The notes beneath the pieces are model-generated. The model worked only from the letters and a program-made list of their open reading frames with translations. It searched no databases and was not told the DNA's origin. Both the position numbers and the translations under genes were made by a program. DNA of 64,000 nt from Prevotella sp. (GTDB lineage: Bacteria; Bacteroidota; Bacteroidia; Bacteroidales; Bacteroidaceae), in NCBI GenBank assembly GCA_017417465.1, contig JAFPZD010000145.1, forward strand, positions 1-64,000, given 5' to 3'. Shown one piece after another: positions 1-64,000 of the stretch; position 1 is the stretch's first letter, and every line of letters starts with the position of its first letter.

Positions 1-63
1 GTAAATGGCATACTTACGACTCGTAAATGGCATACTTACGACCTGTAAACGGCATACTTACGG
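1..63. repeat. 20-bp tandem repeat, three copies
   Basis: Three units of about 20-22 bp with the core GGCATACTTACG(A/G)C lie head to tail at the window edge, so the array may extend to the left. The same core recurs at 40434-40497. An 'AATGATAGAG' motif follows at about 81-113, as it also follows the second array. I see no gene in 1-625; the short open frames there run through repeat DNA and the promoter. Confidence 0.8.
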
Positions 64-111
64 CATGAACTATAGAGCAAAAAAAATGATAGAGCCCAAA
101 ATAAATGATAG

Positions 112-272
112 AGCCTGTGTCGCGTACCTAAAGGCACGCTTGTCACTACAACCCTCAAATACCAGCCATTCTTGCGTCCCGTTGGTAGCAAGCGACAAGG
201 TCGAGCGGAAATGGCTGGCTACCACTGTCTGATGCCTACGGCATCGGCTGTGCATAACTTGCGGAACTTGAA
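112..272. repeat. REP-like dispersed element, copy 1
   Basis: This stretch carries TGTCGCGTACCTAAAGGCAC, then an 'CCAGCCATT'/'AATGGCTGG' pair, then the small palindrome GATGCCTACGGCATC. The same modules occur at 29885-30090 and 39915-40085. Here only one arm of the outer hairpin is present. A separate hairpin, AACTTCCGCAT with ATGCGGAAGTT, lies just downstream at 278-307. Confidence 0.75.
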
Positions 273-491
273 AATACAACTTCCGCATATCATGAAATGC
301 GGAAGTTAAATATAGCTGATTGTGGCCTTCGCTCCCTTTTGCTCCTCTCTACGAAGTGACACCAGAAAGGGCAAAAAGCCAACTCTCATCTCGCTACCAC
401 TGTGGCTATGAGACTATTCGAATCATCCCATCTTTGTGCATAAATGTCTCAAAAATAATCCAAATACTTTGGCAGTTCCATTTTTTATGCG

Positions 492-499
492 TACCTTTG
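492..499 (+). promoter_or_regulatory. -7 element TACCTTTG
   Basis: TACCTTTG is preceded by TTTG at 468-471 with a 20-bp spacer, matching the Bacteroidota -33/-7 layout. It would give a leader of about 120 nt for the exported protein that starts at 626. Confidence 0.75.
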
Positions 500-625
500 C
501 ACCGTTTTTGCGAAAACATCCGTGAAACGACGGTCTTCTGCAGAACCGGGGCACTCGCGAAACCCTTTGCCCACGCGGTTTTTCCGATAAAAAAGAAGCA
601 AACATATTTAATTATAACAAAAATT

Positions 626-3061
626 ATGACACAAAAAAAAATTATTTCAAAAACAATGCTCCTGATTACCATGATGGTAACAGGGGTGACAAGTGTATGG
701 TCAGAAGAAGTGACCTACACCATTTCCGACAAGAACACACTGTCAATAACAGGTACTGCACCTACGGGCTCTTCTGCAACTATCGTAGAGACTTATGGCA
801 CATCAAAGCAGATGACTAGTGGTAATAGCCAGACCTTAACATTAAATGGATACGGGGGCTATAAAATTACCCAACTTGTGTTATCAATGAAATCCAACAA
901 GAGTGCAGGTGCCGGAAAATTATCTTATTCAACTAACGGAGGTACATCTTTCACCTACCTTGTAGGATCTAACACGTCAGGCGTGGCATTTGAAAATAAT
1001 AGTTGGAACGGAAGCTACGCTTCAGAATACACCGACATCACAAAAACTGTGGAAATTGCTTGTGGAAGTAGCGATATTGTCATCAAAATCGAGGCAACTA
1101 CGAACTCGTTGTATTGCAAATCCTACAGTATAACTTACGAAGCCCTCGTTCAATCTCCAGCAATCTCATTACCTTCAGGTAATGTAGAATATGGGACAAC
1201 CGTGACCCTGACTGCAGCAGAAGGGATGGATATCATCTACACAACAGATGGTACAATTCCAACTTTAAGCAATTCAACTACATATAATGGTCCAATTGCC
1301 ATAACAAGAGACATGACTCTCAAAGCTGTTGCTGTAGCCATCGAAGGAGATGAATACTTGCTCAGTCCTGTCGCATCCGCTTCTTATACCTTGATTCGTC
1401 CCGCCGCTCCAACATTTTCGATAGCTTCCGGAAGCTGTATTGAAGTTGGTACCGAAGTAACTATCACCTCTCCTGAGAACTGTATTATCGCCTATACAAC
1501 CAATGCAGAAGATACAGAAGTTGGTGGGGACGGTGTTATCATGACAGAAAGCAACACAGTAACTATGGCTGTCAATCAAGACATGACAATACATGCAAGA
1601 AGTTATGACTCAAATGCGGTGGAGAGTATTGTGGCAACCGCAACTTATTCTACCTACATCATGAGTGTTCCCACTTTCTCAATCGAAAATATTACAATGG
1701 AAGTAGGTGCTCTTAAAAAACCTTCCATTACAACCGAGTCTAATGGTCAAATCACATTTACATCTGATAACGAGTCTATCGCACAAATTGAGAATGGTCA
1801 AGTAAGAGCCGTTTCTGTAGGAAATACGACAATTACAGCAATTATCGCTCAGGCAGGTCAATACTATGCTGCAGAAACCACCTTTAACGTGACGGTTACA
1901 CCAGCCGGCATTTGGGAAACGGCCAGTAAAGGTATTGATGAATTAACTTATGAAGGGATTGGCTTAAGTGGTGGTAATAACGGATATAGTAAATTTTCAA
2001 ATATATCTTTCAATTCCACAGCAAAATATGCTGGCCAAATATACAAACAAAATAATTTAAGATATATTCAGATGAGGGACACCAATCCTTCAGGTATAGT
2101 GACGACTAACTCTGGTGGAAGAGCAAGTAAAGTTATTATAAATTGGAATATCGATAGAACTGATGATGGCCGATACATTTCTGTTTTTGGAAAAAACACA
2201 GCGTACAATGATGGAGCTGATCTCTATTCAACTAACACTAATACTCTTGGAACTCTCCTTGGAACAATTGTAAAGGGAACAAGTACTGAACTCATAATTG
2301 ATGGTGACTACCAGTTTATTGGCCTTTTGGCTAGTGATCCAGTTTATGCTACAAGCATAACCATCTACTGGGAGGGTGAAAATGTGACCATTTCTGATGC
2401 TTCCAACTACGTCCCTGATGCCAAAGAATATGTTAATATGACGCTTGACCGTTCATTCGTTACTGGTTGGAATGGCGTTGTTCTGCCCTTCGACCTTACT
2501 AACGATGTAAAGACAGCCATGGGAGCCACCGATATTAAGACACTTGGAAGTGCAACTTCAGAGGGCAGTTCTATCACACTGAATTTCACAGACGCCACTC
2601 TTCCCGTTGCAGCAGGAACACCTGTTCTGGTGAAACTTTCAGAAGCTAAAAACAATGGTGACGTTATTATCAAGGGTGTGGGGATTAAGACCACAAGCCC
2701 AACAACGACAGCTATAGAAAAAACCATTGACACAGAAAAGTTCACACTGAAAGGAACATACGAAAGCATTGACGAAAGTAGTAATGAATTATACTTCGTT
2801 AGTGGAACAAAGTTCTATCATAAAGCAAAAGATATTAGCCTCAGCATCGACCCCTTACGTGCATATATCGTACAGGAGAGTTCAGCTAACGAAAGCCGGG
2901 ATGTGAAATTCATCATTGAAGACAATCAATCAACTGGTATTGTTACCCTAAACCCAAACAACTCATTTATCAATCAGACTTATGACCTTCAGGGCCGCCA
3001 AGTAGCAAGACCTGCTAAAGGACTTTACATTATGAATGGTAAAAAGATCGTCATTCGCTAA
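626..3061 (+). CDS. Exported multidomain protein with C-terminal sorting-type tail
   Basis: The function is unknown; the protein is probably delivered to the cell surface or outside. The frame is open from 320, but ATG 626 is chosen because a signal peptide (about residues 1-26, ending ...TSVWS) follows it and because a promoter lies upstream at 492. After a beta-rich N-terminal region come a chitobiase C-terminal-like module (about 178-255, with YTTDGTIP), a second similar module (about 260-338) and a Big_2-like Ig module (about 346-425). A domain with 'GVVLPF' begins near 615 and is also seen in the protein at 16118-17425. The tail is YDLQGRQV...KGLYIMNGKKIV. The gene is clearly AT-richer than its neighbours. 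A 61-residue peptide gene follows 31 bp downstream. It is 811 aa long. Confidence 0.85.
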   Translation: MTQKKIISKTMLLITMMVTGVTSVWSEEVTYTISDKNTLSITGTAPTGSSATIVETYGTSKQMTSGNSQTLTLNGYGGYKITQLVLSMKSNKSAGAGKLSYSTNGGTSFTYLVGSNTSGVAFENNSWNGSYASEYTDITKTVEIACGSSDIVIKIEATTNSLYCKSYSITYEALVQSPAISLPSGNVEYGTTVTLTAAEGMDIIYTTDGTIPTLSNSTTYNGPIAITRDMTLKAVAVAIEGDEYLLSPVASASYTLIRPAAPTFSIASGSCIEVGTEVTITSPENCIIAYTTNAEDTEVGGDGVIMTESNTVTMAVNQDMTIHARSYDSNAVESIVATATYSTYIMSVPTFSIENITMEVGALKKPSITTESNGQITFTSDNESIAQIENGQVRAVSVGNTTITAIIAQAGQYYAAETTFNVTVTPAGIWETASKGIDELTYEGIGLSGGNNGYSKFSNISFNSTAKYAGQIYKQNNLRYIQMRDTNPSGIVTTNSGGRASKVIINWNIDRTDDGRYISVFGKNTAYNDGADLYSTNTNTLGTLLGTIVKGTSTELIIDGDYQFIGLLASDPVYATSITIYWEGENVTISDASNYVPDAKEYVNMTLDRSFVTGWNGVVLPFDLTNDVKTAMGATDIKTLGSATSEGSSITLNFTDATLPVAAGTPVLVKLSEAKNNGDVIIKGVGIKTTSPTTTAIEKTIDTEKFTLKGTYESIDESSNELYFVSGTKFYHKAKDISLSIDPLRAYIVQESSANESRDVKFIIEDNQSTGIVTLNPNNSFINQTYDLQGRQVARPAKGLYIMNGKKIVIR

Positions 3062-3092
3062 ACTATAAATTTAATAAGAAAGGAACAAACAA

Positions 3093-3278
3093 ATGAACAA
3101 GAATAATTATATCTCCCCTAAGATTCAGATATTAACTCTTACGATTGATTTACAGTTAATGGCTGGTTCAACGACTCAGAGTGGTCTTGGTAGTGATGTA
3201 ACTAATGAAGAGTATAACCCTTCCAGTGGCATTAAGCCCAGTAGAAAGAATGATAGTTTTTGGGACGAAGAATTGTAA
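3093..3278 (+). CDS. Small peptide of the 'SR....WD(D/E)E' type (61 aa)
   Basis: The function is unknown. It follows the exported protein by 31 bp on the same strand, with AAGGAAC as a plausible ribosome binding site. The N-terminus (MNKNNYISPKIQIL) has the pattern M-K--Y--P-I. It is followed by a hydrophobic stretch ending LMAGS, a polar Gly/Ser/Asn region, and a C-terminus SRKNDSFWDEEL. The 50-aa peptide at 15920-16072 shares every one of these landmarks and also lies just downstream of an exported protein. The LMAGS junction is reminiscent of a leader/core boundary in precursor peptides, but that is inference. No modifying enzyme is adjacent. Confidence 0.7.
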   Translation: MNKNNYISPKIQILTLTIDLQLMAGSTTQSGLGSDVTNEEYNPSSGIKPSRKNDSFWDEEL

Positions 3279-3354
3279 CTATCATAATTCCTGTTATCTA
3301 TAAAGGAGCAGACGTTTGATTACTTAAGTGTGTCACTTCAACATTAAATGAGCA

Positions 3355-3394
3355 GCCGGTCGCCATCTAAAATGGATGACGACTGGCCTCTTTT
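3355..3394 (+). terminator. Rho-independent terminator
   Basis: GCCGGTCGCCATC pairs with GATGACGACTGGC (two G-U pairs) around a short loop and is followed by CTCTTTT. It ends the unit of the exported protein and the small peptide. Confidence 0.75.
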
Positions 3395-3461
3395 CATTGC
3401 AGTTTTAATGCCTAACATGCACTTTTTCACTCCTTTTCTTGCGTTTTTGGCAGGAATTTCG

Positions 3462-3469
3462 TACCTTTG
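3462..3469 (+). promoter_or_regulatory. -7 element TACCTTTG for purU
   Basis: TACCTTTG lies 23 bp upstream of the purU ATG, immediately after a T-rich stretch. Confidence 0.7.
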
Positions 3470-3492
3470 CAACCCAAAACGACTTGACTTAA

Positions 3493-4374
3493 ATGGAAAC
3501 GACAGAGAAAATGAAGCCAACGGCTATATTGCTGCTGCACTGCCCTGACCAACAGGGCATCATTTCAGAGATAACCAAGTTCATAACCGACAATCAGGGT
3601 AACATTGTCTATCTGGACCAGTATGTGGACCGTGAGGACAGCATGTTCTTCATGCGCCTCGAGTGGGAGCTGGACACGTTCCTCATCCCCCGCGAAAAGA
3701 TCCGCGAGCTGATCGACACGCTCTACGTCAGACGCTACCAGATGGAGTTCAGCCTCTACTTCAGCGACCAGCGTCCACGCATGGCCATCTTCGTGAGCCG
3801 TATGAGCCACTGCCTCTACGACCTGCTGGCACGGTGGAAGGCCGGCGAGTTCGATGTTGACATCCCCTGTATTGTGAGCAACCACGAGGACCTGCGCTAC
3901 GTGGCCGACCAGTTTGGTATCCCGTACCACGTGTGGTCAGTCAAAAAAGACCACTCGAACAAGGCCGAGGTCGAGCAGGCTGAGATGGAGCTACTGCAGC
4001 AGGAGCGCGTGACATTCATCGTGCTGGCGCGCTACATGCAGATACTCAGCGAGGAGATGATCGCCGCCTACCCGCACCATATCATCAACATCCACCACTC
4101 ATTCCTGCCAGCGTTCGTAGGTGCCAAGCCTTACCACCAGGCCTACGAGCGTGGCGTGAAAATTATTGGAGCCACCAGCCACTATGTGACCAGCGAACTC
4201 GACGCCGGACCTATCATTGAGCAGGACGTGGCACGCATCACCCACAAGGACTCGCCTGAAAGTCTGGTGCTGAAAGGCCGCGACCTGGAGAAGATCGTGC
4301 TGTCGCGTGCCGTCAGCAAGCATATCGAGCGCAAAATCCTCACGTACAAGAACAAGACAATTATCTTCAGCTGA
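3493..4374 (+). CDS. purU: Formyltetrahydrofolate deformylase
   Basis: PurU hydrolyses 10-formyl-tetrahydrofolate to formate and tetrahydrofolate in the cytoplasm, balancing one-carbon pools. At 293 aa it is close to the usual 280-290. Residues about 8-85 are an ACT domain (LLLHCPDQQGIISEIT). Residues about 95-290 are the formyltransferase-like catalytic domain with NIHHSFLPAF and SHYVTSELDAGPIIEQ, which hold the Asn/His/Asp catalytic set of the family. The ATG at 3493 follows a -7 element closely; a second Met lies at codon 6 and cannot be excluded as start. It is monocistronic, with a bidirectional terminator after it. Confidence 0.95.
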   Translation: METTEKMKPTAILLLHCPDQQGIISEITKFITDNQGNIVYLDQYVDREDSMFFMRLEWELDTFLIPREKIRELIDTLYVRRYQMEFSLYFSDQRPRMAIFVSRMSHCLYDLLARWKAGEFDVDIPCIVSNHEDLRYVADQFGIPYHVWSVKKDHSNKAEVEQAEMELLQQERVTFIVLARYMQILSEEMIAAYPHHIINIHHSFLPAFVGAKPYHQAYERGVKIIGATSHYVTSELDAGPIIEQDVARITHKDSPESLVLKGRDLEKIVLSRAVSKHIERKILTYKNKTIIFS

Positions 4375-4393
4375 TAGATTCGGGACACACAGA

Positions 4394-4426
4394 AAAAGCG
4401 CTATTGCCTTGGACAATAGCGCTTTT
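4394..4426. terminator. Bidirectional terminator between purU and a small lipoprotein gene
   Basis: AAAAGCGCTATTG and CAATAGCGCTTTT form a perfect 13-bp stem flanked by A and T runs. It can serve both convergent genes. Confidence 0.85.
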
Positions 4427-4448
4427 AACATGCTTGATTCTGTTCGAA

Positions 4449-4742
4449 TTACTGAGCAACTTCCTCAACAGCCTCGGCAGCCTCTTCAACGACCTGCTCA
4501 ACAGCAGCCTTAGCGGCAACGATTGAGTCGAGAGCAGCCTGGAAAGCGGCAGCGTTCTCCTCGGTGAGCTCGGCACCAAGAACAGCGAGAGCAGCAGCTG
4601 AATCCTCAGCGGTAGCAACGGGGGCAGCAACCTCCTCAACTACTTCCTCAACAACCTCAGCCTCGGGAGCCTCGGCCTTCTGACCACCGGTGCAAGCTGC
4701 GAAGATGGCAGCAGCAGCGAACATAAATGCAATCTTTTTCAT
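4449..4742 (-). CDS. Small Ala/Glu/Val-rich lipoprotein (97 aa)
   Basis: The role is unknown. The start at 4742 is the Met that opens a lipoprotein signal peptide (MKKIAFMFAAAAIFAAC), giving a mature protein that begins at Cys17. The rest is Ala, Glu and Val-rich with repeated 'EEVVEEVA' and 'AAEAVEEVA', compatible with a helical or coiled-coil protein anchored to a membrane. A -7 element (TACCTTTG on the minus strand) sits about 50 bp upstream. It is monocistronic. I do not recognise the family, but the reading frame, lipobox, promoter and terminator all agree. Confidence 0.75.
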   Translation of the reverse strand: MKKIAFMFAAAAIFAACTGGQKAEAPEAEVVEEVVEEVAAPVATAEDSAAALAVLGAELTEENAAAFQAALDSIVAAKAAVEQVVEEAAEAVEEVAQ

Positions 4743-4793
4743 TTCTTTGCTTTTTAAATCTGTAAAACTATCATTAAGTTGATTAAAACGATG

Positions 4794-4801
4794 CAAAGGT
4801 A
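4794..4801 (-). promoter_or_regulatory. -7 element TACCTTTG (minus strand)
   Basis: CAAAGGTA on the plus strand reads TACCTTTG on the minus strand, about 50 bp upstream of the lipoprotein start at 4742. Confidence 0.7.
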
Positions 4802-4970
4802 GAAATTTTTTTGATACGACGCATCATTTTTTTCGATTTTTTTTTACCCCTTTTTGTAACTTTTTCGTAAATCACTGATATTCAACATATTTTGAAATGT
4901 TAAATAATGCTACAAAAACGGATGCTAAAGGAAATTTCACAAAAAAGCGCGTTTTCTCGTTTTTTTTGTG

Positions 4971-4978
4971 TATCTTTG
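4971..4978 (+). promoter_or_regulatory. -7 element TATCTTTG for mtaB
   Basis: TATCTTTG lies 51 bp before the mtaB ATG. The leader contains a GCGGAG...CTCCGC stem (4988-5015), so the transcript would begin with a short hairpin. Confidence 0.7.
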
Positions 4979-5029
4979 CAGCGTCATGCGGAGAGCCAGT
5001 GTCGAGGGCCTCCGCGCTACAGAAAGAAT

Positions 5030-6409
5030 ATGATTGATACATCAGTTTTTCAAGGCAAGACGGCGGCCTATTTCACCCTTGGCTGCAAGCTGAACTTCTC
5101 AGAGACCTCCACCTTCGGACGACAGCTGCAGGCGTTGGGGGTACGCACAGCCGCTAAAGGCGAGCAGGCCGACCTGTGCCTCATCAATACGTGCTCGGTA
5201 ACCGAGGTGGCCGACCGCAAGTGCCGCCAGGCCATCCATCGACTGGTGCGTCACCATCCCGGTGCCTTTGTGGTGGTGACAGGCTGCTATGCGCAGCTCG
5301 AGGGCGAAACGGTAAGCCACATCGAGGGCGTCGATCTGGTGTTAGGTTCCGACGAGAAGGCGCAGCTCGTGCAGTTCCTGGCAGAGGAATGGGGGGCTGT
5401 CTTGAGGAAAGAGGAAGAAAAGAGGCAAGAAGATGCCCCCACCCTTCAGCCTTCACCTTATTATAAAAAGAAGACGAAGGACATCCGCTCGTTTGCGCCC
5501 AGCTGTTCGCGGGGTAACCGCACACGCTACTTCCTAAAGGTGCAGGACGGCTGCGACTACTTCTGCACCTACTGCACCATACCCTATGCCCGTGGCTTCA
5601 GCCGCAACCCCACCATCGCATCGCTCGTCGCCCAGGCCGAGGAGGCAGCACGCGAGGGCGGCAAGGAGATTGTGCTGACAGGCGTGAACATCGGCGACTT
5701 CGGAAAGTCGACGGGCGAGCGCTTCATCGACCTCGTCCGTGCCCTTGACCAGGTTGAGGGCATCCGTCGCTACCGCATCAGCAGCCTGGAGCCCGACCTG
5801 CTTTCGGACGAGCTGATTGACTACTGCGCCCATAGCCGTGCTTTCATGCCCCACTTCCACGTGCCGCTGCAGAGTGGCAGCGACGAGGTGCTGCGACTGA
5901 TGCACCGCCATTACGACAGCCAGCTGTTTGCCGACAAGATAGGGCGCATCAAGGCGGCCATGCCCAATGCGTTCATCGGTGTCGACGTGATGGTAGGCTG
6001 CCGTGGCGAGACACCGGAATGTTTCGAAGAGACCTACAGGCTACTCGATGCCCTGCCCGTCAGTCAACTGCACGTGTTCCCCTATTCGGAGCGTCCCGGC
6101 ACGGCGGCCCTCAAGATTCCTTATGTCGTCGACGAGCATGAGAAGAAGGTGCGCTGCCACCGACTGCTGGAACTCAGCGACAAGAAGACGGCCGACTTCT
6201 ATGTCCACTACATTGGCCAACAGGCGGAGGTACTCTTCGAGAAGGCTACACGGGGACGCGCCATGCACGGCTTCACCCGCAACTATATACGTGTGGAACT
6301 GCCACCGCAAGTGGCCCGCCCCGAGTTCGACAACCAGCTGATGACGGTCACCCTCGGCGGCTTCAACCACGACCACAGTGCGCTCCTCGCGGAGCTAAGG
6401 TCGCAATAA
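5030..6409 (+). CDS. mtaB: tRNA threonylcarbamoyladenosine (t6A37) methylthiotransferase
   Basis: MtaB is a radical-SAM enzyme that converts t6A37 to ms2t6A37 in tRNAs reading ANN codons. The 459-aa protein starts at ATG 5030; the longer upstream frame would run through the promoter. The N-terminal UPF0004 domain has its three cysteines (TLGCKLNFSE, LCLINTCSVTE, VVTGCYAQ). The radical-SAM domain has the CxxxCxxC motif in GCDYFCTYCTIPYARG. A TRAM-like region closes the protein (QAEVLFEKATRGRAMHGF). A linker of about 35 residues before FAPSCSRGNRTRYFLK is rich in Lys/Glu and looks longer than usual for the family. The 3' side is an array of 40-bp repeats. Confidence 0.93.
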   Translation: MIDTSVFQGKTAAYFTLGCKLNFSETSTFGRQLQALGVRTAAKGEQADLCLINTCSVTEVADRKCRQAIHRLVRHHPGAFVVVTGCYAQLEGETVSHIEGVDLVLGSDEKAQLVQFLAEEWGAVLRKEEEKRQEDAPTLQPSPYYKKKTKDIRSFAPSCSRGNRTRYFLKVQDGCDYFCTYCTIPYARGFSRNPTIASLVAQAEEAAREGGKEIVLTGVNIGDFGKSTGERFIDLVRALDQVEGIRRYRISSLEPDLLSDELIDYCAHSRAFMPHFHVPLQSGSDEVLRLMHRHYDSQLFADKIGRIKAAMPNAFIGVDVMVGCRGETPECFEETYRLLDALPVSQLHVFPYSERPGTAALKIPYVVDEHEKKVRCHRLLELSDKKTADFYVHYIGQQAEVLFEKATRGRAMHGFTRNYIRVELPPQVARPEFDNQLMTVTLGGFNHDHSALLAELRSQ

Positions 6410-6425
6410 GGAGTTGTCGTTATGA

Positions 6426-6625
6426 CGAGGCGTCGTAATAACGGAATAACGTCATAACGTCATAACGAGGCTTCGTAATAACGGAATAACGTCATAACGT
6501 CATAACGAGGCTTCGTAATAACGAGATAACGTCATAACGTTATAACGAGGCGTCGAAATAACGAAATAACGATATAACGTTATGACGAGGCGTCGAAATA
6601 ACGAAATAACGTCATAACGTTATAA
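6426..6625. repeat. 40-bp tandem repeat, five copies
   Basis: The unit starts CGAGGCGTCGTAATAACG and recurs at 6426, 6466, 6506, 6546 and 6586, exactly 40 bp apart, with small substitutions. Each unit contains TAACGTCATAACGT-like imperfect palindromes. It fills the 254-bp gap between mtaB and the glycosyltransferase. A related array lies at 10508-10630. Confidence 0.9.
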
Positions 6626-6663
6626 CGAAAAAAAAGATAGACCATTAAAAAAAAGAAAAGACA

Positions 6664-7683
6664 GTGGAAAAGGTAGCGATAGTGATTCTGAACTGGAACG
6701 GGGCAGCCATGCTCCGCCAGTATCTGCCCGGCGTGCTGCAACACTCACGCGACGAGGCAACCATCTATGTCGCCGACAACGGGTCGACTGACGACAGCGT
6801 AGCGCTGCTGCGCGAACAGTTCCCCGAGGTACGTCTCATCCTGTTAGAGCGCAACTGGGGCTTCGCCGAAGGCTACAACCGGGCGTTGGCGCAGGTAGAT
6901 GCCGACTACTACCTGCTGCTGAACAGCGATATCGAGGTGACCGATGGCTGGCTGACGCCCCTGCTGGCATTCATGGACGCACGCCCAGAGGTGGCAGCCT
7001 GTCAGCCGAAACTGCGCTCGATAGCCGACCGCGAGTGCTTCGAATATGCCGGAGCCGCTGGCGGCTTCCTCGACCGTTACGGCTATCCGTTCTGTCGTGG
7101 CCGCATCTTCGATGTCGTAGAGCACGACGAGGGACAATATGATGCACCCTCAGCAGTGCTCTGGGCCACTGGTGCCGCCCTTCTCGTGCGCGCACGTATA
7201 TATAAAGAGGTGGGAGGCCTCGACGGACGCTTCTTTGCCCATCAGGAAGAGATCGACCTTTGCTGGCGCCTGCGCCTGCGTGGCCATGAGGTGTGGTGCG
7301 TCCCGGCAAGCACCGTCTACCACGTTGGCGGCGGCACGCTGCCAAAGGGAAATCCCATGAAGACATTCCTCAACTTCAGAAACTCGCTGACCATGCTCTA
7401 TAAGTGTCTGCCCGACGACGAACTGAGCCACGTCATGCGCTGGCGCTGGTTCCTTGACTACTTAGCAGCCTGGCAGACACTGCTGATGAACCGTAACCTC
7501 GGTGACTTCAAGGCCATTTACCGTGCTCGGCGAGCTTTCAGGCGCTGGCGTCACGACTTTGATGCCGACCGTCAGAAGATCCAGTCGGAAAGCACTACGG
7601 CCGACATTCCCGAACGTCGGCGCTTCTCACTGCTCTGGCAATACTACGTGCGGGGCAGGCACAACTTCTCCGAACTGCCGTAA
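6664..7683 (+). CDS. GT2 family glycosyltransferase (WbbL/rhamnosyltransferase type)
   Basis: A cytoplasmic-face glycosyltransferase of family GT2, probably adding a sugar to a surface polysaccharide or cell-envelope glycan. The start is GTG 6664, because the frame begins with the strand typical of the fold (MEKVAIVILNWNG). ADNGSTDDS binds the nucleotide sugar, and LLLNSDIEV supplies the DxD-type metal site. GLDGRFFAHQEEIDLCWRLRLRG is the conserved acceptor-side motif of WbbL-like enzymes. It has 339 residues and no transmembrane anchor. It follows the 40-bp repeat array with no obvious promoter in between. Donor and acceptor cannot be read from the sequence. Confidence 0.88.
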   Translation: MEKVAIVILNWNGAAMLRQYLPGVLQHSRDEATIYVADNGSTDDSVALLREQFPEVRLILLERNWGFAEGYNRALAQVDADYYLLLNSDIEVTDGWLTPLLAFMDARPEVAACQPKLRSIADRECFEYAGAAGGFLDRYGYPFCRGRIFDVVEHDEGQYDAPSAVLWATGAALLVRARIYKEVGGLDGRFFAHQEEIDLCWRLRLRGHEVWCVPASTVYHVGGGTLPKGNPMKTFLNFRNSLTMLYKCLPDDELSHVMRWRWFLDYLAAWQTLLMNRNLGDFKAIYRARRAFRRWRHDFDADRQKIQSESTTADIPERRRFSLLWQYYVRGRHNFSELP

Positions 7684-7692
7684 ACGAAACGG

Positions 7693-8940
7693 TTAATATT
7701 TAACGACAATGGGATTGTCAACCTCCTCGCGCCACCGTTTCACCCACTCGAACCACTCCTGAGCAGAGTGATAGCCGAACGACTCATTGTCAGAGCAATA
7801 GGCCACTTTGTAGTTCATTGTTTTGTGCGGAGCGACCACGAAGGCGTAGTTGTCCTTGTTGGCTGGCTCCTCACTAACAATGTGCTGCTGCGGGATGAGA
7901 ATGGCCAGACCGACAGTCTCACGTTTCCACTTCAGCGTGTCAGTGGCGGGGTAGTCAGTACCCCAGCAAGCACGCAGGCCCTTCTTGTCGCTGAACTCCA
8001 CCGAGCCCTTCACGTTGATGATGCCTGTTGAGAAGCGGTGGCTGCTGACGTCACTGTCGAAGATCACCTCGACATCGGTGTCGCGATGGCCAGCCCACTG
8101 CGTATAGCGGAGGGTCAGGTTGAGGAGTTGAGGAGTTGGAGAGTTGAGGAGTTGGGGAGTTGGGGAGTTGGGGAGTTGGGGAGCCTGCCATCCACGGTCG
8201 ATAACCTCGACGACGGTACAGACGGGGCCGTAGCTGACGATGCGCTGCGTGCGGCTACTCACGGGGTCGATCATCGTAGGCTCCGTGCCGTCCCATCCGC
8301 GGAAGGCGCCCAGCCCGAAGGTGTTGCCCACCCAGAGCACATCATCGCCATAGCCCTGAAGTTTCTGCTCGTCGCTGGTGTAGAACTGTGTCTCTTTCAG
8401 TTCCAAGCGTTTCTGGAACTTACCATAAAGGTCCAGTGTCTGACGCTTGTCGAAATAGATGCGTATACCGTTGAGCTCACTCTCGAAGTCCACGCCGTGG
8501 TGGTGCAGCAGGTTGTAGCTGTTGGCGCAGTCGCCACGTGCGGTGATGCTCTCCACGTAGTTGTTCTGCTTGTTTTTCTCCTTCACCTTGTCGTTACGCA
8601 TCACCATCTCGGCATAGACACGTGCCGGGTACTGGCGCTGCGGACCGTCGTTCAGCGTCACGGCATAGGTCTTCGTCTCGCGGCTCTTGAGGTCGGCAAG
8701 GAAGCACAACTCATCGTAACAGTCGTCCTGATTGAAGTCGATGAGCTGACAGGGCACCTCCTGACCGCCGGCCATGACGTATGCCGACACTACCGAGCCC
8801 TGTCCAGCGAGCGAAAGCCTAACGGGCTGGTCGCTGCGATCGACCTTCATCGGATTGGTTACACTGACCTCAAAGGTCTTTACTTGTGCTTGACAAATCA
8901 GCACAAAACAGAGTGAAAAAAGAGAAAGAAACCGTCTCAT
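7693..8940 (-). CDS. Exported DUF4861 family protein with a repeat-derived insert
   Basis: The family is common in Bacteroidota near polysaccharide-utilisation genes; its activity is not known to me. The start at 8940 gives a signal peptide (MRRFLSLFSLCFVLICQAQ) and 415 residues. Family-like segments include MVMRNDKVKEKNKQNNYVES and GDDVLWVGNTFGLGAFRGWD. An octanucleotide array at 8118-8182 lies inside the frame and encodes QLPNSPTPQLLNSPTPQLLN between 'DRGWQAP' and 'LTLRYTQWAGH'. The unit is 8 bp, so gain or loss of one copy would shift the frame. It converges on the glycosyltransferase with a gap of 9 bp. Confidence 0.8.
   Translation of the reverse strand: MRRFLSLFSLCFVLICQAQVKTFEVSVTNPMKVDRSDQPVRLSLAGQGSVVSAYVMAGGQEVPCQLIDFNQDDCYDELCFLADLKSRETKTYAVTLNDGPQRQYPARVYAEMVMRNDKVKEKNKQNNYVESITARGDCANSYNLLHHHGVDFESELNGIRIYFDKRQTLDLYGKFQKRLELKETQFYTSDEQKLQGYGDDVLWVGNTFGLGAFRGWDGTEPTMIDPVSSRTQRIVSYGPVCTVVEVIDRGWQAPQLPNSPTPQLLNSPTPQLLNLTLRYTQWAGHRDTDVEVIFDSDVSSHRFSTGIINVKGSVEFSDKKGLRACWGTDYPATDTLKWKRETVGLAILIPQQHIVSEEPANKDNYAFVVAPHKTMNYKVAYCSDNESFGYHSAQEWFEWVKRWREEVDNPIVVKY
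8118..8182. repeat. Octanucleotide repeat inside the DUF4861 gene
   Basis: About eight units of GTTGAGGA or GTTGGGGA stand in tandem. The same GGAGTTGA motif occurs between genes at 29711-29735. Confidence 0.9.
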
Positions 8941-8957
8941 ATCGTTCAATTTTCCCA

Positions 8958-8965
8958 CAAAGATA
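8958..8965 (-). promoter_or_regulatory. -7 element TATCTTTG (minus strand)
   Basis: CAAAGATA on the plus strand, 17 bp upstream of the DUF4861 protein start at 8940. Confidence 0.65.
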
Positions 8966-9028
8966 ATAAAATGATACTTAATAGTGAATTTTCTTAGGTT
9001 AAAATTTGGTTAATTCAAGGATTTTTAG

Positions 9029-9036
9029 TATTTTTG
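9029..9036 (+). promoter_or_regulatory. -33/-7 promoter for the GldB-like operon
   Basis: TTTG at 9005-9008, a 20-bp spacer and TATTTTTG at 9029-9036 form one of the best matches to the Bacteroidota promoter in this window. Confidence 0.75.
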
Positions 9037-9066
9037 CACCGCGTTTTAACAAACATAAATCACCGG

Positions 9067-9846
9067 GTGCGTAAATTATATCTTATATCGCTGCTTTTGA
9101 TGTCCATTTGCATAGGCTGCCAATGGCATCTCCGCCCTGCTGACGTCGAGGCCGACAGCACGGCTATTACCGTCGAGCGCTACGACCGTCCGGAGGTGCT
9201 CTTCCTGACGACGGGTGACTTTGCGGCCCTCCAGCAGCTGAAGACCGGCTACCCTACGCAGACGCGCATGCTTATAGAAGATGTGCTGAATCTGGGACGG
9301 GTAGACGATGCCGACATCAACACCCGTTTCCTGCTCTTTTTCCAGGACAGCACCCTGCAGGCCCTCATGGCCGACGTGGAGCGTGAGTTCGTCAGCCTCG
9401 ACGACGTGAGCCGCCAGCTGACGGAAGCCTTCGACCGCCTGCGCACGATGCTACCCGACGTCGAGGCGCCCGTCATCTACAGCCAGGTAGGGTCGCTCGA
9501 CCAAAGTATCATCGTCGGCGATGGCCAGCTGGGCATCTCGCTCGACAAGTATCTGGGCAGCGATTACCCCCTCTATTTGAAGTATGGCTACAGCGAGCAA
9601 CAACGGCAGATGATGACGCGCCGCTACATCGCCCCCGACTGCGTGGGCTTCTTCCTGCTGAGTCTCTATCCGCCTTCTGGCGACACACTCAACATGAACC
9701 ACATGGCGCGCATCCAGTATGTGGTAAACCGTGCCATGAACGACCGCGTCTTCACCCACGAGGGCATTGCCTATGTCGAGAACTTCATGAAACAGCACAA
9801 GAACATGACTGTCGAACAGCTGCTAAGGTTGGACAGTGAACAATGA
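9067..9846 (+). CDS. GldB-like lipoprotein
   Basis: The protein resembles GldB-related lipoproteins of Bacteroidota, envelope proteins linked in gliding species to motility and type IX secretion; its role in a non-gliding organism is uncertain. GTG 9067 is chosen as start because it lies after the predicted transcription start and opens a lipoprotein signal (MRKLYLISLLLMSICIGC). The upstream frame has no better codon. The mature part (about 240 aa) contains PEVLFLTTGDF, FLLFFQDSTLQ and SLDQSIIVGDGQLGISLDKY. It is probably the first gene of an operon with the two DUF4230 genes that follow. Confidence 0.65.
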   Translation: MRKLYLISLLLMSICIGCQWHLRPADVEADSTAITVERYDRPEVLFLTTGDFAALQQLKTGYPTQTRMLIEDVLNLGRVDDADINTRFLLFFQDSTLQALMADVEREFVSLDDVSRQLTEAFDRLRTMLPDVEAPVIYSQVGSLDQSIIVGDGQLGISLDKYLGSDYPLYLKYGYSEQQRQMMTRRYIAPDCVGFFLLSLYPPSGDTLNMNHMARIQYVVNRAMNDRVFTHEGIAYVENFMKQHKNMTVEQLLRLDSEQ

Positions 9847-9881
9847 CAATCAGATAAGCGCCTGCTAAACCTGCTGAACCC

Positions 9882-10505
9882 GTGGTTAAAAAAACGTCAG
9901 ATAACAAAACAATCATTCGGTGCGTCGTAGCCGTCGTGGTACTCGCCGCCATCCTCACCATCACCGCGTTTGCCGTGAAGGCCGGCAAAGCACGTGCCGA
10001 CGTACACGAGACCTTCGACCAGACGCCGATGCTCTACACCATGGAGTGCGTGGCGCAGACCATCGTAGCCCACAAAGGGGCCGAGGCCCTGAAATGGGTT
10101 GGCGACCGCGACCTCATCGTGCCCGTGAAAGCCAGCATCAAGGTGGGCTACCGCCTCTCCGATATCAGCGATGTGAACATCGAGGGCCAGCGCGTGACGT
10201 TGACGCTGCCAGCCCCTGTGGTGGAGATTCAGAATCCTGAAGTGGTCTACGACGAGGCCATCACGAAGGTGGGCTTCTTCCGTCGGAAGTTCTCGCAGGA
10301 GGAGCTGTCGGCCATCACCGCCGAGGGTGTGCAGCAGCTGGAAGAGCGCCTCGACAGCTACCAGCTCATCGAGCCCGCGCAGCAGCAGGCACAGCTTATC
10401 ATTGCGGGCATGCTCCGCGCCAAGGGCTACGAAGTGGTGTTTCGTGCCGCCCCCACTGAAGGCATCGTGGAAGGTGCGCTGAAACGGCTGAAAACGAGAG
10501 AATGA
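9882..10505 (+). CDS. DUF4230 membrane-anchored protein, first copy
   Basis: The function is unknown. GTG 9882 starts a protein of 207 aa with an N-terminal transmembrane helix (about residues 11-32) and a soluble domain of the DUF4230 type. Landmarks are VPVKASIKVGYRLSDI, VTLTLPAPVVEIQNPEV and a C-terminal helical part (EEELSAITAEG-like, with QQAQLIIAGMLRAKGY). The gap to the lipoprotein upstream is 35 bp. A related but more diverged protein follows at 10667, so the pair looks like an old tandem duplication. Confidence 0.75.
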   Translation: MVKKTSDNKTIIRCVVAVVVLAAILTITAFAVKAGKARADVHETFDQTPMLYTMECVAQTIVAHKGAEALKWVGDRDLIVPVKASIKVGYRLSDISDVNIEGQRVTLTLPAPVVEIQNPEVVYDEAITKVGFFRRKFSQEELSAITAEGVQQLEERLDSYQLIEPAQQQAQLIIAGMLRAKGYEVVFRAAPTEGIVEGALKRLKTRE

Positions 10506-10507
10506 TA

Positions 10508-10630
10508 GAATCAGTCGTAATGACGTTATAACGATAAAACGCAATAACGACGGTCGAAATAACGTTATAACGATATAACGCAATAACGACGGTCGTAATG
10601 ACGTTATAACGATATAACGAAATAACGAAA
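10508..10630. repeat. 39-40-bp repeat array related to 6426-6625
   Basis: Units with CGACGGTCG(A/T)AAT and ACGTTATAACGATATAACG recur about 39 bp apart (10548, 10587, with a partial unit before). The motif style matches the array upstream of the glycosyltransferase. It separates the two DUF4230 genes. Confidence 0.8.
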
Positions 10631-10666
10631 AATAGTCAAATCGTGAAATAGAGAAATAGTCAAATA

Positions 10667-11674
10667 ATGAAGCGTCTCTGGGTTTATATCGTCTTTTCGG
10701 TCGTGCTGTTGGCAGCCATCCTGTGGGGTGTCAACCGCGTGACGGGCGTGTTCAACGGCGCAACGGCCATCTTTCGCTCGCAGACCGCCATCAGTGCCGT
10801 CACGCTGAAGGACATCGCGCCCACCATGCAGCTACGCACACTCACGCTACAAAAGGAGCTACTTGTCAGTCAGTACCGCCAGAACCCCTGGTACCAGGGC
10901 GACGATGAGATTCACGTTGTCTATCCCGGCCGCATCGACCTCGGCTTCGACCTCCACCGCTGTGGCGACGACTGGCTGCAGGTGGTGGGCGACACGACGT
11001 TTGTACACCTGCCCCCCGTGGAGATTCTCAATGCCAAGAGCAACTACACGGGCATTGCCGACGTAAAAATCGAGGTGGGCACATGGACGGGCGACGACAT
11101 GAACCGCCTCCACGACCGTGCCAACGCCATGATGCTGCGCAGCTGTGAGGCCGACGACTGCTACCGCCGCGCCGAGAAGCTGGGAGCCGAGACCCTTATT
11201 GAGCTACTCACGTCGTTCGGCTACCGAAACATCACGGTCGACGTCGACCACCGCGACCGCTATGGCAGCTACACCTTCGGCGGCGACGACCGCGCCTTCC
11301 AATACTGGACGGAAGGCACATCACGCTACCTGAAGTTCCGCGACGGCTCACGCCTGGTCTACGACGGGCTCGGCGAGTACGAGCTGCTTGCCTTCGCCGA
11401 CCTTTTCCGCAGCTATCTCGACAGCACACCTGCCGTAGCCACCGTGGCGACACTCACCGGCCAGAAGTCGGTGCAGCCACGCACGCAGGTTGTCGTCCGT
11501 CGCGGGCACCAGCTGCAGTTCGCCTTCGTCGATGCCCCATGGACAACGGCCAACGCTAAGGCCGCCCTCACCCCCTACCACCAGACCATCCGCCAGCACA
11601 TCGCAAACCGTAGCGACCAGGTCAGCGTGGAGCTTCTCGACCGTAATCGCCGCCCCCTCTATCGTCTGAAGTAA
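10667..11674 (+). CDS. DUF4230 membrane-anchored protein, second copy
   Basis: The function is unknown. The 335-aa protein has a single N-terminal transmembrane helix (MKRLWVYIVFSVVLLAAILW) and a DUF4230-like domain (about residues 45-180) with VVYPGRIDLGFDL, VHLPPVEILNAKSNYT and RAEKLGAETLIELLTSFGY. A C-terminal extension of about 150 residues is absent from the first copy and not recognised. The spacing is filled by the repeat array. A strong hairpin terminator follows the stop codon. Confidence 0.75.
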   Translation: MKRLWVYIVFSVVLLAAILWGVNRVTGVFNGATAIFRSQTAISAVTLKDIAPTMQLRTLTLQKELLVSQYRQNPWYQGDDEIHVVYPGRIDLGFDLHRCGDDWLQVVGDTTFVHLPPVEILNAKSNYTGIADVKIEVGTWTGDDMNRLHDRANAMMLRSCEADDCYRRAEKLGAETLIELLTSFGYRNITVDVDHRDRYGSYTFGGDDRAFQYWTEGTSRYLKFRDGSRLVYDGLGEYELLAFADLFRSYLDSTPAVATVATLTGQKSVQPRTQVVVRRGHQLQFAFVDAPWTTANAKAALTPYHQTIRQHIANRSDQVSVELLDRNRRPLYRLK

Positions 11675-11700
11675 GGGCAGGCCACCACATAGGCAAGCAA

Positions 11701-11743
11701 AACATTGGCGACCCACAAACGTCTGTCTGAGGGTCGCCAATGT
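11701..11743. terminator. Bidirectional terminator
   Basis: ACATTGGCGACCC pairs with GGGTCGCCAATGT, flanked by AAAA and TATTTGTTT. It separates the convergent DUF4230 unit and rocD. Confidence 0.85.
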
Positions 11744-11764
11744 ATTTGTTTCACGATTACCTGA

Positions 11765-13021
11765 TCATGCCATCTCCTCGAAAGTCTCGCGGATAATATC
11801 GATGGCCTTGCGGAGCTCAGCCTCCTTGATGACGAGGGGCGGAGCGAAGCGGATGATGTCGTCGTGCGTCGGCTTGGCCAGCAGGCCCTTCTCCATCATC
11901 TTCAGGCAGATGTCCCAAGCTGTCTTGTCGCCGATGGGCTTTGTGACGATGGCGTTGAGCAGGCCACGGCCACGCACCTGAACGATGAACGGCGAATTGA
12001 TCTTCATAATCTCCTCACGGAAGATGCGGCCCATCTTCTCAGCGTTCTCCACCAGGTGCTCACGCTTCACCACCTTCAGGGCCTCAACAGCCACACGGGC
12101 AGCCAGCGGGAAACCGCCAAATGTCGAACCGTGCTCGCCGGCCTTCACGTTGAGCATGATATCGTCGTCGGCCAGACAGGCAGAGACAGGCAGCACACCG
12201 CCACCAAGAGCCTTGCCCAGGATGACAATGTCGGGACGCACGCCGTCGTGCTCCGAGCAGAGCATGCGACCGGTGCGGGCGATACCCGTCTGCACCTCGT
12301 CGGCAATCAGTAGCACGTTGTGCTGATGGCACAGGTCGTAGCACTTCTTCAGATAGCCATCGTCGGGCACGAAGACGCCAGCCTCGCCCTGGATAGGCTC
12401 AGCGATGAAGGCGCACACCTCGTCGCCATACTTGTCGAGGGCCTCCTCAAGAGCCTTCGGGTCGTTATAGGGAATACGGATGAAGCCCGGCGTCAGCGGA
12501 CCGTACTGGGCGTACGAGCTGGGGTCGTTACTCATGGTGATAACCGTCACCGTGCGACCATGGAAGTTTCCCTCGCAGCAGATAATCTTAATCTTGTCGT
12601 TCTCGATGCCCTTCTTCACGGCACCCCAGCGGCGAGCCAGCTTCAGGGCGGTCTCCACGCCCTCGGCACCCGTGTTCATAGGCAGCACGCGGTCGTAGCC
12701 GAAGAAGTCGTGCATGAACTTCTCATACTCGCAGAACGGCTCACTATAGAAGGCGCGGCTGGTGAGGCAGAGCTTGTCGGCCTGGTCCTTCAGGGCCTTG
12801 ACGATGCGGGGGTGGCAGTGCCCCTGGTTCACGGCGGAGTAGCTTGAGAGGAAGTCGAAGTACTTCTTGCCCTCGACGTCCCAGACATAGATGCCCTTAC
12901 CCTTGGCGAGCACCACCGGTAGCGGGTGGTAGTTGTGTGCGCCGTACTTCTCCTCCAGACCCATCAGCCTCTGGCTGGCCGTTTTCTTCGTTGTGGATTT
13001 CTTTGTTGTTTTTGTTGCCAT
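11765..13021 (-). CDS. rocD: Ornithine aminotransferase
   Basis: RocD is a cytoplasmic PLP enzyme that transfers the delta-amino group of ornithine to 2-oxoglutarate, giving glutamate-5-semialdehyde/P5C. The 418-aa protein is of class-III aminotransferase type: [44 protein letters not shown] and the PLP lysine in [16 protein letters not shown]. An N-terminal Lys/Thr-rich tail of about 18 residues precedes the fold. P5C dehydrogenase (34527-36155) would take its product to glutamate. Its own -7 element lies at 13055-13062. Confidence 0.95.
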
Positions 13022-13054
13022 ATTGATTAAAGGTTAGGTAATTGTAATACGGCG

Positions 13055-13062
13055 CAAAGTTA
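13055..13062 (-). promoter_or_regulatory. -7 element TAACTTTG for rocD (minus strand)
   Basis: CAAAGTTA on the plus strand, 33 bp upstream of the rocD ATG. Confidence 0.7.
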
Positions 13063-13147
13063 CAACTTTTTATCAGAATAGCGCAAATACAAAGAAAAAA
13101 AATGCTACGCGCCAACAATTTTTAGCACTCGCCCCGCCTATAGGCAA

Positions 13148-13189
13148 CAAAAACGAAGCGGAGACACGGATGGAAATCCGCGTCTCCGC
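13148..13189 (-). terminator. Terminator after the ribosomal protein operon
   Basis: GCGGAGACACGGAT and ATCCGCGTCTCCGC form a 14-bp stem with one mismatch. On the minus strand it is followed by TTCGTTTTTG. Confidence 0.75.
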
Positions 13190-13211
13190 CAGATGATAAT
13201 GCGTCAAGCGA

Positions 13212-13769
13212 TTACTCTGCGGCGGGAGCCTCCTCAGCCTCTTCGGCGAGAGCCTCTTCTTCCTCGACGACAGCCTCCTCAGCGACGGGAGCTTCCTCGA
13301 CAACGACGGGAGCCTCCTCCTCAGGAGCGTTCTCGGCGACGACGGTGACGGGCACCTCGATGGTCACCTCCTTGTGGAAATGAACCAGGGCCACATACTC
13401 GCCCACCTTCTTGATGTCCTTCATCGTGATGATCTTGCGGTCGATGTCATGACCAAGCTTCTGCAGCTCCTCGGCAACCATGGCGGCGTTGACGCTACCA
13501 TACAGCTGGCCCGTTGAGCTCACCTTGGCGGCGATGGTCAGGGCAACACCCTGCAGACCGTTGCCACGCTCCTCGGCGGCAGCCTTCTGGGCGGCAAGCT
13601 TGTGAGCCTGCTGACGCAGGTTCTCGGCGAGCACCTTCTTGGCCGACTCCGATGCGATGATGGCTTTCCCCGTGGGGATGAGGTAGTTACGTCCGTAACC
13701 GGACTTCACGTTCACGATATCGTTCTTGTATCCCAGACCGATAATGTCTTCTTTCAGTATCAATTCCAT
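13212..13769 (-). CDS. rplI: Ribosomal protein bL9
   Basis: bL9 is a protein of the large ribosomal subunit. The N-terminal domain (MELILKEDIIGLGYKNDIVNVK-type start, GYGRNYLIPTGKA), the connecting helix and the C-terminal domain (to about residue 148) are intact. A further 35-residue tail of Glu, Ala and Val makes the protein 185 aa. Acidic tails of this sort are common on bL9 in Bacteroidota, so it is not treated as an anomaly. It is the third gene of rpsF-rpsR-rplI, 21 bp after rpsR. Confidence 0.95.
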   Translation of the reverse strand: MELILKEDIIGLGYKNDIVNVKSGYGRNYLIPTGKAIIASESAKKVLAENLRQQAHKLAAQKAAAEERGNGLQGVALTIAAKVSSTGQLYGSVNAAMVAEELQKLGHDIDRKIITMKDIKKVGEYVALVHFHKEVTIEVPVTVVAENAPEEEAPVVVEEAPVAEEAVVEEEEALAEEAEEAPAAE

Positions 13770-13790
13770 ACTCTAAGTCCTCCTTTTCGT

Positions 13791-14057
13791 TTATTTCATC
13801 AGGTCGGTAACATAGGGCAGCAAAGCAATCTGGCGTGCGCGCTTGATGGCCTGAGCCACGCGGCGCTGGTACTTCAGCGAGGTGCCCGTGATGCGGCGGG
13901 GCAGAATCTTACCCTGCTCGTTGAGGAACTTCTTCAGGAACTCGGGATCCTTGTAGTCGATGTACTTGATGCCAAGCTTCTTGAAGCGGCAATACTTCTT
14001 CTTCTTCGTGTCGATGGAAGGAGCGTTGAGATAACGGATTTCTGATTGTTCTGCCAT
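13791..14057 (-). CDS. rpsR: Ribosomal protein bS18
   Basis: bS18 is a small-subunit protein that binds next to bS6. The 88-aa sequence contains [20 protein letters not shown] and the conserved [20 protein letters not shown]. It starts 3 bp after the rpsF stop, so translation is likely coupled. Confidence 0.95.
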
Positions 14058-14060
14058 AGT

Positions 14061-14408
14061 TTAAGCCTCCTCTGTTTTTGTCTGATACTTCTTGCGACGC
14101 TTCTCGGCATACTCGACGGCATACTTGTCGAGCTTCACGGTCTGGAAGCGGATGACCTTCTCGTCACGGCGGAAGGCAGTCTCCAGTGTCATGATAACTT
14201 CCGGCTCAGCCTTGAACTGCAGCAGGAAATAGAACCCGCTGGTCTTCTTTTCAATCTGGTAAGCCAGTTTCTTCAGTCCCCAGGCCTCTTCGTTCACAAT
14301 CTCGGCACCCTTTTCGGCGAGCACCTTCTTGAACTTTTCGACCGTTTCCTTTGTCTGATCGTCAGACAAAACGGGAGTCAAAATGAAAACGGTTTCGTAC
14401 TGATTCAT
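14061..14408 (-). CDS. rpsF: Ribosomal protein bS6
   Basis: bS6 is the bS18 partner in the 30S platform. The 115-aa sequence has the typical opening [18 protein letters not shown], and later [20 protein letters not shown]. It heads the operon. The promoter is the -7 element at 14464-14471, leaving a leader of about 50 nt. In other bacteria that leader can bind bS6:bS18, but I could not recognise the binding motif here. Confidence 0.95.
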
Positions 14409-14463
14409 AAAAACGTTTTGAATAATTGTTTGTTAAAAGGGTTACTTTGCTTAAAAGCGGGTG

Positions 14464-14471
14464 CAAAGGTA
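14464..14471 (-). promoter_or_regulatory. -7 element TACCTTTG for rpsF operon (minus strand)
   Basis: CAAAGGTA on the plus strand, 55 bp upstream of the rpsF ATG. Confidence 0.7.
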
Positions 14472-14578
14472 CACATTTTATTTGAGATTCTATGGCCATG
14501 CGCCGAGTTTTCAGTACTAATTAAGTTTTTTTAAGTCATAAACGCCCCTACCCCGTGCCTTTTCTCGATAAAAATGCG

Positions 14579-14586
14579 TACTTTTG
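14579..14586 (+). promoter_or_regulatory. -7 element TACTTTTG upstream of the small membrane protein and trmD
   Basis: TACTTTTG lies 40 bp upstream of ATG 14627. A small GCCCAGTGTCCTGGGC hairpin sits in the leader. Confidence 0.7.
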
Positions 14587-14626
14587 CAGCCGAAAAGCCC
14601 AGTGTCCTGGGCGCATCACCATAAAG

Positions 14627-14794
14627 ATGAAGACATTGAAAGACTGCCTCGGCATTATCCTCATCAGCATTGGCGTGCTAGCATTGGTGGCGTTACACCT
14701 TACGGGTGTCACGTTCATCAACTGGCTTCTCCTGCTGCCCCTCGTGCTCATCGTCGTCGGCACGGCACTCCACGTCTGGCGCCAACGGCAATAA
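14627..14794 (+). CDS. Small membrane protein with two transmembrane helices (55 aa)
   Basis: The function is unknown. ATG 14627 follows the -7 element by 40 bp. The sequence [19 protein letters not shown] then VALHLTG then [15 protein letters not shown] forms two hydrophobic helices with a short turn, ending in a basic HVWRQRQ tail. It precedes trmD by 35 bp on the same strand and is probably cotranscribed with it. Confidence 0.7.
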
Positions 14795-14795
14795 T

Positions 14796-14830
14796 TTTCA
14801 ATTCTCAATTCTCAAATCTCAAATCTCAAA
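14796..14830. repeat. Heptanucleotide-like repeat ahead of trmD
   Basis: CAATTCT and CAAATCT units run up to and into the trmD start codon. They belong to the same style as the arrays at 29242, 34500, 51066 and 52754. Confidence 0.75.
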
Positions 14831-15507
14831 TGAGAATAGACATCATAACTGTTTTGCCCGAAATGATTGAGGGCTTCGTCCACGAGTCCATCCTGGCACG
14901 TGCCGAGAAAAAAGGACTGGCCGAGATCCGGCTGCACAACCTGCGCGACTACACGCTCGACAAGTGGCGGCGCGTCGACGACTATCCATACGGCGGCAGC
15001 GCCGGCATGGTGATGCAGTGTGAGCCCATCGACCGCTGTATCACCGCCCTGAAAGCCGAGCGCGACTACGACGAGGTCATCTTCACATCGCCCGACGGCG
15101 AGCAATTCAACCAGCACATCGCCAATGAGCTGTCGCTACGCGGGAACCTTATTATATTATGTGGCCACTACAAGGGCGTCGACCAGCGTGTGCGTGACCA
15201 CCTCATCACCCGCGAGATCAGCATTGGCGACTACGTCCTGACAGGTGGCGAACTGGCGGCAGCCATCATCGCCGATGCCGTGGTGCGCGTGGTTCCCGGC
15301 GTCATCGGTGACGAGCAGAGCGCCCTCTCCGACTGTTTCCAGGACGACCTTCTGGCAGCACCCATCTACACTCGGCCCGCCGACTACCGTGGCTGGCGCG
15401 TGCCAGAGATCTTGCTCTCTGGCAACGAGGCAAAGATCCGCAACTGGGAGCTCGAGCAAGCCATAGAGCGCACACGCCGCCTCCGTCCCGACCTGCTGGA
15501 GAAATAG
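14830..15507 (+). CDS. trmD: tRNA (guanine-37-N1)-methyltransferase
   Basis: TrmD methylates G37 of tRNAs with G at position 36, using S-adenosylmethionine. ATG 14830 is chosen since [16 protein letters not shown] is the usual N-terminus of the family, and the longer frame only covers the upstream gene. The deep trefoil knot is visible in [13 protein letters not shown] and [13 protein letters not shown]. The C-terminal domain has [21 protein letters not shown]. It is 225 aa, the usual size. A 100-bp inverted repeat follows after about 80 bp. Confidence 0.95.
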
Positions 15508-15585
15508 GTTTAGGCACAGAATGCGCAGGATGTTTTTTGTGTTCAAATTGCCACAAAAACATGATTTGATCACGTACTATTGGTA

Positions 15586-15685
15586 CCCTTGAAAATGAAG
15601 TTATGTTCATCGGGCTACGAACCTAGGTTCGTGGGCCGATGAACATAGGTTCGTAGCCCGATGAACATAACTTCATTTTCAAGGG
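15586..15685. repeat. Inverted repeat with 39-bp perfect arms
   Basis: The arm 15586-15624 is the exact reverse complement of 15647-15685, with a 22-bp loop that itself repeats parts of the arm (GGTTCGTGGGCCGATGAACA). It could fold into a very long hairpin in RNA or a cruciform in DNA. Confidence 0.9.
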
Positions 15686-15699
15686 CAGTAGCAACCCTC

Positions 15700-15795
15700 C
15701 TCGGAGAAGTCTTGCACGCCTCTCGGAGAGCACATACACTCCTCTCGGAGAGCACATACACTCCTCTCGGAGCAAACTCACGCTCCCCTCGGAGA
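15700..15795. repeat. 22-bp tandem repeat, family with CTCGGAG core, copy a
   Basis: CTCGGAG recurs at 15700, 15722, 15744, 15766 and 15788, a 22-bp period. Related arrays stand at 32825-32905 and 53918-54022. Confidence 0.85.
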
Positions 15796-15919
15796 AGACT
15801 GATAATCCGTTTGGCAGGACTTGCCGAATGATTGCCAACCGACAGGAACGGAACAGGCCCCGGAGGCATCAAAGCTTCCGGGGCCTGTGTGATGATTAGT
15901 TGGTTATACGCTGAAAGGA

Positions 15920-16072
15920 TTAATCCTCATCGTCCCAACCGCCACGCTCACGGGATGCGCCTTCTCCAGAACTCATATCATCACCTACACCCATCGAAGA
16001 GGTAGACTGCATCACATTCTGGATTTGAATATTCACCACACTAATTGAGGGCTCTACATATGACTTTTTCAT
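15920..16072 (-). CDS. Small peptide of the 'SR....WD(D/E)E' type (50 aa)
   Basis: The function is unknown. The reading frame starts at ATG (complement of 16070-16072) and ends at TAA (15920-15922). The sequence begins MKKSYVEPSISVVNIQI, passes a Met/Ser/Gly-rich middle (VMQSTSSMGVGDD) and ends SRERGGWDDED. It shares the M-K--Y--P-I start, a Gly/Asp middle and the SR....WD(D/E)E end with the 61-aa peptide at 3093-3278. It lies 45 bp downstream of an exported protein on the same strand, the same arrangement as the first copy. Confidence 0.7.
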   Translation of the reverse strand: MKKSYVEPSISVVNIQIQNVMQSTSSMGVGDDMSSGEGASRERGGWDDED

Positions 16073-16117
16073 AACTTCTATCTTTTTTGGAATTAATTAT
16101 TCAACAAATAACACTTC

Positions 16118-17425
16118 TTACTTCACCAGTACTTTTTTGCCATTCACAATGAACAGTCCCTTCTGGGCATTCTCTACACGCTGACCCTGAAGGTTAAAGA
16201 CCTCATTCTGGCTTTCCATAGAAATGCTTTCAATACTGGTAGTAGTCTCATCTTGGAAGCTCATGAAGTTCGCGCCACGAGCACCTGCTGCATTGATACC
16301 ATTGAGTGTGATATAGCCCTTATACTGACCAACGGTTACGCCAGATCCACCAGATCCACCAGAAACAACCTTATGGATTAAGTTGTCTGTGCCAACAACA
16401 TAGTTTCCTTCAGGAACGGTCATCTTTTCAGAAGAAAGGTTACCAAACATACCATATGCTTCGGTAGCTTCAGCGGGAGCGCCACTAAATGTGGCAGTAA
16501 GTTCAGAAGCCGTTGCTTTGAAAATATAAGCCTTACCTGCTTCAAGCGTTTCTACCGACTCCAAGTTGATGCCAGCCAGATTATCACCATTCATCACCTT
16601 ACTTGTAATCTTATAAACTGTAGCACCTGTCACTGTAGCAGCGAAAGGCAGACAAATAGTGCCGAAGTTGCCAGAAGTCACGGTACGGGTGTAGGTAGGA
16701 TAGGCATGCCATGAACCGCCATAATAGTAAGAACAGTTATTAAGCTCCTCTGACAATGTTGTAGTGGGAACGTAAAGTGGGGTAGCAGAGTCGAAGTGAT
16801 TTGCATTCCATACCACGTTCGTGCCATAGAAGTTATCATAACCAGCTCCATATTGACCATCACCATCATTAACCTGCTTTTCCGAAGTGAAGGTAACACG
16901 ATAGAAGCTCTCACTTGGAACAAATGCAGAGTAGATGTTGTTGTCTCCTGCTGTCATAGCGAGGCCCCTCAAAGCGCCACGGTTGGACGCACTGCTATCG
17001 TTCCACCATCCATCATGCATGTAAACGTTCTCCCAACCCAAAGCATTGTAGAAATATACCATGGTGTCAGGATAACGTACAGTAAGGGTCGGTTGACCAC
17101 TCCATGTGACGCTAAACACATAGTAACCTGTGGTTGAGACAGTCAACTGAAAGTTGGCAGAGCCATTGCTTGTGTCAAAACTTGTGATGGTAGTTGTCCC
17201 CGTGATGGAGGTATTATATTCATAGGCTCCGTACCAAGTACCACCATCAATTTTGAATTGGTAAGCTGTATTACTGGCTTCCAAATAAACTGCCACAGGC
17301 CCGTTGTCGAGACAGTAGTCTGCAGAAGCATTCCACGAGTTAAACGTTCCTTTGAGATAGTTCCATGCGCTCGCGTTCATCACCCCCATGACCATCACGA
17401 GGGCTGTAAGTAAAAGTTTTTTCAT
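16118..17425 (-). CDS. Exported beta-rich protein with C-terminal sorting-type tail
   Basis: The function is unknown; it is likely a surface or secreted binding protein. It has a signal peptide (MKKLLLTALVMVMGVMNASA), then two modules of 95-110 residues rich in aromatic residues and Gly (NYLKGTFNSWNASADY; ENVYMHDGWWNDSS) that resemble carbohydrate-binding beta-sandwiches. A domain with GTICLPFAATVTGATVYKI is shared with the protein at 626-3061. The tail is VFNLQGQRV...KGLFIVNGKKVLVK. It has 435 residues. It is AT-richer than most neighbours and is followed by a 50-aa peptide gene. Confidence 0.8.
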   Translation of the reverse strand: MKKLLLTALVMVMGVMNASAWNYLKGTFNSWNASADYCLDNGPVAVYLEASNTAYQFKIDGGTWYGAYEYNTSITGTTTITSFDTSNGSANFQLTVSTTGYYVFSVTWSGQPTLTVRYPDTMVYFYNALGWENVYMHDGWWNDSSASNRGALRGLAMTAGDNNIYSAFVPSESFYRVTFTSEKQVNDGDGQYGAGYDNFYGTNVVWNANHFDSATPLYVPTTTLSEELNNCSYYYGGSWHAYPTYTRTVTSGNFGTICLPFAATVTGATVYKITSKVMNGDNLAGINLESVETLEAGKAYIFKATASELTATFSGAPAEATEAYGMFGNLSSEKMTVPEGNYVVGTDNLIHKVVSGGSGGSGVTVGQYKGYITLNGINAAGARGANFMSFQDETTTSIESISMESQNEVFNLQGQRVENAQKGLFIVNGKKVLVK

Positions 17426-17540
17426 TTTGTTTTTTGTTTTTGTTTAGTTGTTATTAAATTAGTTATCGCTTCGTATTCAGCCCAGTGGCTGTAGCCGTTG
17501 TTCCGGGCGGGGTAGAGTAAACATTGTTAGTGTTCAGTTG

Positions 17541-17882
17541 TTATTCAAATCCCATATCATGGGCGATTTTCTTCATAACGTTCAGCTTGATGTTCGAGAC
17601 ATCAGCCTTGTCGTAGATGTAGAGGAAAGCTATTCGGCCTTGTTGCTCTGCAATGATAGCGTTTGCTGTTATGACTCTTGCGCCTCCAGACTATCCTCCT
17701 CCCTTGGAGGTGATGGCCATTCGTATTTTGCGTATACCCGGCGTGAGTTCTGTTCCTTGCAACGGATTGTCAAGAAGTTGCTTCTTGAAATCATCGAAAT
17801 CATCAGTAAAGCTCCTGTGACGCTTTTTCAGCCGCTTAAACTGTGCAGTGAAATCCGGTGAATAATCAATCTCGTACTGCAT
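17541..17882 (-). pseudogene. RelE/ParE-type toxin interrupted by an in-frame amber codon
   Basis: The toxin of a type II toxin-antitoxin pair would be a ribosome-dependent or free mRNA endonuclease. Codons 1-63 read MQYEIDYSPDFTAQFKRLKK ... IRKIRMAITSKGGG. Codon 64 is TAG (plus-strand CTA at 17691-17693). The same frame then continues as SGGARVITANAIIAEQQGR, FLYIYDKADVSNIKLNVM and KKIAHDMGFE to TAA at 17541. The expected family sequence around the stop is 'GKSGGARVIT', so a single AAG-to-TAG change explains the break. No frameshift is needed. The truncated product lacks the last strands of the fold and is probably inactive, unless the codon is suppressed. Its start overlaps the antitoxin gene by 17 bp. 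Confidence 0.8.
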
Positions 17883-18153
17883 TGAGAAATTCCTCTTCAG
17901 ATAACATTTTCGTCGTATCCCCAGCCAGGAAGTCTTTCCAGTCCTGTAAAGACCTGCGGAATCCGTCGTAGACGCGCTGTGCTTCCTTATCAGCCTTGGT
18001 CTGCTTTTTTGCCTTAGCCTTTTTGACGGGCTTGGCTGTCACCTGCATGTCACCATACTCCCTTGAGCGGACGATGATTTTCTCGCCTGCTGCAAGCCTT
18101 CGCATCCATTTGCCTTGGCTGGCCCTAAAGTCTGATGCTGTGATGATAGTCAT
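17866..18153 (-). CDS. Phd/YefM-type antitoxin
   Basis: A DNA-binding antitoxin that would neutralise the adjacent RelE-like toxin and repress the operon. The N-terminus MTIITASDFRASQGKWMRR with AAGEKIIVRSR is the Phd/YefM dimerisation fold. The Lys-rich middle (KKAKAKKQTKADKEAQ) links to a C-terminal region that would wrap the toxin (VYDGFRRSLQDWKDFLAGDT). It is 95 aa. It comes first, as usual, and overlaps the toxin start. The frame is intact even though the toxin carries a stop. A weak -7 element TAAATTTG lies at 18179-18186. Confidence 0.82.
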   Translation of the reverse strand: MTIITASDFRASQGKWMRRLAAGEKIIVRSREYGDMQVTAKPVKKAKAKKQTKADKEAQRVYDGFRRSLQDWKDFLAGDTTKMLSEEEFLNAVRD

Positions 18154-18178
18154 TGGTCTTCAGTTGTTACTTTCGAGT

Positions 18179-18186
18179 GCAAATTT
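18179..18186 (-). promoter_or_regulatory. Possible -7 element TAAATTTG for the toxin-antitoxin operon
   Basis: CAAATTTA on the plus strand, 25 bp upstream of the antitoxin ATG. Confidence 0.5.
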
Positions 18187-18200
18187 ACATATTAAAAAAG

Positions 18201-18229
18201 AAACGGCCAAATATTTGGCCGTTTTTTTT
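18201..18229. terminator. Bidirectional terminator overlapping the CBM26 gene stop
   Basis: AAACGGCCAAATATTTGGCCGTTT is a perfect palindrome with an A run on one side and eight T on the other. The last two bases fall in the TAA stop of the CBM26 protein. Confidence 0.85.
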
Positions 18230-19130
18230 ATTTGACAATGTATTTCTTGCCTTTTATCAAGACGACACCTTTGTATTTGTCGTTAACCACCTGACCGGCA
18301 AGGTTGTAGCGTGGTTGCTGACGAGAGGCCGGATCGTAGGCAATACCGTAGATGCCACTGGTGCCTTCGGCGATGGTGAGCGTCCATCCCTGATAGATGT
18401 CCTTGCCGCCTGCGAAGTCCATGGTGAAGAGGAATGCGCGTGCCTCAATCTCGTCGAGTGCCATGCCGATGTTGCCGCCACCGAGTGCGAGGTCTTCCTC
18501 AAGCCAGCTGTTGGGGTCGTTGCGCGTCATGCCCTCTGTGTTCCAGTCGAGATAGGCCGAGCTGTTAACCATGATCTTGAAGCGATAGTAGCCTTCGATC
18601 TGCTCCACCTCTTCGTCAGAGAGCTGCAGGTTGTAGGTGTACTTGGCATTCTTCTGCACCTCGGTGAAGAGCTGTGCCAGACCGTTCCACTCGTTGAGGT
18701 CGGAAAGGAGTGCGACACTCTGGATCTCCACATCGGGAATCTCCACGCCGAAGTCCTCGGTGATGTCGGTGTACTTGGTAGCACCGTCATAGGTGAAGTA
18801 GCGGTCAGAGGCAATATCGGTGATGTTGCCCGTCTGCTTCATGAGCGAGGTGTTGCCGTTGTTGAAAATGATGTTGAACGACGATGTCTCCTCGAAGCTG
18901 AATGTCTGGCACCAGAATTCAATCTCCTCGCCGTTCTTGTTGGTCTTCTTGACCTTCTGGGTCAGCTGCTTGCCAGGCCATGCACCGTTAATCTTGGTTT
19001 CCTTGGCGTTGACGGTGAACCAGCCATAGAGATATGGAGCCTCATCGGCCTGAACATACACTGTTGCGTTGACTGCCTTGGCAGCGATGACTGCCACGGC
19101 CATGATGAATGTGAGTAATAGTTTTTTCAT
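18228..19130 (-). CDS. Exported starch-binding (CBM26) protein with sorting-type tail
   Basis: Probably a surface or secreted starch-binding protein. A signal peptide (to about residue 20) is followed by a CBM26-type module (about 22-115) with VYVQADEAPYLYGWF and NGAWPGKQL, the aromatic platform and 'AWPG' signature of this family. The C-terminal half (about 120-270) resembles the SusE/SusF style of beta modules (VALLSDLNEWNG, YYRFKIMVNSSAYLDW). The tail is RYNLAGQVV...KGVVLIKGKKYIVK. The amylase upstream carries two modules of the same CBM26 type. The gap of 162 bp to it contains only AT-rich simple repeats, so cotranscription is likely. Confidence 0.85.
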   Translation of the reverse strand: MKKLLLTFIMAVAVIAAKAVNATVYVQADEAPYLYGWFTVNAKETKINGAWPGKQLTQKVKKTNKNGEEIEFWCQTFSFEETSSFNIIFNNGNTSLMKQTGNITDIASDRYFTYDGATKYTDITEDFGVEIPDVEIQSVALLSDLNEWNGLAQLFTEVQKNAKYTYNLQLSDEEVEQIEGYYRFKIMVNSSAYLDWNTEGMTRNDPNSWLEEDLALGGGNIGMALDEIEARAFLFTMDFAGGKDIYQGWTLTIAEGTSGIYGIAYDPASRQQPRYNLAGQVVNDKYKGVVLIKGKKYIVK

Positions 19131-19136
19131 AACCCT

Positions 19137-19235
19137 AATTTATTTACGATTTGACAATTTACAATTTACTATTTATTTACGATTTATTTCTATTTACTAT
19201 TTGACCATTTACGATTTACTATTTATTATTCGATT
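19137..19235. repeat. AT-rich simple repeat between amylase and CBM26 genes
   Basis: TTTACGATTT, TTTACTATTT and TTTGACAATT motifs of 7-10 bp alternate. No -7 element was found here. Confidence 0.7.
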
Positions 19236-19292
19236 TGGTTATTTAGCTGCGCGCAGGTGTTTGACTGCGCGCAGCTATTGATGTCTGAAGTT

Positions 19293-22200
19293 TTACTTCA
19301 CAAGGACCTTCTGACCGTTGCGGATAACGATGCCACGATAGTTAGCGCTGACCTTCTGACCCTGGAGGTTGTAGATGGCAGCGGGGAGCTTGGTGGACAC
19401 AGCTATCGGTGCAGCGATGCCCTGTGTGCTGGTGACGTTGCCAATCAGGCCAGTAGCGTCGTAGTAGCCACCATTCTCGAACTTGAAGTCGGCAGTCTTC
19501 GGGTCTTCACCACCGTTGTTGAAGAGGATGTTCGAGGGGAACATCGACTCGTCGGGCGTGTAGGTGTCGAAGAGATCCATGTAGTCACCGGCATCCCATA
19601 CCCAAACGAGGTGGCCGTTGCCGTCGTCGCCGACGCGTGTCAGCTTGGTGCCGGGCCACTCGCCGCAGAAGTTACGGTCGCCGAGCCATGCCCAGGCGCG
19701 CGGAGAGTCGTAGTCCTTGTTACCCTGGAAGTAGCAGTAGACGTGGTCCTCGATGGGCTTTGCGCAGGCCGGCAGCTGGATGGGCTCCGGCGTGTAGTAG
19801 TTGGCGGTGATGTCGGTCCAGTTGGTCTCCTTGTCGGTGTTCGACGGGTCAAACGTAAAGTAGCTGTCATGCGTCAGGCCCTTAATGTCGGCGGTCTGCA
19901 CGGCGTTGTTACCCGTAGCGATGACTTCGCCGTCGTCGTTGGTCTGCTTGTCGCCACCATTATTGATAATAAGGTTGACGGGAGCCGTCGAGAAGGTGCG
20001 GGCCCAGAAGGTCTTGCCGTCGTCCTTGGTGACGGTGGTAGTGAGCTGCGTGCCGGGCCATGCACCGTTGGTGGCCTGACCGGCGCTGTTCCATGTGTAG
20101 AGGTAAGGAGCGTCCTTGGCCTCGACATAGATGGTGAGCTCCTTGGCCTCCTCATCGTCGGTACCCTCCTGGAGTCCCTCGACGGTGATGTTGTCAGACA
20201 CGAAGTATGCGAAGTTCTCGCCGCTGGCAATGAGCTTGAAGCCCGAGGTGTCCATCTGTACGAAGCCGGCGATGCAGAGCACGGTGCCCCTCTCGCCCTG
20301 TACCTTCAGGACGTAGCCGCCGTCAGCGGTATGTGCATCGACGATGGGGCTCTGGTTGGTGATGCCGCAAGCCTTACGAGCAAGAATCATGTTGCCGATG
20401 GCTTTGGGATACTTCTGCCAGTGCTTCAGAAAGACGCAGGGCGTGCCCGGCATGGCAAGCATAAAGGCGTTGGCGGCCAGAACGTTGCGCACCTGGCGAC
20501 CCTCGTTCTCGTAAGTGTCGTGGTTGTCGATGAACGTCACGGAGTAGCGCTGCCAGTAGGGATCCTCAGCGATGCCTTTCCAGTCGAGTGCGCTCCAGTT
20601 ACCACCATCGAAAGCGTCCTTCACCTGATACTTGAAGGGGAAGTCGAAGGCTGCGCTGGTGTTACCCGTGCCAGAGATCCAGTTGGTGATAGCCTCCTTG
20701 CCGTCCCAGTACTCGCCGACGCAGAACTCCGGCTGAGTAGCTGCGTTGTAGATGCCAGTGTAGTAGGCCGAGTAGCCCTTCACCATGTCGAGGCGATAGC
20801 CGCTGTAGCCTAACTCCTTCTGCAGGAAGTTAAGGTAGATGATACAGTTATTCTGAACGTTAGCCGAGGTGTGGTCGAGGTCGCGTCCACCGCTGAAGTC
20901 GTCGCCAGTATCATCGGCACCTGTGCACTGCCAGCCGCCGTTCAGCTCCTTCATCTCAGCTGAGGCACCCATGGTGTTGGTGTAGCCACCATCGTCGTTA
21001 CGGCAGATGTCGGCAGGCGTCCATTTAATCTCCTCGGTGATGCCGTCGTGTGTCCACTTCTCGTTGACAAAGTCTACCCATGAGTCGTCGACGCCCTTCG
21101 GTGCCTTGTGATTGAGCACCACGTCCTCGATAACCTTCGTACCCCTCTCGTTGAAGGAAGCGATGAGCTTCTTCAGCGTGTTCTGACGACCGAAGTTACT
21201 GTTGTGGTTCAGCCAGTAGACAGGCAGGTAGCCCATGCCCGTGCCACCGGTAGCACCGGTGTTAGGCAGCCAGACGAGGTCGAAGTAAGTTGAAATGTCG
21301 TCGACCTGCTTCTGCAGCTCAGTGAGCTTGGTGTCCTCGAAGGAGTTCCAGTAGAAGCCCTGCAGCATGACGCCGCCGTAGTTGGCAGGCCAGCCCTCGC
21401 CCCTCGGGGTGTAGATCACTTCCTTGCCGTCCTGCATCAGCTTCGAGTCGAGCGTCTGCGTGGCCTCGTTGAAAGTGAAGATGACGGTGTAGACACCAGC
21501 ATCGGGAACCACCACCGTGTGGTTGTTACCCTCTCCATCGGGAATCCATGTAGAGCCGTTCATCACGACCTTCCATTCGATGATGCCAGCGCCAAGCGTG
21601 ACGTCAGCATAGGTCTTCTCCCAGAGGCCACTGGCATTCTTTTCCATCTTGTTGGCCTCGGCAGTGCCGTCCCATGCTGTGCCGAAGAGCGTCTCGCTGC
21701 TACCTGCGATGACATAGGACTTCTCAATCACTGCGCCGCCCTTCTTCTCAACGATGCAGTTCACGTCCTTCGTCGATGCGTTGAAGGTGAAGGTGAGGTC
21801 GTAGGTGGCATCTTCCTCAATGGTTACGACGTAGTCTTGAGCAGGATAAGCCAGCCCCCAAGCGTGGTCGACGACAACCTTGAACTTAACCTCAGAGCCA
21901 GCACCCAGGGCCTTGCCTTCAGCTTTCCAGAAGTAGAGCCCGTCGGTGCCCAGCTGCATGTCGGTAGCCGTGGCCGTCTCAGCCCATTCAGCACCAAAGA
22001 CGCTGGCGGGAGTGCCTGCCAGGCTGTAGGTGTGGGTCACCTCGCCGGCCTCGCCGGTCTTCTTCGTGGTGGCCTTGGCACTCTGTGCGTCGGCAGCCAG
22101 TGTGTAGGTGATTTCGTACTTGGCCGTCTCATTGACGGTCAGCTTGTAGTTGTTGTTACCATCCTTGATCCAGTTGGTGCCGTCGGTGACAAGCCACTCG

Positions 22201-22397
22201 TAGGCGGTGCCCTTCTCGAGCACAGCGTCGCTGACCACGAGCTGCCATGTACCGTCAGCCTGCTGAATCATGGTGTTCTTTTCGCTGGTGTGGTTCCACG
22301 TCTCTCCGTTGAGAATGGTTCCGTTACCCGAAACGACCCATGCGTTAGCTCCTATAGCCAACGTGAGCAGTGTGAAAAGTGTAAAGAGCTTCTTCAT
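19293..22397 (-). CDS. Secreted alpha-amylase (GH13) with multiple binding modules
   Basis: An extracellular endo-acting enzyme on starch alpha-1,4 links. The 1034-aa precursor has a signal peptide (MKKLFTLFTLLTLAIGANA) and three SusE/F-like beta modules (about 22-118, 122-217, 224-322). The GH13 barrel (about 330-735) has the catalytic triad in GYRLDMVKGYS (Asp537 nucleophile), CVGEYWDG (Glu562 acid/base) and FIDNHDT (Asp627), and DVVLNHK as region I. Two CBM26-type modules (from about 765 and 875) contain NGAWPGTQL and CGEWPGTKL. The tail is IYNLQGQKV...RGIVIRNGQKVLVK. No insertion or damage is visible. The promoter is at 22445-22452 with a LacI-type palindrome upstream. Confidence 0.95.
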   Translation of the reverse strand: MKKLFTLFTLLTLAIGANAWVVSGNGTILNGETWNHTSEKNTMIQQADGTWQLVVSDAVLEKGTAYEWLVTDGTNWIKDGNNNYKLTVNETAKYEITYTLAADAQSAKATTKKTGEAGEVTHTYSLAGTPASVFGAEWAETATATDMQLGTDGLYFWKAEGKALGAGSEVKFKVVVDHAWGLAYPAQDYVVTIEEDATYDLTFTFNASTKDVNCIVEKKGGAVIEKSYVIAGSSETLFGTAWDGTAEANKMEKNASGLWEKTYADVTLGAGIIEWKVVMNGSTWIPDGEGNNHTVVVPDAGVYTVIFTFNEATQTLDSKLMQDGKEVIYTPRGEGWPANYGGVMLQGFYWNSFEDTKLTELQKQVDDISTYFDLVWLPNTGATGGTGMGYLPVYWLNHNSNFGRQNTLKKLIASFNERGTKVIEDVVLNHKAPKGVDDSWVDFVNEKWTHDGITEEIKWTPADICRNDDGGYTNTMGASAEMKELNGGWQCTGADDTGDDFSGGRDLDHTSANVQNNCIIYLNFLQKELGYSGYRLDMVKGYSAYYTGIYNAATQPEFCVGEYWDGKEAITNWISGTGNTSAAFDFPFKYQVKDAFDGGNWSALDWKGIAEDPYWQRYSVTFIDNHDTYENEGRQVRNVLAANAFMLAMPGTPCVFLKHWQKYPKAIGNMILARKACGITNQSPIVDAHTADGGYVLKVQGERGTVLCIAGFVQMDTSGFKLIASGENFAYFVSDNITVEGLQEGTDDEEAKELTIYVEAKDAPYLYTWNSAGQATNGAWPGTQLTTTVTKDDGKTFWARTFSTAPVNLIINNGGDKQTNDDGEVIATGNNAVQTADIKGLTHDSYFTFDPSNTDKETNWTDITANYYTPEPIQLPACAKPIEDHVYCYFQGNKDYDSPRAWAWLGDRNFCGEWPGTKLTRVGDDGNGHLVWVWDAGDYMDLFDTYTPDESMFPSNILFNNGGEDPKTADFKFENGGYYDATGLIGNVTSTQGIAAPIAVSTKLPAAIYNLQGQKVSANYRGIVIRNGQKVLVK

Positions 22398-22444
22398 ATA
22401 AGTAAGTTTTTAGTTAATATAATTGTTCAAAGCCTATTCGGTGA

Positions 22445-22452
22445 CAAAAGTA
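22445..22452 (-). promoter_or_regulatory. -7 element TACTTTTG for the amylase (minus strand)
   Basis: CAAAAGTA on the plus strand, 47 bp upstream of the amylase ATG. Confidence 0.7.
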
Positions 22453-22508
22453 CACATATTTCTTAATTAACAAAGCGCTTCTGCGTGCAAAAGAGCCCAT
22501 ACCATCGC

Positions 22509-22520
22509 GCAAACGTTTGC
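22509..22520. promoter_or_regulatory. LacI-family-like operator GCAAACGTTTGC
   Basis: A perfect 12-bp palindrome with central CG, the form bound by LacI/PurR-type regulators, stands about 57 bp upstream of the amylase -7 element and about 118 bp upstream of the gltX one. It lies inside a wider GCCCATA...TATGGGC inverted repeat. No LacI regulator gene is in the window, so the link to starch genes is inference. Confidence 0.5.
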
Positions 22521-22637
22521 ATGTCGAAGGGCGCGGGCTTATGGGCCAGGGAGGAGAGTTGCTACACCTATTATTATACTTTTAAGTATATCACAAAAAA
22601 AGTCAGCATAATGATAGCGACTATGGGAATTTTTTCG

Positions 22638-22645
22638 TAACTTTG
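22638..22645 (+). promoter_or_regulatory. -7 element TAACTTTG for gltX
   Basis: TAACTTTG lies 27 bp upstream of the gltX ATG. Confidence 0.75.
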
Positions 22646-22672
22646 CAGCCGATTAACGAAAGACGAACCATT

Positions 22673-24277
22673 ATGGACGAAAGAAAAGTGCGGGTGCGCT
22701 TTGCACCCAGCCCCACGGGGCCTTTGCATATCGGTGGTGTTCGCACTGCCCTGTATAATTACCTGTTTGCACGTCAGAAGGGCGGCTCACTGGTGTTCCG
22801 TATCGAGGACACCGACTCTACGCGCTTCGTGCCTGGCGCCGAGGCTTACATCATCGAGGCCTTCAAGTGGCTGGGTATCAAGTTCGACGAGGGCGTCAGC
22901 TTCGGCGGTGAGTATGGCCCGTATCGGCAGAGCGAGCGTCGCGACATCTACAAGCAGTATGTCGACCAGCTGTTGGCCAACGGCAAGGCATACATCGCCT
23001 TCGACACCCCAGCGGAGTTAGAGGCCAAACGTGCTGAGATACAGAACTTCCAGTATGACAACCGGACACGCGGCATGATGCGCAACTCGCTGACGATGCC
23101 GAAGGAAGAGGTCGACCAGCTGATTAGCGAGGGGCACCAGTACGTGGTGCGCTTTAAGATTGACGCCGGCGAGGAGGTGCTCGTCGACGACATGATCCGC
23201 GGCGAGGTGCATGTAAAGAGCGACACGCTCGACGATAAAGTGCTCTACAAGAGTGCCGACCAGCTGCCAACGTACCACCTGGCGAACATCGTCGACGACC
23301 ACCTGATGGAGATCACCCACGTCATTCGTGGCGAGGAGTGGCTGCCCTCTGCCCCACTCCACGTGCTGCTCTACAAAGCCTTCGGCTGGCAGGACACGAT
23401 GCCACGCTTTGCCCATCTGCCGCTGCTGCTGAAGCCCGATGGCAAGGGCAAGCTGTCGAAGCGTGACGGCGACCGTCTGGGCTTCCCTGTGTTCCCACTC
23501 GACTGGAAGGACGAGTCTGGCAATGTGACGGCCACGGGCTACCGCGAGCAGGGCTACTTCCCCGAGGCTGTGGTGAACTTTTTGGCACTGCTCGGCTGGA
23601 ACCCTGGCGGCGAGCAGGAGCTCTTTACACTCGACGAGCTGGTGCCGCTGTTCGACATCACAAAGTGTTCGAAGGCTGGTGCGAAGTTCGCCTACGAGAA
23701 GGGCATCTGGTTCAATCATGAGTATATCCTGCGTAAGAGCGCCGAGGAGATTGCACGCCTGTGGGAACCCGAAGTCCGCGCCCATGGTGTGACCGACTCG
23801 TTCGAGCGCATCGTGCAGGTCTGTGCCATGATGAAGGACCGCGTCTCGTTTGTCAAGGAGCTGTGGCCGCTGTGCTCGTTCTTCTTCGAGGCACCAACAA
23901 GCTACGACGAGAAGACGGCGAAAAAGAGATGGATAAAAGCCTCCCTTTCGTCCCCCGAGGGGGAAACAAAAGCCTCCCTTTCGTCCCCCGAGGGGGAAAC
24001 AATAGAATCTGCGCCGAAATACTCAGGGTCAAAAGAGACGTTGCTGGCACTTTGTGAAGTGCTCGAGGGGCTTGATGACTTCTCACTAGAAAATCAAGAG
24101 CACGTAGTACATGCCTGGATAGAAGACAACGGTCTGAAGATGGGGCATGTGATGAATGCCTGGCGCCTGGCACTCGTCGGAGAGGGAAAAGGCCCCGGCA
24201 TGTTCGACATCTCCGCATTTCTCGGCAAGGAGGAAACTATTCGGAGAACGAAGCGGGCTATTGAAACGTTGGGATAA
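22673..24277 (+). CDS. gltX: Glutamate-tRNA ligase with in-frame repeat insert
   Basis: GltX charges tRNA-Glu in the cytoplasm. ATG 22673 is chosen since [19 protein letters not shown] is the class I start and the promoter ends just upstream. The HIGH-type motif is PLHIGGVR and the KMSKS-type motif is [11 protein letters not shown]. The protein is 534 aa, some 25-30 longer than usual for the group. The surplus is a perfect tandem pair of 33-bp units at 23935-24000, encoding [11 protein letters not shown] twice. It falls near residues 422-443, between the catalytic body and the anticodon-binding helical domain. The rest of the gene is intact, so the enzyme is likely functional. Confidence 0.95.
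23935..24000. repeat. Two exact 33-bp units inside gltX
   Basis: Units 23935-23967 and 23968-24000 are identical and 11 codons long. Each contains the palindrome CCCCCGAGGGGG. Read on the minus strand they resemble the elements at 24302-24336 and 25222-25255. Confidence 0.95.
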
Positions 24278-24301
24278 GACGAACTTTATGAATAGAACCA
24301 T

Positions 24302-24336
24302 AGTAGCCCCCTCGGGGGCAGAAGGGGGGACTTCAT
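24302..24336. repeat. GC-rich palindromic element ahead of waaA
   Basis: GCCCCCTCGGGGGC (24306-24319) is followed by AGAAGGGGGGACTTC, and the waaA ATG overlaps its end. It matches the in-gene copy at 25222-25255. Confidence 0.85.
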
Positions 24337-25603
24337 GTACAACCTAATCATTTATCTCTACCTCCTTGGCGTGGCCATCTACAGCCTGTTCAACGAGAAA
24401 GTGCGGAAGATGTGGCGTGGCGAGCGCAACGCCTTCCAGGTACTGCGTGATAAGGTGGACCCAGAAGCGCGCTACGTATGGTTCCATGCTGCCTCGCTCG
24501 GCGAGTTCGAGCAGGGACGCCCACTGATGGAGGAGCTACGTCGCCAGCACCCCGAACTGAAGATTCTGCTGACGTTCTTCTCACCGTCGGGCTACGAGGT
24601 GCGTAAGAACTACGAGGGTGCCGACATCATATGCTATCTGCCGCTGGACACCATCCGCAACGCACGGCGCTTCCTGCGTCTCATCCGCCCGGAGATGGCG
24701 TTCTTCATCAAGTACGAGTTCTGGTACAACTACCTGCACATTCTAAAGCACCGCGGTGTGCCGACATATAGCGTGAGCAGCATCTTCCGTGAGGGACAGG
24801 TGTTCTTCCGCTGGTACGGACGGCAGTACAGCCGGGTGCTGAAGTGCTTCACACATTTCTACGTACAGAACGAAAAGAGCCAAGAACTGTTGGCATCGAT
24901 AGGGCTGACGAACGTCACCATCGTCGGTGACACACGCTTCGACCGCGTGCTGCAAATTAAGAAGGCGGCAAAAGTGCTGCCTGTCGTGGAAACCTTCCTC
25001 AACGAGAAGCCAAAGCGCGTGTTTGTGGCAGGTTCTTCATGGCCTCCCGACGAGGAAATCTTCATCCGCTATTTCCGCGAACATCCTGAGTGGAAACTGA
25101 TTATTGCACCGCATGTCATCGGCGAAGACCACCTGCAGCAGATAGAGAAGCTGTTAGGCGAACGAAAAGCCCTGCGCTACACTCGTGTCACCCCCACCAC
25201 TTCATCCGTCCTCAAAACTATTGAAGCCCCCGCGGGGGCCGTAGGGGGGGCTTCTGCGCTCATTGTCGACTGCTTCGGCCTACTGTCGAGCATCTACCGC
25301 TATGCCGACGTAACTTACGTGGGCGGCGGCTTCGGCGTGGGCATCCACAACGTCCTGGAGGCTGCCGTGTGGGGCAAGCCCGTCATTTTCGGCCCTAACA
25401 ACCAAAAGTTCCAGGAGGCACAGGGGCTAAAAGCGTGCGGCGGCGGACAGGAGATCGGCGGCTACGAAGATTTCTGCCGCGTGATGGACAACTTCGAGCA
25501 CAATCCGCAGGCCATGATTGACGCCGGCTGCCAGGCAGGCACTTTCGTGGTCAGTCTCGCGGGTGCTACAGAGCGTATTCTTGCCGACGTCCTCCCACAT
25601 TAA
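24335..25603 (+). CDS. waaA: 3-deoxy-D-manno-octulosonic acid (Kdo) transferase
   Basis: WaaA transfers Kdo from CMP-Kdo to lipid A precursor on the inner face of the cytoplasmic membrane (family GT30). It has an N-terminal membrane helix (MYNLIIYLYLLGVAIYSLF), the conserved FHAASLGEFEQGRPL with the proposed catalytic Glu, VSSIFREGQVFF, and the CMP-Kdo-binding C-terminal lobe (DVTYVGGGFGVGIHNVLEA). The 422-aa protein carries a repeat-derived insert near residues 296-307 (IEAPAGAVGGAS), within a surface loop between HVIGEDH and LIVDCFGLLSSIY. The start codon touches another copy of the same element. Confidence 0.93.
   Translation: MYNLIIYLYLLGVAIYSLFNEKVRKMWRGERNAFQVLRDKVDPEARYVWFHAASLGEFEQGRPLMEELRRQHPELKILLTFFSPSGYEVRKNYEGADIICYLPLDTIRNARRFLRLIRPEMAFFIKYEFWYNYLHILKHRGVPTYSVSSIFREGQVFFRWYGRQYSRVLKCFTHFYVQNEKSQELLASIGLTNVTIVGDTRFDRVLQIKKAAKVLPVVETFLNEKPKRVFVAGSSWPPDEEIFIRYFREHPEWKLIIAPHVIGEDHLQQIEKLLGERKALRYTRVTPTTSSVLKTIEAPAGAVGGASALIVDCFGLLSSIYRYADVTYVGGGFGVGIHNVLEAAVWGKPVIFGPNNQKFQEAQGLKACGGGQEIGGYEDFCRVMDNFEHNPQAMIDAGCQAGTFVVSLAGATERILADVLPH
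25222..25255. repeat. GC-rich palindromic element inside waaA
   Basis: GCCCCCGCGGGGGC (25226-25239) followed by CGTAGGGGGGGCTTC, in frame. It is homologous to 24302-24336. Confidence 0.85.
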
Positions 25604-25612
25604 GCCTTATTG

Positions 25613-26008
25613 ATGCCCAACAAGACAGACGACTATGGCAACAAGCTATTAGCCAGAGATTTGAGGCGTTGTTCAACAGCGCCAGAGACCGTTCTTTGGC
25701 AACACCTACGGCGAAACGCTTTGGGGGTAAAATTTCGGCGACAGCATCCTTTAGGGCCTTACGTCCTAGATTTTTTCTGCTACGAACTGAATCTCTGCAT
25801 AGAGTTGGACGGTGAGTCGCACAACCACCATATTGCCGAAGAACATGATAAAATACGAACCAAATACCTCAATGAAAAAGGGATAACGGTATTACGGTAT
25901 TCTAACGATGTAGTATACTATCATGTTTGGGCTATTCTGGAGACAATCGAACATTTCAAAGAAAACCCAGTGTTTATGCCTGGATGGCATATCAATGAGA
26001 GACTTTGA
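25613..26008 (+). CDS. DUF559 (Vsr/PD-(D/E)XK-like) protein
   Basis: A small protein of the DUF559 family, which adopts an endonuclease-like fold; its cellular role is not established. ATG 25613 is preferred over TTG 25610. The core has APETVLWQHLRRNALG, KFRRQHPLGPYVLDFFCYE and LCIELDGESHN, with the Asp/Glu pair of the fold, then GITVLRYSNDVV. It is 131 aa, full length. It follows waaA by 9 bp and is AT-richer than it. A repeat region begins after its stop. Confidence 0.85.
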   Translation: MPNKTDDYGNKLLARDLRRCSTAPETVLWQHLRRNALGVKFRRQHPLGPYVLDFFCYELNLCIELDGESHNHHIAEEHDKIRTKYLNEKGITVLRYSNDVVYYHVWAILETIEHFKENPVFMPGWHINERL

Positions 26009-26103
26009 CCAACGGACGGACCATCCCAATTGGTGGTTTGCCCGAAAGAGTTCTTTTAGTTCCTTCTATAGGAGAGACTTCTCCTATTGTCTCCTCTGTA
26101 CGA

Positions 26104-26199
26104 GAGACCTGCCTTAACCCCTTCCGTAGTAGAGACCTCTCCTAACCCCTCCCGTAGTAGAGACCTCTCCTAACCCCTCCCGTAGTAGAGACCTCCCCT
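26104..26199. repeat. 28-bp tandem repeat
   Basis: Units of the form CCTAACCCCTCCCGTAGTAG + AGACCTCT recur three to four times and run directly into the hairpin element at 26187-26288. No gene was found in 26009-26329 on either strand. Confidence 0.85.
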
Positions 26200-26288
26200 A
26201 ACCCCTCCTGTAGGAGGGGGATAAGATAGACCTGCTGCGGAAAAGGTAACTTATCCCCCTCCTACAGGAGGGGTTAGGGGAGGTCTCT
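26187..26288. repeat. 102-bp hairpin element, copy 1
   Basis: Arms 26187-26225 and 26250-26288 are 39 bp each and exactly complementary. The 24-bp loop starts ATAGACCTGCTGCGG. A second copy with the loop inverted is at 33049-33150. Confidence 0.95.
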
Positions 26289-26329
26289 CCTTCAGAAGAA
26301 GCTTGGGAAAGTCTTTCGTGCCAGAGCTA

Positions 26330-26479
26330 TCAACTGACGGAGTCAGCCTCTTCCTCGTAGGGTGGCGGACCATAGACATCCTCGATTTCCTGATTACTGT
26401 GCTTACAAGAACCGAGGGTGAACAGTGAGATGAGCGCCGCCAGAACAGCGTTGGTAAGCAAAAAGAAACGTTTCCGCAT
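26330..26479 (-). CDS. Small lipoprotein with VYGPPP core, second precursor (49 aa)
   Basis: A candidate substrate of the adjacent radical-SAM enzyme; function unknown. The frame starts at ATG (complement of 26477-26479) and ends at TGA (26330-26332). The signal is MRKRFFLLTNAVLAALISLF with lipobox TLGSC (Cys25). The mature part is only about 25 residues: CKHSNQEIEDVYGPPPYEEE then ADSVS. The signal and the VYGPPP core are clearly homologous to those of the upstream lipoprotein. It begins 15 bp after that gene ends. It is well below the usual size cut-off of gene callers. Confidence 0.75.
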   Translation of the reverse strand: MRKRFFLLTNAVLAALISLFTLGSCKHSNQEIEDVYGPPPYEEEADSVS

Positions 26480-26494
26480 TGGCAAGGACTCTTA

Positions 26495-26782
26495 TTACTT
26501 TGTTTCCCGATGGACGGCAGGCGGTCCACCATAGACCGTCTTGAATCTCTCAGCCTCACGCTTCCGACGCTCTTGCTCGATGCGCTGGCGTTCCTCCTCC
26601 TGCCGTTGGAATTCCTGTCTTTCAAGCTCCGCCTGACGGGCAGCCTCCAGCTCTTGCTCGTAGCCGGGAGGCGGTCCGTAGACTGTCTCTACCTCCTTGT
26701 GGCACCTACAGTTGGTGAATCCCAGGAGCGTAATCATCGAACCGATGAACAGGTTCGAGATGTTGAAAAAACGTTTTTTCAT
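26495..26782 (-). CDS. Small lipoprotein with two YGPP motifs and a charged helix (95 aa)
   Basis: A candidate substrate or partner of the radical-SAM enzyme upstream. The signal MKKRFFNISNLFIGSMITLL has lipobox LGFTNC (Cys25). The mature protein has KEVETVYGPPPGYEQE, then a highly charged helical segment of about 37 residues (Glu/Arg/Gln-rich, 'RQEEERQRIEQERRKREAER'), and then a second motif FKTVYGGPPAVH. The layout is motif-helix-motif. It starts 4 bp after the radical-SAM stop. I recall 'rSAM/lipoprotein' systems in Bacteroidota with a conserved YG motif (TIGR04133/TIGR04134); membership should be tested. Confidence 0.75.
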   Translation of the reverse strand: MKKRFFNISNLFIGSMITLLGFTNCRCHKEVETVYGPPPGYEQELEAARQAELERQEFQRQEEERQRIEQERRKREAERFKTVYGGPPAVHRETK

Positions 26783-26786
26783 AAGC

Positions 26787-27923
26787 TTATTCAGTGATAA
26801 TACGTTTCAAGTGACAATGCATCAGACGACCCTGATCGTCGCGCAGGTGGAGGCCGTTGCCCTCACAGTAGCGCCAGTAGCGGCAGTCGGCACAGTCGCC
26901 GGTGCGCATCCAGCTGTGGTCACGGTGCTGTTGGTAACGGTTTTCCCAAACGTCCATGAAGTCGTCGTCGTAGATATTACCCTGCGAGTAGTCGGCACGC
27001 ACACTGGTGCAAGCCCCAATGGAGCCATCGATGAGCACGCCACCGACGGTGACGCCGGCAGCACAGCGGAACATCCAGTCGCGCACGTCACCCTCATAGT
27101 CGGCCACGAAACCCTCACAGCTGTAGCAGGCACGGATACGCCCCTCACGGCGTGTCTGGCGGATGAACGACAGCAGGCCACGGTACTGGGCATTACTGAG
27201 CTGCAGCAATGGCTCCTTGGCGGCCCGCCCAACAGGAAAGATGGGGAACAGACGCCAGGCTGTGACGCCACGACTGATAAGGAAGTCGCGAATCTGCGGT
27301 AGTTGGTCGTAGTTACGCTGGTTGACACAGGTCACCACGTCGTAGATGACACGTGGCTCACGCACCAACAGGTCGATAGCCGCACAGGCACGTTCAAAGC
27401 TCTGCGGATGGCAGCGCAGCCAGTTATGGTCGGCCTCCATGCCGTCGAGGCTGAGGGCCACAGAGCCGAGACCAGCATCGACAAGGGCGTTGAAACGGTC
27501 TGTCGTCAGGTAAAGACCGTTGGTGACCATGCCCCAAGGGAAGCCGCGGCGGTTGAACTCCTTGCCACAAAGCTCCAAGTCGTCACGCATCAGCGGTTCG
27601 CCACCACTCACAATGATGAACACCTTGTGAGGGTCGCAACGACGGGCGACGCTGTCGAGCACTCGGAAGAAATCCTCACGCGGCATGTCGGGTGTCTGTG
27701 CCACCTGCTTACAGTCGCTGCCACAGTGGCGGCAATGCACGTTGCAGCGCAGCGTAGACTCCCAGAATAGTTGGCGCAAGGGGTGCTCGCGCTTCAGGTT
27801 ACGGTTCAGCTGCCGCGCCAGCTCCAATGCTACACGCCGACGCAACGACAGCCGCCCATCGTGGGCCGCCTCGGGTGCAATGCCGCCGCCATAGCGCTGC
27901 GGTTCTGTTTTGTTCGTATCCAT
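26787..27923 (-). CDS. Radical SAM/SPASM protein linked to small lipoproteins
   Basis: A radical-SAM enzyme likely to modify the two small lipoproteins encoded next to it. The 4Fe-4S motif is CNVHCRHC in STLRCNVHCRHCGSDC. Radical-SAM landmarks follow (VSGGEPLMRDDLE, GMVTNGLYL, VALSLDGMEADHNWLR). The C-terminal SPASM region has several cysteines for auxiliary clusters (YSCEG, RCAAGVTVGG, GACTSVRADYSQGNI, CADCRYWRYCEG). It matches, as far as I can judge, the Bacteroidota rSAM/lipoprotein family. The frame is open from 27974, but the Met at 27923 fits better. A -7-like TATCTTTG (27932-27939) would leave almost no leader, so promoter or start may be misplaced. It heads an operon of three genes with gaps of 4 and 15 bp. 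Confidence 0.88.
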   Translation of the reverse strand: MDTNKTEPQRYGGGIAPEAAHDGRLSLRRRVALELARQLNRNLKREHPLRQLFWESTLRCNVHCRHCGSDCKQVAQTPDMPREDFFRVLDSVARRCDPHKVFIIVSGGEPLMRDDLELCGKEFNRRGFPWGMVTNGLYLTTDRFNALVDAGLGSVALSLDGMEADHNWLRCHPQSFERACAAIDLLVREPRVIYDVVTCVNQRNYDQLPQIRDFLISRGVTAWRLFPIFPVGRAAKEPLLQLSNAQYRGLLSFIRQTRREGRIRACYSCEGFVADYEGDVRDWMFRCAAGVTVGGVLIDGSIGACTSVRADYSQGNIYDDDFMDVWENRYQQHRDHSWMRTGDCADCRYWRYCEGNGLHLRDDQGRLMHCHLKRIITE

Positions 27924-27931
27924 ATCGGGTA

Positions 27932-27939
27932 CAAAGATA
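27932..27939 (-). promoter_or_regulatory. Possible -7 element TATCTTTG for the radical-SAM operon
   Basis: CAAAGATA on the plus strand, only 8 bp from the chosen ATG. The match is good but the spacing is tight. Confidence 0.4.
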
Positions 27940-28067
27940 CGCTTTTTTATGGAGGTAGAAAAAGAAAAAGGCAAAAAAGTAAAGACGAAGTAGTTAAAGG
28001 GAGTTAAAGGACGTTAGATTTGCTCATAAAAAGGCGCAATAGTAGCTTCTTACATTTTACTTTTTCG

Positions 28068-28075
28068 TATCTTTG
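28068..28075 (+). promoter_or_regulatory. -7 element TATCTTTG for the phosphoesterase gene
   Basis: TATCTTTG lies 82 bp upstream of ATG 28158. Confidence 0.7.
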
Positions 28076-28157
28076 CAGTCCAATTGAGGAGTGCGGACCT
28101 TACAGCCCGCAGGAAGTGCATGCTTCGTGGACATGTCCACCTCCCCTCATAGAAGCG

Positions 28158-29255
28158 ATGAAAACCATGTGGATGATCCTATTCCTGTTGCTACCTATTG
28201 CCGGACTGGTCTACGTCGGCTGGCACGTGTGGACACTCGTGCCGCTGCCGCCGCTGTGGCGCGGTGTGCTCATTGCGGCAGGGGTGCTGTCGTTCGCATT
28301 GCTGTTCATGAACTTCCGGCGCTTGCCCGACAGCCTGCCGATGCCCTTGGCACGGTGGTGCTACGACGTGGGCACCTCGTCGGTCTTCGTGCTGCTCTAC
28401 CTGGTGATGACGTTCCTCATGCTCGACCTGGGACGGCTCCTGAGGGTGGTGCCCCGCGAATGGATGAGTCAGAACGTCTACACGTCGGCGGCCGTCGCCA
28501 TTGGCCTCTTCATCGTATTCCTCTACGGCAATATACATTATAATAATAAGGTACGCGAAGAACTGACGCTGGCCACCAGCAAACAGCTGACGCGCCCACT
28601 GAAGCTGGTACTGCTGAGCGACCTGCACTTAGGCTACCACAACCCGCGGAAGGAGCTGGCACGATGGGTGGACATGATCAACGGCGAACAGCCTGACGTG
28701 GTGCTCATCGCCGGCGACATCATCGACATGAGCATGCGCCCGCTCGTCGAGGAGAACATGGCTGAGGAGATGCGGCGAATCGACGCCCCCGTCTATGCCT
28801 GCCTCGGCAACCACGAATACTATGCCGGCGAACCACTGGCACAGCAGTTCTACCGTGACGCCAACATCCACCTGCTACGCGACACCTGTGAGGCGGTGGG
28901 CGACCTCTGCATCATCGGACGTGACGACCGCACCAACCCACACCGCAAGTCATTAGGCAAGCTGGTGCAGGAAGCCGCTCCGCTCCTTCAGAAGTTCACC
29001 ATCGTTCTCGACCACCAGCCATACCACTTGGAACAGGCAGAGCGTGCCGGCATCGACTTCCAGCTGAGCGGACACACCCACCGCGGTCAGGTATGGCCCA
29101 TCTCGTGGATCACTGACCGGCTCTATGAATGCTCGTGGGGCAGCCACCAGCGTGGCAAGACGCATTACTACGTCAGTTCAGGCATCGGCATCTGGGGCGG
29201 CAAGTTCCGCATCGGTACGCAGTCGGAGTACGCCGTATTGAGAATTGAAAATTGA
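28158..29255 (+). CDS. Membrane-anchored metallophosphoesterase
   Basis: A calcineurin-type phosphoesterase with N-terminal membrane helices, similar to YkuE/YaeI-type proteins that act on lipid or nucleotide phosphoesters; the substrate is unknown. ATG 28158 starts MKTMWMILFLLLPIAGLVYVG, followed by three more hydrophobic helices up to about residue 135. The metal-binding motifs are LLSDLHLG, LIAGDIID, CLGNHEYY and SGHTHRGQ. The protein is 365 aa. Its last residues (LRIEN and the TGA stop) are encoded by the heptanucleotide array that begins at 29242. Confidence 0.88.
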   Translation: MKTMWMILFLLLPIAGLVYVGWHVWTLVPLPPLWRGVLIAAGVLSFALLFMNFRRLPDSLPMPLARWCYDVGTSSVFVLLYLVMTFLMLDLGRLLRVVPREWMSQNVYTSAAVAIGLFIVFLYGNIHYNNKVREELTLATSKQLTRPLKLVLLSDLHLGYHNPRKELARWVDMINGEQPDVVLIAGDIIDMSMRPLVEENMAEEMRRIDAPVYACLGNHEYYAGEPLAQQFYRDANIHLLRDTCEAVGDLCIIGRDDRTNPHRKSLGKLVQEAAPLLQKFTIVLDHQPYHLEQAERAGIDFQLSGHTHRGQVWPISWITDRLYECSWGSHQRGKTHYYVSSGIGIWGGKFRIGTQSEYAVLRIEN

Positions 29256-29294
29256 GAATTGAGAATTGAGAATTGAGAATTGGGAATTGAGAAT
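29242..29294. repeat. Heptanucleotide array TTGAGAA at the end of the phosphoesterase gene
   Basis: About seven units of GAGAATT or variants, overlapping the stop codon of the upstream gene. Confidence 0.9.
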
Positions 29295-29312
29295 TATTGT
29301 AACCATAAGGAC

Positions 29313-29705
29313 ATGAAAAAGACAATGATGATTCTGGGATGCATGGCGATAGCCATCGCCCTGACGAGTGCCGGCCAGAAAGAGAAGGCCATGGTAAAAG
29401 AAAACGGTGCATACGTGGTGAACACCACGGAGATTGCCAAGGACGTGATGGGCTACGAGGGTACCACGCCCCTGAAGGTCTACATCCGCAAGAACAAGAT
29501 TGAGAAGATTGAGTTCCTGCCCAATCAGGAGACGCCCAAGTACTGGAATGCCGCCAAGAAGCACCTGCAGAACAAGTGGGACGGCAAGACGGTGAAAGAG
29601 GCCAAGACCATGGAGGTCGACGGCCGCACCGGGGCCACCTTCTCAAGCGATGCCGTGAAAGCCAACGTCAAGCGCGCACTGGAATACTACGAGAAGAACA
29701 AGTAA
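29313..29705 (+). CDS. Exported FMN-binding domain protein
   Basis: A small periplasmic protein with an FMN-binding domain of the RnfG/NqrC C-terminal type, possibly an electron carrier. ATG 29313 opens a signal peptide (MKKTMMILGCMAIAIALTSA). The domain spans about residues 30-128 with APLKVYIRKNKI-like strands (GTTPLKVYIRKNKIEKIEFL). The key motif is VDGRTGATFSSDAV, equivalent to the (S/T)GATx(S/T) site where FMN can be attached through the threonine by the ApbE flavin transferase. It is 130 aa. No Rnf or Nqr genes are near. Confidence 0.83.
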   Translation: MKKTMMILGCMAIAIALTSAGQKEKAMVKENGAYVVNTTEIAKDVMGYEGTTPLKVYIRKNKIEKIEFLPNQETPKYWNAAKKHLQNKWDGKTVKEAKTMEVDGRTGATFSSDAVKANVKRALEYYEKNK

Positions 29706-29800
29706 AACAGGAGTTTTAGGAGTTGAGGAGTTGAGGAGTAAAGGAGGTAAAGGAGATAAAGGAGTAGAGGAGTAGAGGAGGTAAAGGAGATAAAGTAGGA
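29706..29800. repeat. Purine-rich repeat tract (GGAGTAAA/GGAGATAAA)
   Basis: An almost pure purine run on the plus strand of GGAGTTGA, GGAGTAAA, GGAGGTAAA and GGAGATAAA units. The complementary pyrimidine tract is at 30105-30272. Confidence 0.85.
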
Positions 29801-29884
29801 TACCTTTGCTACAAGGTCTACCCTCCATAACCTGCTTTACTCCTCTACTCCTTTATTCTTTCCAGATAGTTGAGTCAATTATTC

Positions 29885-30090
29885 GAATTCCTCAAGTTCT
29901 GCACAGCCGATGCCGTAGGCATCAGACAGTGGTAGCCAGCCATTTAATGGCTGGTATAAGGGTAGGCGTAGGGGGGCGTGCCGTAGGTACGCGACAAGAA
30001 TACCGTTGTCGCGTACCTACGGCACGCTTTCCCCTCAACTGCGGCTTTCCCCAGCCATTGAAATGGCTGGCTACCGCTGTCACGCCCCTA
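29885..30090. repeat. REP-like dispersed element, copy 2
   Basis: It contains GATGCCGTAGGCATC, two CCAGCCATT/AATGGCTGG pairs, and a hairpin with arms GCGTGCCGTAGGTACGCGAC.. (29976-29997) and its exact complement (30006-30027). The region 29706-30422 is otherwise gene-free. Confidence 0.85.
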
Positions 30091-30104
30091 CGGGGCTTGC
30101 TGCT

Positions 30105-30272
30105 CCTTTACATCCTCTACTCGTTTACTCTTTTACTCTTTTACTCCTTTACTCCTCTACTCCTTTACCTCCTCTACTCCTTTACCTCCTCTACTCCTTT
30201 ACCTCCTCTACTCCTTTACCTCCTCTACTCCTCTACTCCTTTCCTCCTTTACTCCTTTACTCCTTTCCTCCT
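30105..30272. repeat. Pyrimidine-rich repeat tract (CTCCTTTACCTCCTCTA)
   Basis: Units CTCCTTTAC and CTCCTCTA alternate for about 170 bp with almost no purines except A. The tract is complementary in style to 29706-29800 and could form triplex or cruciform structures with it. Confidence 0.85.
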
Positions 30273-30386
30273 GACAGTAGAGTTAATTACTAATAACCTG
30301 CTGCCAATTACTAAGAATGAACGTTAAAGATTCGGCCTTTCATGCTTTTTCCGGTCTACTAAGCCTTTAGTTTTCTAATTTCTTAG

Positions 30387-30394
30387 TAATTTTG
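30387..30394 (+). promoter_or_regulatory. -7 element TAATTTTG for blaI
   Basis: TAATTTTG lies 28 bp upstream of the blaI ATG and would be the site of autorepression. Confidence 0.65.
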
Positions 30395-30422
30395 CCCTTG
30401 CAAACCAAAGAGAGAAAGACGT

Positions 30423-30806
30423 ATGCAACAAAAGACACTTACCAAAGGCGAGATACAGGTGATGAACATCCTGTGGGACATGCAGCGGGGAGCCTGCGTG
30501 GCCGACATTCAAAAGCGGTTTCCTGAGCCGCCGCCAGCCTACACTACCATTGCCACGTTCCTGAAGATCATGGAGCAGAAGGGCTTCGTGGAGAAGCGCA
30601 AGAGCGGCAGCGGCAAGACCTTCGTCTACTCGCCGCTCCTGACCCGCGAGCGTTACCGCCGCATGGTGATGGACGACGTGAAGGACACGTTCTTCGGCGG
30701 GTCGGCGAAGTCGCTCGTCTCCTTCTTTGCCGAGGAGGACGAACTGTCGCAGGACGACATCAACGAAATACTGACAATGCTAAAGAACCGTAGCCATGCT
30801 GACTGA
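30423..30806 (+). CDS. BlaI/MecI family repressor
   Basis: A winged-helix repressor cleaved or released through the M56 sensor encoded next to it. The 127-aa protein has LTKGEIQVMNILWDM, the recognition region PPPAYTTIATFLKIMEQKGFV and the wing EKRKSGSGKTFVYSPL; the C-terminal helices serve dimerisation. It overlaps the sensor gene by 11 bp, the normal operon layout. No beta-lactamase gene is near, so the regulon is likely envelope stress or another system, as commonly seen in Bacteroidota. Confidence 0.92.
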   Translation: MQQKTLTKGEIQVMNILWDMQRGACVADIQKRFPEPPPAYTTIATFLKIMEQKGFVEKRKSGSGKTFVYSPLLTRERYRRMVMDDVKDTFFGGSAKSLVSFFAEEDELSQDDINEILTMLKNRSHAD

Positions 30807-32793
30807 CCTGGTATACTACGACCTGAAGGTGGCGGCGCTGATAGCCGTGTTCTACCTCTTCTATAGGCTACTGTTGGCACGCGAGACCACGCACAGCCTG
30901 AACCGCGCCGTGCTGCTTTTGGGCATTGTCCTTTCTGCAGTATTGCCAATGTGTATCATTACCATCCATAAAGCCGCACCGACAATCCCTCTCGCAGGTA
31001 GGGGGGACTGGTTACTGTTACCATCGGCGCCTCCAGCTGAAGGACTTTCCACCCCACTCTCCTTGGGAGAGGGGCTGGAGACGAGGCTTTTGGGAGAGGG
31101 GCTGGGGGTGAGACTCCTTGCCGTCATTCTCTTGACGGGCATCATCATCCGGCTGCTGTATTTTGCCAAGGGCATCTGGAGGCTGAACAGGATGATTCGT
31201 GGTGGCGAAAGACACACGCTGCCATCGGGCACCCATGTTTGCGTGGTCGATGCCCCAATAGCCCCGTTCTCATGGATGCGAACCATCGTACTATCGTCAG
31301 CCGACTGGTACTTGTCTCTGTCGGAGGGGTCGAGTGAGGCGCCTATCCTTGCCCACGAAGAGGCGCACGTGCGCCATCGTCATAGCTACGACGTTGTGGT
31401 CGTAGAATTACTCACGGCTCTGCAATGGTTCAATCCCGTGGTGTGGTTCCTGCGCCAGGAACTACGCATCCTCCACGAGTATGAGGCCGACGCATCCGTC
31501 CTCTCACACGGCTTCAACGAAAGCCAGTACATTCATCTTCTGATGCAAAAGGCGACGGGCATTCAGGCCTGTGCCCTCGCCAATGGCATCCACACACAAA
31601 AAACAAAAAAACGAATTCTTATGATGCTCAAAACAAAATCGAAGCGCACGGCATGGCTCAAAGCCCTGTACATCGTGCCCATAGCCATCGTCTCGTTGGC
31701 TATGACCACCAGAACCGTTATCGACTATGAGGCCTCCACACCAGAAGACAGCCTCGCCGTGCGCGTGTTCAATGAGAAAACCAATAGCCGAGGTGACAGC
31801 TACCAAATACGCTATACACCCGGCGTGAAGTTCTACAACAATGGTAAAGAGGAGGACATTCCCGGCGACCGCCCCTTAGCACTCGCAGTGGAGAAAACGA
31901 CCATGCAGCTCGACGGCGTGAAGTTCGACGAGCACTCACTCCCCAACCTGCCTGCTACTGCCCTGCGCGAAATCCACGTGAACCAGACTGGCACAGACCA
32001 CTTCGTCTGCAATCTTGTGACGACAGAACGCGTGAAGTACAGCCCGACGATGAGCGACGCGGCATTTGTCAATTACGTGAATCAGTATCAGGCAGCAGGC
32101 ATAGATGAGGATGCCCTTGGCCAGATCATGCTTAATGAGGGTGGCAGTATAAGCCGCGCCCACATGCTCCATATCATTCGTGCCTATGGCAGCAATAAGA
32201 ACAAGTTCCTTGTCGTCGATGGAAAAGAGGTTTCACGCGAGACGTTTAACCAGCTAAAGTCTGAAGACATTGCTTCGGTAACTGTGATGGACGTCGGTCC
32301 CGCTAAGGAAGTGTTCGGCGAGAAAGGCCAATATGGAGCCACGGTCGTTGAGACGAAACAGACGTCATCCGACGTTCAGCAAAAAGACGACGACAGAGTA
32401 TTTGAAGTTGTGGAATTGATGCCCAGCTTCCCCGGCGGCGAAGCGAAGCTGATGGAGTTCATCGCCCGTAACATCAAGTACCCCAAACAGGCGCAAGACT
32501 ACGGTGTGCAGGGCCGTGTGATGGTGCGGTTCATCGTCGAGAAGGATGGTCGTCTGACAAACGCCGAAGTATTGGAGATGCCTCGTGCGTCGGGCACCAG
32601 CATGGTGGTGGTCACGGCGACGATGAACGAGAAGCAACGCCAGGATGCCGAAGGGCACAATGCCGGCGTACAGGCCCTGCACGACGAGGCGCAACGCGTG
32701 ATTGCGGCCATGCCCCAGTGGTCACCCGGCAAGCAGCGTGGCAAAGCTGTGCGGTGCAGGTACACCATCCCCGTCACCTTCAGGCTGAACTAA
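30796..32793 (+). CDS. M56 (BlaR1-type) peptidase fused to a TonB C-terminal domain
   Basis: A membrane sensor protease paired with the BlaI-type repressor. N-terminal helices (LKVAALIAVFYLFYRLLLA; LLLGIVLSAVLPMCI) lead to the zinc protease motif HEEAHVRHRHSYD near residue 186. A further helix near 300 (IVPIAIVSLAMTT) exposes a periplasmic region with a plug-like stretch (VDGKEVSRETFNQL, GPAKEVFGEKGQYGATVVETK). The end is a TonB C-terminal domain (NIKYPKQAQDYGVQGRVMV ... WSPGKQRG). Residues about 65-107 (IPLAGRGDWLLLPSAPPAEG, then STPLSLGEGLETRLLGEGLG) are repeat-derived and lie in the loop before the third helix. It is 665 aa. Confidence 0.9.
   Translation: MLTDLVYYDLKVAALIAVFYLFYRLLLARETTHSLNRAVLLLGIVLSAVLPMCIITIHKAAPTIPLAGRGDWLLLPSAPPAEGLSTPLSLGEGLETRLLGEGLGVRLLAVILLTGIIIRLLYFAKGIWRLNRMIRGGERHTLPSGTHVCVVDAPIAPFSWMRTIVLSSADWYLSLSEGSSEAPILAHEEAHVRHRHSYDVVVVELLTALQWFNPVVWFLRQELRILHEYEADASVLSHGFNESQYIHLLMQKATGIQACALANGIHTQKTKKRILMMLKTKSKRTAWLKALYIVPIAIVSLAMTTRTVIDYEASTPEDSLAVRVFNEKTNSRGDSYQIRYTPGVKFYNNGKEEDIPGDRPLALAVEKTTMQLDGVKFDEHSLPNLPATALREIHVNQTGTDHFVCNLVTTERVKYSPTMSDAAFVNYVNQYQAAGIDEDALGQIMLNEGGSISRAHMLHIIRAYGSNKNKFLVVDGKEVSRETFNQLKSEDIASVTVMDVGPAKEVFGEKGQYGATVVETKQTSSDVQQKDDDRVFEVVELMPSFPGGEAKLMEFIARNIKYPKQAQDYGVQGRVMVRFIVEKDGRLTNAEVLEMPRASGTSMVVVTATMNEKQRQDAEGHNAGVQALHDEAQRVIAAMPQWSPGKQRGKAVRCRYTIPVTFRLN
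31053..31119. repeat. 'GGGAGAGGGGCTGGGGGTGA' elements inside the M56 gene
   Basis: Two adjacent copies (about 31053-31089 and 31089-31119) of the element that also occurs between gltB and gltD and inside gltB. They are read in frame here. Confidence 0.85.
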
Positions 32794-32824
32794 ACCAAGA
32801 AGAGGCTAATTGCAGACTCTGACT

Positions 32825-32905
32825 CCGCTCTTAGCAAACTGCCAGTCCGCTCGGAGAAGACTACCAGACTTCTAGGAGAAGACTGCCAGTCCTCTCGGAG
32901 TCATG
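32825..32905. repeat. 22-bp tandem repeat with CTCGGAG core, copy b
   Basis: Four units such as CTCGGAGAAGACTACCAGAC stand in tandem. The gene-free stretch 32794-33234 also contains ATTCTGGAGG/CCTCCAGAAT inverted repeats and the hairpin element at 33049-33150. Confidence 0.8.
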
Positions 32906-33048
32906 CCATCAACGGACTCTGAGGACCGTACAAAGAATCAGTAAAGTTAGTAAGAATAATTCCCGGGACAATTCTGGAGGCCGCAGCGATGAGCCCTCCA
33001 GAATGATGCTCATTAATCCCAAATTGGTCATTAGAAACAATAACCGTA

Positions 33049-33150
33049 AGAGACCTCCCCTAACCCCTCCTGTAGGAGGGGGATAAGTTACCTTATCCGC
33101 TGCAGGTCTATCTTATCCCCCTCCTACAGGAGGGGTTAGGGGAGGTCTCT
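33049..33150. repeat. 102-bp hairpin element, copy 2
   Basis: Arms 33049-33087 and 33112-33150 equal those of copy 1 (26187-26288). The 24-bp loop is the reverse complement of the copy 1 loop with two differences. Confidence 0.95.
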
Positions 33151-33177
33151 TGTGCTAACGACCGATTCGGGTTAATA

Positions 33178-33226
33178 ATTGGTGTCCGGTAAGAACGGCC
33201 TGCGCTCGACTTTACCGGACACCAAT
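33178..33226. terminator. Hairpin after arcA
   Basis: ATTGGTGTCCGGTAA and TTACCGGACACCAAT form 15-bp perfect arms just beyond the arcA stop. A T run is lacking, so termination is inferred from position. Confidence 0.6.
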
Positions 33227-33234
33227 GTAAGCTG

Positions 33235-34500
33235 TTATTGGTCGCGCCAGATAGGCATGGTCATGCAGCGGGCACCACCGCCTGCTCGTGGCAGCTCACT
33301 GCCCGGGAAGGCGGCCACAAACTTGCGGCTGCTGTCCATGACGACCTTGCCACTGACGATGTCCTCGGCATCGAGCACATCGAAGCCGGCACGGTCGAGG
33401 GCATCGATGGTGTGGGTGTTGCGCCGATAGCCCATCACCTGCCCATCGCCAAGTGCGAAGAAGTTGGCGCCGCTGTGCCACTGCTCACGCAGCTGCATCC
33501 ACGAGTCGGCACCGCCGCAGATGACGGGTTCTATCTCCCACCCCAGCAGGCGCAGTCCATCGACGATGCTCGGCACCTCGCGGTAGCTGATCTTGCCGTT
33601 GTCGATGCTGATGAGCGTCGTTGCCTTGCCGGCGAAAACGCCCTGCTTGCGCAGCATTGGCTCGAAAGCCATACACTCGTGGCTGCCGAGGAAGGTGAAC
33701 ACCATGTCAAGGTGGATGAACGACTCGGGCTCCTTGGGCAGCTCCTGCACAAGAATATTAAAATGGTCGCGCTCGCGTGCGAAGGTCTGTGCCAGATAGT
33801 CGATGCCCTTGGCGTTGGTACGGATGCCCTCGCCGATGCACAACAGGTCGGGCGATGCCACGTGGATGTCGCCGCCTTCGGTGCGTGCCAGCGGGTTCCA
33901 TGACGAGGCGTTGAGCAACTCAACACCGAAGAAGTGGCGGAAGATGGCCTCGTAGATGAGCGTCTCGCGCTCGCGCACCTCGAACGACATCGAATTAATG
34001 AGCACGCGGTCGTAGACCGTCGACGAGGCATCGCGGGTGAAGAACAGGTTGAACAGCGGGCGCAGCAGGTAGCGGTCGTCGCTATAACCGTCCCATCCAT
34101 CCTTCTCGTAGCCCTCGATGAGCACGCGGGCCAGTTGGCCACTGTCCATCGACATGAGCGTGTTGAAGAGTCCCTCGCCCGACTGTTGCTCCGAGGTGCG
34201 GCGGTCGTGGCGCAGGCTCTCGCTGACGAGGTGTTGGCGCACGGTCTCATCTTGCAGCACCACCTCGAGGATGTCCTTCACATAGTAGACGTCGGTCCAC
34301 CGCTTGAGGATGCCACTGAACAGGCCATACTCATGGTCGACGGTGGGCTTGTCGAGGATATCGCTATAGAGTGCCTGCGCCGCGTTCATGGGCGTCATGC
34401 GCTCCACCTCAATGCCCGGCCGCTTGAGTAACACGCCACGCAGCCGCCCGTATTCAGAGGCAACGTTGACCTTGCAGGGTTTTATAGGGGTTGTTTCCAC
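33235..34500 (-). CDS. arcA: Arginine deiminase
   Basis: ArcA hydrolyses arginine to citrulline and ammonia, the first step of the arginine deiminase pathway. Family motifs are all present: LFFTRDAS, ARTEGGDIHV, SFIHLDMVFTFLGSHECMAF and the catalytic cysteine in ELPRAGGGARCMTMPIWR. The GTG at 34500 is preferred; a TTG at 34509 lies further into a heptanucleotide array whose last unit supplies this GTG. It is 421 aa, the usual size. It follows pruA by 26 bp on the same strand. Carbamoyltransferase and carbamate kinase are encoded on the opposite strand nearby. Confidence 0.92.
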   Translation of the reverse strand: METTPIKPCKVNVASEYGRLRGVLLKRPGIEVERMTPMNAAQALYSDILDKPTVDHEYGLFSGILKRWTDVYYVKDILEVVLQDETVRQHLVSESLRHDRRTSEQQSGEGLFNTLMSMDSGQLARVLIEGYEKDGWDGYSDDRYLLRPLFNLFFTRDASSTVYDRVLINSMSFEVRERETLIYEAIFRHFFGVELLNASSWNPLARTEGGDIHVASPDLLCIGEGIRTNAKGIDYLAQTFARERDHFNILVQELPKEPESFIHLDMVFTFLGSHECMAFEPMLRKQGVFAGKATTLISIDNGKISYREVPSIVDGLRLLGWEIEPVICGGADSWMQLREQWHSGANFFALGDGQVMGYRRNTHTIDALDRAGFDVLDAEDIVSGKVVMDSSRKFVAAFPGSELPRAGGGARCMTMPIWRDQ

Positions 34501-34533
34501 AATTCTCAATTGTCAATTCTCAATTCTCAATTC
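34500..34533. repeat. Heptanucleotide array between pruA and arcA
   Basis: TTGAGAA-type units fill the short gap. They supply the TGA stop of pruA and the GTG start of arcA on the minus strand. Confidence 0.85.
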
Positions 34534-36155
34534 TTAAGGTACGTATAGCGGTAGTCAGTGGGCGAGACAAGTGTCTCCTTGATGACACGCGGAATGATCC
34601 AGCGGATGAGGTTGAACTCACCACCAGCCTTGTCGTTGGTGCCGCTGGCACGTGCGCCACCGAAGGGCTGCATGCCCACAACGGCTCCCGTTGGCTTGTC
34701 GTTGATATAGAAGTTGCCGGCAGCATAGCTCAGCCGCTCGGTCAGCTGCTCCACGGCCATACGGTCGCGGCCGAAGACGGCGCCCGTCAGTCCGTAGGGC
34801 GATGTCTCGTCGCAGAGCTTCACCGTCTCGTCGACCTTGTCGTCGTCATATGGATAAACGGTGATGATGGGGCCGAAGATCTCCTCTTCCATCGACTTGA
34901 AGTGCGGATTAGAAGTCTCAATCACGGTAGGCTCGACAAACCAGCCCTTCGACTTGTCGCACTTGCCGCCAATGACCACCTTGGCGTCGGCAGCCTCTGT
35001 AGCGTAGTCGATGTACGACTTACACTTGTCGAACGAAGCCTCGTCGATGACGGCATTGATGAAGTTCTTGGGGTCGCAGACATCGCCCATGGTCACCTCG
35101 GCGCAGAGGCGCTTCATGTCATCGAGCACACCCGGCCACATCGACTTCGGGATATACATACGCGAGGCGGCTGAGCACTTCTGTCCCTGGAACTCGAAGG
35201 CGCCGCAGAAAGCTGCCGTGGCCACGGCCTTCGGGTCGGCCGAGGGGTGCACGAAGATGAAGTCCTTGCCACCCGTCTCGCCCACCAGTCGCGGATAGCT
35301 GACATAGCGGTCGAGATTCGAGCAGGCCTGCATCCACAGGCTCTTGAACGTAGCCGTCGAGCCGGTGAAGTGGATGCCGGCGAAATGGCGCGACTGCGTG
35401 GCCACCTCGCCGATGAGGGCGCCGCTGCCCGGCAGGAAGTTCACCACGCCATCGGGCAAACCAGCCTCCTTGTAGAGCTGCATGAGGTAGTAGTTCGAAA
35501 GCAGGGCCGTGGTCGACGGTTTCCAGATAGCTACGTTGCCCATGAGGACGGGTGTCATGCAGAGGTTCGAGGCGATGCTGGTGAAGTTAAAAGGCGTGAC
35601 TGCAAGCACGAAGCCCTCCAGGGGACGGTACTCGGTATGGTTCAGCTGTCCTGCGCTATCCTTGGGCTGCATGGCGTAGATCTTCGAAGCATAGTGGACG
35701 TTGTAACGGAAGAAATCGATGGTCTCGCAGGCGGAGTCGATTTCTGCCTGATAGATATTCTTGCTCTGGCCCAGCATGCAGGCAGCATTCATGATGGGGC
35801 GGTACTTCGTGGCCAGCAGCTCGGCCATCTTCATCACAATGGCGGCACGTGTGGTCCATGGTGTGCGGCTCCACTCCTGCCAAGCCTTCATCGCTGTCTC
35901 AATGGCCAGCTCTACCTCGGCCTTACCCACCTTGTGGTAGGTGGCGAGCACATGATGATGGTCATGCGGACAGGTAACCTGTCCGACGTTTCCGGTGCGG
36001 ATCTCTTTGCCGCCTATAATAATAGGAATGTCGACCACCAGCTTCGACTGGCGCTCCAACTCCTTTTCAAGTGCAACACGCTCTGGCGATCCGGCCAGAT
36101 AGGCTTTCACCGGCTCATTGGCCGGTAATGGGAATGTAATTACAGAATTGTTCAT
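34527..36155 (-). CDS. pruA: 1-pyrroline-5-carboxylate dehydrogenase
   Basis: PruA oxidises glutamate-5-semialdehyde (from P5C) to glutamate with NAD. It is a 542-aa aldehyde dehydrogenase of the long P5CDH type: EWSRTPWTTRAAIVMKMAEL, LAVTPFNFTSIASNLCM, the nucleotide-side LVGETGGKDFIFVHPSAD with the general-base Glu, and the catalytic Cys in FEFQGQKCSAASRMYIP. With RocD (11765-13021) it completes ornithine to glutamate. The last codons and the stop (LKN, TGA) merge with the heptanucleotide array. The promoter is at 36204-36211. Confidence 0.95.
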   Translation of the reverse strand: MNNSVITFPLPANEPVKAYLAGSPERVALEKELERQSKLVVDIPIIIGGKEIRTGNVGQVTCPHDHHHVLATYHKVGKAEVELAIETAMKAWQEWSRTPWTTRAAIVMKMAELLATKYRPIMNAACMLGQSKNIYQAEIDSACETIDFFRYNVHYASKIYAMQPKDSAGQLNHTEYRPLEGFVLAVTPFNFTSIASNLCMTPVLMGNVAIWKPSTTALLSNYYLMQLYKEAGLPDGVVNFLPGSGALIGEVATQSRHFAGIHFTGSTATFKSLWMQACSNLDRYVSYPRLVGETGGKDFIFVHPSADPKAVATAAFCGAFEFQGQKCSAASRMYIPKSMWPGVLDDMKRLCAEVTMGDVCDPKNFINAVIDEASFDKCKSYIDYATEAADAKVVIGGKCDKSKGWFVEPTVIETSNPHFKSMEEEIFGPIITVYPYDDDKVDETVKLCDETSPYGLTGAVFGRDRMAVEQLTERLSYAAGNFYINDKPTGAVVGMQPFGGARASGTNDKAGGEFNLIRWIIPRVIKETLVSPTDYRYTYLKN

Positions 36156-36203
36156 ACTGTCTTAGATTAGAGATTACTTAGTCCGTATTCGTTTTTCACC
36201 GTG

Positions 36204-36211
36204 CAAAATTA
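36204..36211 (-). promoter_or_regulatory. -7 element TAATTTTG for pruA-arcA (minus strand)
   Basis: CAAAATTA on the plus strand, 48 bp upstream of the pruA ATG. Confidence 0.7.
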
Positions 36212-36305
36212 CGACTAAAAGTTGAAATACGAGCAACGAACGGGCTTTTTTTTTCGCTTTAACGTTTTTTTATCACATCCGTGCCGAAAGATGTGGGATT
36301 TTCAG

Positions 36306-36313
36306 TAACTTTG
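36306..36313 (+). promoter_or_regulatory. -7 element TAACTTTG for pyrB
   Basis: TAACTTTG lies 22 bp upstream of the pyrB ATG, divergent from the pruA promoter about 95 bp away. Confidence 0.75.
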
Positions 36314-36335
36314 CAGGCAAAAATCGCACAATAGT

Positions 36336-37244
36336 ATGCAAAAACGCAACCTTATCTCAATTACTGACCTGACAAAGGAAGAAATCCTGAAGCTTTTGAA
36401 GAGAGCAAAGGAGTTTGAACAGAACCCCAACCAGCGTATCCTGGAAGGGAAAGTCGTGGCATCGCTGTTCTTTGAGCCGTCGACGCGCACACGCCTGAGT
36501 TTCGAGACCGCCGTCAACCGCCTTGGTGGCCGCGTCATCGGATTCAGCGACGCCGCAACGAGTAGCCAATCGAAGGGCGAGACACTGAAGGACACTATCA
36601 TGATGGTGGCCAACTACGCCGACCTCATTGTCATGCGCCATCCCCTGGAGGGTGCCGCCCGCTACGCCAGCGAGGTCTCGCGCGTACCTATAATTAATGC
36701 AGGCGACGGCAGCAACCAGCACCCCACGCAGACCATGCTCGACCTGTACACCATCTACCAGACACAGGGCACGCTCGAAGGCCTGACCATCACCATGGTG
36801 GGCGACTTGAAGTACGGTCGCACCGTCCACTCGCTGCTTGAGGCCATGCACTTCTTCAAGCCCCGCTTCAAGTTCGTGGCCTGCAACGAGCTGCGTATGC
36901 CTGAACAATACAAGAAGTACTGCCGCCAGCTGGGCATCGAGTACGAAGAGACCACCGAGTTCAGCGAGCGCATCATCAATCAGACCGACATTCTCTATAT
37001 GACGCGCGTACAGCGTGAGCGCTTCAGCGACCTCATGGAGTACGAGCGCGTGAAGAACGTCTACACCCTCACCGCCGCCATGCTGAAAGGTTGCAAGCCC
37101 AACATGCGCGTGCTGCACCCACTGCCCCGTGTCACTGAGATTGCCCAGGACGTCGACGACACGCCACAGGCCTACTACTTCGAGCAGGCCCTCAACGGTC
37201 TCTATGCCCGCGAAGCCATCATCTGCCGTGCCCTCGAGCTGTAG
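36336..37244 (+). CDS. pyrB: Aspartate carbamoyltransferase, catalytic subunit
   Basis: PyrB makes carbamoyl aspartate from carbamoyl phosphate and aspartate, the first step of the pyrimidine pathway. The 302-aa protein has the carbamoyl phosphate site [31 protein letters not shown], and the aspartate-side VLHPLPRV. Together with PyrI it forms the regulated holoenzyme. A 94-bp spacer with short repeats separates it from pyrI. Confidence 0.97.
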
Positions 37245-37338
37245 TGAAAGTGAAGAGTGAAAAGTGAAAAATTTGCTTCTGCCCGGTCGGCGCAGCAAAT
37301 TGTGAAATAGTGAAATTGTCTAATTGTCAAATAACAAG
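37245..37338. repeat. GTGAAA-type short repeats and hairpin between pyrB and pyrI
   Basis: GTGAAAAGT and GTGAAATAG units surround a small hairpin (AATTTGCT ... AGCAAATT). Similar GTGAATAGT units occur at 38838-38905. Confidence 0.65.
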
Positions 37339-37800
37339 ATGAGCAACATCAAGAAAGAAATGGCCGTCGCCGCCCTGTGCAACGGCATCGTCATCGACCA
37401 TATCCCCTGCAACTCACTGTTTAAGGTGGTTAACCTGCTTGGACTTGAGAATATGCAGAACAGCGTTACCATTGGTAACTTCCTCGAAAGCGGCAGTATG
37501 GGCCGTAAAGGCATCATCAAGATTGCCGACGTCGACCTGCCCGAGGAGACCCTCAACCGCATTGCCGTCATTGCCCCGCATGCCGTGATTAACATCATCC
37601 GCGACTACAAGGTGGTGGAGAAGCATCGCGTCACACTGGCCGACGACCTTATCGACATCGTCCGTTGCACTAACCCCAAGTGCATTTGTAACAACGAGCC
37701 CATGCCCACCCATTTCCACGTCGTGAGCAGTGAGCCCACCACCCTGCGCTGCCACTACTGCGAGCGTGTGGTCACCCACGATGAAATTACTTTAAAGTAA
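37339..37800 (+). CDS. pyrI: Aspartate carbamoyltransferase, regulatory subunit
   Basis: PyrI binds nucleotide effectors (ATP/CTP) and a structural zinc. ATG 37339 is chosen because MSNIKKEMAVAALCNGIVID aligns with the family start. It gives 153 aa, the normal length. The four zinc cysteines are in RCTNPKCICN and LRCHYCERV. Confidence 0.96.
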   Translation: MSNIKKEMAVAALCNGIVIDHIPCNSLFKVVNLLGLENMQNSVTIGNFLESGSMGRKGIIKIADVDLPEETLNRIAVIAPHAVINIIRDYKVVEKHRVTLADDLIDIVRCTNPKCICNNEPMPTHFHVVSSEPTTLRCHYCERVVTHDEITLK

Positions 37801-37838
37801 ATCAAAGAAACCTCAAACCTCAAATCTATTCAACTATT

Positions 37839-38831
37839 ATGCCAAAAAGCTTATCCGGAAGAAGTTTCCTGAAACTTCTCGACTTCACCACTGAAGAGAT
37901 TCAGTACCTGCTGGAACTCGCCAAGGACTTCAAGCACCTGAAGCGTACCAACACACCCCACAAGTACCTTACCGGCAAGAACATCGTCTTGCTGTTCGAA
38001 AAGACTTCAACGCGCACACGCTGCTCATTTGAAGTCGCAGGTAACGACCTGGGAATGGGCGTCACCTACCTCGATCCCGGCTCATCACAGATGGGCAAGA
38101 AGGAGTCGCTCGAAGACACTGCCCGCGTCTTGGGACGCATGTTCGACGGCATCGAGTACCGCGGCTTCGACCAGAAGATTGTCGAGGACCTGGCACGCTA
38201 TGCAGGTGTACCCGTATGGAACGGCCTGACCACCGACTTCCACCCCACGCAGATGCTGGCCGACGTGATGACTATCGAGGAGCACTTCGGACACTATAAA
38301 GGACTGAAGATGGTATTCATGGGCGACGCCCGCAACAACGTGGCTAATTCGCTGATGGTCGTCTCGGCCAAGCTCGGCATCAACTTCGTGGCATGCGGCC
38401 CGAAGGCCAACATGCCCGACGAGAAGCTCGTGGCCACCTGCCGCGAGATTGCCAAGGAGAACGACTGCACCATCACCCTCACCGACGACGTAAAGGAAGG
38501 CACACGCGACGCCGACGTCATCTACACCGACATCTGGGTCAGCATGGGCGAGGCACCCGAGCTGTGGGAACAGCGCATCAAGCTGCTCAGCCCCTATCAG
38601 GTGAACGATGCCGTGATGGCCAATGCCAAGCCCACGGCCATCTTCCTCCACTGTCTGCCGTCGTTCCACGACCTCGAGACCACCATCGGCCGCGACATCT
38701 ACGAGCGCTTCGGCCTGAAGGAGATGGAGGTCACTGACAAGGTGTTCCGCTCGAAGCAGTCAAAGGTGTTCGACGAGGCCGAGAACCGCATGCACACCAT
38801 CAAGGCCGTGATGTTCGCCACCCTGAAATGA
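37839..38831 (+). CDS. argF: Ornithine carbamoyltransferase (probably catabolic)
   Basis: The enzyme interconverts ornithine plus carbamoyl phosphate and citrulline. The 330-aa protein has the carbamoyl phosphate motif EKTSTRTRCSFEVAG, WNGLTTDFHPTQMLAD, the ornithine loop IWVSMGE and HCLPSFHD. The SMG loop marks a true ornithine enzyme rather than the N-succinylornithine or N-acetylornithine enzymes that many Bacteroidota use in arginine biosynthesis. With arcA and arcC beside it, a catabolic (ArcB) role in the deiminase pathway is the better reading. It follows pyrI by 38 bp. Confidence 0.92.
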   Translation: MPKSLSGRSFLKLLDFTTEEIQYLLELAKDFKHLKRTNTPHKYLTGKNIVLLFEKTSTRTRCSFEVAGNDLGMGVTYLDPGSSQMGKKESLEDTARVLGRMFDGIEYRGFDQKIVEDLARYAGVPVWNGLTTDFHPTQMLADVMTIEEHFGHYKGLKMVFMGDARNNVANSLMVVSAKLGINFVACGPKANMPDEKLVATCREIAKENDCTITLTDDVKEGTRDADVIYTDIWVSMGEAPELWEQRIKLLSPYQVNDAVMANAKPTAIFLHCLPSFHDLETTIGRDIYERFGLKEMEVTDKVFRSKQSKVFDEAENRMHTIKAVMFATLK

Positions 38832-38837
38832 CGATTC

Positions 38838-38905
38838 TTAGTGAATAGTTTATAGTGAATAGTGAATAGTTCGTAACGAACGACCCACTATTCACTATAA
38901 GCCGT
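38838..38905. repeat. GTGAATAGT repeat and inverted repeat between argF and arcC
   Basis: TATAGTGAATAGT is matched by ACTATTCACTATA about 35 bp further on. It could form a hairpin in the intergenic mRNA. Confidence 0.75.
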
Positions 38906-38933
38906 TCATTCCACTTAGGCAGTTAATCTTACT

Positions 38934-39872
38934 ATGAACAAACGTCTGGTCATTGCGCTTGGCGGCAATGCCCTCGGCAAATCGCCACAAGAGCAATTAG
39001 AACTTGTCAAAAACACAGCATCGACCATCGCCGACCTCGTTGAGGAGGGTTACGACGTGGTCATTGGCCACGGCAACGGCCCACAGGTGGGCATGGTCAA
39101 CCTGGCCTTCGAATACTCTGCCAACAATGGCAGCGGCACCCCTCTTATGCCCTTCCCAGAATGTGGCGCCATGACGCAGGGCTATATCGGCTACCACCTG
39201 CAGCAAGCCATCGGACGTGAGCTGGCACGCCGCAACAGCCACCGCTCCGTCGTCAGTGTCGTCACGCAGGTCGTCGTCGACCAGAAGGACGAGGCCTTCC
39301 AAAAGCCCACCAAGCCCGTGGGTATGTTCTACTTCAAGGAGGATGCTGAGCGCATGGCCCAGCAGACGGGCTACACCTTCATCGAGGACAGTGGGCGTGG
39401 CTACCGCCGCGTGGTCCCCTCCCCCATCCCACGGAAGATTGTAGAGCTGCCGGCCATCGAGCAGCTCGTCGGCCAGCACAACGTCGTCATCACCGTGGGT
39501 GGTGGTGGCATTCCCGTCGTCGAGCATGGCCCCGGTGACTACGAAGGGGTGCCTGCTGTCATCGACAAGGACCGTGCCAGTGCTCTCTTAGCCTTGGAGC
39601 TGAAGGCCGACATGCTGATCATTCTCACCGCCGTCGACCGTGTGTCCATCAACTATCACAAGCCCAACCAGTGGGACCTCAGCCAGATGACGCTCGCCCA
39701 AGCCAGCGAGTACATCCGTCAGGGGCATTTCGCGCCGGGCTCGATGCTTCCTAAGGTAGAGTCGTGCATCACCTTCGTCAAGAACACCACCGGCGGCCGC
39801 GCCCTGATCACCTCTCTTGAAAAAGCCCGCGACGCCCTTCAGGGCCGCACCGGCACGCTGATCGTGAAATAA
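38934..39872 (+). CDS. arcC: Carbamate kinase
   Basis: ArcC converts carbamoyl phosphate and ADP to ATP plus carbamate, giving the energy yield of the arginine deiminase pathway. The 312-aa protein has RLVIALGGNAL, VIGHGNGPQVGMV, VTVGGGGIPV and DKDRASALLALELKADMLIILT, all typical of the family. It is the last gene of the plus-strand cluster pyrB-pyrI-argF-arcC. A repeat-rich gene-free kilobase follows. Confidence 0.96.
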   Translation: MNKRLVIALGGNALGKSPQEQLELVKNTASTIADLVEEGYDVVIGHGNGPQVGMVNLAFEYSANNGSGTPLMPFPECGAMTQGYIGYHLQQAIGRELARRNSHRSVVSVVTQVVVDQKDEAFQKPTKPVGMFYFKEDAERMAQQTGYTFIEDSGRGYRRVVPSPIPRKIVELPAIEQLVGQHNVVITVGGGGIPVVEHGPGDYEGVPAVIDKDRASALLALELKADMLIILTAVDRVSINYHKPNQWDLSQMTLAQASEYIRQGHFAPGSMLPKVESCITFVKNTTGGRALITSLEKARDALQGRTGTLIVK

Positions 39873-39914
39873 TTACATTCAGGAGTAAAGGAGTAGAGGA
39901 GCTGGGAAGAAGAC

Positions 39915-40085
39915 GGGACGGGGGAAGCGTGCCTTTAGGTACGCGACAAGGGCGCAATGTTGTCGCGTACCTAAAGGCACGCTTGTCACTACAACCCTCA
40001 AATACCAGCCATATGAATGGCTGGCCGCTCGGCGCTTGCGACGCTTCGCTTCGCGAAGAACCATTGTCTGATGCCTACGGCATCC
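39915..40085. repeat. REP-like dispersed element, copy 3
   Basis: Arms GCGTGCCTTTAGGTACGCGA.. (39927-39949) and the exact complement (39960-39982) make a 23-bp stem. CCAGCCAT/ATGGCTGG and GATGCCTACGGCATC follow, the same order as in copy 1. Confidence 0.85.
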
Positions 40086-40314
40086 ACTTCATTTACAAAT
40101 ATGTGTAGAAGGCAATCCCATGTAGGGGGCGGAGTAATTAGTCCAGGTCAACTTGTATATCATTCCCATTTTTTAATGGTTACTAAAATGTTTTTTGGCG
40201 AGACGATTCAACCCTTCACTTTTAATACATATTACTGTATATCAGACTGTTACGGTGAATGATTTTTAGAGCACTCTATCTTAGGGTAAGAAGGTGACTT
40301 TGGGGGGAGTGAAT

Positions 40315-40397
40315 CTCCGGGTTTTACGTTCTGATTCTCGGGTTTTACGCTCTGATTCTCGGGTTTTACGCTCTGATTCTCGGGTTTTACGTCGCAA
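40315..40397. repeat. 21-bp tandem repeat, four copies
   Basis: CTCGGGTTTTACGCTCTGATT recurs with a 21-bp period at 40337, 40358 and 40379, preceded by a variant at 40315. Confidence 0.9.
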
Positions 40398-40419
40398 AAT
40401 GCCGTGTTTTCAAACGTAA

Positions 40420-40565
40420 GTCATAGGTTTACGACATGAAAACCCTATGTTTACGACATGAAAACGGCATACTTACGACATGGAAACGGCATACTAATCG
40501 AGACAATGATAGAGACAACATCAATGATAGAGACAACATCAATGATAGAGACAACATCAACGATA
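40420..40565. repeat. 20-bp and 18-bp tandem arrays
   Basis: Units with TTACGACATGAAAACGGCAT repeat about 20 bp apart. They are followed by three to four exact 18-bp units AATGATAGAGACAACATC. The window start (1-113) has the same two motifs in the same order. Confidence 0.85.
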
Positions 40566-40790
40566 TGGGCATTTCTTCTCTGCTTGACACTCCGTCTTCA
40601 GTGTGAGGAAAAGATGTGATGCAAAGTCGGTCAAAGGAACCCTTCACCAGAACAGGCTCGCAATGAGACGGTTACTGAAAAAGTGAAGGGATTGTAAGGA
40701 TAGTCATAAAGGAAGATGTTCCCTTGCTGAAAGAACAGGTAATAAAATACATTGACGGAGGTAACCACTAAAGATGCCCTCGAAAGATAA

Positions 40791-40840
40791 TTTACCCACC
40801 CTACCAGTCTGACAACCTCAGAACAGGTAAGGTGGGTAAA
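40791..40840 (-). terminator. Terminator of the three-gene exported-protein operon
   Basis: TTTACCCACC and GGTGGGTAAA form the outer stem with CTACC/GGTA inside. It lies about 35 bp beyond the stop of the last gene of the minus-strand operon. Confidence 0.6.
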
Positions 40841-40873
40841 GTGTTTATAGCTTGTAGCTGCAACAGCTGCTAC

Positions 40874-43210
40874 TTACTTGCGAATGACCTTTTTGCCATT
40901 AACAATATAGATGCCCTTTTTCATTTGACTATTTGCCAATTGACTATTTGACAATTGACGGCCCTGCAGGTCGAAGCAACGATCGGCGGCAACCGACGGG
41001 CGGTTAACCTCCTCGATGCCAGTCGCCTCACCATCTAACAGGATGTCAGTGATTTCGGCATTGACAATCTCCTTCGTGTCCTTGTTGATGAGCAGCACGA
41101 TGGCACGGGCGTTGTTGGCATCCTCCTGTCCCTCAGCAATGGGAACCACCATTCCGAACTCGTAGGTGTAGTCCTCGCCAGCCACGATGTTCTTCGTGGG
41201 CAGGCTCTTCTGGATGCCAGTGACGTCGCTGGCGGCGACAGCCACGTTGTTCAGGGTGTAGTTCTCGTTGGTGTAGGGATTGGTCAGCCACTCGGCCATA
41301 TCCTCGTCAGCGTATACAGACTTGTAGTACATGATGTAGTTAGAGATGGTCTCCTTTACATTGTCCTTGATGACGACGAAAGCGAGGCGGAACGGAGCGC
41401 TCTTGAAGTCAGCCTTGAAGTTGACCGTAGCGTTCATAACGACAGAGTCGGGATCCTCCTTCGACCATACGGCAGTGAGGCTGACGCTGGCAGGCGTTGC
41501 TGCACCAAGCGTAGCCTTGACAGGCTCAGCAGCACCGAAGTGGTTAGCAGCGTAGTTGCTGGCAGCGGTGAGACCCGTATAGGGATCCTCCGTGAAAGCA
41601 CGGTTAACCTCCATCACGGGATAGGTGTTGTACTTGTTGGTGTAGCTCGTCTCGTTGGGAATCTTCTGGTAGTCGGCATACGGAGCAACAGCCTGTTTGC
41701 CATTGTAGTGGTCGACGAGGAAGGCGATGACGTTCTCCTCCTGGTTCAGCAGATTGGCACCCACGATAGCACGGGGAGCGTAGCCGTTGGTAGCATTGTA
41801 GAAGATTTCGGCCACGGCCTTGCGGGGTGCGCTCTCACTGATGACGGTGACATTGACCGAACACTTGGCCTTGCGACCAGTGATGCCGTTGTCGTTGCCA
41901 TTGACCTTGGTAATGACGAGCTCGATCTCCTGCAGTCCGGCCTGCGTGGGAGCCTCCAGCTCCACGGCGACGGTCTGCTTGGCACCGAGCATGGCGTCGA
42001 TGGCGGGGTCGAGATCGAGGTGACCTTCCTTGGCCTCACCGTCGAGGTTGTAAGTGAAGTCGATGCTCTGCACACCAGCTGAACCCTGGTTGGTCAGGTT
42101 CAGGTTGAGCACGATGGGCTGCCCCACGAGGGCAATCATGTCATCGATATCGTCAGCCACCTGAACGGCGTCGGTTGCCATGTTGCTGCCGCTCACCTCA
42201 ATCTGTGCGGCCAGACAGCCAGTAGACGACTTGTCGGTGAAAGTGGTCTCTTCGGGCTGCATCAGATAGAAACCCTTCTCTACTACCTTCTTGGCATAGA
42301 CGATGGGAGTATAGTCGTAGTCGCTGTACCAGTTGGAGAGGTTGAACGAGTAGCCCACGTAGCAGCCTGTCTCAGGAATAGTAACGGCCTTGTCGAACTT
42401 GGCCTCGGTCACCGAACTCGACGGTTTTTCAACCACGGCCTCTGCCAGGTTCTCACCGTCGAGGGTCTCACGAATCCAGAACTTGAAGTCCTTGGCATTG
42501 CTGTAGAGGCGGGTCTGTGCACGCATGGCCGTGATTTCGGCGCCACCGAGGGCACCGTCGCCAGCCACGAACATGGCTGCCTGATAGTTGCCAAGCTTGT
42601 AGTTACCAGTCACACCTGTCGACTCAGTGCCCGTATAGTTGCCCCACCACATGGTGGCAGCCGGAGCCTTGAAGCCAATCTGAGCGGCCAGACAGCCGGT
42701 GCTTGCCGACTTGTCGGTAAACTCGGTCTCGCCGGGCTGTTTCAGGTAGAAGCCCTTCTCCACCTGCTTCTTGGCATAGACCACGGGCGTTCCCTCGTAT
42801 TCATTCCACCACTGAGTGACAGTGAACGAGTAGCCCACGTAAGCTCCCGTCTCGGGCAGGGTGTAAGCCTCAGGCAGGGTGACGGTGGTGTAGCCACTGC
42901 TTGCAACAGTCTCAGGCGTCACTTCAACCACGTTCTCGCCGTCGAGGGCGGTACGGATGAAGAACTTCACATCCTTTGAGCTGCTGGTCGACAGGCGTGT
43001 CTGAATGCGTATCTGCTCAATGCTGACACCTTTCAGTGTGCCGTCGCCGGCTACGAACATGGCGGCTTCATAGTCGCCGGGTACTTTGTTGTTACCTGTG
43101 ATGGCAAAGCCTTCGTCGGCATAGTTGCCCCACCAGGTCAGTCCGTCCTGGGCCTGTGCAGTGAAGGCAGCGGCCATAAGGGCGATGAGGGATAATACTT
43201 TTTTCATCAT
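40874..43210 (-). CDS. Exported Omp28-like protein lacking the thioredoxin cysteines, with sorting-type tail
   Basis: The function is unknown. After a signal peptide come two repeats of about 165 residues (from about 24 and 190; each has MWWGNY-type starts, AAMFVAGDG and YVGYSF). They are also related to the N-terminus of the next protein (SLWWGFYNG). The middle has an Ig-like segment and then a region aligned with the Omp28/thioredoxin-like part of the neighbour, but reading AVAEIFYNATNGYAPRAIVG where the neighbour has EEYTGTWCSACPRGFAG, so both cysteines are missing. The tail is CFDLQGRQL...KKGIYIVNGKKVIRK, with a repeat-derived linker SNSQLANSQM. It is 778 aa. Start at codon 1 or 2 (tandem ATG) is equally possible. 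Confidence 0.85.
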   Translation of the reverse strand: MMKKVLSLIALMAAAFTAQAQDGLTWWGNYADEGFAITGNNKVPGDYEAAMFVAGDGTLKGVSIEQIRIQTRLSTSSSKDVKFFIRTALDGENVVEVTPETVASSGYTTVTLPEAYTLPETGAYVGYSFTVTQWWNEYEGTPVVYAKKQVEKGFYLKQPGETEFTDKSASTGCLAAQIGFKAPAATMWWGNYTGTESTGVTGNYKLGNYQAAMFVAGDGALGGAEITAMRAQTRLYSNAKDFKFWIRETLDGENLAEAVVEKPSSSVTEAKFDKAVTIPETGCYVGYSFNLSNWYSDYDYTPIVYAKKVVEKGFYLMQPEETTFTDKSSTGCLAAQIEVSGSNMATDAVQVADDIDDMIALVGQPIVLNLNLTNQGSAGVQSIDFTYNLDGEAKEGHLDLDPAIDAMLGAKQTVAVELEAPTQAGLQEIELVITKVNGNDNGITGRKAKCSVNVTVISESAPRKAVAEIFYNATNGYAPRAIVGANLLNQEENVIAFLVDHYNGKQAVAPYADYQKIPNETSYTNKYNTYPVMEVNRAFTEDPYTGLTAASNYAANHFGAAEPVKATLGAATPASVSLTAVWSKEDPDSVVMNATVNFKADFKSAPFRLAFVVIKDNVKETISNYIMYYKSVYADEDMAEWLTNPYTNENYTLNNVAVAASDVTGIQKSLPTKNIVAGEDYTYEFGMVVPIAEGQEDANNARAIVLLINKDTKEIVNAEITDILLDGEATGIEEVNRPSVAADRCFDLQGRQLSNSQLANSQMKKGIYIVNGKKVIRK

Positions 43211-43263
43211 GTGATTGTTGTTGTTAGTTAATAATAAGTGATTAGGTAGATTCGGAAATGTTG

Positions 43264-45081
43264 TTATTTCACGACGACCTTGCGACCGCCAATGATGTAG
43301 ATACCCTTTTTTATTTGACTATTGGATAATTGACGGCCCTGCAGGTCGAAGCACTGCTGGGTTTGTTGCTGTGATACAGCAACAGACTGAACGGCGGTGA
43401 GGTCGGCTATGGGACAGATGGCGGCGTTGGCTATCAGCTTCGTTTGGCTATCGATGAGCAGACAGACGACATGGGCCTGACGGCGGTCCTGCGATACTGG
43501 GGTAAGACGCAATTCATAGTTGTGGGTCATGGGCTGACCTACGCGTTGCGGCCCGCTGAGACTACCCTCGATGCCGCGCACATCGCTCATAGCGATAACC
43601 ACGTCGTTGAAGTAGACCCCTTCGAGCATCAGCCCCTCGGCGTTGACATATTGCTGCATGTCGTCCTCCACGTAGTAAGCCATCGACGGGTCCGAAAAGC
43701 TGTTCTTCTGGTGCCAGGCATGGTCGCCAGCAGGTCCCGTGAGAGAGTCCTCAACGAGGATGTAGGCCAGCTTGTAGTCGCACTGGTCGGCATCGTAGGC
43801 AAACGTGGTGGTACTGGTGATAGCACACACCGAGTCGCCCGTCCAGCGCGCCTCCACACTGAGGTCGGCCGGAGCCAGTATACGGTTGGCTTGGCGGAAA
43901 TTCTCGTCCGCATGGAAGTGACCGTCGCAAAGGTCACCGTCGTAAGGGTCGGTCAGCTCACCACGGTCGAAACGGCACGAAGGGAACAGCGTGGCGTTCA
44001 TCACGTAGTAATAGTCGTAGTAGACATCCATGGGGTCGCCGTTGAGCACATGCACCGAGACGGCGATGAAGTCGTCGGGATACATCTTCTTCAGGCGAGC
44101 AATGCCGGCAAAGCCACGCGGACATGCCGAGCACCACGTACCAGTGTACTCCTCCATCACCGTGCGGCGATGGGCCTTGTGGTGCAAGCTGAGCACGTCG
44201 GTCGCTGCCTGATTGTCGGTGCAGGCGTTCGGCTGACCATTAACGCCCGTCAGGGTCAGTGTCAAGGGCATGCGCCCTGTGGCTTGGGGGCCCTTGATAG
44301 GCAGCACCAGATATCCCTGCAGGCCGTAGACGTTCTGCAGCGGAACAGGCAGGGTGTAGGTGGCATTGAGGGTCTCGCTGCCGAAGGTGTACGCGTAGTC
44401 AATAGACGTGACGGGCTCAGTGCCATAGTTCGACAGCATCAGCTCCACCTCGTCGTCGGTCAGGCACACCACGTTGGCCTGCCGGATAGCGTCGGCAGAG
44501 GCTGAGCATGGTGCCAGCTGTCCGCCGGTGAGCTGCAGCTGCATGGCCAGCGAGCCATAGCGGCGGATATTGGCCCAGTCCTTATAGCCTTTGACTGAGG
44601 CGACACGCAGCCAGAGACCGCCATCGCCAAGGGCGTCGCACATGACGAGCGGACGCTCAGAGTCGTCGCCATCGATGGCGGTCACGCGGAACGTATAGCC
44701 CACGAAGAGGCCTTCGGCAGGTATGCTGACAGGCTCAGGCAGCGTCACCTCGTTCCACCCTGTCACAGGGGCGTCGACGGAAAGGGTGACGATGCGCTGG
44801 TCGGACTCCAGATCAGCGGTAAGCCAGAGCGTCAGGCTGTCGATATGTTCAACTGCCGTGAAGGGCAGACGCACCGACGTAATGGTAGCGGCAGCGGTGG
44901 GGGCTGCTGTGCCACTGACGCGGATGGCAGCCTCGTAAACCACGGGCTTGCCCAGTCCGAGGTGGTTGTCGGGGACATCGACACCATTATAAAAGCCCCA
45001 CCAGAGGCTGCCTCCGCCCTGAGCGGAGACAACCACGGTAAGGGCCACAGCCAGTGTGGCTAAAAGAATACGCTTGGTCAT
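43264..45081 (-). CDS. Exported Omp28-like protein with CxxC thioredoxin motif and sorting-type tail
   Basis: An envelope protein with a thioredoxin-like domain of the Omp28 type; a redox role is plausible but unproven. It has a signal peptide (MTKRILLATLAVALTVVVSAQ), one N-terminal beta module (SLWWGFYNG, about 25-185), an Ig-like segment, and the thioredoxin-like region from about residue 320 with EEYTGTWCSACPRGFAGI (CSAC), then VSVHVLNGDPMDVYYD. The tail is CFDLQGRQL...KKGIYIIGGRKVVVK. It is 605 aa. A 36-bp stretch at 43359-43394 is identical to one in the neighbouring gene. It is the second gene of the operon. Confidence 0.87.
   Translation of the reverse strand: MTKRILLATLAVALTVVVSAQGGGSLWWGFYNGVDVPDNHLGLGKPVVYEAAIRVSGTAAPTAAATITSVRLPFTAVEHIDSLTLWLTADLESDQRIVTLSVDAPVTGWNEVTLPEPVSIPAEGLFVGYTFRVTAIDGDDSERPLVMCDALGDGGLWLRVASVKGYKDWANIRRYGSLAMQLQLTGGQLAPCSASADAIRQANVVCLTDDEVELMLSNYGTEPVTSIDYAYTFGSETLNATYTLPVPLQNVYGLQGYLVLPIKGPQATGRMPLTLTLTGVNGQPNACTDNQAATDVLSLHHKAHRRTVMEEYTGTWCSACPRGFAGIARLKKMYPDDFIAVSVHVLNGDPMDVYYDYYYVMNATLFPSCRFDRGELTDPYDGDLCDGHFHADENFRQANRILAPADLSVEARWTGDSVCAITSTTTFAYDADQCDYKLAYILVEDSLTGPAGDHAWHQKNSFSDPSMAYYVEDDMQQYVNAEGLMLEGVYFNDVVIAMSDVRGIEGSLSGPQRVGQPMTHNYELRLTPVSQDRRQAHVVCLLIDSQTKLIANAAICPIADLTAVQSVAVSQQQTQQCFDLQGRQLSNSQIKKGIYIIGGRKVVVK
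43359..43394. repeat. 36-bp sequence with palindrome GTTGCTGTGATACAGCAAC, copy in the Omp28-like gene
   Basis: Identical to 45178-45213 in the neighbouring gene. It encodes VQSVAVSQQQT just before the FDLQGR tail in both proteins. Confidence 0.9.
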
Positions 45082-45091
45082 ACAGCCGGTA

Positions 45092-46741
45092 TTACTTCAC
45101 CACCTTCTTGCCATTCACAATATACAGGCCGTGCTGAGGATTGGCCACACGGCGTCCCTGCAGGTCGAACCACTGGTGGGTTTGTTGCTGTGATACAGCA
45201 ACAGACTGAACGGATGCGGGATCGGGGTCACCAGTCTCGTAGGTCTTCGTCTTGGTGGCAGTATCGTAAACGCAGATGTCACTGAGCGTGCGTGTGCCGT
45301 TCATGTAGTAGATGCTCTGCAGACCGATAGTCTTGGGACGCAGGCTCTTCTCAACACCCAGCACGTGGTAGGTCTGACGGCCGTTGTTATTGTCGGTACG
45401 GTTGTTCACCTTTCCACGGTCAGTGAAGCGGCTGGGCACCTCCCACTCGTCGGGGAAATGCTGATAGAAGCCGCCAGGCACGTTGTCGTAGTGCAGCTGC
45501 TCGCCGTCGAGGAAGAAGCGGTAGTAAAGCGAGTCGGGGTTGATGAAGTTACCATTAACATCCTCCACGGGCACCACGTAGGCAATGCTCGAATTGACCT
45601 GATTGAACTGCGTATCGATGTCGAAGTAACGGATGTCGGGCGTTTTGGGCTTGGCGGCGACTCCCAGGAAGGGCTTCATGTCCTGCTGAGGAATGCTGTG
45701 GCTATAGCCACCTTTGAGCTCCTTACCCAGAACGAAGAGAATGCCGTCAGGGCCGAAGAGCGACTGGTCGTCGGCATTCCACTTCATGGCCACATGATCC
45801 TTGTTCTTGTAGATAGGCCAGCCGTCGGTGTCCATGCCGCTATACAGGGCTCCTTTATTGTAGATAAAGTAGAGACCGTCGTAGAGTCCCATGTACTGGC
45901 CATTGGGAATGATGACCGAGTCTTTTGTAGCGTTGAGCGAGCCCTTCAGCCATGCATTCTGGGTCTTCTCGTAGAAGCCGCTGAAGTAGAAGTCGTCACC
46001 ATCGTGAATGACGTAGACCACGTAGGGCAGGAAGTAAGGGTCAGTGGTGTCCCACTTCAACGAGTAAGGCTGTGCGTCGGCGGGCGTATAACCTTCGGGC
46101 AGCTGCACCAACTCATCGGTAAAGGGCACAAACTCGTAACCGATGTTCAGCGTGTTGGCATTGCCTTCACCCGCCGACAGCGTAATGGCAAGGTCAGGAT
46201 TGCTGAGCACGCCAGTAGCCTCGTCGTAGTCGAAGACAAACTCGTCGGCCTCGGTGTCGGGATAGTAGTCACCACTGGATGCCTGATAGGCCAGCGAGAC
46301 ATAGTAGGTATAGTCGCCCTGCTCCAGATAAGGCTGGAAATTCTCGAAAACGACGTGCTTGCGGTCGGCACTGATCTCACCGCAAATCCAGTTGTTATAG
46401 AGGAACGTGTTGATGAAGTTCTGAATCCAGATTTCATCGTCCTCATCGTTGATGACAACCATCGTCTTCTGGCCGTAGCGGTGAACGGGTTCGCCCATGT
46501 CACGGGTGAAGTAGAGGGTGTTCATGGCGTAGGTCAGCAGGCGGCCTTCGGGCTGCTCGTCGACGGGGTGCTTGGCAGCACGCTTAGGAGCGGCCTGAGG
46601 CGCGACGAGCTCGGTGGGAGCCGATGCCATAAAAGGATTGAGGGAACTGTACTGTGTCTGCACATTCTCACTGACGCGGAACGACTGGGCACTCACTGCG
46701 CTTGCACATAGCAAGCCAAAAATAATAGTAAAGGTTCTCAT
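45092..46741 (-). CDS. Exported protein with sorting-type tail, unknown function
   Basis: I do not recognise the main domain. The start at 46741 opens a signal peptide (MRTFTIIFGLLCASAVSAQ); the longer frame would read through the promoter. Beta-rich regions rich in Tyr, Asp and Asn contain repeated short patterns (FYLPYVVYVIHDGDDFYFSG-like; YMGLYDGLYFIYNKGALYSG). The tail is WFDLQGRRV...HGLYIVNGKKVVK, preceded by the shared VQSVAVSQQQT linker. It is 549 aa. It is the first gene of a minus-strand operon of three exported proteins; the next starts after 10 bp. Confidence 0.8.
   Translation of the reverse strand: MRTFTIIFGLLCASAVSAQSFRVSENVQTQYSSLNPFMASAPTELVAPQAAPKRAAKHPVDEQPEGRLLTYAMNTLYFTRDMGEPVHRYGQKTMVVINDEDDEIWIQNFINTFLYNNWICGEISADRKHVVFENFQPYLEQGDYTYYVSLAYQASSGDYYPDTEADEFVFDYDEATGVLSNPDLAITLSAGEGNANTLNIGYEFVPFTDELVQLPEGYTPADAQPYSLKWDTTDPYFLPYVVYVIHDGDDFYFSGFYEKTQNAWLKGSLNATKDSVIIPNGQYMGLYDGLYFIYNKGALYSGMDTDGWPIYKNKDHVAMKWNADDQSLFGPDGILFVLGKELKGGYSHSIPQQDMKPFLGVAAKPKTPDIRYFDIDTQFNQVNSSIAYVVPVEDVNGNFINPDSLYYRFFLDGEQLHYDNVPGGFYQHFPDEWEVPSRFTDRGKVNNRTDNNNGRQTYHVLGVEKSLRPKTIGLQSIYYMNGTRTLSDICVYDTATKTKTYETGDPDPASVQSVAVSQQQTHQWFDLQGRRVANPQHGLYIVNGKKVVK
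45178..45213. repeat. 36-bp sequence with palindrome GTTGCTGTGATACAGCAAC, second copy
   Basis: Identical to 43359-43394. A related 19-bp palindrome, GTCGCTGTATCACAGCGAC, is at 60253-60271 inside gltB. Confidence 0.9.
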
Positions 46742-46773
46742 AATGGTAAAATGGTTAAAATAGTATTTTGCCA

Positions 46774-46781
46774 CAAAAGTA
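46774..46781 (-). promoter_or_regulatory. -7 element TACTTTTG for the exported-protein operon (minus strand)
   Basis: CAAAAGTA on the plus strand, 32 bp upstream of ATG 46741. Confidence 0.7.
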
Positions 46782-46855
46782 CACATTTATCTAGAATAAT
46801 ATGCAAAAAAAACAATGTTTAACTCTAAAAAAGGCAAAAAGAGGAAGAAAAGACG

Positions 46856-46863
46856 TACTTTTG
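46856..46863 (+). promoter_or_regulatory. -7 element TACTTTTG for the M6 protease
   Basis: TACTTTTG, 23 bp upstream of ATG 46887. It is divergent from 46774-46781, and the identical -7 sequence suggests matched expression. Confidence 0.7.
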
Positions 46864-46886
46864 CATCCGAATTACTACCAAACACT

Positions 46887-49088
46887 ATGAAAAGAATTGT
46901 TTTGACTACCATCACGGCGCTGCTCATGGCAACTGGCGCAATGGCCGTACCAGCACGGCAGGGACTATGGAGAACCATCACAACGGCTCAGGGCACAGAG
47001 CTGAGTGTACAGCTCTGCGGCGACGAGCGCGGCTGTTTCTGGATGAGCACCGATGGCAGGCGCTTTGTTGAGACCACCGCAGGCATGTTTACAGAAGCCA
47101 CCGCCGGGCAGATTGCCGCTGCACGCAGCCGCCACGCTAAGGTGGACAGTCCGCACGCCAAAGCCCGGCGCACTCAGCAGCAAGGACACTTCGAAGGCAG
47201 CAAGAAAGGCCTTATTATTTTGGCCGAGTTTCAAAACAAACAGTTTCTGGAAGGGCACAACCGCGAATACTACAACCGCGTGGCCAACGAACGGGGCTTC
47301 AGTGAGGGCGACTACCAAGGCAGCGTGAAGGACTACTTCCTCAGCCAGAGCCGCGGCAAGTTCGAACTCGACTTCGATGTGGTGGGTCCTGTCACCGTGT
47401 CAAAGGACTACGAGTACTACGGCGCTCCAGGCTCCATCGACGTCGATGCCCACCCCTGGGAGATGGTCGTCGAGGCCTGCGAGTTGGTGAAGGAGCAGGT
47501 CAACTTCGCCGACTACGACTGGAACGGCGACGGCTTTGCCGAACAGGTGTTTGTGCTCTACGCCGGACAGGGACAGAGCGACAGCTACGACGTGAACACC
47601 ATCTGGCCCCACGAGTACGAGCTGCACCAGGTCAACGACGCCAACGGCCGGCCCCTCTATGGCGAAGGTTACCGAATAGGCGACATCACCATCGACACCT
47701 ATGCCTGCTCCAACGAGCTGACCCACACTGACATGCCCAGCGGCATCGGCACCTTCTGTCATGAGTTCTCCCACTGCATGGGTCTGCCCGACCTCTACGA
47801 CGTTGATTACAACGGCTATTTCGGCATGGGCCACTGGGACATCATGGGCAACGGTGTCTACAACGGCGATGCCTTCATACCCGCAGGCTACACCAGCTAT
47901 GAGCGCATGGTCTGTGGATGGCTCAACCCCATGGAGCTGAGCGACGACGATGCCACCATAGAAGCCATGAAACCGCTGACCGACGACGATGCTAATGCGT
48001 ACATTATTTATAACAAAGCCAATCCCGACGAATACTATCTGCTGGAGAACCGCCAGCAGCAGGGCTGGGATGCTGCACTGCCTGGCAGTGGTCTGCTGGT
48101 GCTCCACGTTGACTACGACGAGCGGGTGTGGCGCGAGAACATCGTCAACACGGTGTGTGACTACCGCAAGGCGGGAAAGCCCGACATGTGGAACTCGCAT
48201 CAGCGGCTGACACTCATCCACGCCGACAACGAGAACGACAAGCGCTACTGGAACTCAGCCAAACAGTACTACCTGCAGACAACCGAGGAGACCGACGCCT
48301 ACCCCTGCGAGGGCAACGACTCGCTGACCAACAATTCGCTGCCACCCGCCACCCTCTATAACGGCAACACCGACGGCGGCCTCTACATGAATCGCGGCGT
48401 ACAGGCCATCACGCAGCATGCCGACGGCACCGTCAGTTTCCGCTATGAGGCAGTATCGATGAAATATGTGGTTGTCGACACCACCATGACCGATAAGCCC
48501 GACCTTACTGGCGCCATCTTCTACGAGTCGTTCGACCGCTGCATAGGTACTGGCGGCAACGACGGGGTATTCAAGGGAGGCTCAGACGTGGCTTCCGCCG
48601 ACTTCGTCCCCGACAATGGCGGATGGGACTCGATGTCGATGAAGGGGGGCGCCCGCTGCGCCAAGTTCGGCAATGCCACCAACGACGGCATTGTCACCTC
48701 GCCCGCCATCATGCTCACTGGCGACTCGCTGGAGTTGCAGTTCAAGGCAGCCCCCTGGAGCCGTGACGACGTGTCGCTGGTGCTCACGGTATCGAACGGC
48801 ACGCTGGAACAGACCGACTTTGAGATGGCCGAGGGACAGTGGACCACCTTCACCACGGTGCTCACCGGCGAAGGCCCGACGCAGCTAACGTTCACGCCCG
48901 GCCGCCGCTTCTTCCTCGACGAGGTGGTGGTGCGCCGCAAGGGTGTCAGTGGAATCAAGCCCGTCTATCCGTCATCCTCCACGCTAGCCCCCTCTGTCTA
49001 CGACCTCCAAGGCCGCAAGGTTGGCACGACGACCGACAGCCGGAAGCGGAAGGGCATCCGTATCGTCAACGGCAAAAAGCTGCTGTAA
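46887..49088 (+). CDS. Secreted M6-family zinc metalloprotease with sorting-type tail
   Basis: An extracellular protease of the M6 (immune inhibitor A-like) family. ATG 46887 starts a signal peptide (MKRIVLTTITALLMATGAMA); the open frame begins earlier but overlaps the promoter. A propeptide of about 90 residues precedes the catalytic domain, where CHEFSHCMGLPDLYD (near residue 292) is the HExxHxxGxxD zinc motif and GHWDIMGNG holds the Met-turn. A C-terminal beta-sandwich (about 535-690) and the tail VYDLQGRKV...KGIRIVNGKKLL follow. It is 733 aa. It diverges from the three-gene operon of exported proteins. Confidence 0.92.
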   Translation: MKRIVLTTITALLMATGAMAVPARQGLWRTITTAQGTELSVQLCGDERGCFWMSTDGRRFVETTAGMFTEATAGQIAAARSRHAKVDSPHAKARRTQQQGHFEGSKKGLIILAEFQNKQFLEGHNREYYNRVANERGFSEGDYQGSVKDYFLSQSRGKFELDFDVVGPVTVSKDYEYYGAPGSIDVDAHPWEMVVEACELVKEQVNFADYDWNGDGFAEQVFVLYAGQGQSDSYDVNTIWPHEYELHQVNDANGRPLYGEGYRIGDITIDTYACSNELTHTDMPSGIGTFCHEFSHCMGLPDLYDVDYNGYFGMGHWDIMGNGVYNGDAFIPAGYTSYERMVCGWLNPMELSDDDATIEAMKPLTDDDANAYIIYNKANPDEYYLLENRQQQGWDAALPGSGLLVLHVDYDERVWRENIVNTVCDYRKAGKPDMWNSHQRLTLIHADNENDKRYWNSAKQYYLQTTEETDAYPCEGNDSLTNNSLPPATLYNGNTDGGLYMNRGVQAITQHADGTVSFRYEAVSMKYVVVDTTMTDKPDLTGAIFYESFDRCIGTGGNDGVFKGGSDVASADFVPDNGGWDSMSMKGGARCAKFGNATNDGIVTSPAIMLTGDSLELQFKAAPWSRDDVSLVLTVSNGTLEQTDFEMAEGQWTTFTTVLTGEGPTQLTFTPGRRFFLDEVVVRRKGVSGIKPVYPSSSTLAPSVYDLQGRKVGTTTDSRKRKGIRIVNGKKLL

Positions 49089-49108
49089 ACACACTCATCC
49101 ATCATAAA

Positions 49109-49147
49109 GCCAACCCCGTGATTCGGTGGTCGAATCACGGGGTTGGC
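49109..49147. terminator. Bidirectional terminator between the M6 protease and trpS
   Basis: GCCAACCCCGTGATTCG and CGAATCACGGGGTTGGC form a 17-bp perfect stem with a 5-nt loop. Confidence 0.85.
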
Positions 49148-49177
49148 TTGTATAAAGCGTTGTTCGTGGCCGCCTGA

Positions 49178-50251
<1,074 letters not shown>

Positions 50252-51067
50252 TTATCGTTCGTTCGACAGTTCCACCTCCAGCTCTTCCACGCGCCGCTGT
50301 ATGTCGCGGTAGGCGTTGGTGAGGTCGGTGGGCGTGATATCAAATTCGCGGTTGACGCTACGCGTGGGGTCAGCCAGCGAGTGTGCCAGCAGCCATTCAT
50401 AGGTCTTGCTGCTATAGAAATAGCGGGCCAGCGCACCGTGCGACGCACCCTTCGGCCAGTCGTAGCGCAGGCGGGTGTCACGGCCGTAGGCCTTCATAAG
50501 GTTGACCACCTGCTGCGACTCACGCACGGAGATGGCTTTGTCGGCCGTACCATGGATAATCCAGAGTGGGGCCTCGCCAAGCTTCGACTGGTCGCGCAGC
50601 GTACAGCCGCCGCAGAGTGCCATAGCCGCTGCCACACGTTCGGGATAGGTACCCACGAAGTCGAGCGTGCCATAGCCCCCGAGGCTCATGCCTATCACGT
50701 AGACGCGCTGGCGGTCGTAGGGATAGTTCTCGGCAACCCAGTCGAGGACGTCGCACAGCTTCTTGGGGCTCCAGGCGCCACCGGGGTTCTGTGGTGCCAC
50801 GACGAGGGCAGGAATGTCGCGTCCACGCTTGATGGCATCGAGGGGGCCGTAGCGCAGCACTTGGTTCAGGTTGCGCCCACAGAGGCTGGCGCCATGGAGG
50901 AAGAGCACCAGGGGTGTTGACTCCTGCGAGTAATAGTAATCCTCTGGCGTATAAATCCAAAAGTTGTAGCCGCCCTTGACGACGCCCTTCTTAGCCGACA
51001 GCAGGTCGTACTGTGCCCAAGCTATCAGGGGCAACAGCGCTATGATTAAAAGTATCAGCCTTTTCAC
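50252..51067 (-). CDS. Exported alpha/beta hydrolase (esterase/dienelactone hydrolase-like)
   Basis: A periplasmic or secreted serine hydrolase. A signal peptide (MKRLILLIIALLPLIAWAQ) precedes an alpha/beta-hydrolase fold: LVLFLHGASLCGRN (oxyanion region), VIGMSLGGYGTLDF with nucleophile Ser, WIIHGTADKAI with the acid, and PKGASHGALARY with the His. It is 271 aa. The start codon is GTG 51067, the last unit of a heptanucleotide array (GAATTGTGAA) upstream. A short C-terminal helical tail is charged. Substrate unknown; similarity is to 'prolyl oligopeptidase-like' and phospholipase/carboxylesterase groups. Confidence 0.85.
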   Translation of the reverse strand: MKRLILLIIALLPLIAWAQYDLLSAKKGVVKGGYNFWIYTPEDYYYSQESTPLVLFLHGASLCGRNLNQVLRYGPLDAIKRGRDIPALVVAPQNPGGAWSPKKLCDVLDWVAENYPYDRQRVYVIGMSLGGYGTLDFVGTYPERVAAAMALCGGCTLRDQSKLGEAPLWIIHGTADKAISVRESQQVVNLMKAYGRDTRLRYDWPKGASHGALARYFYSSKTYEWLLAHSLADPTRSVNREFDITPTDLTNAYRDIQRRVEELEVELSNER

Positions 51068-51186
51068 AATTCACAATTCATAATTCATAATTCTCAATTC
51101 ACAATTCACAATTCACAATTCATAATTCATAATTCTCAATTCACAATTCTCAATTCACAATTCATAATTCATAATTCACAATTCAC
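51066..51186. repeat. Heptanucleotide array between the PQQ-like and esterase genes
   Basis: About sixteen units of CAATTCA, CAATTCT or TAATTCA fill 120 bp. They include the stop codon of the upstream gene and the GTG start of the downstream gene. Confidence 0.9.
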
Positions 51187-52770
51187 TACAAACTTATAAA
51201 TGTTTTGCCCACGGGCACCAACGACGACAGCATTGCCGACGACGACGGGCGACGACTCCACATTATAGCCTATCTCACGCTGGCAGAGCACCTCGCCCGT
51301 GCGGCCGCGGATCACATAGACGAAGCCCGTGGCAGCAGCCGAGAAGATGAACATCTCGCCGCGCTCGTTCAGCAGCGCGACGGGCGACGACCAGCAGAAC
51401 TTCCCATAGGGCACGGTGTAGACGATGCTGCCATCGACGGTGCTGAAGGCCGTCAGCTCCCCTCTTGCGGGCGATGCCCCATTGCGACAGATGTTTGCAA
51501 ATACCATCTGCTCACAGTCGCCACGCCCGAGGAGTGGCGTCGAGTACATACCGCCGTCGAGTATCTTGTTGCCAAGGTCCACACGCTGACAATCAATCGT
51601 CTGCTCCCAGACAAGGCTTCCGTCGAGGGCCCGCAGCTTGACGAAATGGCAGCGGCCGTCGTGTCCCTGCTTGTCGACCTCGCAGGCAGCATAGAGATAG
51701 GGCACGCCCTGCTCCTCGCGGCAGACGATGGTGCCGTCGCTGTCGTCATGGTTATAGTAGTACCACACGGGGCGCATCGTGTTCAGGTTCACGCAGAGGA
51801 TGTTGCCATGGTTATCCGAGCAGAAGCCGTAGTTACGATATACGCAGAGGCTCGACTCGATGCCTGGAGCAGCACCGTGCACGCGGTAGCGAAGCACCGC
51901 CACCCGACGCAGTTGTCCACCCTTCGCACGTTCATATTTATAGAGTCCACCGTTCTCGCCGGGCCAGAACAGGTAGCCGCCAGCGACGATGGGCGACGAG
52001 TCGAACGCCTGCCAACTGCGCCACGACTGTGGGTCGTTGAAGAAGAAGCCCCGCTCGCCAGTGGTCAGGTCGAAAGCCTCACAGCCCAACGGCTCGCCCT
52101 TCGACACGCCTTGGCCGACGTAGAGGTTCATCAGCTCAGGATCCATCGACATGGTGCCCTTCACCACATTGCCTAAGTCGAGCGGCTGGCGTGAGGGCTG
52201 ACCCGTCAGGAAGTTCAGGAAGAAAGCTTTGCCGCAGAGCGACCCCACCATAATCTCCTCACGATCGAAGGCGGCCGTCAGCGGTGCGCCCGACTGGCGG
52301 AAGAGCGCCATCTCAGCGTCAGTCCATCTGACGTAGAGCGGCTGACCAGTCCAGCCCGTTCCCCCACCCCACTGTCCGAAGCGTGTGTGGGTGCTGTCGC
52401 GCGGCGTGGTGTAGACCCAGGCAGTGTCGATACGTGTCGGCGTGCCTTTGATGGTTCCTCCGAAGTCAGCATTGCGCAGCAGGTTCTTGCGGAACGTCAG
52501 CACGCGGTCGGAGCGGTCGTAGAGGTCATCGTAGTACTTCAGGGGCGACGACGACGAGTCGGCCTCCTCGACCACGAACTTCACGTAGTCGGCAGCCGAG
52601 GCATACAGCGTGTCGGGCAACGTCAGCTCCTCAAGTGTGGGCACACTGTCGGCCACCGACAGCGTGTCATCCGTCGCGTCTGCCGCCTGCCGGCGCCCGC
52701 CACCTTGACAGGCCACCAGCAGCAACAATGCCAGCCCCAGGACTTGACTATTTCTCAATTCACAATTCAC
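51169..52770 (-). CDS. PQQ-like beta-propeller lipoprotein; start lies in a repeat array
   Basis: A lipoprotein with a PQQ-like (BamB-type) repeat propeller; role unknown. The signal (RNSQVLGLALLLLVAC, lipobox LLVAC) is clear but no ATG precedes it. GTG codons at 52770 and 52791 both lie inside a heptanucleotide array; 52770 gives a 20-residue signal and is chosen. Propeller-like strands include LYVRWTDAEMALF, SPIVAGGYLFWPGENGGLYKY, NHGNILCVNLNTMRPVWYY, DGSLVWEQTIDC and ESSPVVVGNAVVVGARGQNI. The last residues (VNCEL and the stop) also come from repeat units. With 533 aa it fits between the patatin and esterase genes in one operon. Confidence 0.75.
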   Translation of the reverse strand: MNCELRNSQVLGLALLLLVACQGGGRRQAADATDDTLSVADSVPTLEELTLPDTLYASAADYVKFVVEEADSSSSPLKYYDDLYDRSDRVLTFRKNLLRNADFGGTIKGTPTRIDTAWVYTTPRDSTHTRFGQWGGGTGWTGQPLYVRWTDAEMALFRQSGAPLTAAFDREEIMVGSLCGKAFFLNFLTGQPSRQPLDLGNVVKGTMSMDPELMNLYVGQGVSKGEPLGCEAFDLTTGERGFFFNDPQSWRSWQAFDSSPIVAGGYLFWPGENGGLYKYERAKGGQLRRVAVLRYRVHGAAPGIESSLCVYRNYGFCSDNHGNILCVNLNTMRPVWYYYNHDDSDGTIVCREEQGVPYLYAACEVDKQGHDGRCHFVKLRALDGSLVWEQTIDCQRVDLGNKILDGGMYSTPLLGRGDCEQMVFANICRNGASPARGELTAFSTVDGSIVYTVPYGKFCWSSPVALLNERGEMFIFSAAATGFVYVIRGRTGEVLCQREIGYNVESSPVVVGNAVVVGARGQNIYKFVVNCEL

Positions 52771-52840
52771 AATTCTCAATTCACAATTCACAATTCACAA
52801 TTCACAATTCACAATTCACAATTCACAATTCACAATTCTC
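52754..52840. repeat. Heptanucleotide array between the patatin and PQQ-like genes
   Basis: About twelve CAATTCA/CAATTCT units. They carry the TGA stop of the patatin gene (minus strand TTTGAGAATT) and the GTG start candidates of the next gene. Confidence 0.92.
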
Positions 52841-53687
52841 AAAGCTGGTACTCCCTGCAGAAGCGCTCGCCCTCCTGAAGGCCCTCTTCGTAAAGTCGCT
52901 CCAGCTTCGATGCGTCGCGACAGATGCGGTCGACCTCCAGCGGGCGCTGCGGACGGATGACGATCACCTCGCCCCAGTCCTCCATGCGCTCCACGAGCTC
53001 CAACTGACGGTTGTACTCGGCGACACGGCGGCTCAGCGCCACCCGCAGTCGCGGGTAGTCAGTGTAGATCATTCGCGGCACCTTGCGGTCGTGCTCCGTC
53101 GAGCGGTAGCCACGGTTGCGCGTCATCACCACCACATTCAGCGGGTGGCCCGTAGCGATGGCCCGCTCCACGGGGATGCTGTCGACGATGCCACCGTCGA
53201 GCATCGGCACGCCGTCGACCTCGGTGATCTGTGCCACGTAGGGCAGCGAGCTGCTGGCCTTGACGATGTCCATCATGCGGCGGCGGTCGTGCTTCTCAGT
53301 GAGATATTCGGCGCGCCCCGTGAGGCAGTTCGTCGTCACCATCTCGAAGGTTGCCGGGTTCTGTCCATAGGTGTCGTAGTCGAATGGCGCAATCTCATTG
53401 GGCAGGCGCTCATAGAGAATGTTAGGGTCGAAGATGCTGCCTTGCATGAGCAGGCTCTTCAGCGAGATATAGCCATACTTGCGCAGGGCATCGATGTTCG
53501 AGTAGCGCGCACGCCGCGGCTGACGGCTGATATAGCTCATGCCGTTGCAGGCACCCGCCGACACAGCGACGACGTAGCGGAAATACTGCTCGTGCTTCAT
53601 CAGCGCATCGAGCACGCCACTGGTGAAGACGCCGCGCATGCCGCCGCCTTCAAGCACCAGTCCAGTGTCACGATTCAGACTTTGCAT
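52839..53687 (-). CDS. Patatin-like phospholipase
   Basis: A lipid acyl hydrolase of the patatin family. The start at 53687 follows the -7 element (53712-53719) and opens MQSLNRDTGLVLEGGGMRGV, the anion-hole GGGxRG motif. The nucleophile elbow reads VAVSAGACNG, so the usual first Gly of GxSxG is Ala. The dyad Asp is in PMLDGGIVDSIPV (DGG). It is 282 aa. It is the first gene of the operon that ends with trpS. Confidence 0.88.
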   Translation of the reverse strand: MQSLNRDTGLVLEGGGMRGVFTSGVLDALMKHEQYFRYVVAVSAGACNGMSYISRQPRRARYSNIDALRKYGYISLKSLLMQGSIFDPNILYERLPNEIAPFDYDTYGQNPATFEMVTTNCLTGRAEYLTEKHDRRRMMDIVKASSSLPYVAQITEVDGVPMLDGGIVDSIPVERAIATGHPLNVVVMTRNRGYRSTEHDRKVPRMIYTDYPRLRVALSRRVAEYNRQLELVERMEDWGEVIVIRPQRPLEVDRICRDASKLERLYEEGLQEGERFCREYQL

Positions 53688-53711
53688 CTCAGAAATGACA
53701 GTTTCAGCCTG

Positions 53712-53719
53712 CAAAATTA
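53712..53719 (-). promoter_or_regulatory. -7 element TAATTTTG for the patatin operon (minus strand)
   Basis: CAAAATTA on the plus strand, 24 bp upstream of the patatin ATG. Confidence 0.7.
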
Positions 53720-53917
53720 CGACAATTTTTCCTTTGCACGGTGAAACTGCCATTTCAGTTATCTTTTTTTAACTACCTCAAATGTCGAAGTAACAAAAGA
53801 GCCCGCCTTGCGGTAGGCCTTCGTCGCCCATTACCGAAGGGACACAAAAAGGGCGTCAACACAACAGGCGGAGGGTGTCTTTCGGCGATGGAAAAGCACT
53901 TGCCTGGTGTCCTAACG

Positions 53918-54022
53918 CCCTGCTCCGAGAAGTCTGGCAGTCATCTCCGAGAAGTTCGGCAGTCCTCTCGGAGAAGTCTGGCGGTCTGCTCGGAGAAGTC
54001 TGCCAGACTTCTCGGAGCGGCC
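53918..54022. repeat. 22-bp tandem repeat with CTCGGAG core, copy c
   Basis: Five units such as CTCGGAGAAGTCTGGCAGTC. The gene-free stretch 53688-54106 also has a short duplication: GTTATCTTTTTTTAACTACC at about 53758 is echoed by GTTATCTTCTTCAACTACC at about 54094. Confidence 0.85.
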
Positions 54023-54106
54023 CACCACCCTCTCAGAGCGTCAATTTCATTCAGGGCGACAGAGAAGTCATTGCTGGTCTGTCGCCCCTTCGGTTATCTT
54101 CTTCAA

Positions 54107-56332
54107 CTACCTAATGAACAGCAGCTCACGATACTTCGGCAGCGGCCACTGAGCATCGTCGATGATCAGTTCCAGCTTGTCTATCTCGTAGCGTATGTCA
54201 GCGAATTTCGGGGCGACGGTGTCGTGATAGGCAATAGCTTTCTGGTGCTCGTCAACGATTCGGTTGGCTTGCTTACGCGCCTCCACCAGTTCTTCGACCA
54301 TGCGCTCGATGTCCGATGTACGCTGAGCAATCTCCGCGATAAGCTTCATGTTGCGAGCCGACAGGGAAGCAGCTTGATTAGGCGGAAAGACGGCTGCCAC
54401 GCTGCTGACGTTCTGCAGCAGCTGTGACTGATAGCGTGTAGCAACAGGTATGATGTGGTTCATAGACAGGTCGCCCAATACGCGTGCCTCAATCTGCAGC
54501 TTCTTGGTGTAGGTTTCCCACTTCACCTCATTGCGCGCTTCCAGCTCCTTGCGAGTCATCACCCCCATGCTCTCGAACATCTGGATGCTGTCAGGAGCCA
54601 AGTAGCGCTCGAAAATCTTCGGGCACGACTTCTCGACATCGAGCCCGCGTCGTTCGGCCTCGGCCACCCACTCGTCCGAATAGCCGTTACCGTCGAAACG
54701 GATGGGGCGGCAGGTGCGTATGTCCTCACGCAGGATGTCGACGATGGCGTGGAACTTGGCAGTGTGGCCCGTGCCCTCGGCATATTCGGGCCGTCCGGCG
54801 TAAGCAGCGAGACGTTCGTCGACGCGCTTTTTGAAGTTACTGAGGGCTTCGGCCACAGCGGTGTTCAGCGCAATCATAGCCGAGGCGCAGTTGGCCTCAG
54901 AGCCCACGGCACGGAACTCGAAGCGGTTGCCGGTGAAGGCGAAGGGCGACGTGCGGTTGCGGTCGGTATTGTCGATGAACAGCTCTGGAATCTCCGGAAT
55001 GTCCATCTTGAAGCCCTGCTTACCTTGCATGGAGAGCATGTTATCCTTGTCGGCACTTTCGATGTGGTCGAGCAGTTCGCTGAGCTGCTTACCAAGGAAC
55101 GATGAGATGATGGCGGGCGGTGCCTCGTTGGCTCCGAGGCGGTGGGCGTTGGAGGCCGACATAATAGAGGCCTTGATGAGGCCGTTGTGACGATAGACAC
55201 CCATGAGCGTCTCGACAATGAACACGGCGAAGCGCAGGTTCTGCTCGGCCGACTTGCCTGGTGCATGTAGCAGCACACCAGTGTCGGTGGAGAGGCTCCA
55301 GTTGTTATGCTTGCCTGAGCCGTTGATACCGGCAAAGGGTTTTTCGTGGAGCAGGGCGCGGAAGCCGTGCTTGCGGGCAACGCGCTTCATGAGCGACATG
55401 AGCAGCATGTTGTGGTCGACGGCCAGGTTACACTCTTCGAAGATGGGAGCCACCTCGAACTGGTTAGGAGCCACCTCGTTGTGGCGCGTCTTGCAGGGGA
55501 TGCCCAACTCCAGGGCCTGAATCTCCAAATCCTTCATGAAGGCGGCGACACGCTCAGGGATAGCGCCGAAGTAGTGGTCGTCCATCTGCTGGTTCTTGGC
55601 CGAGTCGTGGCCCATCAGCGTGCGGCCGGTAAGAAGCAGGTCAGGGCGTGCCGAGTAGAGCCCCTCGTCGACGAGGAAGTACTCCTGTTCCCAGCCCAAG
55701 TTGGCCACCACCTTCTTCACGTCAGGATCGAAGTAGTGGCACACGTCGGTAGCCGCCTGGTTGACAGCCTTCAGGGCGCGCAGCAGCGGTGCCTTATAGT
55801 CGAGGGCTTCACCACTGTAGGAGATGAACACGGTGGGGATGCAAAGCGTGTCATCAATGATGAACACGGGCGACGTGGGGTCCCAGGCCGAATAGCCGCG
55901 GGCCTCAAACGTGGAGCGAATGCCGCCTGAGGGGAAGCTGCTGGCATCGGGCTCCTGCTGGGCGAGCAACTTTCCGCTGAACTCCTCGACCATGCCACCC
56001 TTGCCGTCGTGCTCGATGAACGAGTCGTGCTTCTCGGCAGTGCCCTCGGTCAACGGCTGGAACCAGTGGGTGTAGTGCGTGGCACCCATCTCCTGTGCCC
56101 ACTGCTTCATGCCGGCGGCTACGGCATCGGCAATGTCGCGGTCGAGGCGTGCGCCATTCTCGATGACGTCGACCATCTTGGCATATACATTCTTCGGCAG
56201 ATACTTGTACATTTTCTCGCGGTTGAAGACCTTCTTGCCGAAATACTCACAAGGTCTCTCCACTGGTGCTGTAACGTCGAAAGGCTTCTTTCTGAACGCC
56301 TCGCCGACGACTTGGAATCTTAAGTTTGACAT
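54107..56332 (-). CDS. glnN: Glutamine synthetase, type III
   Basis: GlnN condenses ammonium with glutamate using ATP. It is the large GSIII form (741 aa) found in Bacteroidota: MSNLRFQVVGEAFRKKPFDV, ATHYTHWFQPLTEGTAEKHD, WDPTSPVFIIDDTLCIPTVF, TRHNEVAPNQFEVAP and INGSGKHNNWSLSTDTG include the metal and ATP-side residues. It follows gltD by 20 bp, so it is cotranscribed with glutamate synthase. No inserts were seen in this gene. Confidence 0.96.
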   Translation of the reverse strand: MSNLRFQVVGEAFRKKPFDVTAPVERPCEYFGKKVFNREKMYKYLPKNVYAKMVDVIENGARLDRDIADAVAAGMKQWAQEMGATHYTHWFQPLTEGTAEKHDSFIEHDGKGGMVEEFSGKLLAQQEPDASSFPSGGIRSTFEARGYSAWDPTSPVFIIDDTLCIPTVFISYSGEALDYKAPLLRALKAVNQAATDVCHYFDPDVKKVVANLGWEQEYFLVDEGLYSARPDLLLTGRTLMGHDSAKNQQMDDHYFGAIPERVAAFMKDLEIQALELGIPCKTRHNEVAPNQFEVAPIFEECNLAVDHNMLLMSLMKRVARKHGFRALLHEKPFAGINGSGKHNNWSLSTDTGVLLHAPGKSAEQNLRFAVFIVETLMGVYRHNGLIKASIMSASNAHRLGANEAPPAIISSFLGKQLSELLDHIESADKDNMLSMQGKQGFKMDIPEIPELFIDNTDRNRTSPFAFTGNRFEFRAVGSEANCASAMIALNTAVAEALSNFKKRVDERLAAYAGRPEYAEGTGHTAKFHAIVDILREDIRTCRPIRFDGNGYSDEWVAEAERRGLDVEKSCPKIFERYLAPDSIQMFESMGVMTRKELEARNEVKWETYTKKLQIEARVLGDLSMNHIIPVATRYQSQLLQNVSSVAAVFPPNQAASLSARNMKLIAEIAQRTSDIERMVEELVEARKQANRIVDEHQKAIAYHDTVAPKFADIRYEIDKLELIIDDAQWPLPKYRELLFIR

Positions 56333-56352
56333 ACTTTTTACGTTGTTTATGG

Positions 56353-57891
56353 TTAATACACTTTATTCAGATAGGCATGAACGCGAGCGGCAGCCTCAAT
56401 GCCGCTCGCCAGGGCGCGCACCACTAAGCTGGCACCACTGGCAGCATCGCCACAGACGAACACATTGTCTGGATAGGCCGGATGCTGGGGTTTCAGGAAT
56501 CCCATGGCAAGCAGAACCAGTTCGGCCTTGATGATGAAGGGCTCGGCCTTCTCCACCATCAGCAGCCGTCCGTCGTCGGGATTGGGTTTCCAGTCTATCT
56601 CCTGCACCTTGACACCAGTGAGGTGGCCGTCCTTGCCGAGGAATTCGAGGGTATTGATGTTCCAGCGTCGGGTGCAGCCTTCTTCGTGGCTTGAGGTAGT
56701 CTTGAGCGTTCGAGGCCAGTTGGGCCAGGGGTTCTGCGGGTCGTCAGGCCCCTCGACAGGACGAGGCATAATCTCTATTTGGGTGACGCTTCGGCAGCCT
56801 TGGCGGTGAGCCGTGCCTATACAGTCACTGCCGGTGTCGCCGCCGCCGATGACGAGCACGTCCTTGCCACGGGCGGTAATGCGCTCTTCCTTGCTGAACT
56901 CGATTCCGGAGAGGACGCGGTTCTGCTGCGACAGCAGTTCGAGAGCGAAGTGGACGCCTTTCAGTTCGCGACCGGGGATGTTGAGGTCGCGGGCGGTAGG
57001 GGTGCCGGTGGCGAGAACTACGGCGGAGAAGGCCTCCCCAAGCCCCATTCCCGCTGACGCGCCTACCCGTAGCCTTTCCGAAGGAGGGGATGTTTGGTCA
57101 CCAAGAGCCTTGTTGAATTCCTCGATAGAAAGGTAACCAAGCCCTCCCTCCTTCGGGGGGAGTTGGAGGGGGGTTCCGTATCGGAAGTCGATGCCTTCCT
57201 GCTCCATCAGCCTGATGCGACGGTCGATGATCGCTTTGTTGAGCTTGAAGTTCGGGATTCCATAACGTAGCAGACCACCGGCGGCCTCGTTCTTCTCGAA
57301 CACGGTGACGGCGTAGCCCATCTGGTTGAGGGCGTTGGCAGCGGCGAGTCCGGCAGGACCGGCACCGATGACAGCCACGCTCATGCCGTTTCTGACAGGC
57401 ACTCTCGGTTGGATATAGCCCTCACGGAAGGCACCCTCGATGATGGCGCACTCGTTCTCGCGGTTGGTGGTCGGCTCGTGGTTAAAGCGGTTCAGCACGC
57501 AGGCCTTCTCGCAGAGTGCAGGACAGATGCGGCCAGTGAACTCTGGGAAGGGGTTGGTGCTCGACAGCAGACGAAAGGCCAGTTCCCAGTCGCCGCGATA
57601 TAGCGCATCGTTCCATTCAGGTGCCTTGTTGCCTAACGGACAGGCCCAGTGGCAGAAGGGCACGCCGCAGTCCATGCAGCGCGAGGCCTGTTCACGACGC
57701 TGGTGTGTGTTGAGCGTCTGCTCCACCTCGCCAAAGTCATAGATTCTATCGTGAATCGGACGATAGCCCGCCTCTTGACGGTGTATAGCGAGAAAAGGAG
57801 CCTCACCCCCAACCCCTCGCCGAGTAGAGAGGGGAGTAGTTACCTGCAAGGCGAGATGGCTACTTTCATTTCTTCTTGTTATATCTTTCAT
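56353..57891 (-). CDS. gltD: Glutamate synthase small subunit with two repeat-derived inserts
   Basis: GltD carries electrons from NAD(P)H to the large subunit. It has N-terminal cysteine clusters (SRCMDCGVPFCHWACPLG; CPALCEKACVLNR), the FAD site VAVIGAGPAGLAAANAL and the NAD(P) site VLVIGGGDTGSDC. At 512 aa it exceeds the usual 450-470. Residues about 17-32 (VTTPLSTRRGVGGEAP) derive from a palindromic element at 57794-57836. Residues about 241-287 (QLPPKEGGLGYLSIEEF, then ALGDQTSPPSERLRVGASAG) derive from a composite element at 57031-57171. Both leave the frame open. They sit before the first cluster and in a loop of the FAD domain. Confidence 0.93.
   Translation of the reverse strand: MKDITRRNESSHLALQVTTPLSTRRGVGGEAPFLAIHRQEAGYRPIHDRIYDFGEVEQTLNTHQRREQASRCMDCGVPFCHWACPLGNKAPEWNDALYRGDWELAFRLLSSTNPFPEFTGRICPALCEKACVLNRFNHEPTTNRENECAIIEGAFREGYIQPRVPVRNGMSVAVIGAGPAGLAAANALNQMGYAVTVFEKNEAAGGLLRYGIPNFKLNKAIIDRRIRLMEQEGIDFRYGTPLQLPPKEGGLGYLSIEEFNKALGDQTSPPSERLRVGASAGMGLGEAFSAVVLATGTPTARDLNIPGRELKGVHFALELLSQQNRVLSGIEFSKEERITARGKDVLVIGGGDTGSDCIGTAHRQGCRSVTQIEIMPRPVEGPDDPQNPWPNWPRTLKTTSSHEEGCTRRWNINTLEFLGKDGHLTGVKVQEIDWKPNPDDGRLLMVEKAEPFIIKAELVLLAMGFLKPQHPAYPDNVFVCGDAASGASLVVRALASGIEAAARVHAYLNKVY
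57031..57171. repeat. Composite repeat element inside gltD
   Basis: It begins GGCCTCCCCAAGCCCC and has GATGTTTGGTCACC at 57089-57102, GGTAACCAAG from 57132 and a CTCCTTCGGGGGGAG palindrome near the end. The first two blocks are also at 58938-58979 in gltB. Confidence 0.85.
57794..57836. repeat. Palindromic element inside the 5' part of gltD
   Basis: CCTCACCCCCAACCCCTCGC then GAGAGGGGAG. It belongs to the family seen at 57926-58004, 62105-62150 and 31053-31119. Confidence 0.8.
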
Positions 57892-57925
57892 TGGTTTTAT
57901 TGATTTGTTGTTCTGTTGGCAAGTC

Positions 57926-58004
57926 TATATACTCCCCTCTCCCCTTGGAGAGGGGCTGGGGGTGAGGCTTCTTCAGCGGGAGAGGGGCTGGGGGTGAGGC
58001 TTCT
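57926..58004. repeat. Two palindromic elements between gltB and gltD
   Basis: CTCCCCTCTCCCCTTGGAGAGGGG with GCTGGGGGTGAGGCTTCTT, then a second GAGAGGGGCTGGGGGTGAGG, end at the gltB stop codon. Confidence 0.9.
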
Positions 58005-61000
58005 TTAGTAGTCTCGCTGGATGTCAGCAATCTTCTCACGCAGTCGAGCCATCTTCTCCTCTTCGAGCACCCGTTTGTACTCGATGGGTACTACTTGGAT
58101 GAAGTCTTCAATATAGTGTTGCCAGTCGTCAAGCATCCGTCCTGCCAATGCCGAGCCTGTATGCAGATAGTGCTGACGAACAAGTTCCAGGAGCTCTTTG
58201 CGCGAGACGCTGTCCTCGACGAGGTTGATTTCCACCATGTCCATATTACAGAAGTAGTCGAACGTGTGCTTGGGGTCGTAGACGTAGGCCACACCGCCCG
58301 ACATACCAGCCGCAAAGTTACGCCCCGTCTCGCCAAGCACCACGACACGACCGCCGGTCATGTATTCGCAGCAGTGGTCGCCAGCACCCTCGATGACGGC
58401 GATGGCTCCCGAGTTGCGCACGCCGAAGCGCTCGCCCACCTTACCGTTGATGTAGAGTTCGCCAGAGGTGGCGCCGTACAAGCCCGTGTTGCCGGCAATG
58501 ATATTATCCTCAGCATGAAAATCCTCATTGCATCGGCTGGGAGGTAGGATGCTGATGCGCCCACCGCTTAGTCCCTTTCCAAAGTAGTCGTTACACTCGC
58601 CCTCGAGTCTGAGATTGAGTCCGCGAACGGCAAATGCTCCGAACGACTGGCCTGCCGAACCCTTGAACTTGATGTTTATCGTACCATCGGGCAGTCCAGC
58701 CTCGCCATATTTCTTGGCGATAACGCCACTAAGCATTGTCGTGACGGCACGATCGGTATTCTTGATGGCATAGTCGAGCGTCACTTCCTCCTGTTCGTCA
58801 ATGGCCTTTTGAACAGCTTTGATGATTTCCTCGTCCTTCACGCCCGTCACCTTCGTGTAGGCACCACGATCCCAATAGAGTGGTTTCTCCGTCTCTGGCT
58901 TATGCAGCAGACGGTCGAAGTCGATGGTGCGCCATTTGGCCTCCCCAAGCCCCTCAAAAAGAGAGGATGTTTGGTTACCTGATGAGTTCGGAGTATCAGC
59001 GGAATCATCTATCTTGACATCCCCTCCTTTGGAGGGGCTTGGAGAGGCTTTCACCTCGATCAGTTCGGTATGGCCGATGATTTCCTTGAGACTGTGAACG
59101 CCAATCTCTGAAAGGTATTCGCGTACTTGCTGGGCAAGGAACGTGAAATAATTCACCACATACTCGGCACGACCTTCGAAGTGCTTACGCAACTCAGGGT
59201 TCTGCGTCGCCACACCCATCGGGCAGGTGTTGGTGTTGCATTTGCGCATCATCACGCAGCCCAGCACAATCAGTGGCAGCGTGCCAAACGAGAACTCGTC
59301 GGCACCCAGCATCGCCATGATGATGACGTCCTTGGCGGTCTTTAGCTGCCCGTCGGTCTGTAGGCGCACCTGATTGCGCAGACCATTCCTTACCAGTGTC
59401 TGTTGCGTCTCAGCGAGACCAATCTCTGGCGAAATGCCCGCAAAGCGCATACTGCTGGCAGGACTGGCTCCCGTACCACCTTCAGCACCGCTAATCACAA
59501 TCAAATCTGCCTTGGCTTTGGCCACACCGGCAGCAATGGTGCCTACACCACTCTCGGCTACGAGTTTCACGCTGACGGCAGCCGTAGGGTTGATGTTCTT
59601 GAGGTCGAAGATGAGCTGTGCCAGATCCTCGATGGAGTAGATGTCGTGGTGGGGCGGCGGCGAGATGAGCGAGATGCCTGGGATGGCATTGCGCGTCTTG
59701 GCAATAATCTCGTTTACCTTGAAGCCGGGCAGCTGTCCGCCTTCGCCGGGCTTGGCTCCCTGCGCCACCTTGATTTGTAACTCCTCGGCATTCACCAGAT
59801 ACTCTGCTGTCACGCCGAAACGCCCGCTGGCAATCTGCTTGGTCTTGCTACTAAGACTAACGCCATCCACCTCCGTATGATAGCGGGCATTGTCCTCACC
59901 GCCCTCGCCCGTATTGCTACGAGTACCGAGTTTGTTCATCGCTAATGCCAGTGCTTCGTGAGCCTCGATGCTCAGTGCCCCGAAACTCATGGCTCCCGTT
60001 ACGAAATGCTTCACAATAGACTCCACAGGCTCCACCTCATCAATAGGCGTAGGCTTTTCCGCCTTCTTCCATCCGAAGAAGTCCCGGATAAAAATGGGAA
60101 AGTCTTTCTCATCGACTAACGATTCCCACGCTTTGAACTTCTCATAGCTGCCCTGACGCGTGGCCAGTTGCAGCTTGGCGATGGTCTCTGGGTTCCAGGC
60201 GTGCTTGATGCCGTCCACGCGCCATGAGAACTGCCCCTGATTTGTCAAGTATGTCGCTGTATCACAGCGACCCGCCTTCTCCTGCCATCGTATCTGGTCC
60301 CTCGCAATATCCTTCAGCCCGATGCCACCGATGGTGCTCACCTCCGTGCCAAAATATCTGCGTAACAAGTCCTCGCTCAAACCGATGCTCTCGAAAATCT
60401 TCGCCCCTCGGTACGAGCGGATGGTCGAAATGCCCATCTTCGACATCATCTTCTTCAGTCCCTTGTCTACGGCTTTGATATAGTTTTTCTCTGCCGTAGC
60501 GTATTCCTCCTGGATCTTCCCGCGCTTCACCAGGTCGTCGAGAATGGCGAAGGTCATGTACGGGCACAGCGCACTGGCCCCATAGCCCAACAACAATGCG
60601 GCGTGCATCGTCTCACGAATCTCGCCACTCTCCACTATCAGCGCTGTCTGCACGCGCTTACCCACGGAAATCAGATAATGATGCACAGCGCTGACAGCTA
60701 ACAACGAGGGGATTGCCACATGTTCCTTGTCAATATCGCGGTCTGTCAGGATGATATAATTTACACCCTCATCCACGCTAAGCTCTGCCTCATGACAGAG
60801 GTTGTCGAGCGCCACACGCAGCCGCTCACCCTCGTCTATCAGGCCTTTCTCGTAAGCTGCGACATCGTCGCAGCCCTCAAACGTCATCGCCAGCTTCTTT
60901 GTCCTGAATCCTTTATACCTTATATTACATAGTATATCGAGTTGTGTGTTGGTCAACACCGGCTGTGGCAGGCGCACCATCTTGCAGTTCGAGGCGTCGG

Positions 61001-62750
61001 GTGTCAGAATGTTGGTCCCCACTGCACCGATGTACTCTGTCAGCGACATCACCAGCTCCTCGCGGATAGGGTCGATAGCCGGATTTGTCACTTGTGCAAA
61101 CTGCTGACGGAAGTAGTCGAACAGCACTTGCGGACGGTCGCTGAGGACGGCCAGCGGCGTGTCGTTGCCCATCGCTGCCACAGGCTCCTGTCCCGTCGTT
61201 GCCATCGGGATGATGGTACGTTCGATGTCCTCCTGCCCGTAGCCGAAAGCGATAAGCTTCCGCTCGAAATCGCTCACGGAGTTCTCCACCTTACGACCGC
61301 TCTTCAGCTTCTCCAGCTGAACGCGGTTCTCGATGAGCCATTCGCGGTAAGGATGCGCCTTGGCCAGCTGTTCCTTGATCTCGCCGTCGTAGTAGATCTT
61401 GCCCTCCTGCGTGTCGATGAGCAGAATCTTTCCTGGCTGCAGACGCCCCTTGCTGACGACGTCGCCAGGCTCGAAGTCCATGACGCCCACCTCAGAGGCC
61501 ACCACCATCAGGCCGTGCTTCGTTAACGTATACCGCGATGGGCGCAGGCCGTTGCGGTCGAGCATGCCACCTGCATAGCGCCCGTCAGAGAACAGCAGTG
61601 CCGCTGGGCCGTCCCACGGCTCCATTAGGATCGAGTGGTATTCGTAGAACGCTTTTAAGTCTTCCGATATCGGGTTCTTGTCGTTGAACGACTCCGGAAC
61701 GAGGATGGCCATCGCCTGTGGCAGCGACATGCCGCTCATCATCAGGAACTCAAACACGTTGTCCAGGCTGGCGGAGTCACTCATGCCCTCCTGCACAATA
61801 GGAGCAATCTCCTTGATGTCGCCCAACGCTTTACTGCTGAGCACACTCTCGCGTGCCTTCATCCATCCACGGTTACCGCGAATGGTGTTAATCTCGCCGT
61901 TATGGGCTAACAAGCGGAAGGGCTGGGCCAGCGACCACGTTGGGAATGTGTTTGTGCTAAAGCGTGAATGCACTAGCGCCAGTCCGCTTGTCAGGTAGGG
62001 ACTCGACAAGTCCGGGAAATACCGACGCAGCTGACGGCTGGTCAGCATTCCCTTATATACAATGTTTGTGTTGGATAGCGAACAGATATAAAAAGCTGAA
62101 ATGGTATCTACTCCCCTCTCCCCTCGGAGAGGGGTCGGGGGTGAGGCTTTTAAGGCTACCCTTTTCTCAATCCTTTTCCTTACAATATATAGCTTGCGAT
62201 TAAATGCCGTTTCGTCATCTTGAGAGTAACTAAACTCCCCTCTCTTGGGGAGGGGTTGGGGGTGGGTCTGCTGGGTCACGAACACCTGCTTGATGTCAGG
62301 CTCCACTTCACGGGCAGCCTCACCCAGCACTTCCTGACAGGTAGGCACCGTGCGCAGGTGCATCAGCTGCAAGCCCTCGCGCTCTATCTCCTCAATCATT
62401 ACTGACAGAATCTCCTGCTGCTGCTTTTCCGCTTTAGGGAGAAACACCAACCCCGTGCCGTATTTCCCCTTTTCTGGTACTGGAATCCCCTGCAATAGAA
62501 TGAACTCATGGGGTATCTGTAGCATGATACCTGCACCGTCGCCCGTCTTATCGCGCGTCTCGGCCCCTCGATGCTCCATGTTCTCCAGTACCTTTAGTGC
62601 ATTGTCGATTAGTTCGTGGCTCTTGCTTCCGTGTATGTTAACCACCATACCCACACCACACGCATCGTGCTCGTAACTCTCCTGATAGAGTCCTGACCTG
62701 GGATGGCAAGACTCGTCGGTCGCTCTTTTTACCTTTGTGTTATTCACCAT
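58005..62750 (-). CDS. gltB: Glutamate synthase large subunit with several repeat-derived inserts
   Basis: GltB makes two glutamates from glutamine and 2-oxoglutarate. The amidotransferase Cys is in EHDACGVGMVV (Cys31 after a 30-residue propeptide). The central and FMN-binding synthase domains (AEGGTGASPASSMRFAGISP) and the 3Fe-4S motif CVMMRKCNTNTCPMG are intact, followed by the GxGxG-type beta-helix. The protein has 1581 aa against about 1500-1520 usual. Inserts at residues about 160-176 (HPQPLPKRG), 199-214 (SPPTPLRGERG) and 1230-1275 (ASPSPSKGGD ... SSLFEGLGEA) match repeat elements. A palindrome at 60253-60271 encodes GRCDTAT. It heads gltB-gltD-glnN. The ATG is 62750 and the promoter 62813-62820. 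Confidence 0.95.
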   Translation of the reverse strand: MVNNTKVKRATDESCHPRSGLYQESYEHDACGVGMVVNIHGSKSHELIDNALKVLENMEHRGAETRDKTGDGAGIMLQIPHEFILLQGIPVPEKGKYGTGLVFLPKAEKQQQEILSVMIEEIEREGLQLMHLRTVPTCQEVLGEAAREVEPDIKQVFVTQQTHPQPLPKRGEFSYSQDDETAFNRKLYIVRKRIEKRVALKASPPTPLRGERGVDTISAFYICSLSNTNIVYKGMLTSRQLRRYFPDLSSPYLTSGLALVHSRFSTNTFPTWSLAQPFRLLAHNGEINTIRGNRGWMKARESVLSSKALGDIKEIAPIVQEGMSDSASLDNVFEFLMMSGMSLPQAMAILVPESFNDKNPISEDLKAFYEYHSILMEPWDGPAALLFSDGRYAGGMLDRNGLRPSRYTLTKHGLMVVASEVGVMDFEPGDVVSKGRLQPGKILLIDTQEGKIYYDGEIKEQLAKAHPYREWLIENRVQLEKLKSGRKVENSVSDFERKLIAFGYGQEDIERTIIPMATTGQEPVAAMGNDTPLAVLSDRPQVLFDYFRQQFAQVTNPAIDPIREELVMSLTEYIGAVGTNILTPDASNCKMVRLPQPVLTNTQLDILCNIRYKGFRTKKLAMTFEGCDDVAAYEKGLIDEGERLRVALDNLCHEAELSVDEGVNYIILTDRDIDKEHVAIPSLLAVSAVHHYLISVGKRVQTALIVESGEIRETMHAALLLGYGASALCPYMTFAILDDLVKRGKIQEEYATAEKNYIKAVDKGLKKMMSKMGISTIRSYRGAKIFESIGLSEDLLRRYFGTEVSTIGGIGLKDIARDQIRWQEKAGRCDTATYLTNQGQFSWRVDGIKHAWNPETIAKLQLATRQGSYEKFKAWESLVDEKDFPIFIRDFFGWKKAEKPTPIDEVEPVESIVKHFVTGAMSFGALSIEAHEALALAMNKLGTRSNTGEGGEDNARYHTEVDGVSLSSKTKQIASGRFGVTAEYLVNAEELQIKVAQGAKPGEGGQLPGFKVNEIIAKTRNAIPGISLISPPPHHDIYSIEDLAQLIFDLKNINPTAAVSVKLVAESGVGTIAAGVAKAKADLIVISGAEGGTGASPASSMRFAGISPEIGLAETQQTLVRNGLRNQVRLQTDGQLKTAKDVIIMAMLGADEFSFGTLPLIVLGCVMMRKCNTNTCPMGVATQNPELRKHFEGRAEYVVNYFTFLAQQVREYLSEIGVHSLKEIIGHTELIEVKASPSPSKGGDVKIDDSADTPNSSGNQTSSLFEGLGEAKWRTIDFDRLLHKPETEKPLYWDRGAYTKVTGVKDEEIIKAVQKAIDEQEEVTLDYAIKNTDRAVTTMLSGVIAKKYGEAGLPDGTINIKFKGSAGQSFGAFAVRGLNLRLEGECNDYFGKGLSGGRISILPPSRCNEDFHAEDNIIAGNTGLYGATSGELYINGKVGERFGVRNSGAIAVIEGAGDHCCEYMTGGRVVVLGETGRNFAAGMSGGVAYVYDPKHTFDYFCNMDMVEINLVEDSVSRKELLELVRQHYLHTGSALAGRMLDDWQHYIEDFIQVVPIEYKRVLEEEKMARLREKIADIQRDY
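58938..59051. repeat. Composite repeat element inside gltB
   Basis: The ends form an inverted repeat: GGCCTCCCCAAGCCCCTC on the left and GAGGGGCTTGGAGAGGC on the right. GATGTTTGGTTACC is at 58966-58979. It is related to 57031-57171 in gltD. Confidence 0.88.
60253..60271. repeat. 19-bp palindrome inside gltB
   Basis: GTCGCTGTATCACAGCGAC; its reverse complement matches the core of 43359-43394 and 45178-45213 with compensating outer bases. Confidence 0.75.
62105..62150. repeat. Palindromic element inside gltB, second site
   Basis: CTCCCCTCTCCCCTCGGAGA followed by GGGGTCGGGGGTGAGGCTTT, in frame. Confidence 0.88.
62234..62272. repeat. Palindromic element inside gltB, third site
   Basis: CTCCCCTCTCTTGGGGAGGG then GTTGGGGGTGGGTCT, in frame, about 85 bp from the previous copy. 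Confidence 0.88.
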
Positions 62751-62812
62751 ACGTCTTTACTATTTACATTTATTCCTGAACAACCCCTAACTCGTATTAT
62801 CCTTTTCGGATG

Positions 62813-62820
62813 CAAAGTTA
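62813..62820 (-). promoter_or_regulatory. -7 element TAACTTTG for gltB (minus strand)
   Basis: CAAAGTTA on the plus strand, 62 bp upstream of the gltB ATG. Confidence 0.7.
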
Positions 62821-63020
62821 GTGCATTTTTTCGTTCCACGACTCAGACAGTGATTGATTTTAATGAGGAATACGCCAAATACTTTTAATCTAAAAAGATT
62901 CTTGGCTGTGCCTCTTACAAATCACAACAAAACAACACTAAAATATTCCGATTCGTTATCCCAATTCCTTTCACAAGATTTAAAACCCAACAACGAACCG
63001 CCTATTCCGACGAATTGTCG
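62821..63020. other. Divergent promoter region of gltB and amt
   Basis: Within the 345-bp gene-free stretch 62751-63095, this AT-rich part lies between the two divergent -7 elements. I see no gene and no repeat element in it. Any shared nitrogen-responsive site is likely to be here, but I could not recognise one. Confidence 0.6.
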
Positions 63021-63028
63021 TAACTTTG
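63021..63028 (+). promoter_or_regulatory. -7 element TAACTTTG for amt
   Basis: TAACTTTG lies 67 bp upstream of ATG 63096 and 19 bp upstream of the in-frame ATG 63048. Confidence 0.75.
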
Positions 63029-63095
63029 CAGCCGAATTCTTACAAGGATGACACAAGTAATTATTATAATTAATAAGGTAAAAAGACAGAACAAG

Positions 63096-64000
63096 ATGAA
63101 GATCAAGAAGCGTTGGATAATTCTGATGACGGCAATGACGTTGATAGCCGTCGCTGGCGTGTTCGTAGGCGAGCCTACGTTCGAATGTGACTGGTCGGTG
63201 GTTTCGGCTGCTGACGTGGCGTGGCTGATTACGGCCACGATTTTTGTATTGATGATGACACCAGGGCTGTCGTTTTTCTATGGCGGCATGGTGGGGGCGA
63301 AGAATGTGATTTCCACCATGCTCCAGTCGTTCATTGCCATGGGCCTGATTTCGGTGCTATGGGTGGCGGTGGGCTTCTCGCTGTGCTTTGGCGACGACAT
63401 TGGTGGCGTGATAGGGAATCCGTTGACGTTCCTCATGTTCCAAAACGTTGGTGCTGAAGTGTACACGACGCCTGCGGGCAACGTGCTGGGTGGCGCCACC
63501 ATTCCGCTGGCCCTGTTTGCCCTGTTCCAGATGAAGTTCGCCATCATCACGCCGTCGCTCATCACAGGGTCGTTTGCCGAGCGCGTGCGTTTCTCGGCTT
63601 ACCTGTTTTTCATGATGTTCTTCTTTTTCGCCATCTACTGTCCACTGGCACACATGACATGGCATCCCGAAGGACTGTTTATGAAGTGGGGCGTCGTCGA
63701 CTTTGCCGGTGGCATCGTCGTACACGCCTCTTCGGGCATAGCCGCCCTCGCAGGCGCCATCTATCTGGGCCGCCGGAACACGGAGAAGAGCGAGCCCGCC
63801 AACATTCCATTTGTGTTGTTGGGTGCTGCCCTCCTTTGGCTAGGCTGGTTTGGCTTCAACGCTGGTTCGTCGCTGCACGCCGACGGTCAGGCCGTCAAGG
63901 CATTCCTCAACACGAATACAGCTTCGGCCACTGCCATGATGACATGGATAATCTTCGACTGTCTGCGCGGCCGAAAGCCGTCGGCCATGGGTGCCGCCGT
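63096..64000 (+). CDS. amt: Ammonium transporter (partial, runs off the window)
   Basis: Amt conducts ammonium across the cytoplasmic membrane. Residues 1-26 (MKIKKRWIILMTAMTLIAVA...) look like a signal sequence. Then come VAWLITATIFVLMMTPGLSFFYGGMV, a classical Amt helix 1, SFAERVRFSAYLFFM, VVHASSGIAALAGAIYLGRR and LGAALLWLGWFGFNAGSSLHADG, with the helix 5 signature. About 301 codons are present and the frame is open at the right edge. An in-frame ATG at 63048 would add 16 residues. It diverges from gltB-gltD-glnN, fitting a joint role in ammonium assimilation. A PII gene could follow outside the window. Confidence 0.95.
   Translation, partial: MKIKKRWIILMTAMTLIAVAGVFVGEPTFECDWSVVSAADVAWLITATIFVLMMTPGLSFFYGGMVGAKNVISTMLQSFIAMGLISVLWVAVGFSLCFGDDIGGVIGNPLTFLMFQNVGAEVYTTPAGNVLGGATIPLALFALFQMKFAIITPSLITGSFAERVRFSAYLFFMMFFFFAIYCPLAHMTWHPEGLFMKWGVVDFAGGIVVHASSGIAALAGAIYLGRRNTEKSEPANIPFVLLGAALLWLGWFGFNAGSSLHADGQAVKAFLNTNTASATAMMTWIIFDCLRGRKPSAMGAA

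Follow-up and report, generated by a model that had tools for sequence, protein, structure and literature searches.

PlpXY is a splicease that acts at X-Tyr-Gly (XYG) sites, naturally at MYG and LYG (PMC10533398), and its enzyme PlpX works with an RRE protein, PlpY (PMC11002830). In this system one precursor can hold several sites and the leader is dispensable (PMC10533398, PMC11002830, PMC10373908). Among PlpXY tags in FtsZ, 2 of the 16 listed rows were accepted, including neither of the two LYGLPI rows (PMC10533398); this low acceptance indicates that the context of XYG matters. DAG-RiPPs, such as DybA/DybH, are RiPP-lipoprotein hybrids modified by MNIO enzymes; modification of the short lipoprotein precursor takes place in the cytoplasm, ahead of lipoprotein processing (PMC12636315). 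They illustrate that maturation of a lipoprotein precursor by a short-motif enzyme is possible ahead of export.

A radical-SAM enzyme family, TIGR04133 (rSAM_w_lipo), and a lipoprotein family, TIGR04134 (lipo_with_rSAM), are already named as a pair in NCBIfam, without a function. Neither accession is named in the literature searched, a search outside which most subscription papers lay, and the YGPP motif was absent from the literature searched on Prevotella, lipoproteins and radical SAM. Scott et al., cited in PMC11002830, PMC11117315, PMC10373908 and PMC10533398, reportedly described ribosomal beta-amino acid peptides and proteins in Chem in 2022, and that work may already include such enzymes. 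The accessible parts of PMC10352776, PMC8326336, PMC9484694 and PMC10994174 have no bearing on the enzyme/lipoprotein pair, and the first two do not contain the word lipoprotein.

The window analysed here is a stretch of 64,000 nucleotides from a Prevotella sp. contig (JAFPZD010000145.1). It contains an operon consisting of a radical-SAM/SPASM enzyme gene followed by genes for a 95-aa and a 49-aa lipoprotein. The coordinates agree with the original prediction of this gene order, with gaps of 4 and 15 bp:

26787..27923, minus strand: radical-SAM/SPASM enzyme gene, 378 aa, ATG start
27746-27723, minus strand: CxxxCxxC of the enzyme, C60/C64/C67 (sequence)
26783-26786: 4 bp gap between the enzyme gene and the 95-aa gene
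26495..26782, minus strand: 95-aa lipoprotein gene, two motifs, candidate substrate (translation)
26666..26683, minus strand: first motif of the 95-aa protein, VYGPPP, residues 34-39 (sequence)
26519..26536, minus strand: second motif of the 95-aa protein, VYGGPP, residues 83-88 (sequence)
26480-26494: 15 bp gap between the 95-aa gene and the 49-aa gene
26330..26479, minus strand: 49-aa minimal lipoprotein gene, candidate substrate (translation)
26360..26377, minus strand: motif of the 49-aa protein, VYGPPP, residues 35-40 (sequence)

In profile searches the enzyme scored 559.4 bits against TIGR04133, clearly above the cut-off of 425 and in line with the family named for it beforehand; the alignment covers residues 27-375 of the enzyme and positions 1-349 of the 350 in the model. 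Radical_SAM and SPASM matches were found in Pfam, and the SPASM region holds cysteines 269, 287, 305, 344, 347, 353 and 370.

As judged from the sequence, both small proteins begin with a basic segment, continue with a hydrophobic stretch and carry Cys25 in what resembles a lipobox. From C25 onwards the mature 49-aa protein is about 25 aa long. The mature region of the 95-aa protein is about 71 aa, with a charged, helix-like stretch between its two motifs. VYGPPP in both proteins, and VYGGPP after the charged stretch in the larger one, had been correctly described beforehand; together they give three VYG sites that conform to the XYG substrate site of PlpX-type enzymes. The companion suggestion of TIGR04134 for the lipoproteins was not borne out as stated: the 95-aa and 49-aa proteins scored 12.7 and 16.5 bits against a cut-off of 39.8, with a weak match restricted to the signal and first motif. 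Pfam gave nothing above cut-off for either protein, and an Ig/carboxypeptidase-regulatory-like match was absent from both at E ≤ 1. Since both lie below the TIGR04134 cut-off, routine models can miss such substrates.

TIGR04133 was found in 16 of 60 same-genus genomes (E ≤ 1e-80), in 69 of 295 same-order genomes (E ≤ 1e-60; 61 above the cut-off) and in 2 of 296 genomes drawn across the phylum (E ≤ 1e-60), the window's own genome being counted in each set. These searches, together with 76 loci from genome contigs and 54 extra stretches, supplied 187 loci; 186 had an enzyme match (L002 was dropped) and 173 were non-redundant at 97% identity. The TIGR04103-like loci L128-L133, obtained from a TIGR04103 search, were set apart, which left 167 loci.

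A scripted search found a linked signal-bearing ORF with YGP or YGxP within 1.3 kb of the enzyme in 140 of the 167 loci; the motif had been widened from YG.P because that form missed YGPRP and Cys-adjacent variants. Several automatic matches were wrong neighbours: FKBP-like proteins of 294 aa lying beside true partners, and proteins of 302 aa (L160), 241 aa (L080) and 213 aa (L171). L160 has a true partner too and L171 a true ACYGTP form, and only L080 alters the locus count. After removal of L080 and addition of ten loci by eye (L016, L051, L074, L083, L089, L098, L149, L150, L166 and L173), 149 of the 167 loci had a linked XYG protein, almost all of these proteins bearing a signal peptide; the count rests partly on eye work done after the motif was chosen. 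The added loci have a looser XYG or were missed by the filter; in L166 the signal region is lost at the locus edge.

Lipobox ORFs with YGP/YGxP made up 164 of the 274 within 1.3 kb of the enzyme versus 4 of the 337 elsewhere in the same loci (Fisher's test, P about 1e-67), where both ORF sets were called mechanically, false ORFs included, and an initial inspection of the loci preceded the choice of motif. The linkage between the enzyme and YG lipoproteins is far above chance. Among neighbours of at least 70 aa, the largest clusters were lipoproteins, in 77 and 54 loci; the next reached 17 of the 167, and none besides the lipoproteins was widely conserved.

The part that stays constant across loci is X-Tyr-Gly, usually with Pro at +2 or +3. 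The idea that conservation centres on one YGPP core was rejected, since YGPRP, YGTP, YGGP, YGVR and other forms occur. Residue frequencies were taken from the 193 linked lipobox ORFs with YG, a set that includes a few unrelated neighbours. Residue X was Glu (37), Val (35), Leu (33) or Cys (27), and less often Met (22), Ala (14) or Lys (14). Position +2 was Pro (56), Thr (52), Val (24), Ser (15), Gly (13) or Ala (12), and position +3 was Pro in 138. In a model built from 12 short homologues (A2), the invariant columns were Met1, the lipobox Cys and YGPPP, with little else in common; YGPPP is there by construction, its rows having been chosen for it, whereas the scarcity of other conservation is not. 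A Gly-hydrophobic step before the lipobox occurred in 110 of 164 linked versus 30 of 337 control signal peptides, and may reflect either an aid to recognition or common descent.

Around this short motif the partners vary widely, from minimal, double-motif and coiled-coil-like forms (the last by eye) to TonB_C-fused and Ig-like ones. TonB_C was above cut-off in one example partner, and an Ig/carboxypeptidase-regulatory-like Pfam match fell below cut-off in another. One motif was present in 123 of the 163 linked candidate ORFs, two in 38 and three in 2, and the shortest mature parts measured 22, 23, 25 and 28 aa. The double-motif and minimal forms singled out in the original prediction thus recur across loci, with mature lengths of 22, 23 and 28 aa outside the window, rather than being unique to it. 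The motif ranges in position from Cys+1 to near the C-terminus and often adjoins the lipidated Cys, as in ACYGTP forms.

Tyr-Ala variants (LLYAVP, CYAPAP, CYAPPP) are unexplained by the XYG reading. CYAPPP lies in the window's own genome, on the same contig and 21 kb beyond the window (G000:C10:85461-85694); relatives of that protein in three other enzyme-positive genomes read CYGPxP.

Across the 295 same-order genomes, TIGR04134 was above cut-off in 39, and 38 of these also have TIGR04133. The exception is G579, an assembly of 300 contigs with 94% completeness, in which two XYG lipoproteins but no enzyme were found at E ≤ 1e-20. We read 19 TIGR04134 stretches lying away from listed enzyme matches. 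XYG is kept in 12 of the 14 that come from enzyme-positive genomes; of the other two, L189 lacks the motif and in L200 no site is clear. L204, which is among the 12, turned out to be linked, with a fragment of an enzyme gene next to it where the contig ends (G376). The remaining five comprise the two from G579 and three from genomes without an enzyme above cut-off (L202, L205 and L206), which are TIGR04134-like and lack XYG.

The A2 model, which suits Prevotella-type forms only, matched at E ≤ 1e-4 in 8 of the 60 same-genus genomes, all within the 16 enzyme-positive ones. Four of the eight (G000, G028, G041 and G044) supplied A2 rows or hold near-copies; the other four are independent, and all four fell within 12 of 56 genomes (P about 0.001). 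Weaker matches in enzyme-negative genomes of the genus covered mostly the signal region, and six of them, opened on one strand, showed no YGP or YGxP lipoprotein.

Enzymes without a linked YGPP lipoprotein had been named in advance as an observation that would speak against a modification system. Such loci do occur: in 18 of the 167 no linked XYG protein was seen, and an unlinked one was found in 5 of the 11 genomes searched for it. Two of the 18, L080 and L187, have a linked Tyr-Ala form (LLYAVP and CYAPAP, respectively), and a KYGAPP/KYGSP protein lies about 2.4 kb from the enzyme of L187. In L022, L024, L026, L033 and L042 the candidate partner is unlinked, elsewhere in the genome; the genome of L136 carries another enzyme locus, L116, that does include a linked partner; and L023, L097, L123 and L181 are cut on one side by the sequence end. 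No XYG lipoprotein was found in L095, L126, L156, L184, L185 and L186, whose uncut flanks are at least 1.4 kb. The enzymes of the last three are 33-36% identical to that of the window and score 223-247 bits, below the TIGR04133 cut-off.

The unlinked candidates were retrieved with A2, which contains no rows from the loci of G647, G648, G649 and G650 (the genomes of L022, L042, L024 and L026, respectively). All four genomes gave matches elsewhere, with E values of 4e-10 to 1e-19. In G647 the match is a protein of 227 aa that has two motifs and ends in a TonB_C-like tail, encoded between a periplasmic-adaptor-like and a sugar-kinase-like gene. The G648 match is 208 aa long and contains VYGPPV; those of G649 and G650 are both 101 aa long, the former with two motifs and the latter with three. 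Among seven further genomes searched in this way, that of L033 has an unlinked VVYGPRP lipoprotein; those of L095, L126, L156 and L184-L186 gave weak matches in which, as read, there was no XYG lipoprotein. The five positive genomes are all of those searched that are labelled Prevotella or Prevotellaceae.

Linkage, co-occurrence, the unlinked candidates and the reuse of one motif on unlike proteins together suggest that the enzyme very probably modifies the XYG of these lipoproteins. The reading of the lipoproteins as modified products is retained in part: Tyr-Gly is the likely target by comparison, with XYG and not YGPP as the core. Alternatively, XYG could be a binding or sorting element, and the target of the enzyme could lie at another place in the lipoproteins or be a different component of the cell. 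The frequent position of the motif next to the lipidated Cys, where sorting signals lie, and the existence of Tyr-Ala variants would fit that explanation. We consider it improbable, given that the motif lies anywhere from Cys+1 to near the C-terminus in up to three copies, that it tracks the enzyme across genomes with the one exception of G579, and that the short mature proteins have little else in common.

The AlphaFold2 model of the window enzyme (pLDDT 85.6) has one helix preceding the radical-SAM core. In the fold comparison, the best 12 rows were peptide or protein maturases, SuiB, CteB, SkfB and ChlB among the best matches. A sequence search of the PDB gave distant radical-SAM relatives only, and PlpX-type enzymes were absent among the PDB matches listed for sequence and fold, an absence that excludes nothing. 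Against TIGR04103, which we take to correspond to IPR026482 (PlpX), the enzyme scored 102.7 bits, far below the cut-off of 725. Scores were slightly higher for NirJ2 (119 bits), TIGR04053 (117 bits), AhbD (114 bits) and NirJ. TIGR04133 and TIGR04103-like enzymes clustered with 97/95 support in a limited tree in which the NirJ2, TIGR04053, AhbD and NirJ families were not deliberately sampled. XYG was present in neighbours of three of the six TIGR04103-like loci.

These cross-family scores, led by NirJ2, TIGR04053 and AhbD, would fit small-molecule chemistry, perhaps on a tetrapyrrole as with NirJ and AhbD, in which the lipoproteins served as carriers. That is very improbable in our view: besides lipoproteins the widest neighbour cluster covers so few loci, minimal lipoproteins of 22-25 aa leave little space for a carrier fold, and the best 12 fold matches are peptide or protein maturases, in lists without NirJ/AhbD-type structures.

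A more serious competitor keeps the same enzyme-substrate pair and changes the chemistry, to a cross-link between Tyr and a residue close by, or to another radical alteration of Tyr or Gly in which the residue is retained. A range of such bonds is known from SPASM enzymes. The four maturases named among the best fold matches are in keeping with this possibility, as is the common Pro at +3, a residue that is no requirement of XYG splicing in its described form. We regard it as rather unlikely, since Tyr-Gly is the sole constant pair and XYG is a known splicease site. One specific product, a three-residue cyclophane onto the beta carbon of +2, was rejected as a general outcome, because +2 is Gly in 13 and Pro in 56 of the 193 ORFs.

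We cautiously favour a cytoplasmic maturase that would modify XYG ahead of export, tyramine excision being the most likely reaction. In this model the radical-SAM/SPASM enzyme would recognize lipoprotein precursors with an X-Tyr-Gly site and work on that site while they are still in the cytoplasm. After transport through Sec, cleavage by signal peptidase II and lipidation would tether the modified short protein in the membrane. Tyramine excision, the putative reaction, would remove C8H9NO (about 135.07 Da) per XYG and leave an alpha-ketoamide. It is our best guess because of the XYG motif and the moderate kinship to PlpX-like enzymes; by this analogy, the case for excision itself is evenly poised. 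As for the role, proposals such as an electrophilic trap for proteases or a covalent cell-surface anchor are speculative.

The comparison narrows the TIGR04133 reaction to two residues and indicates that candidate substrates can be unlinked. The window lipoproteins are small enough for intact mass spectrometry, which offers a yes/no mass test. Confirmation of splicing would extend ketoamide-forming protein splicing to the membrane lipoproteins of bacteria from gut and rumen and would make the 49-aa form a convenient substrate for use as a tool; in CYGTP forms, the lipidated anchor Cys itself would become a beta-amino acid. Tentatively, the system may be a backbone-splicing pathway dedicated to membrane lipoproteins, in which a SPASM enzyme with no evident RRE partner excises tyramine from XYG of unlike lipoproteins, whether linked or unlinked, and through which gut and rumen Bacteroidota display reactive alpha-ketoamides on peptides tethered to the membrane.

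Among the described systems, the NCBIfam pair TIGR04133/TIGR04134 is matched by an enzyme above the TIGR04133 cut-off and by adjacent lipoprotein genes. Many TIGR04134-type partners have an Ig/carboxypeptidase-regulatory-like part by eye, whereas the window lipoproteins have none; an Ig-like part after the motif is our reading of the partners and not a curated definition of TIGR04134. DAG-RiPPs would resemble the proposed system in two ways: the maturase works on a short lipoprotein precursor ahead of lipoprotein processing, and a short recognition motif lets the remainder vary. In the described cases they differ in their maturase, an MNIO iron enzyme rather than radical SAM/SPASM, and in their motif, C-terminal CPACGMG rather than XYG (PMC12636315). 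Maturases of GDL-motif peptides (TIGR03913) are related SPASM enzymes through L128, which scores 526 bits to TIGR03913 (below its cut-off of 591.75) and has TIGR04133 as its third match. Beside the L128 enzyme lies a DUF1843 protein of 57 aa that starts with MATVLYG and so contains XYG; unlike the window lipoproteins, the small proteins neighbouring the L128 enzyme show no evident signal peptide. Compared with PlpXY, whose substrates are Nif11/nitrile-hydratase-leader peptides, the candidates here are signal-peptide lipoproteins. PlpX has its RRE partner PlpY, whereas none was seen here among conserved neighbours of at least 70 aa in the 167 loci, and X is often Glu, Lys or Cys instead of the Met or Leu of the natural PlpXY sites. 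What the two systems have in common is a SPASM radical-SAM enzyme, X-Tyr-Gly at the substrate site, here a candidate one, and the possibility of more than one site in a precursor.

Directly downstream of the gene for the 49-aa lipoprotein (26330..26479, minus strand) lies a 39-bp inverted repeat with arms at 26187-26225 and 26250-26288, next to a 28-bp tandem repeat present four times (26103-26213). An identical second copy of the inverted repeat occurs 6.9 kb away (33049-33087 and 33112-33150). This two-copy repeat is a dispersed palindromic element that possibly also serves as a terminator.

Repeats were also observed inside ORFs of the window. The 544-aa ORF at 22643-24277 contains a perfect in-frame 33-bp tandem repeat (23935-24002), giving an 11-residue unit present twice in the product. 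The 20-mer GGAGAGGGGCTGGGGGTGAG is found at 31093-31112, 57947-57966 and 57979-57998, and the first of these copies, which falls within the 665-aa ORF at 30796-32793, looks as if it were an in-frame repeat insertion.

On the same contig, outside the window, a 78-aa lipoprotein bearing CYAPPP is encoded at G000:C10:85461-85694 (loci L274 and L284). It is the Tyr-Ala counterpart of CYGPxP lipoproteins in three other enzyme-positive genomes. TonB_C-like tails were seen on lipoproteins with the X-Tyr-Gly (XYG) motif at L028, L029, L265 and L268; one L028 protein exceeded the Pfam cut-off, and the remaining tails were judged by eye.

Two contigs labelled Fibrobacter (L088 and L089) each carry a TIGR04133-type enzyme accompanied by Ser-rich proteins with LYGCP, the L088 protein additionally having repeated KYGV. 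Either the system has spread beyond Bacteroidota or these contigs are mis-binned.

At L132, whose source genome and that of the window belong to one family, a 214-aa ORF without a match in a Pfam search adjoins an enzyme resembling TIGR04103, the PlpX-type splicease family. Its C-terminus contains six KYGYP repeats, five of them immediately followed by Cys, and the protein is likely a multi-site XYG substrate.
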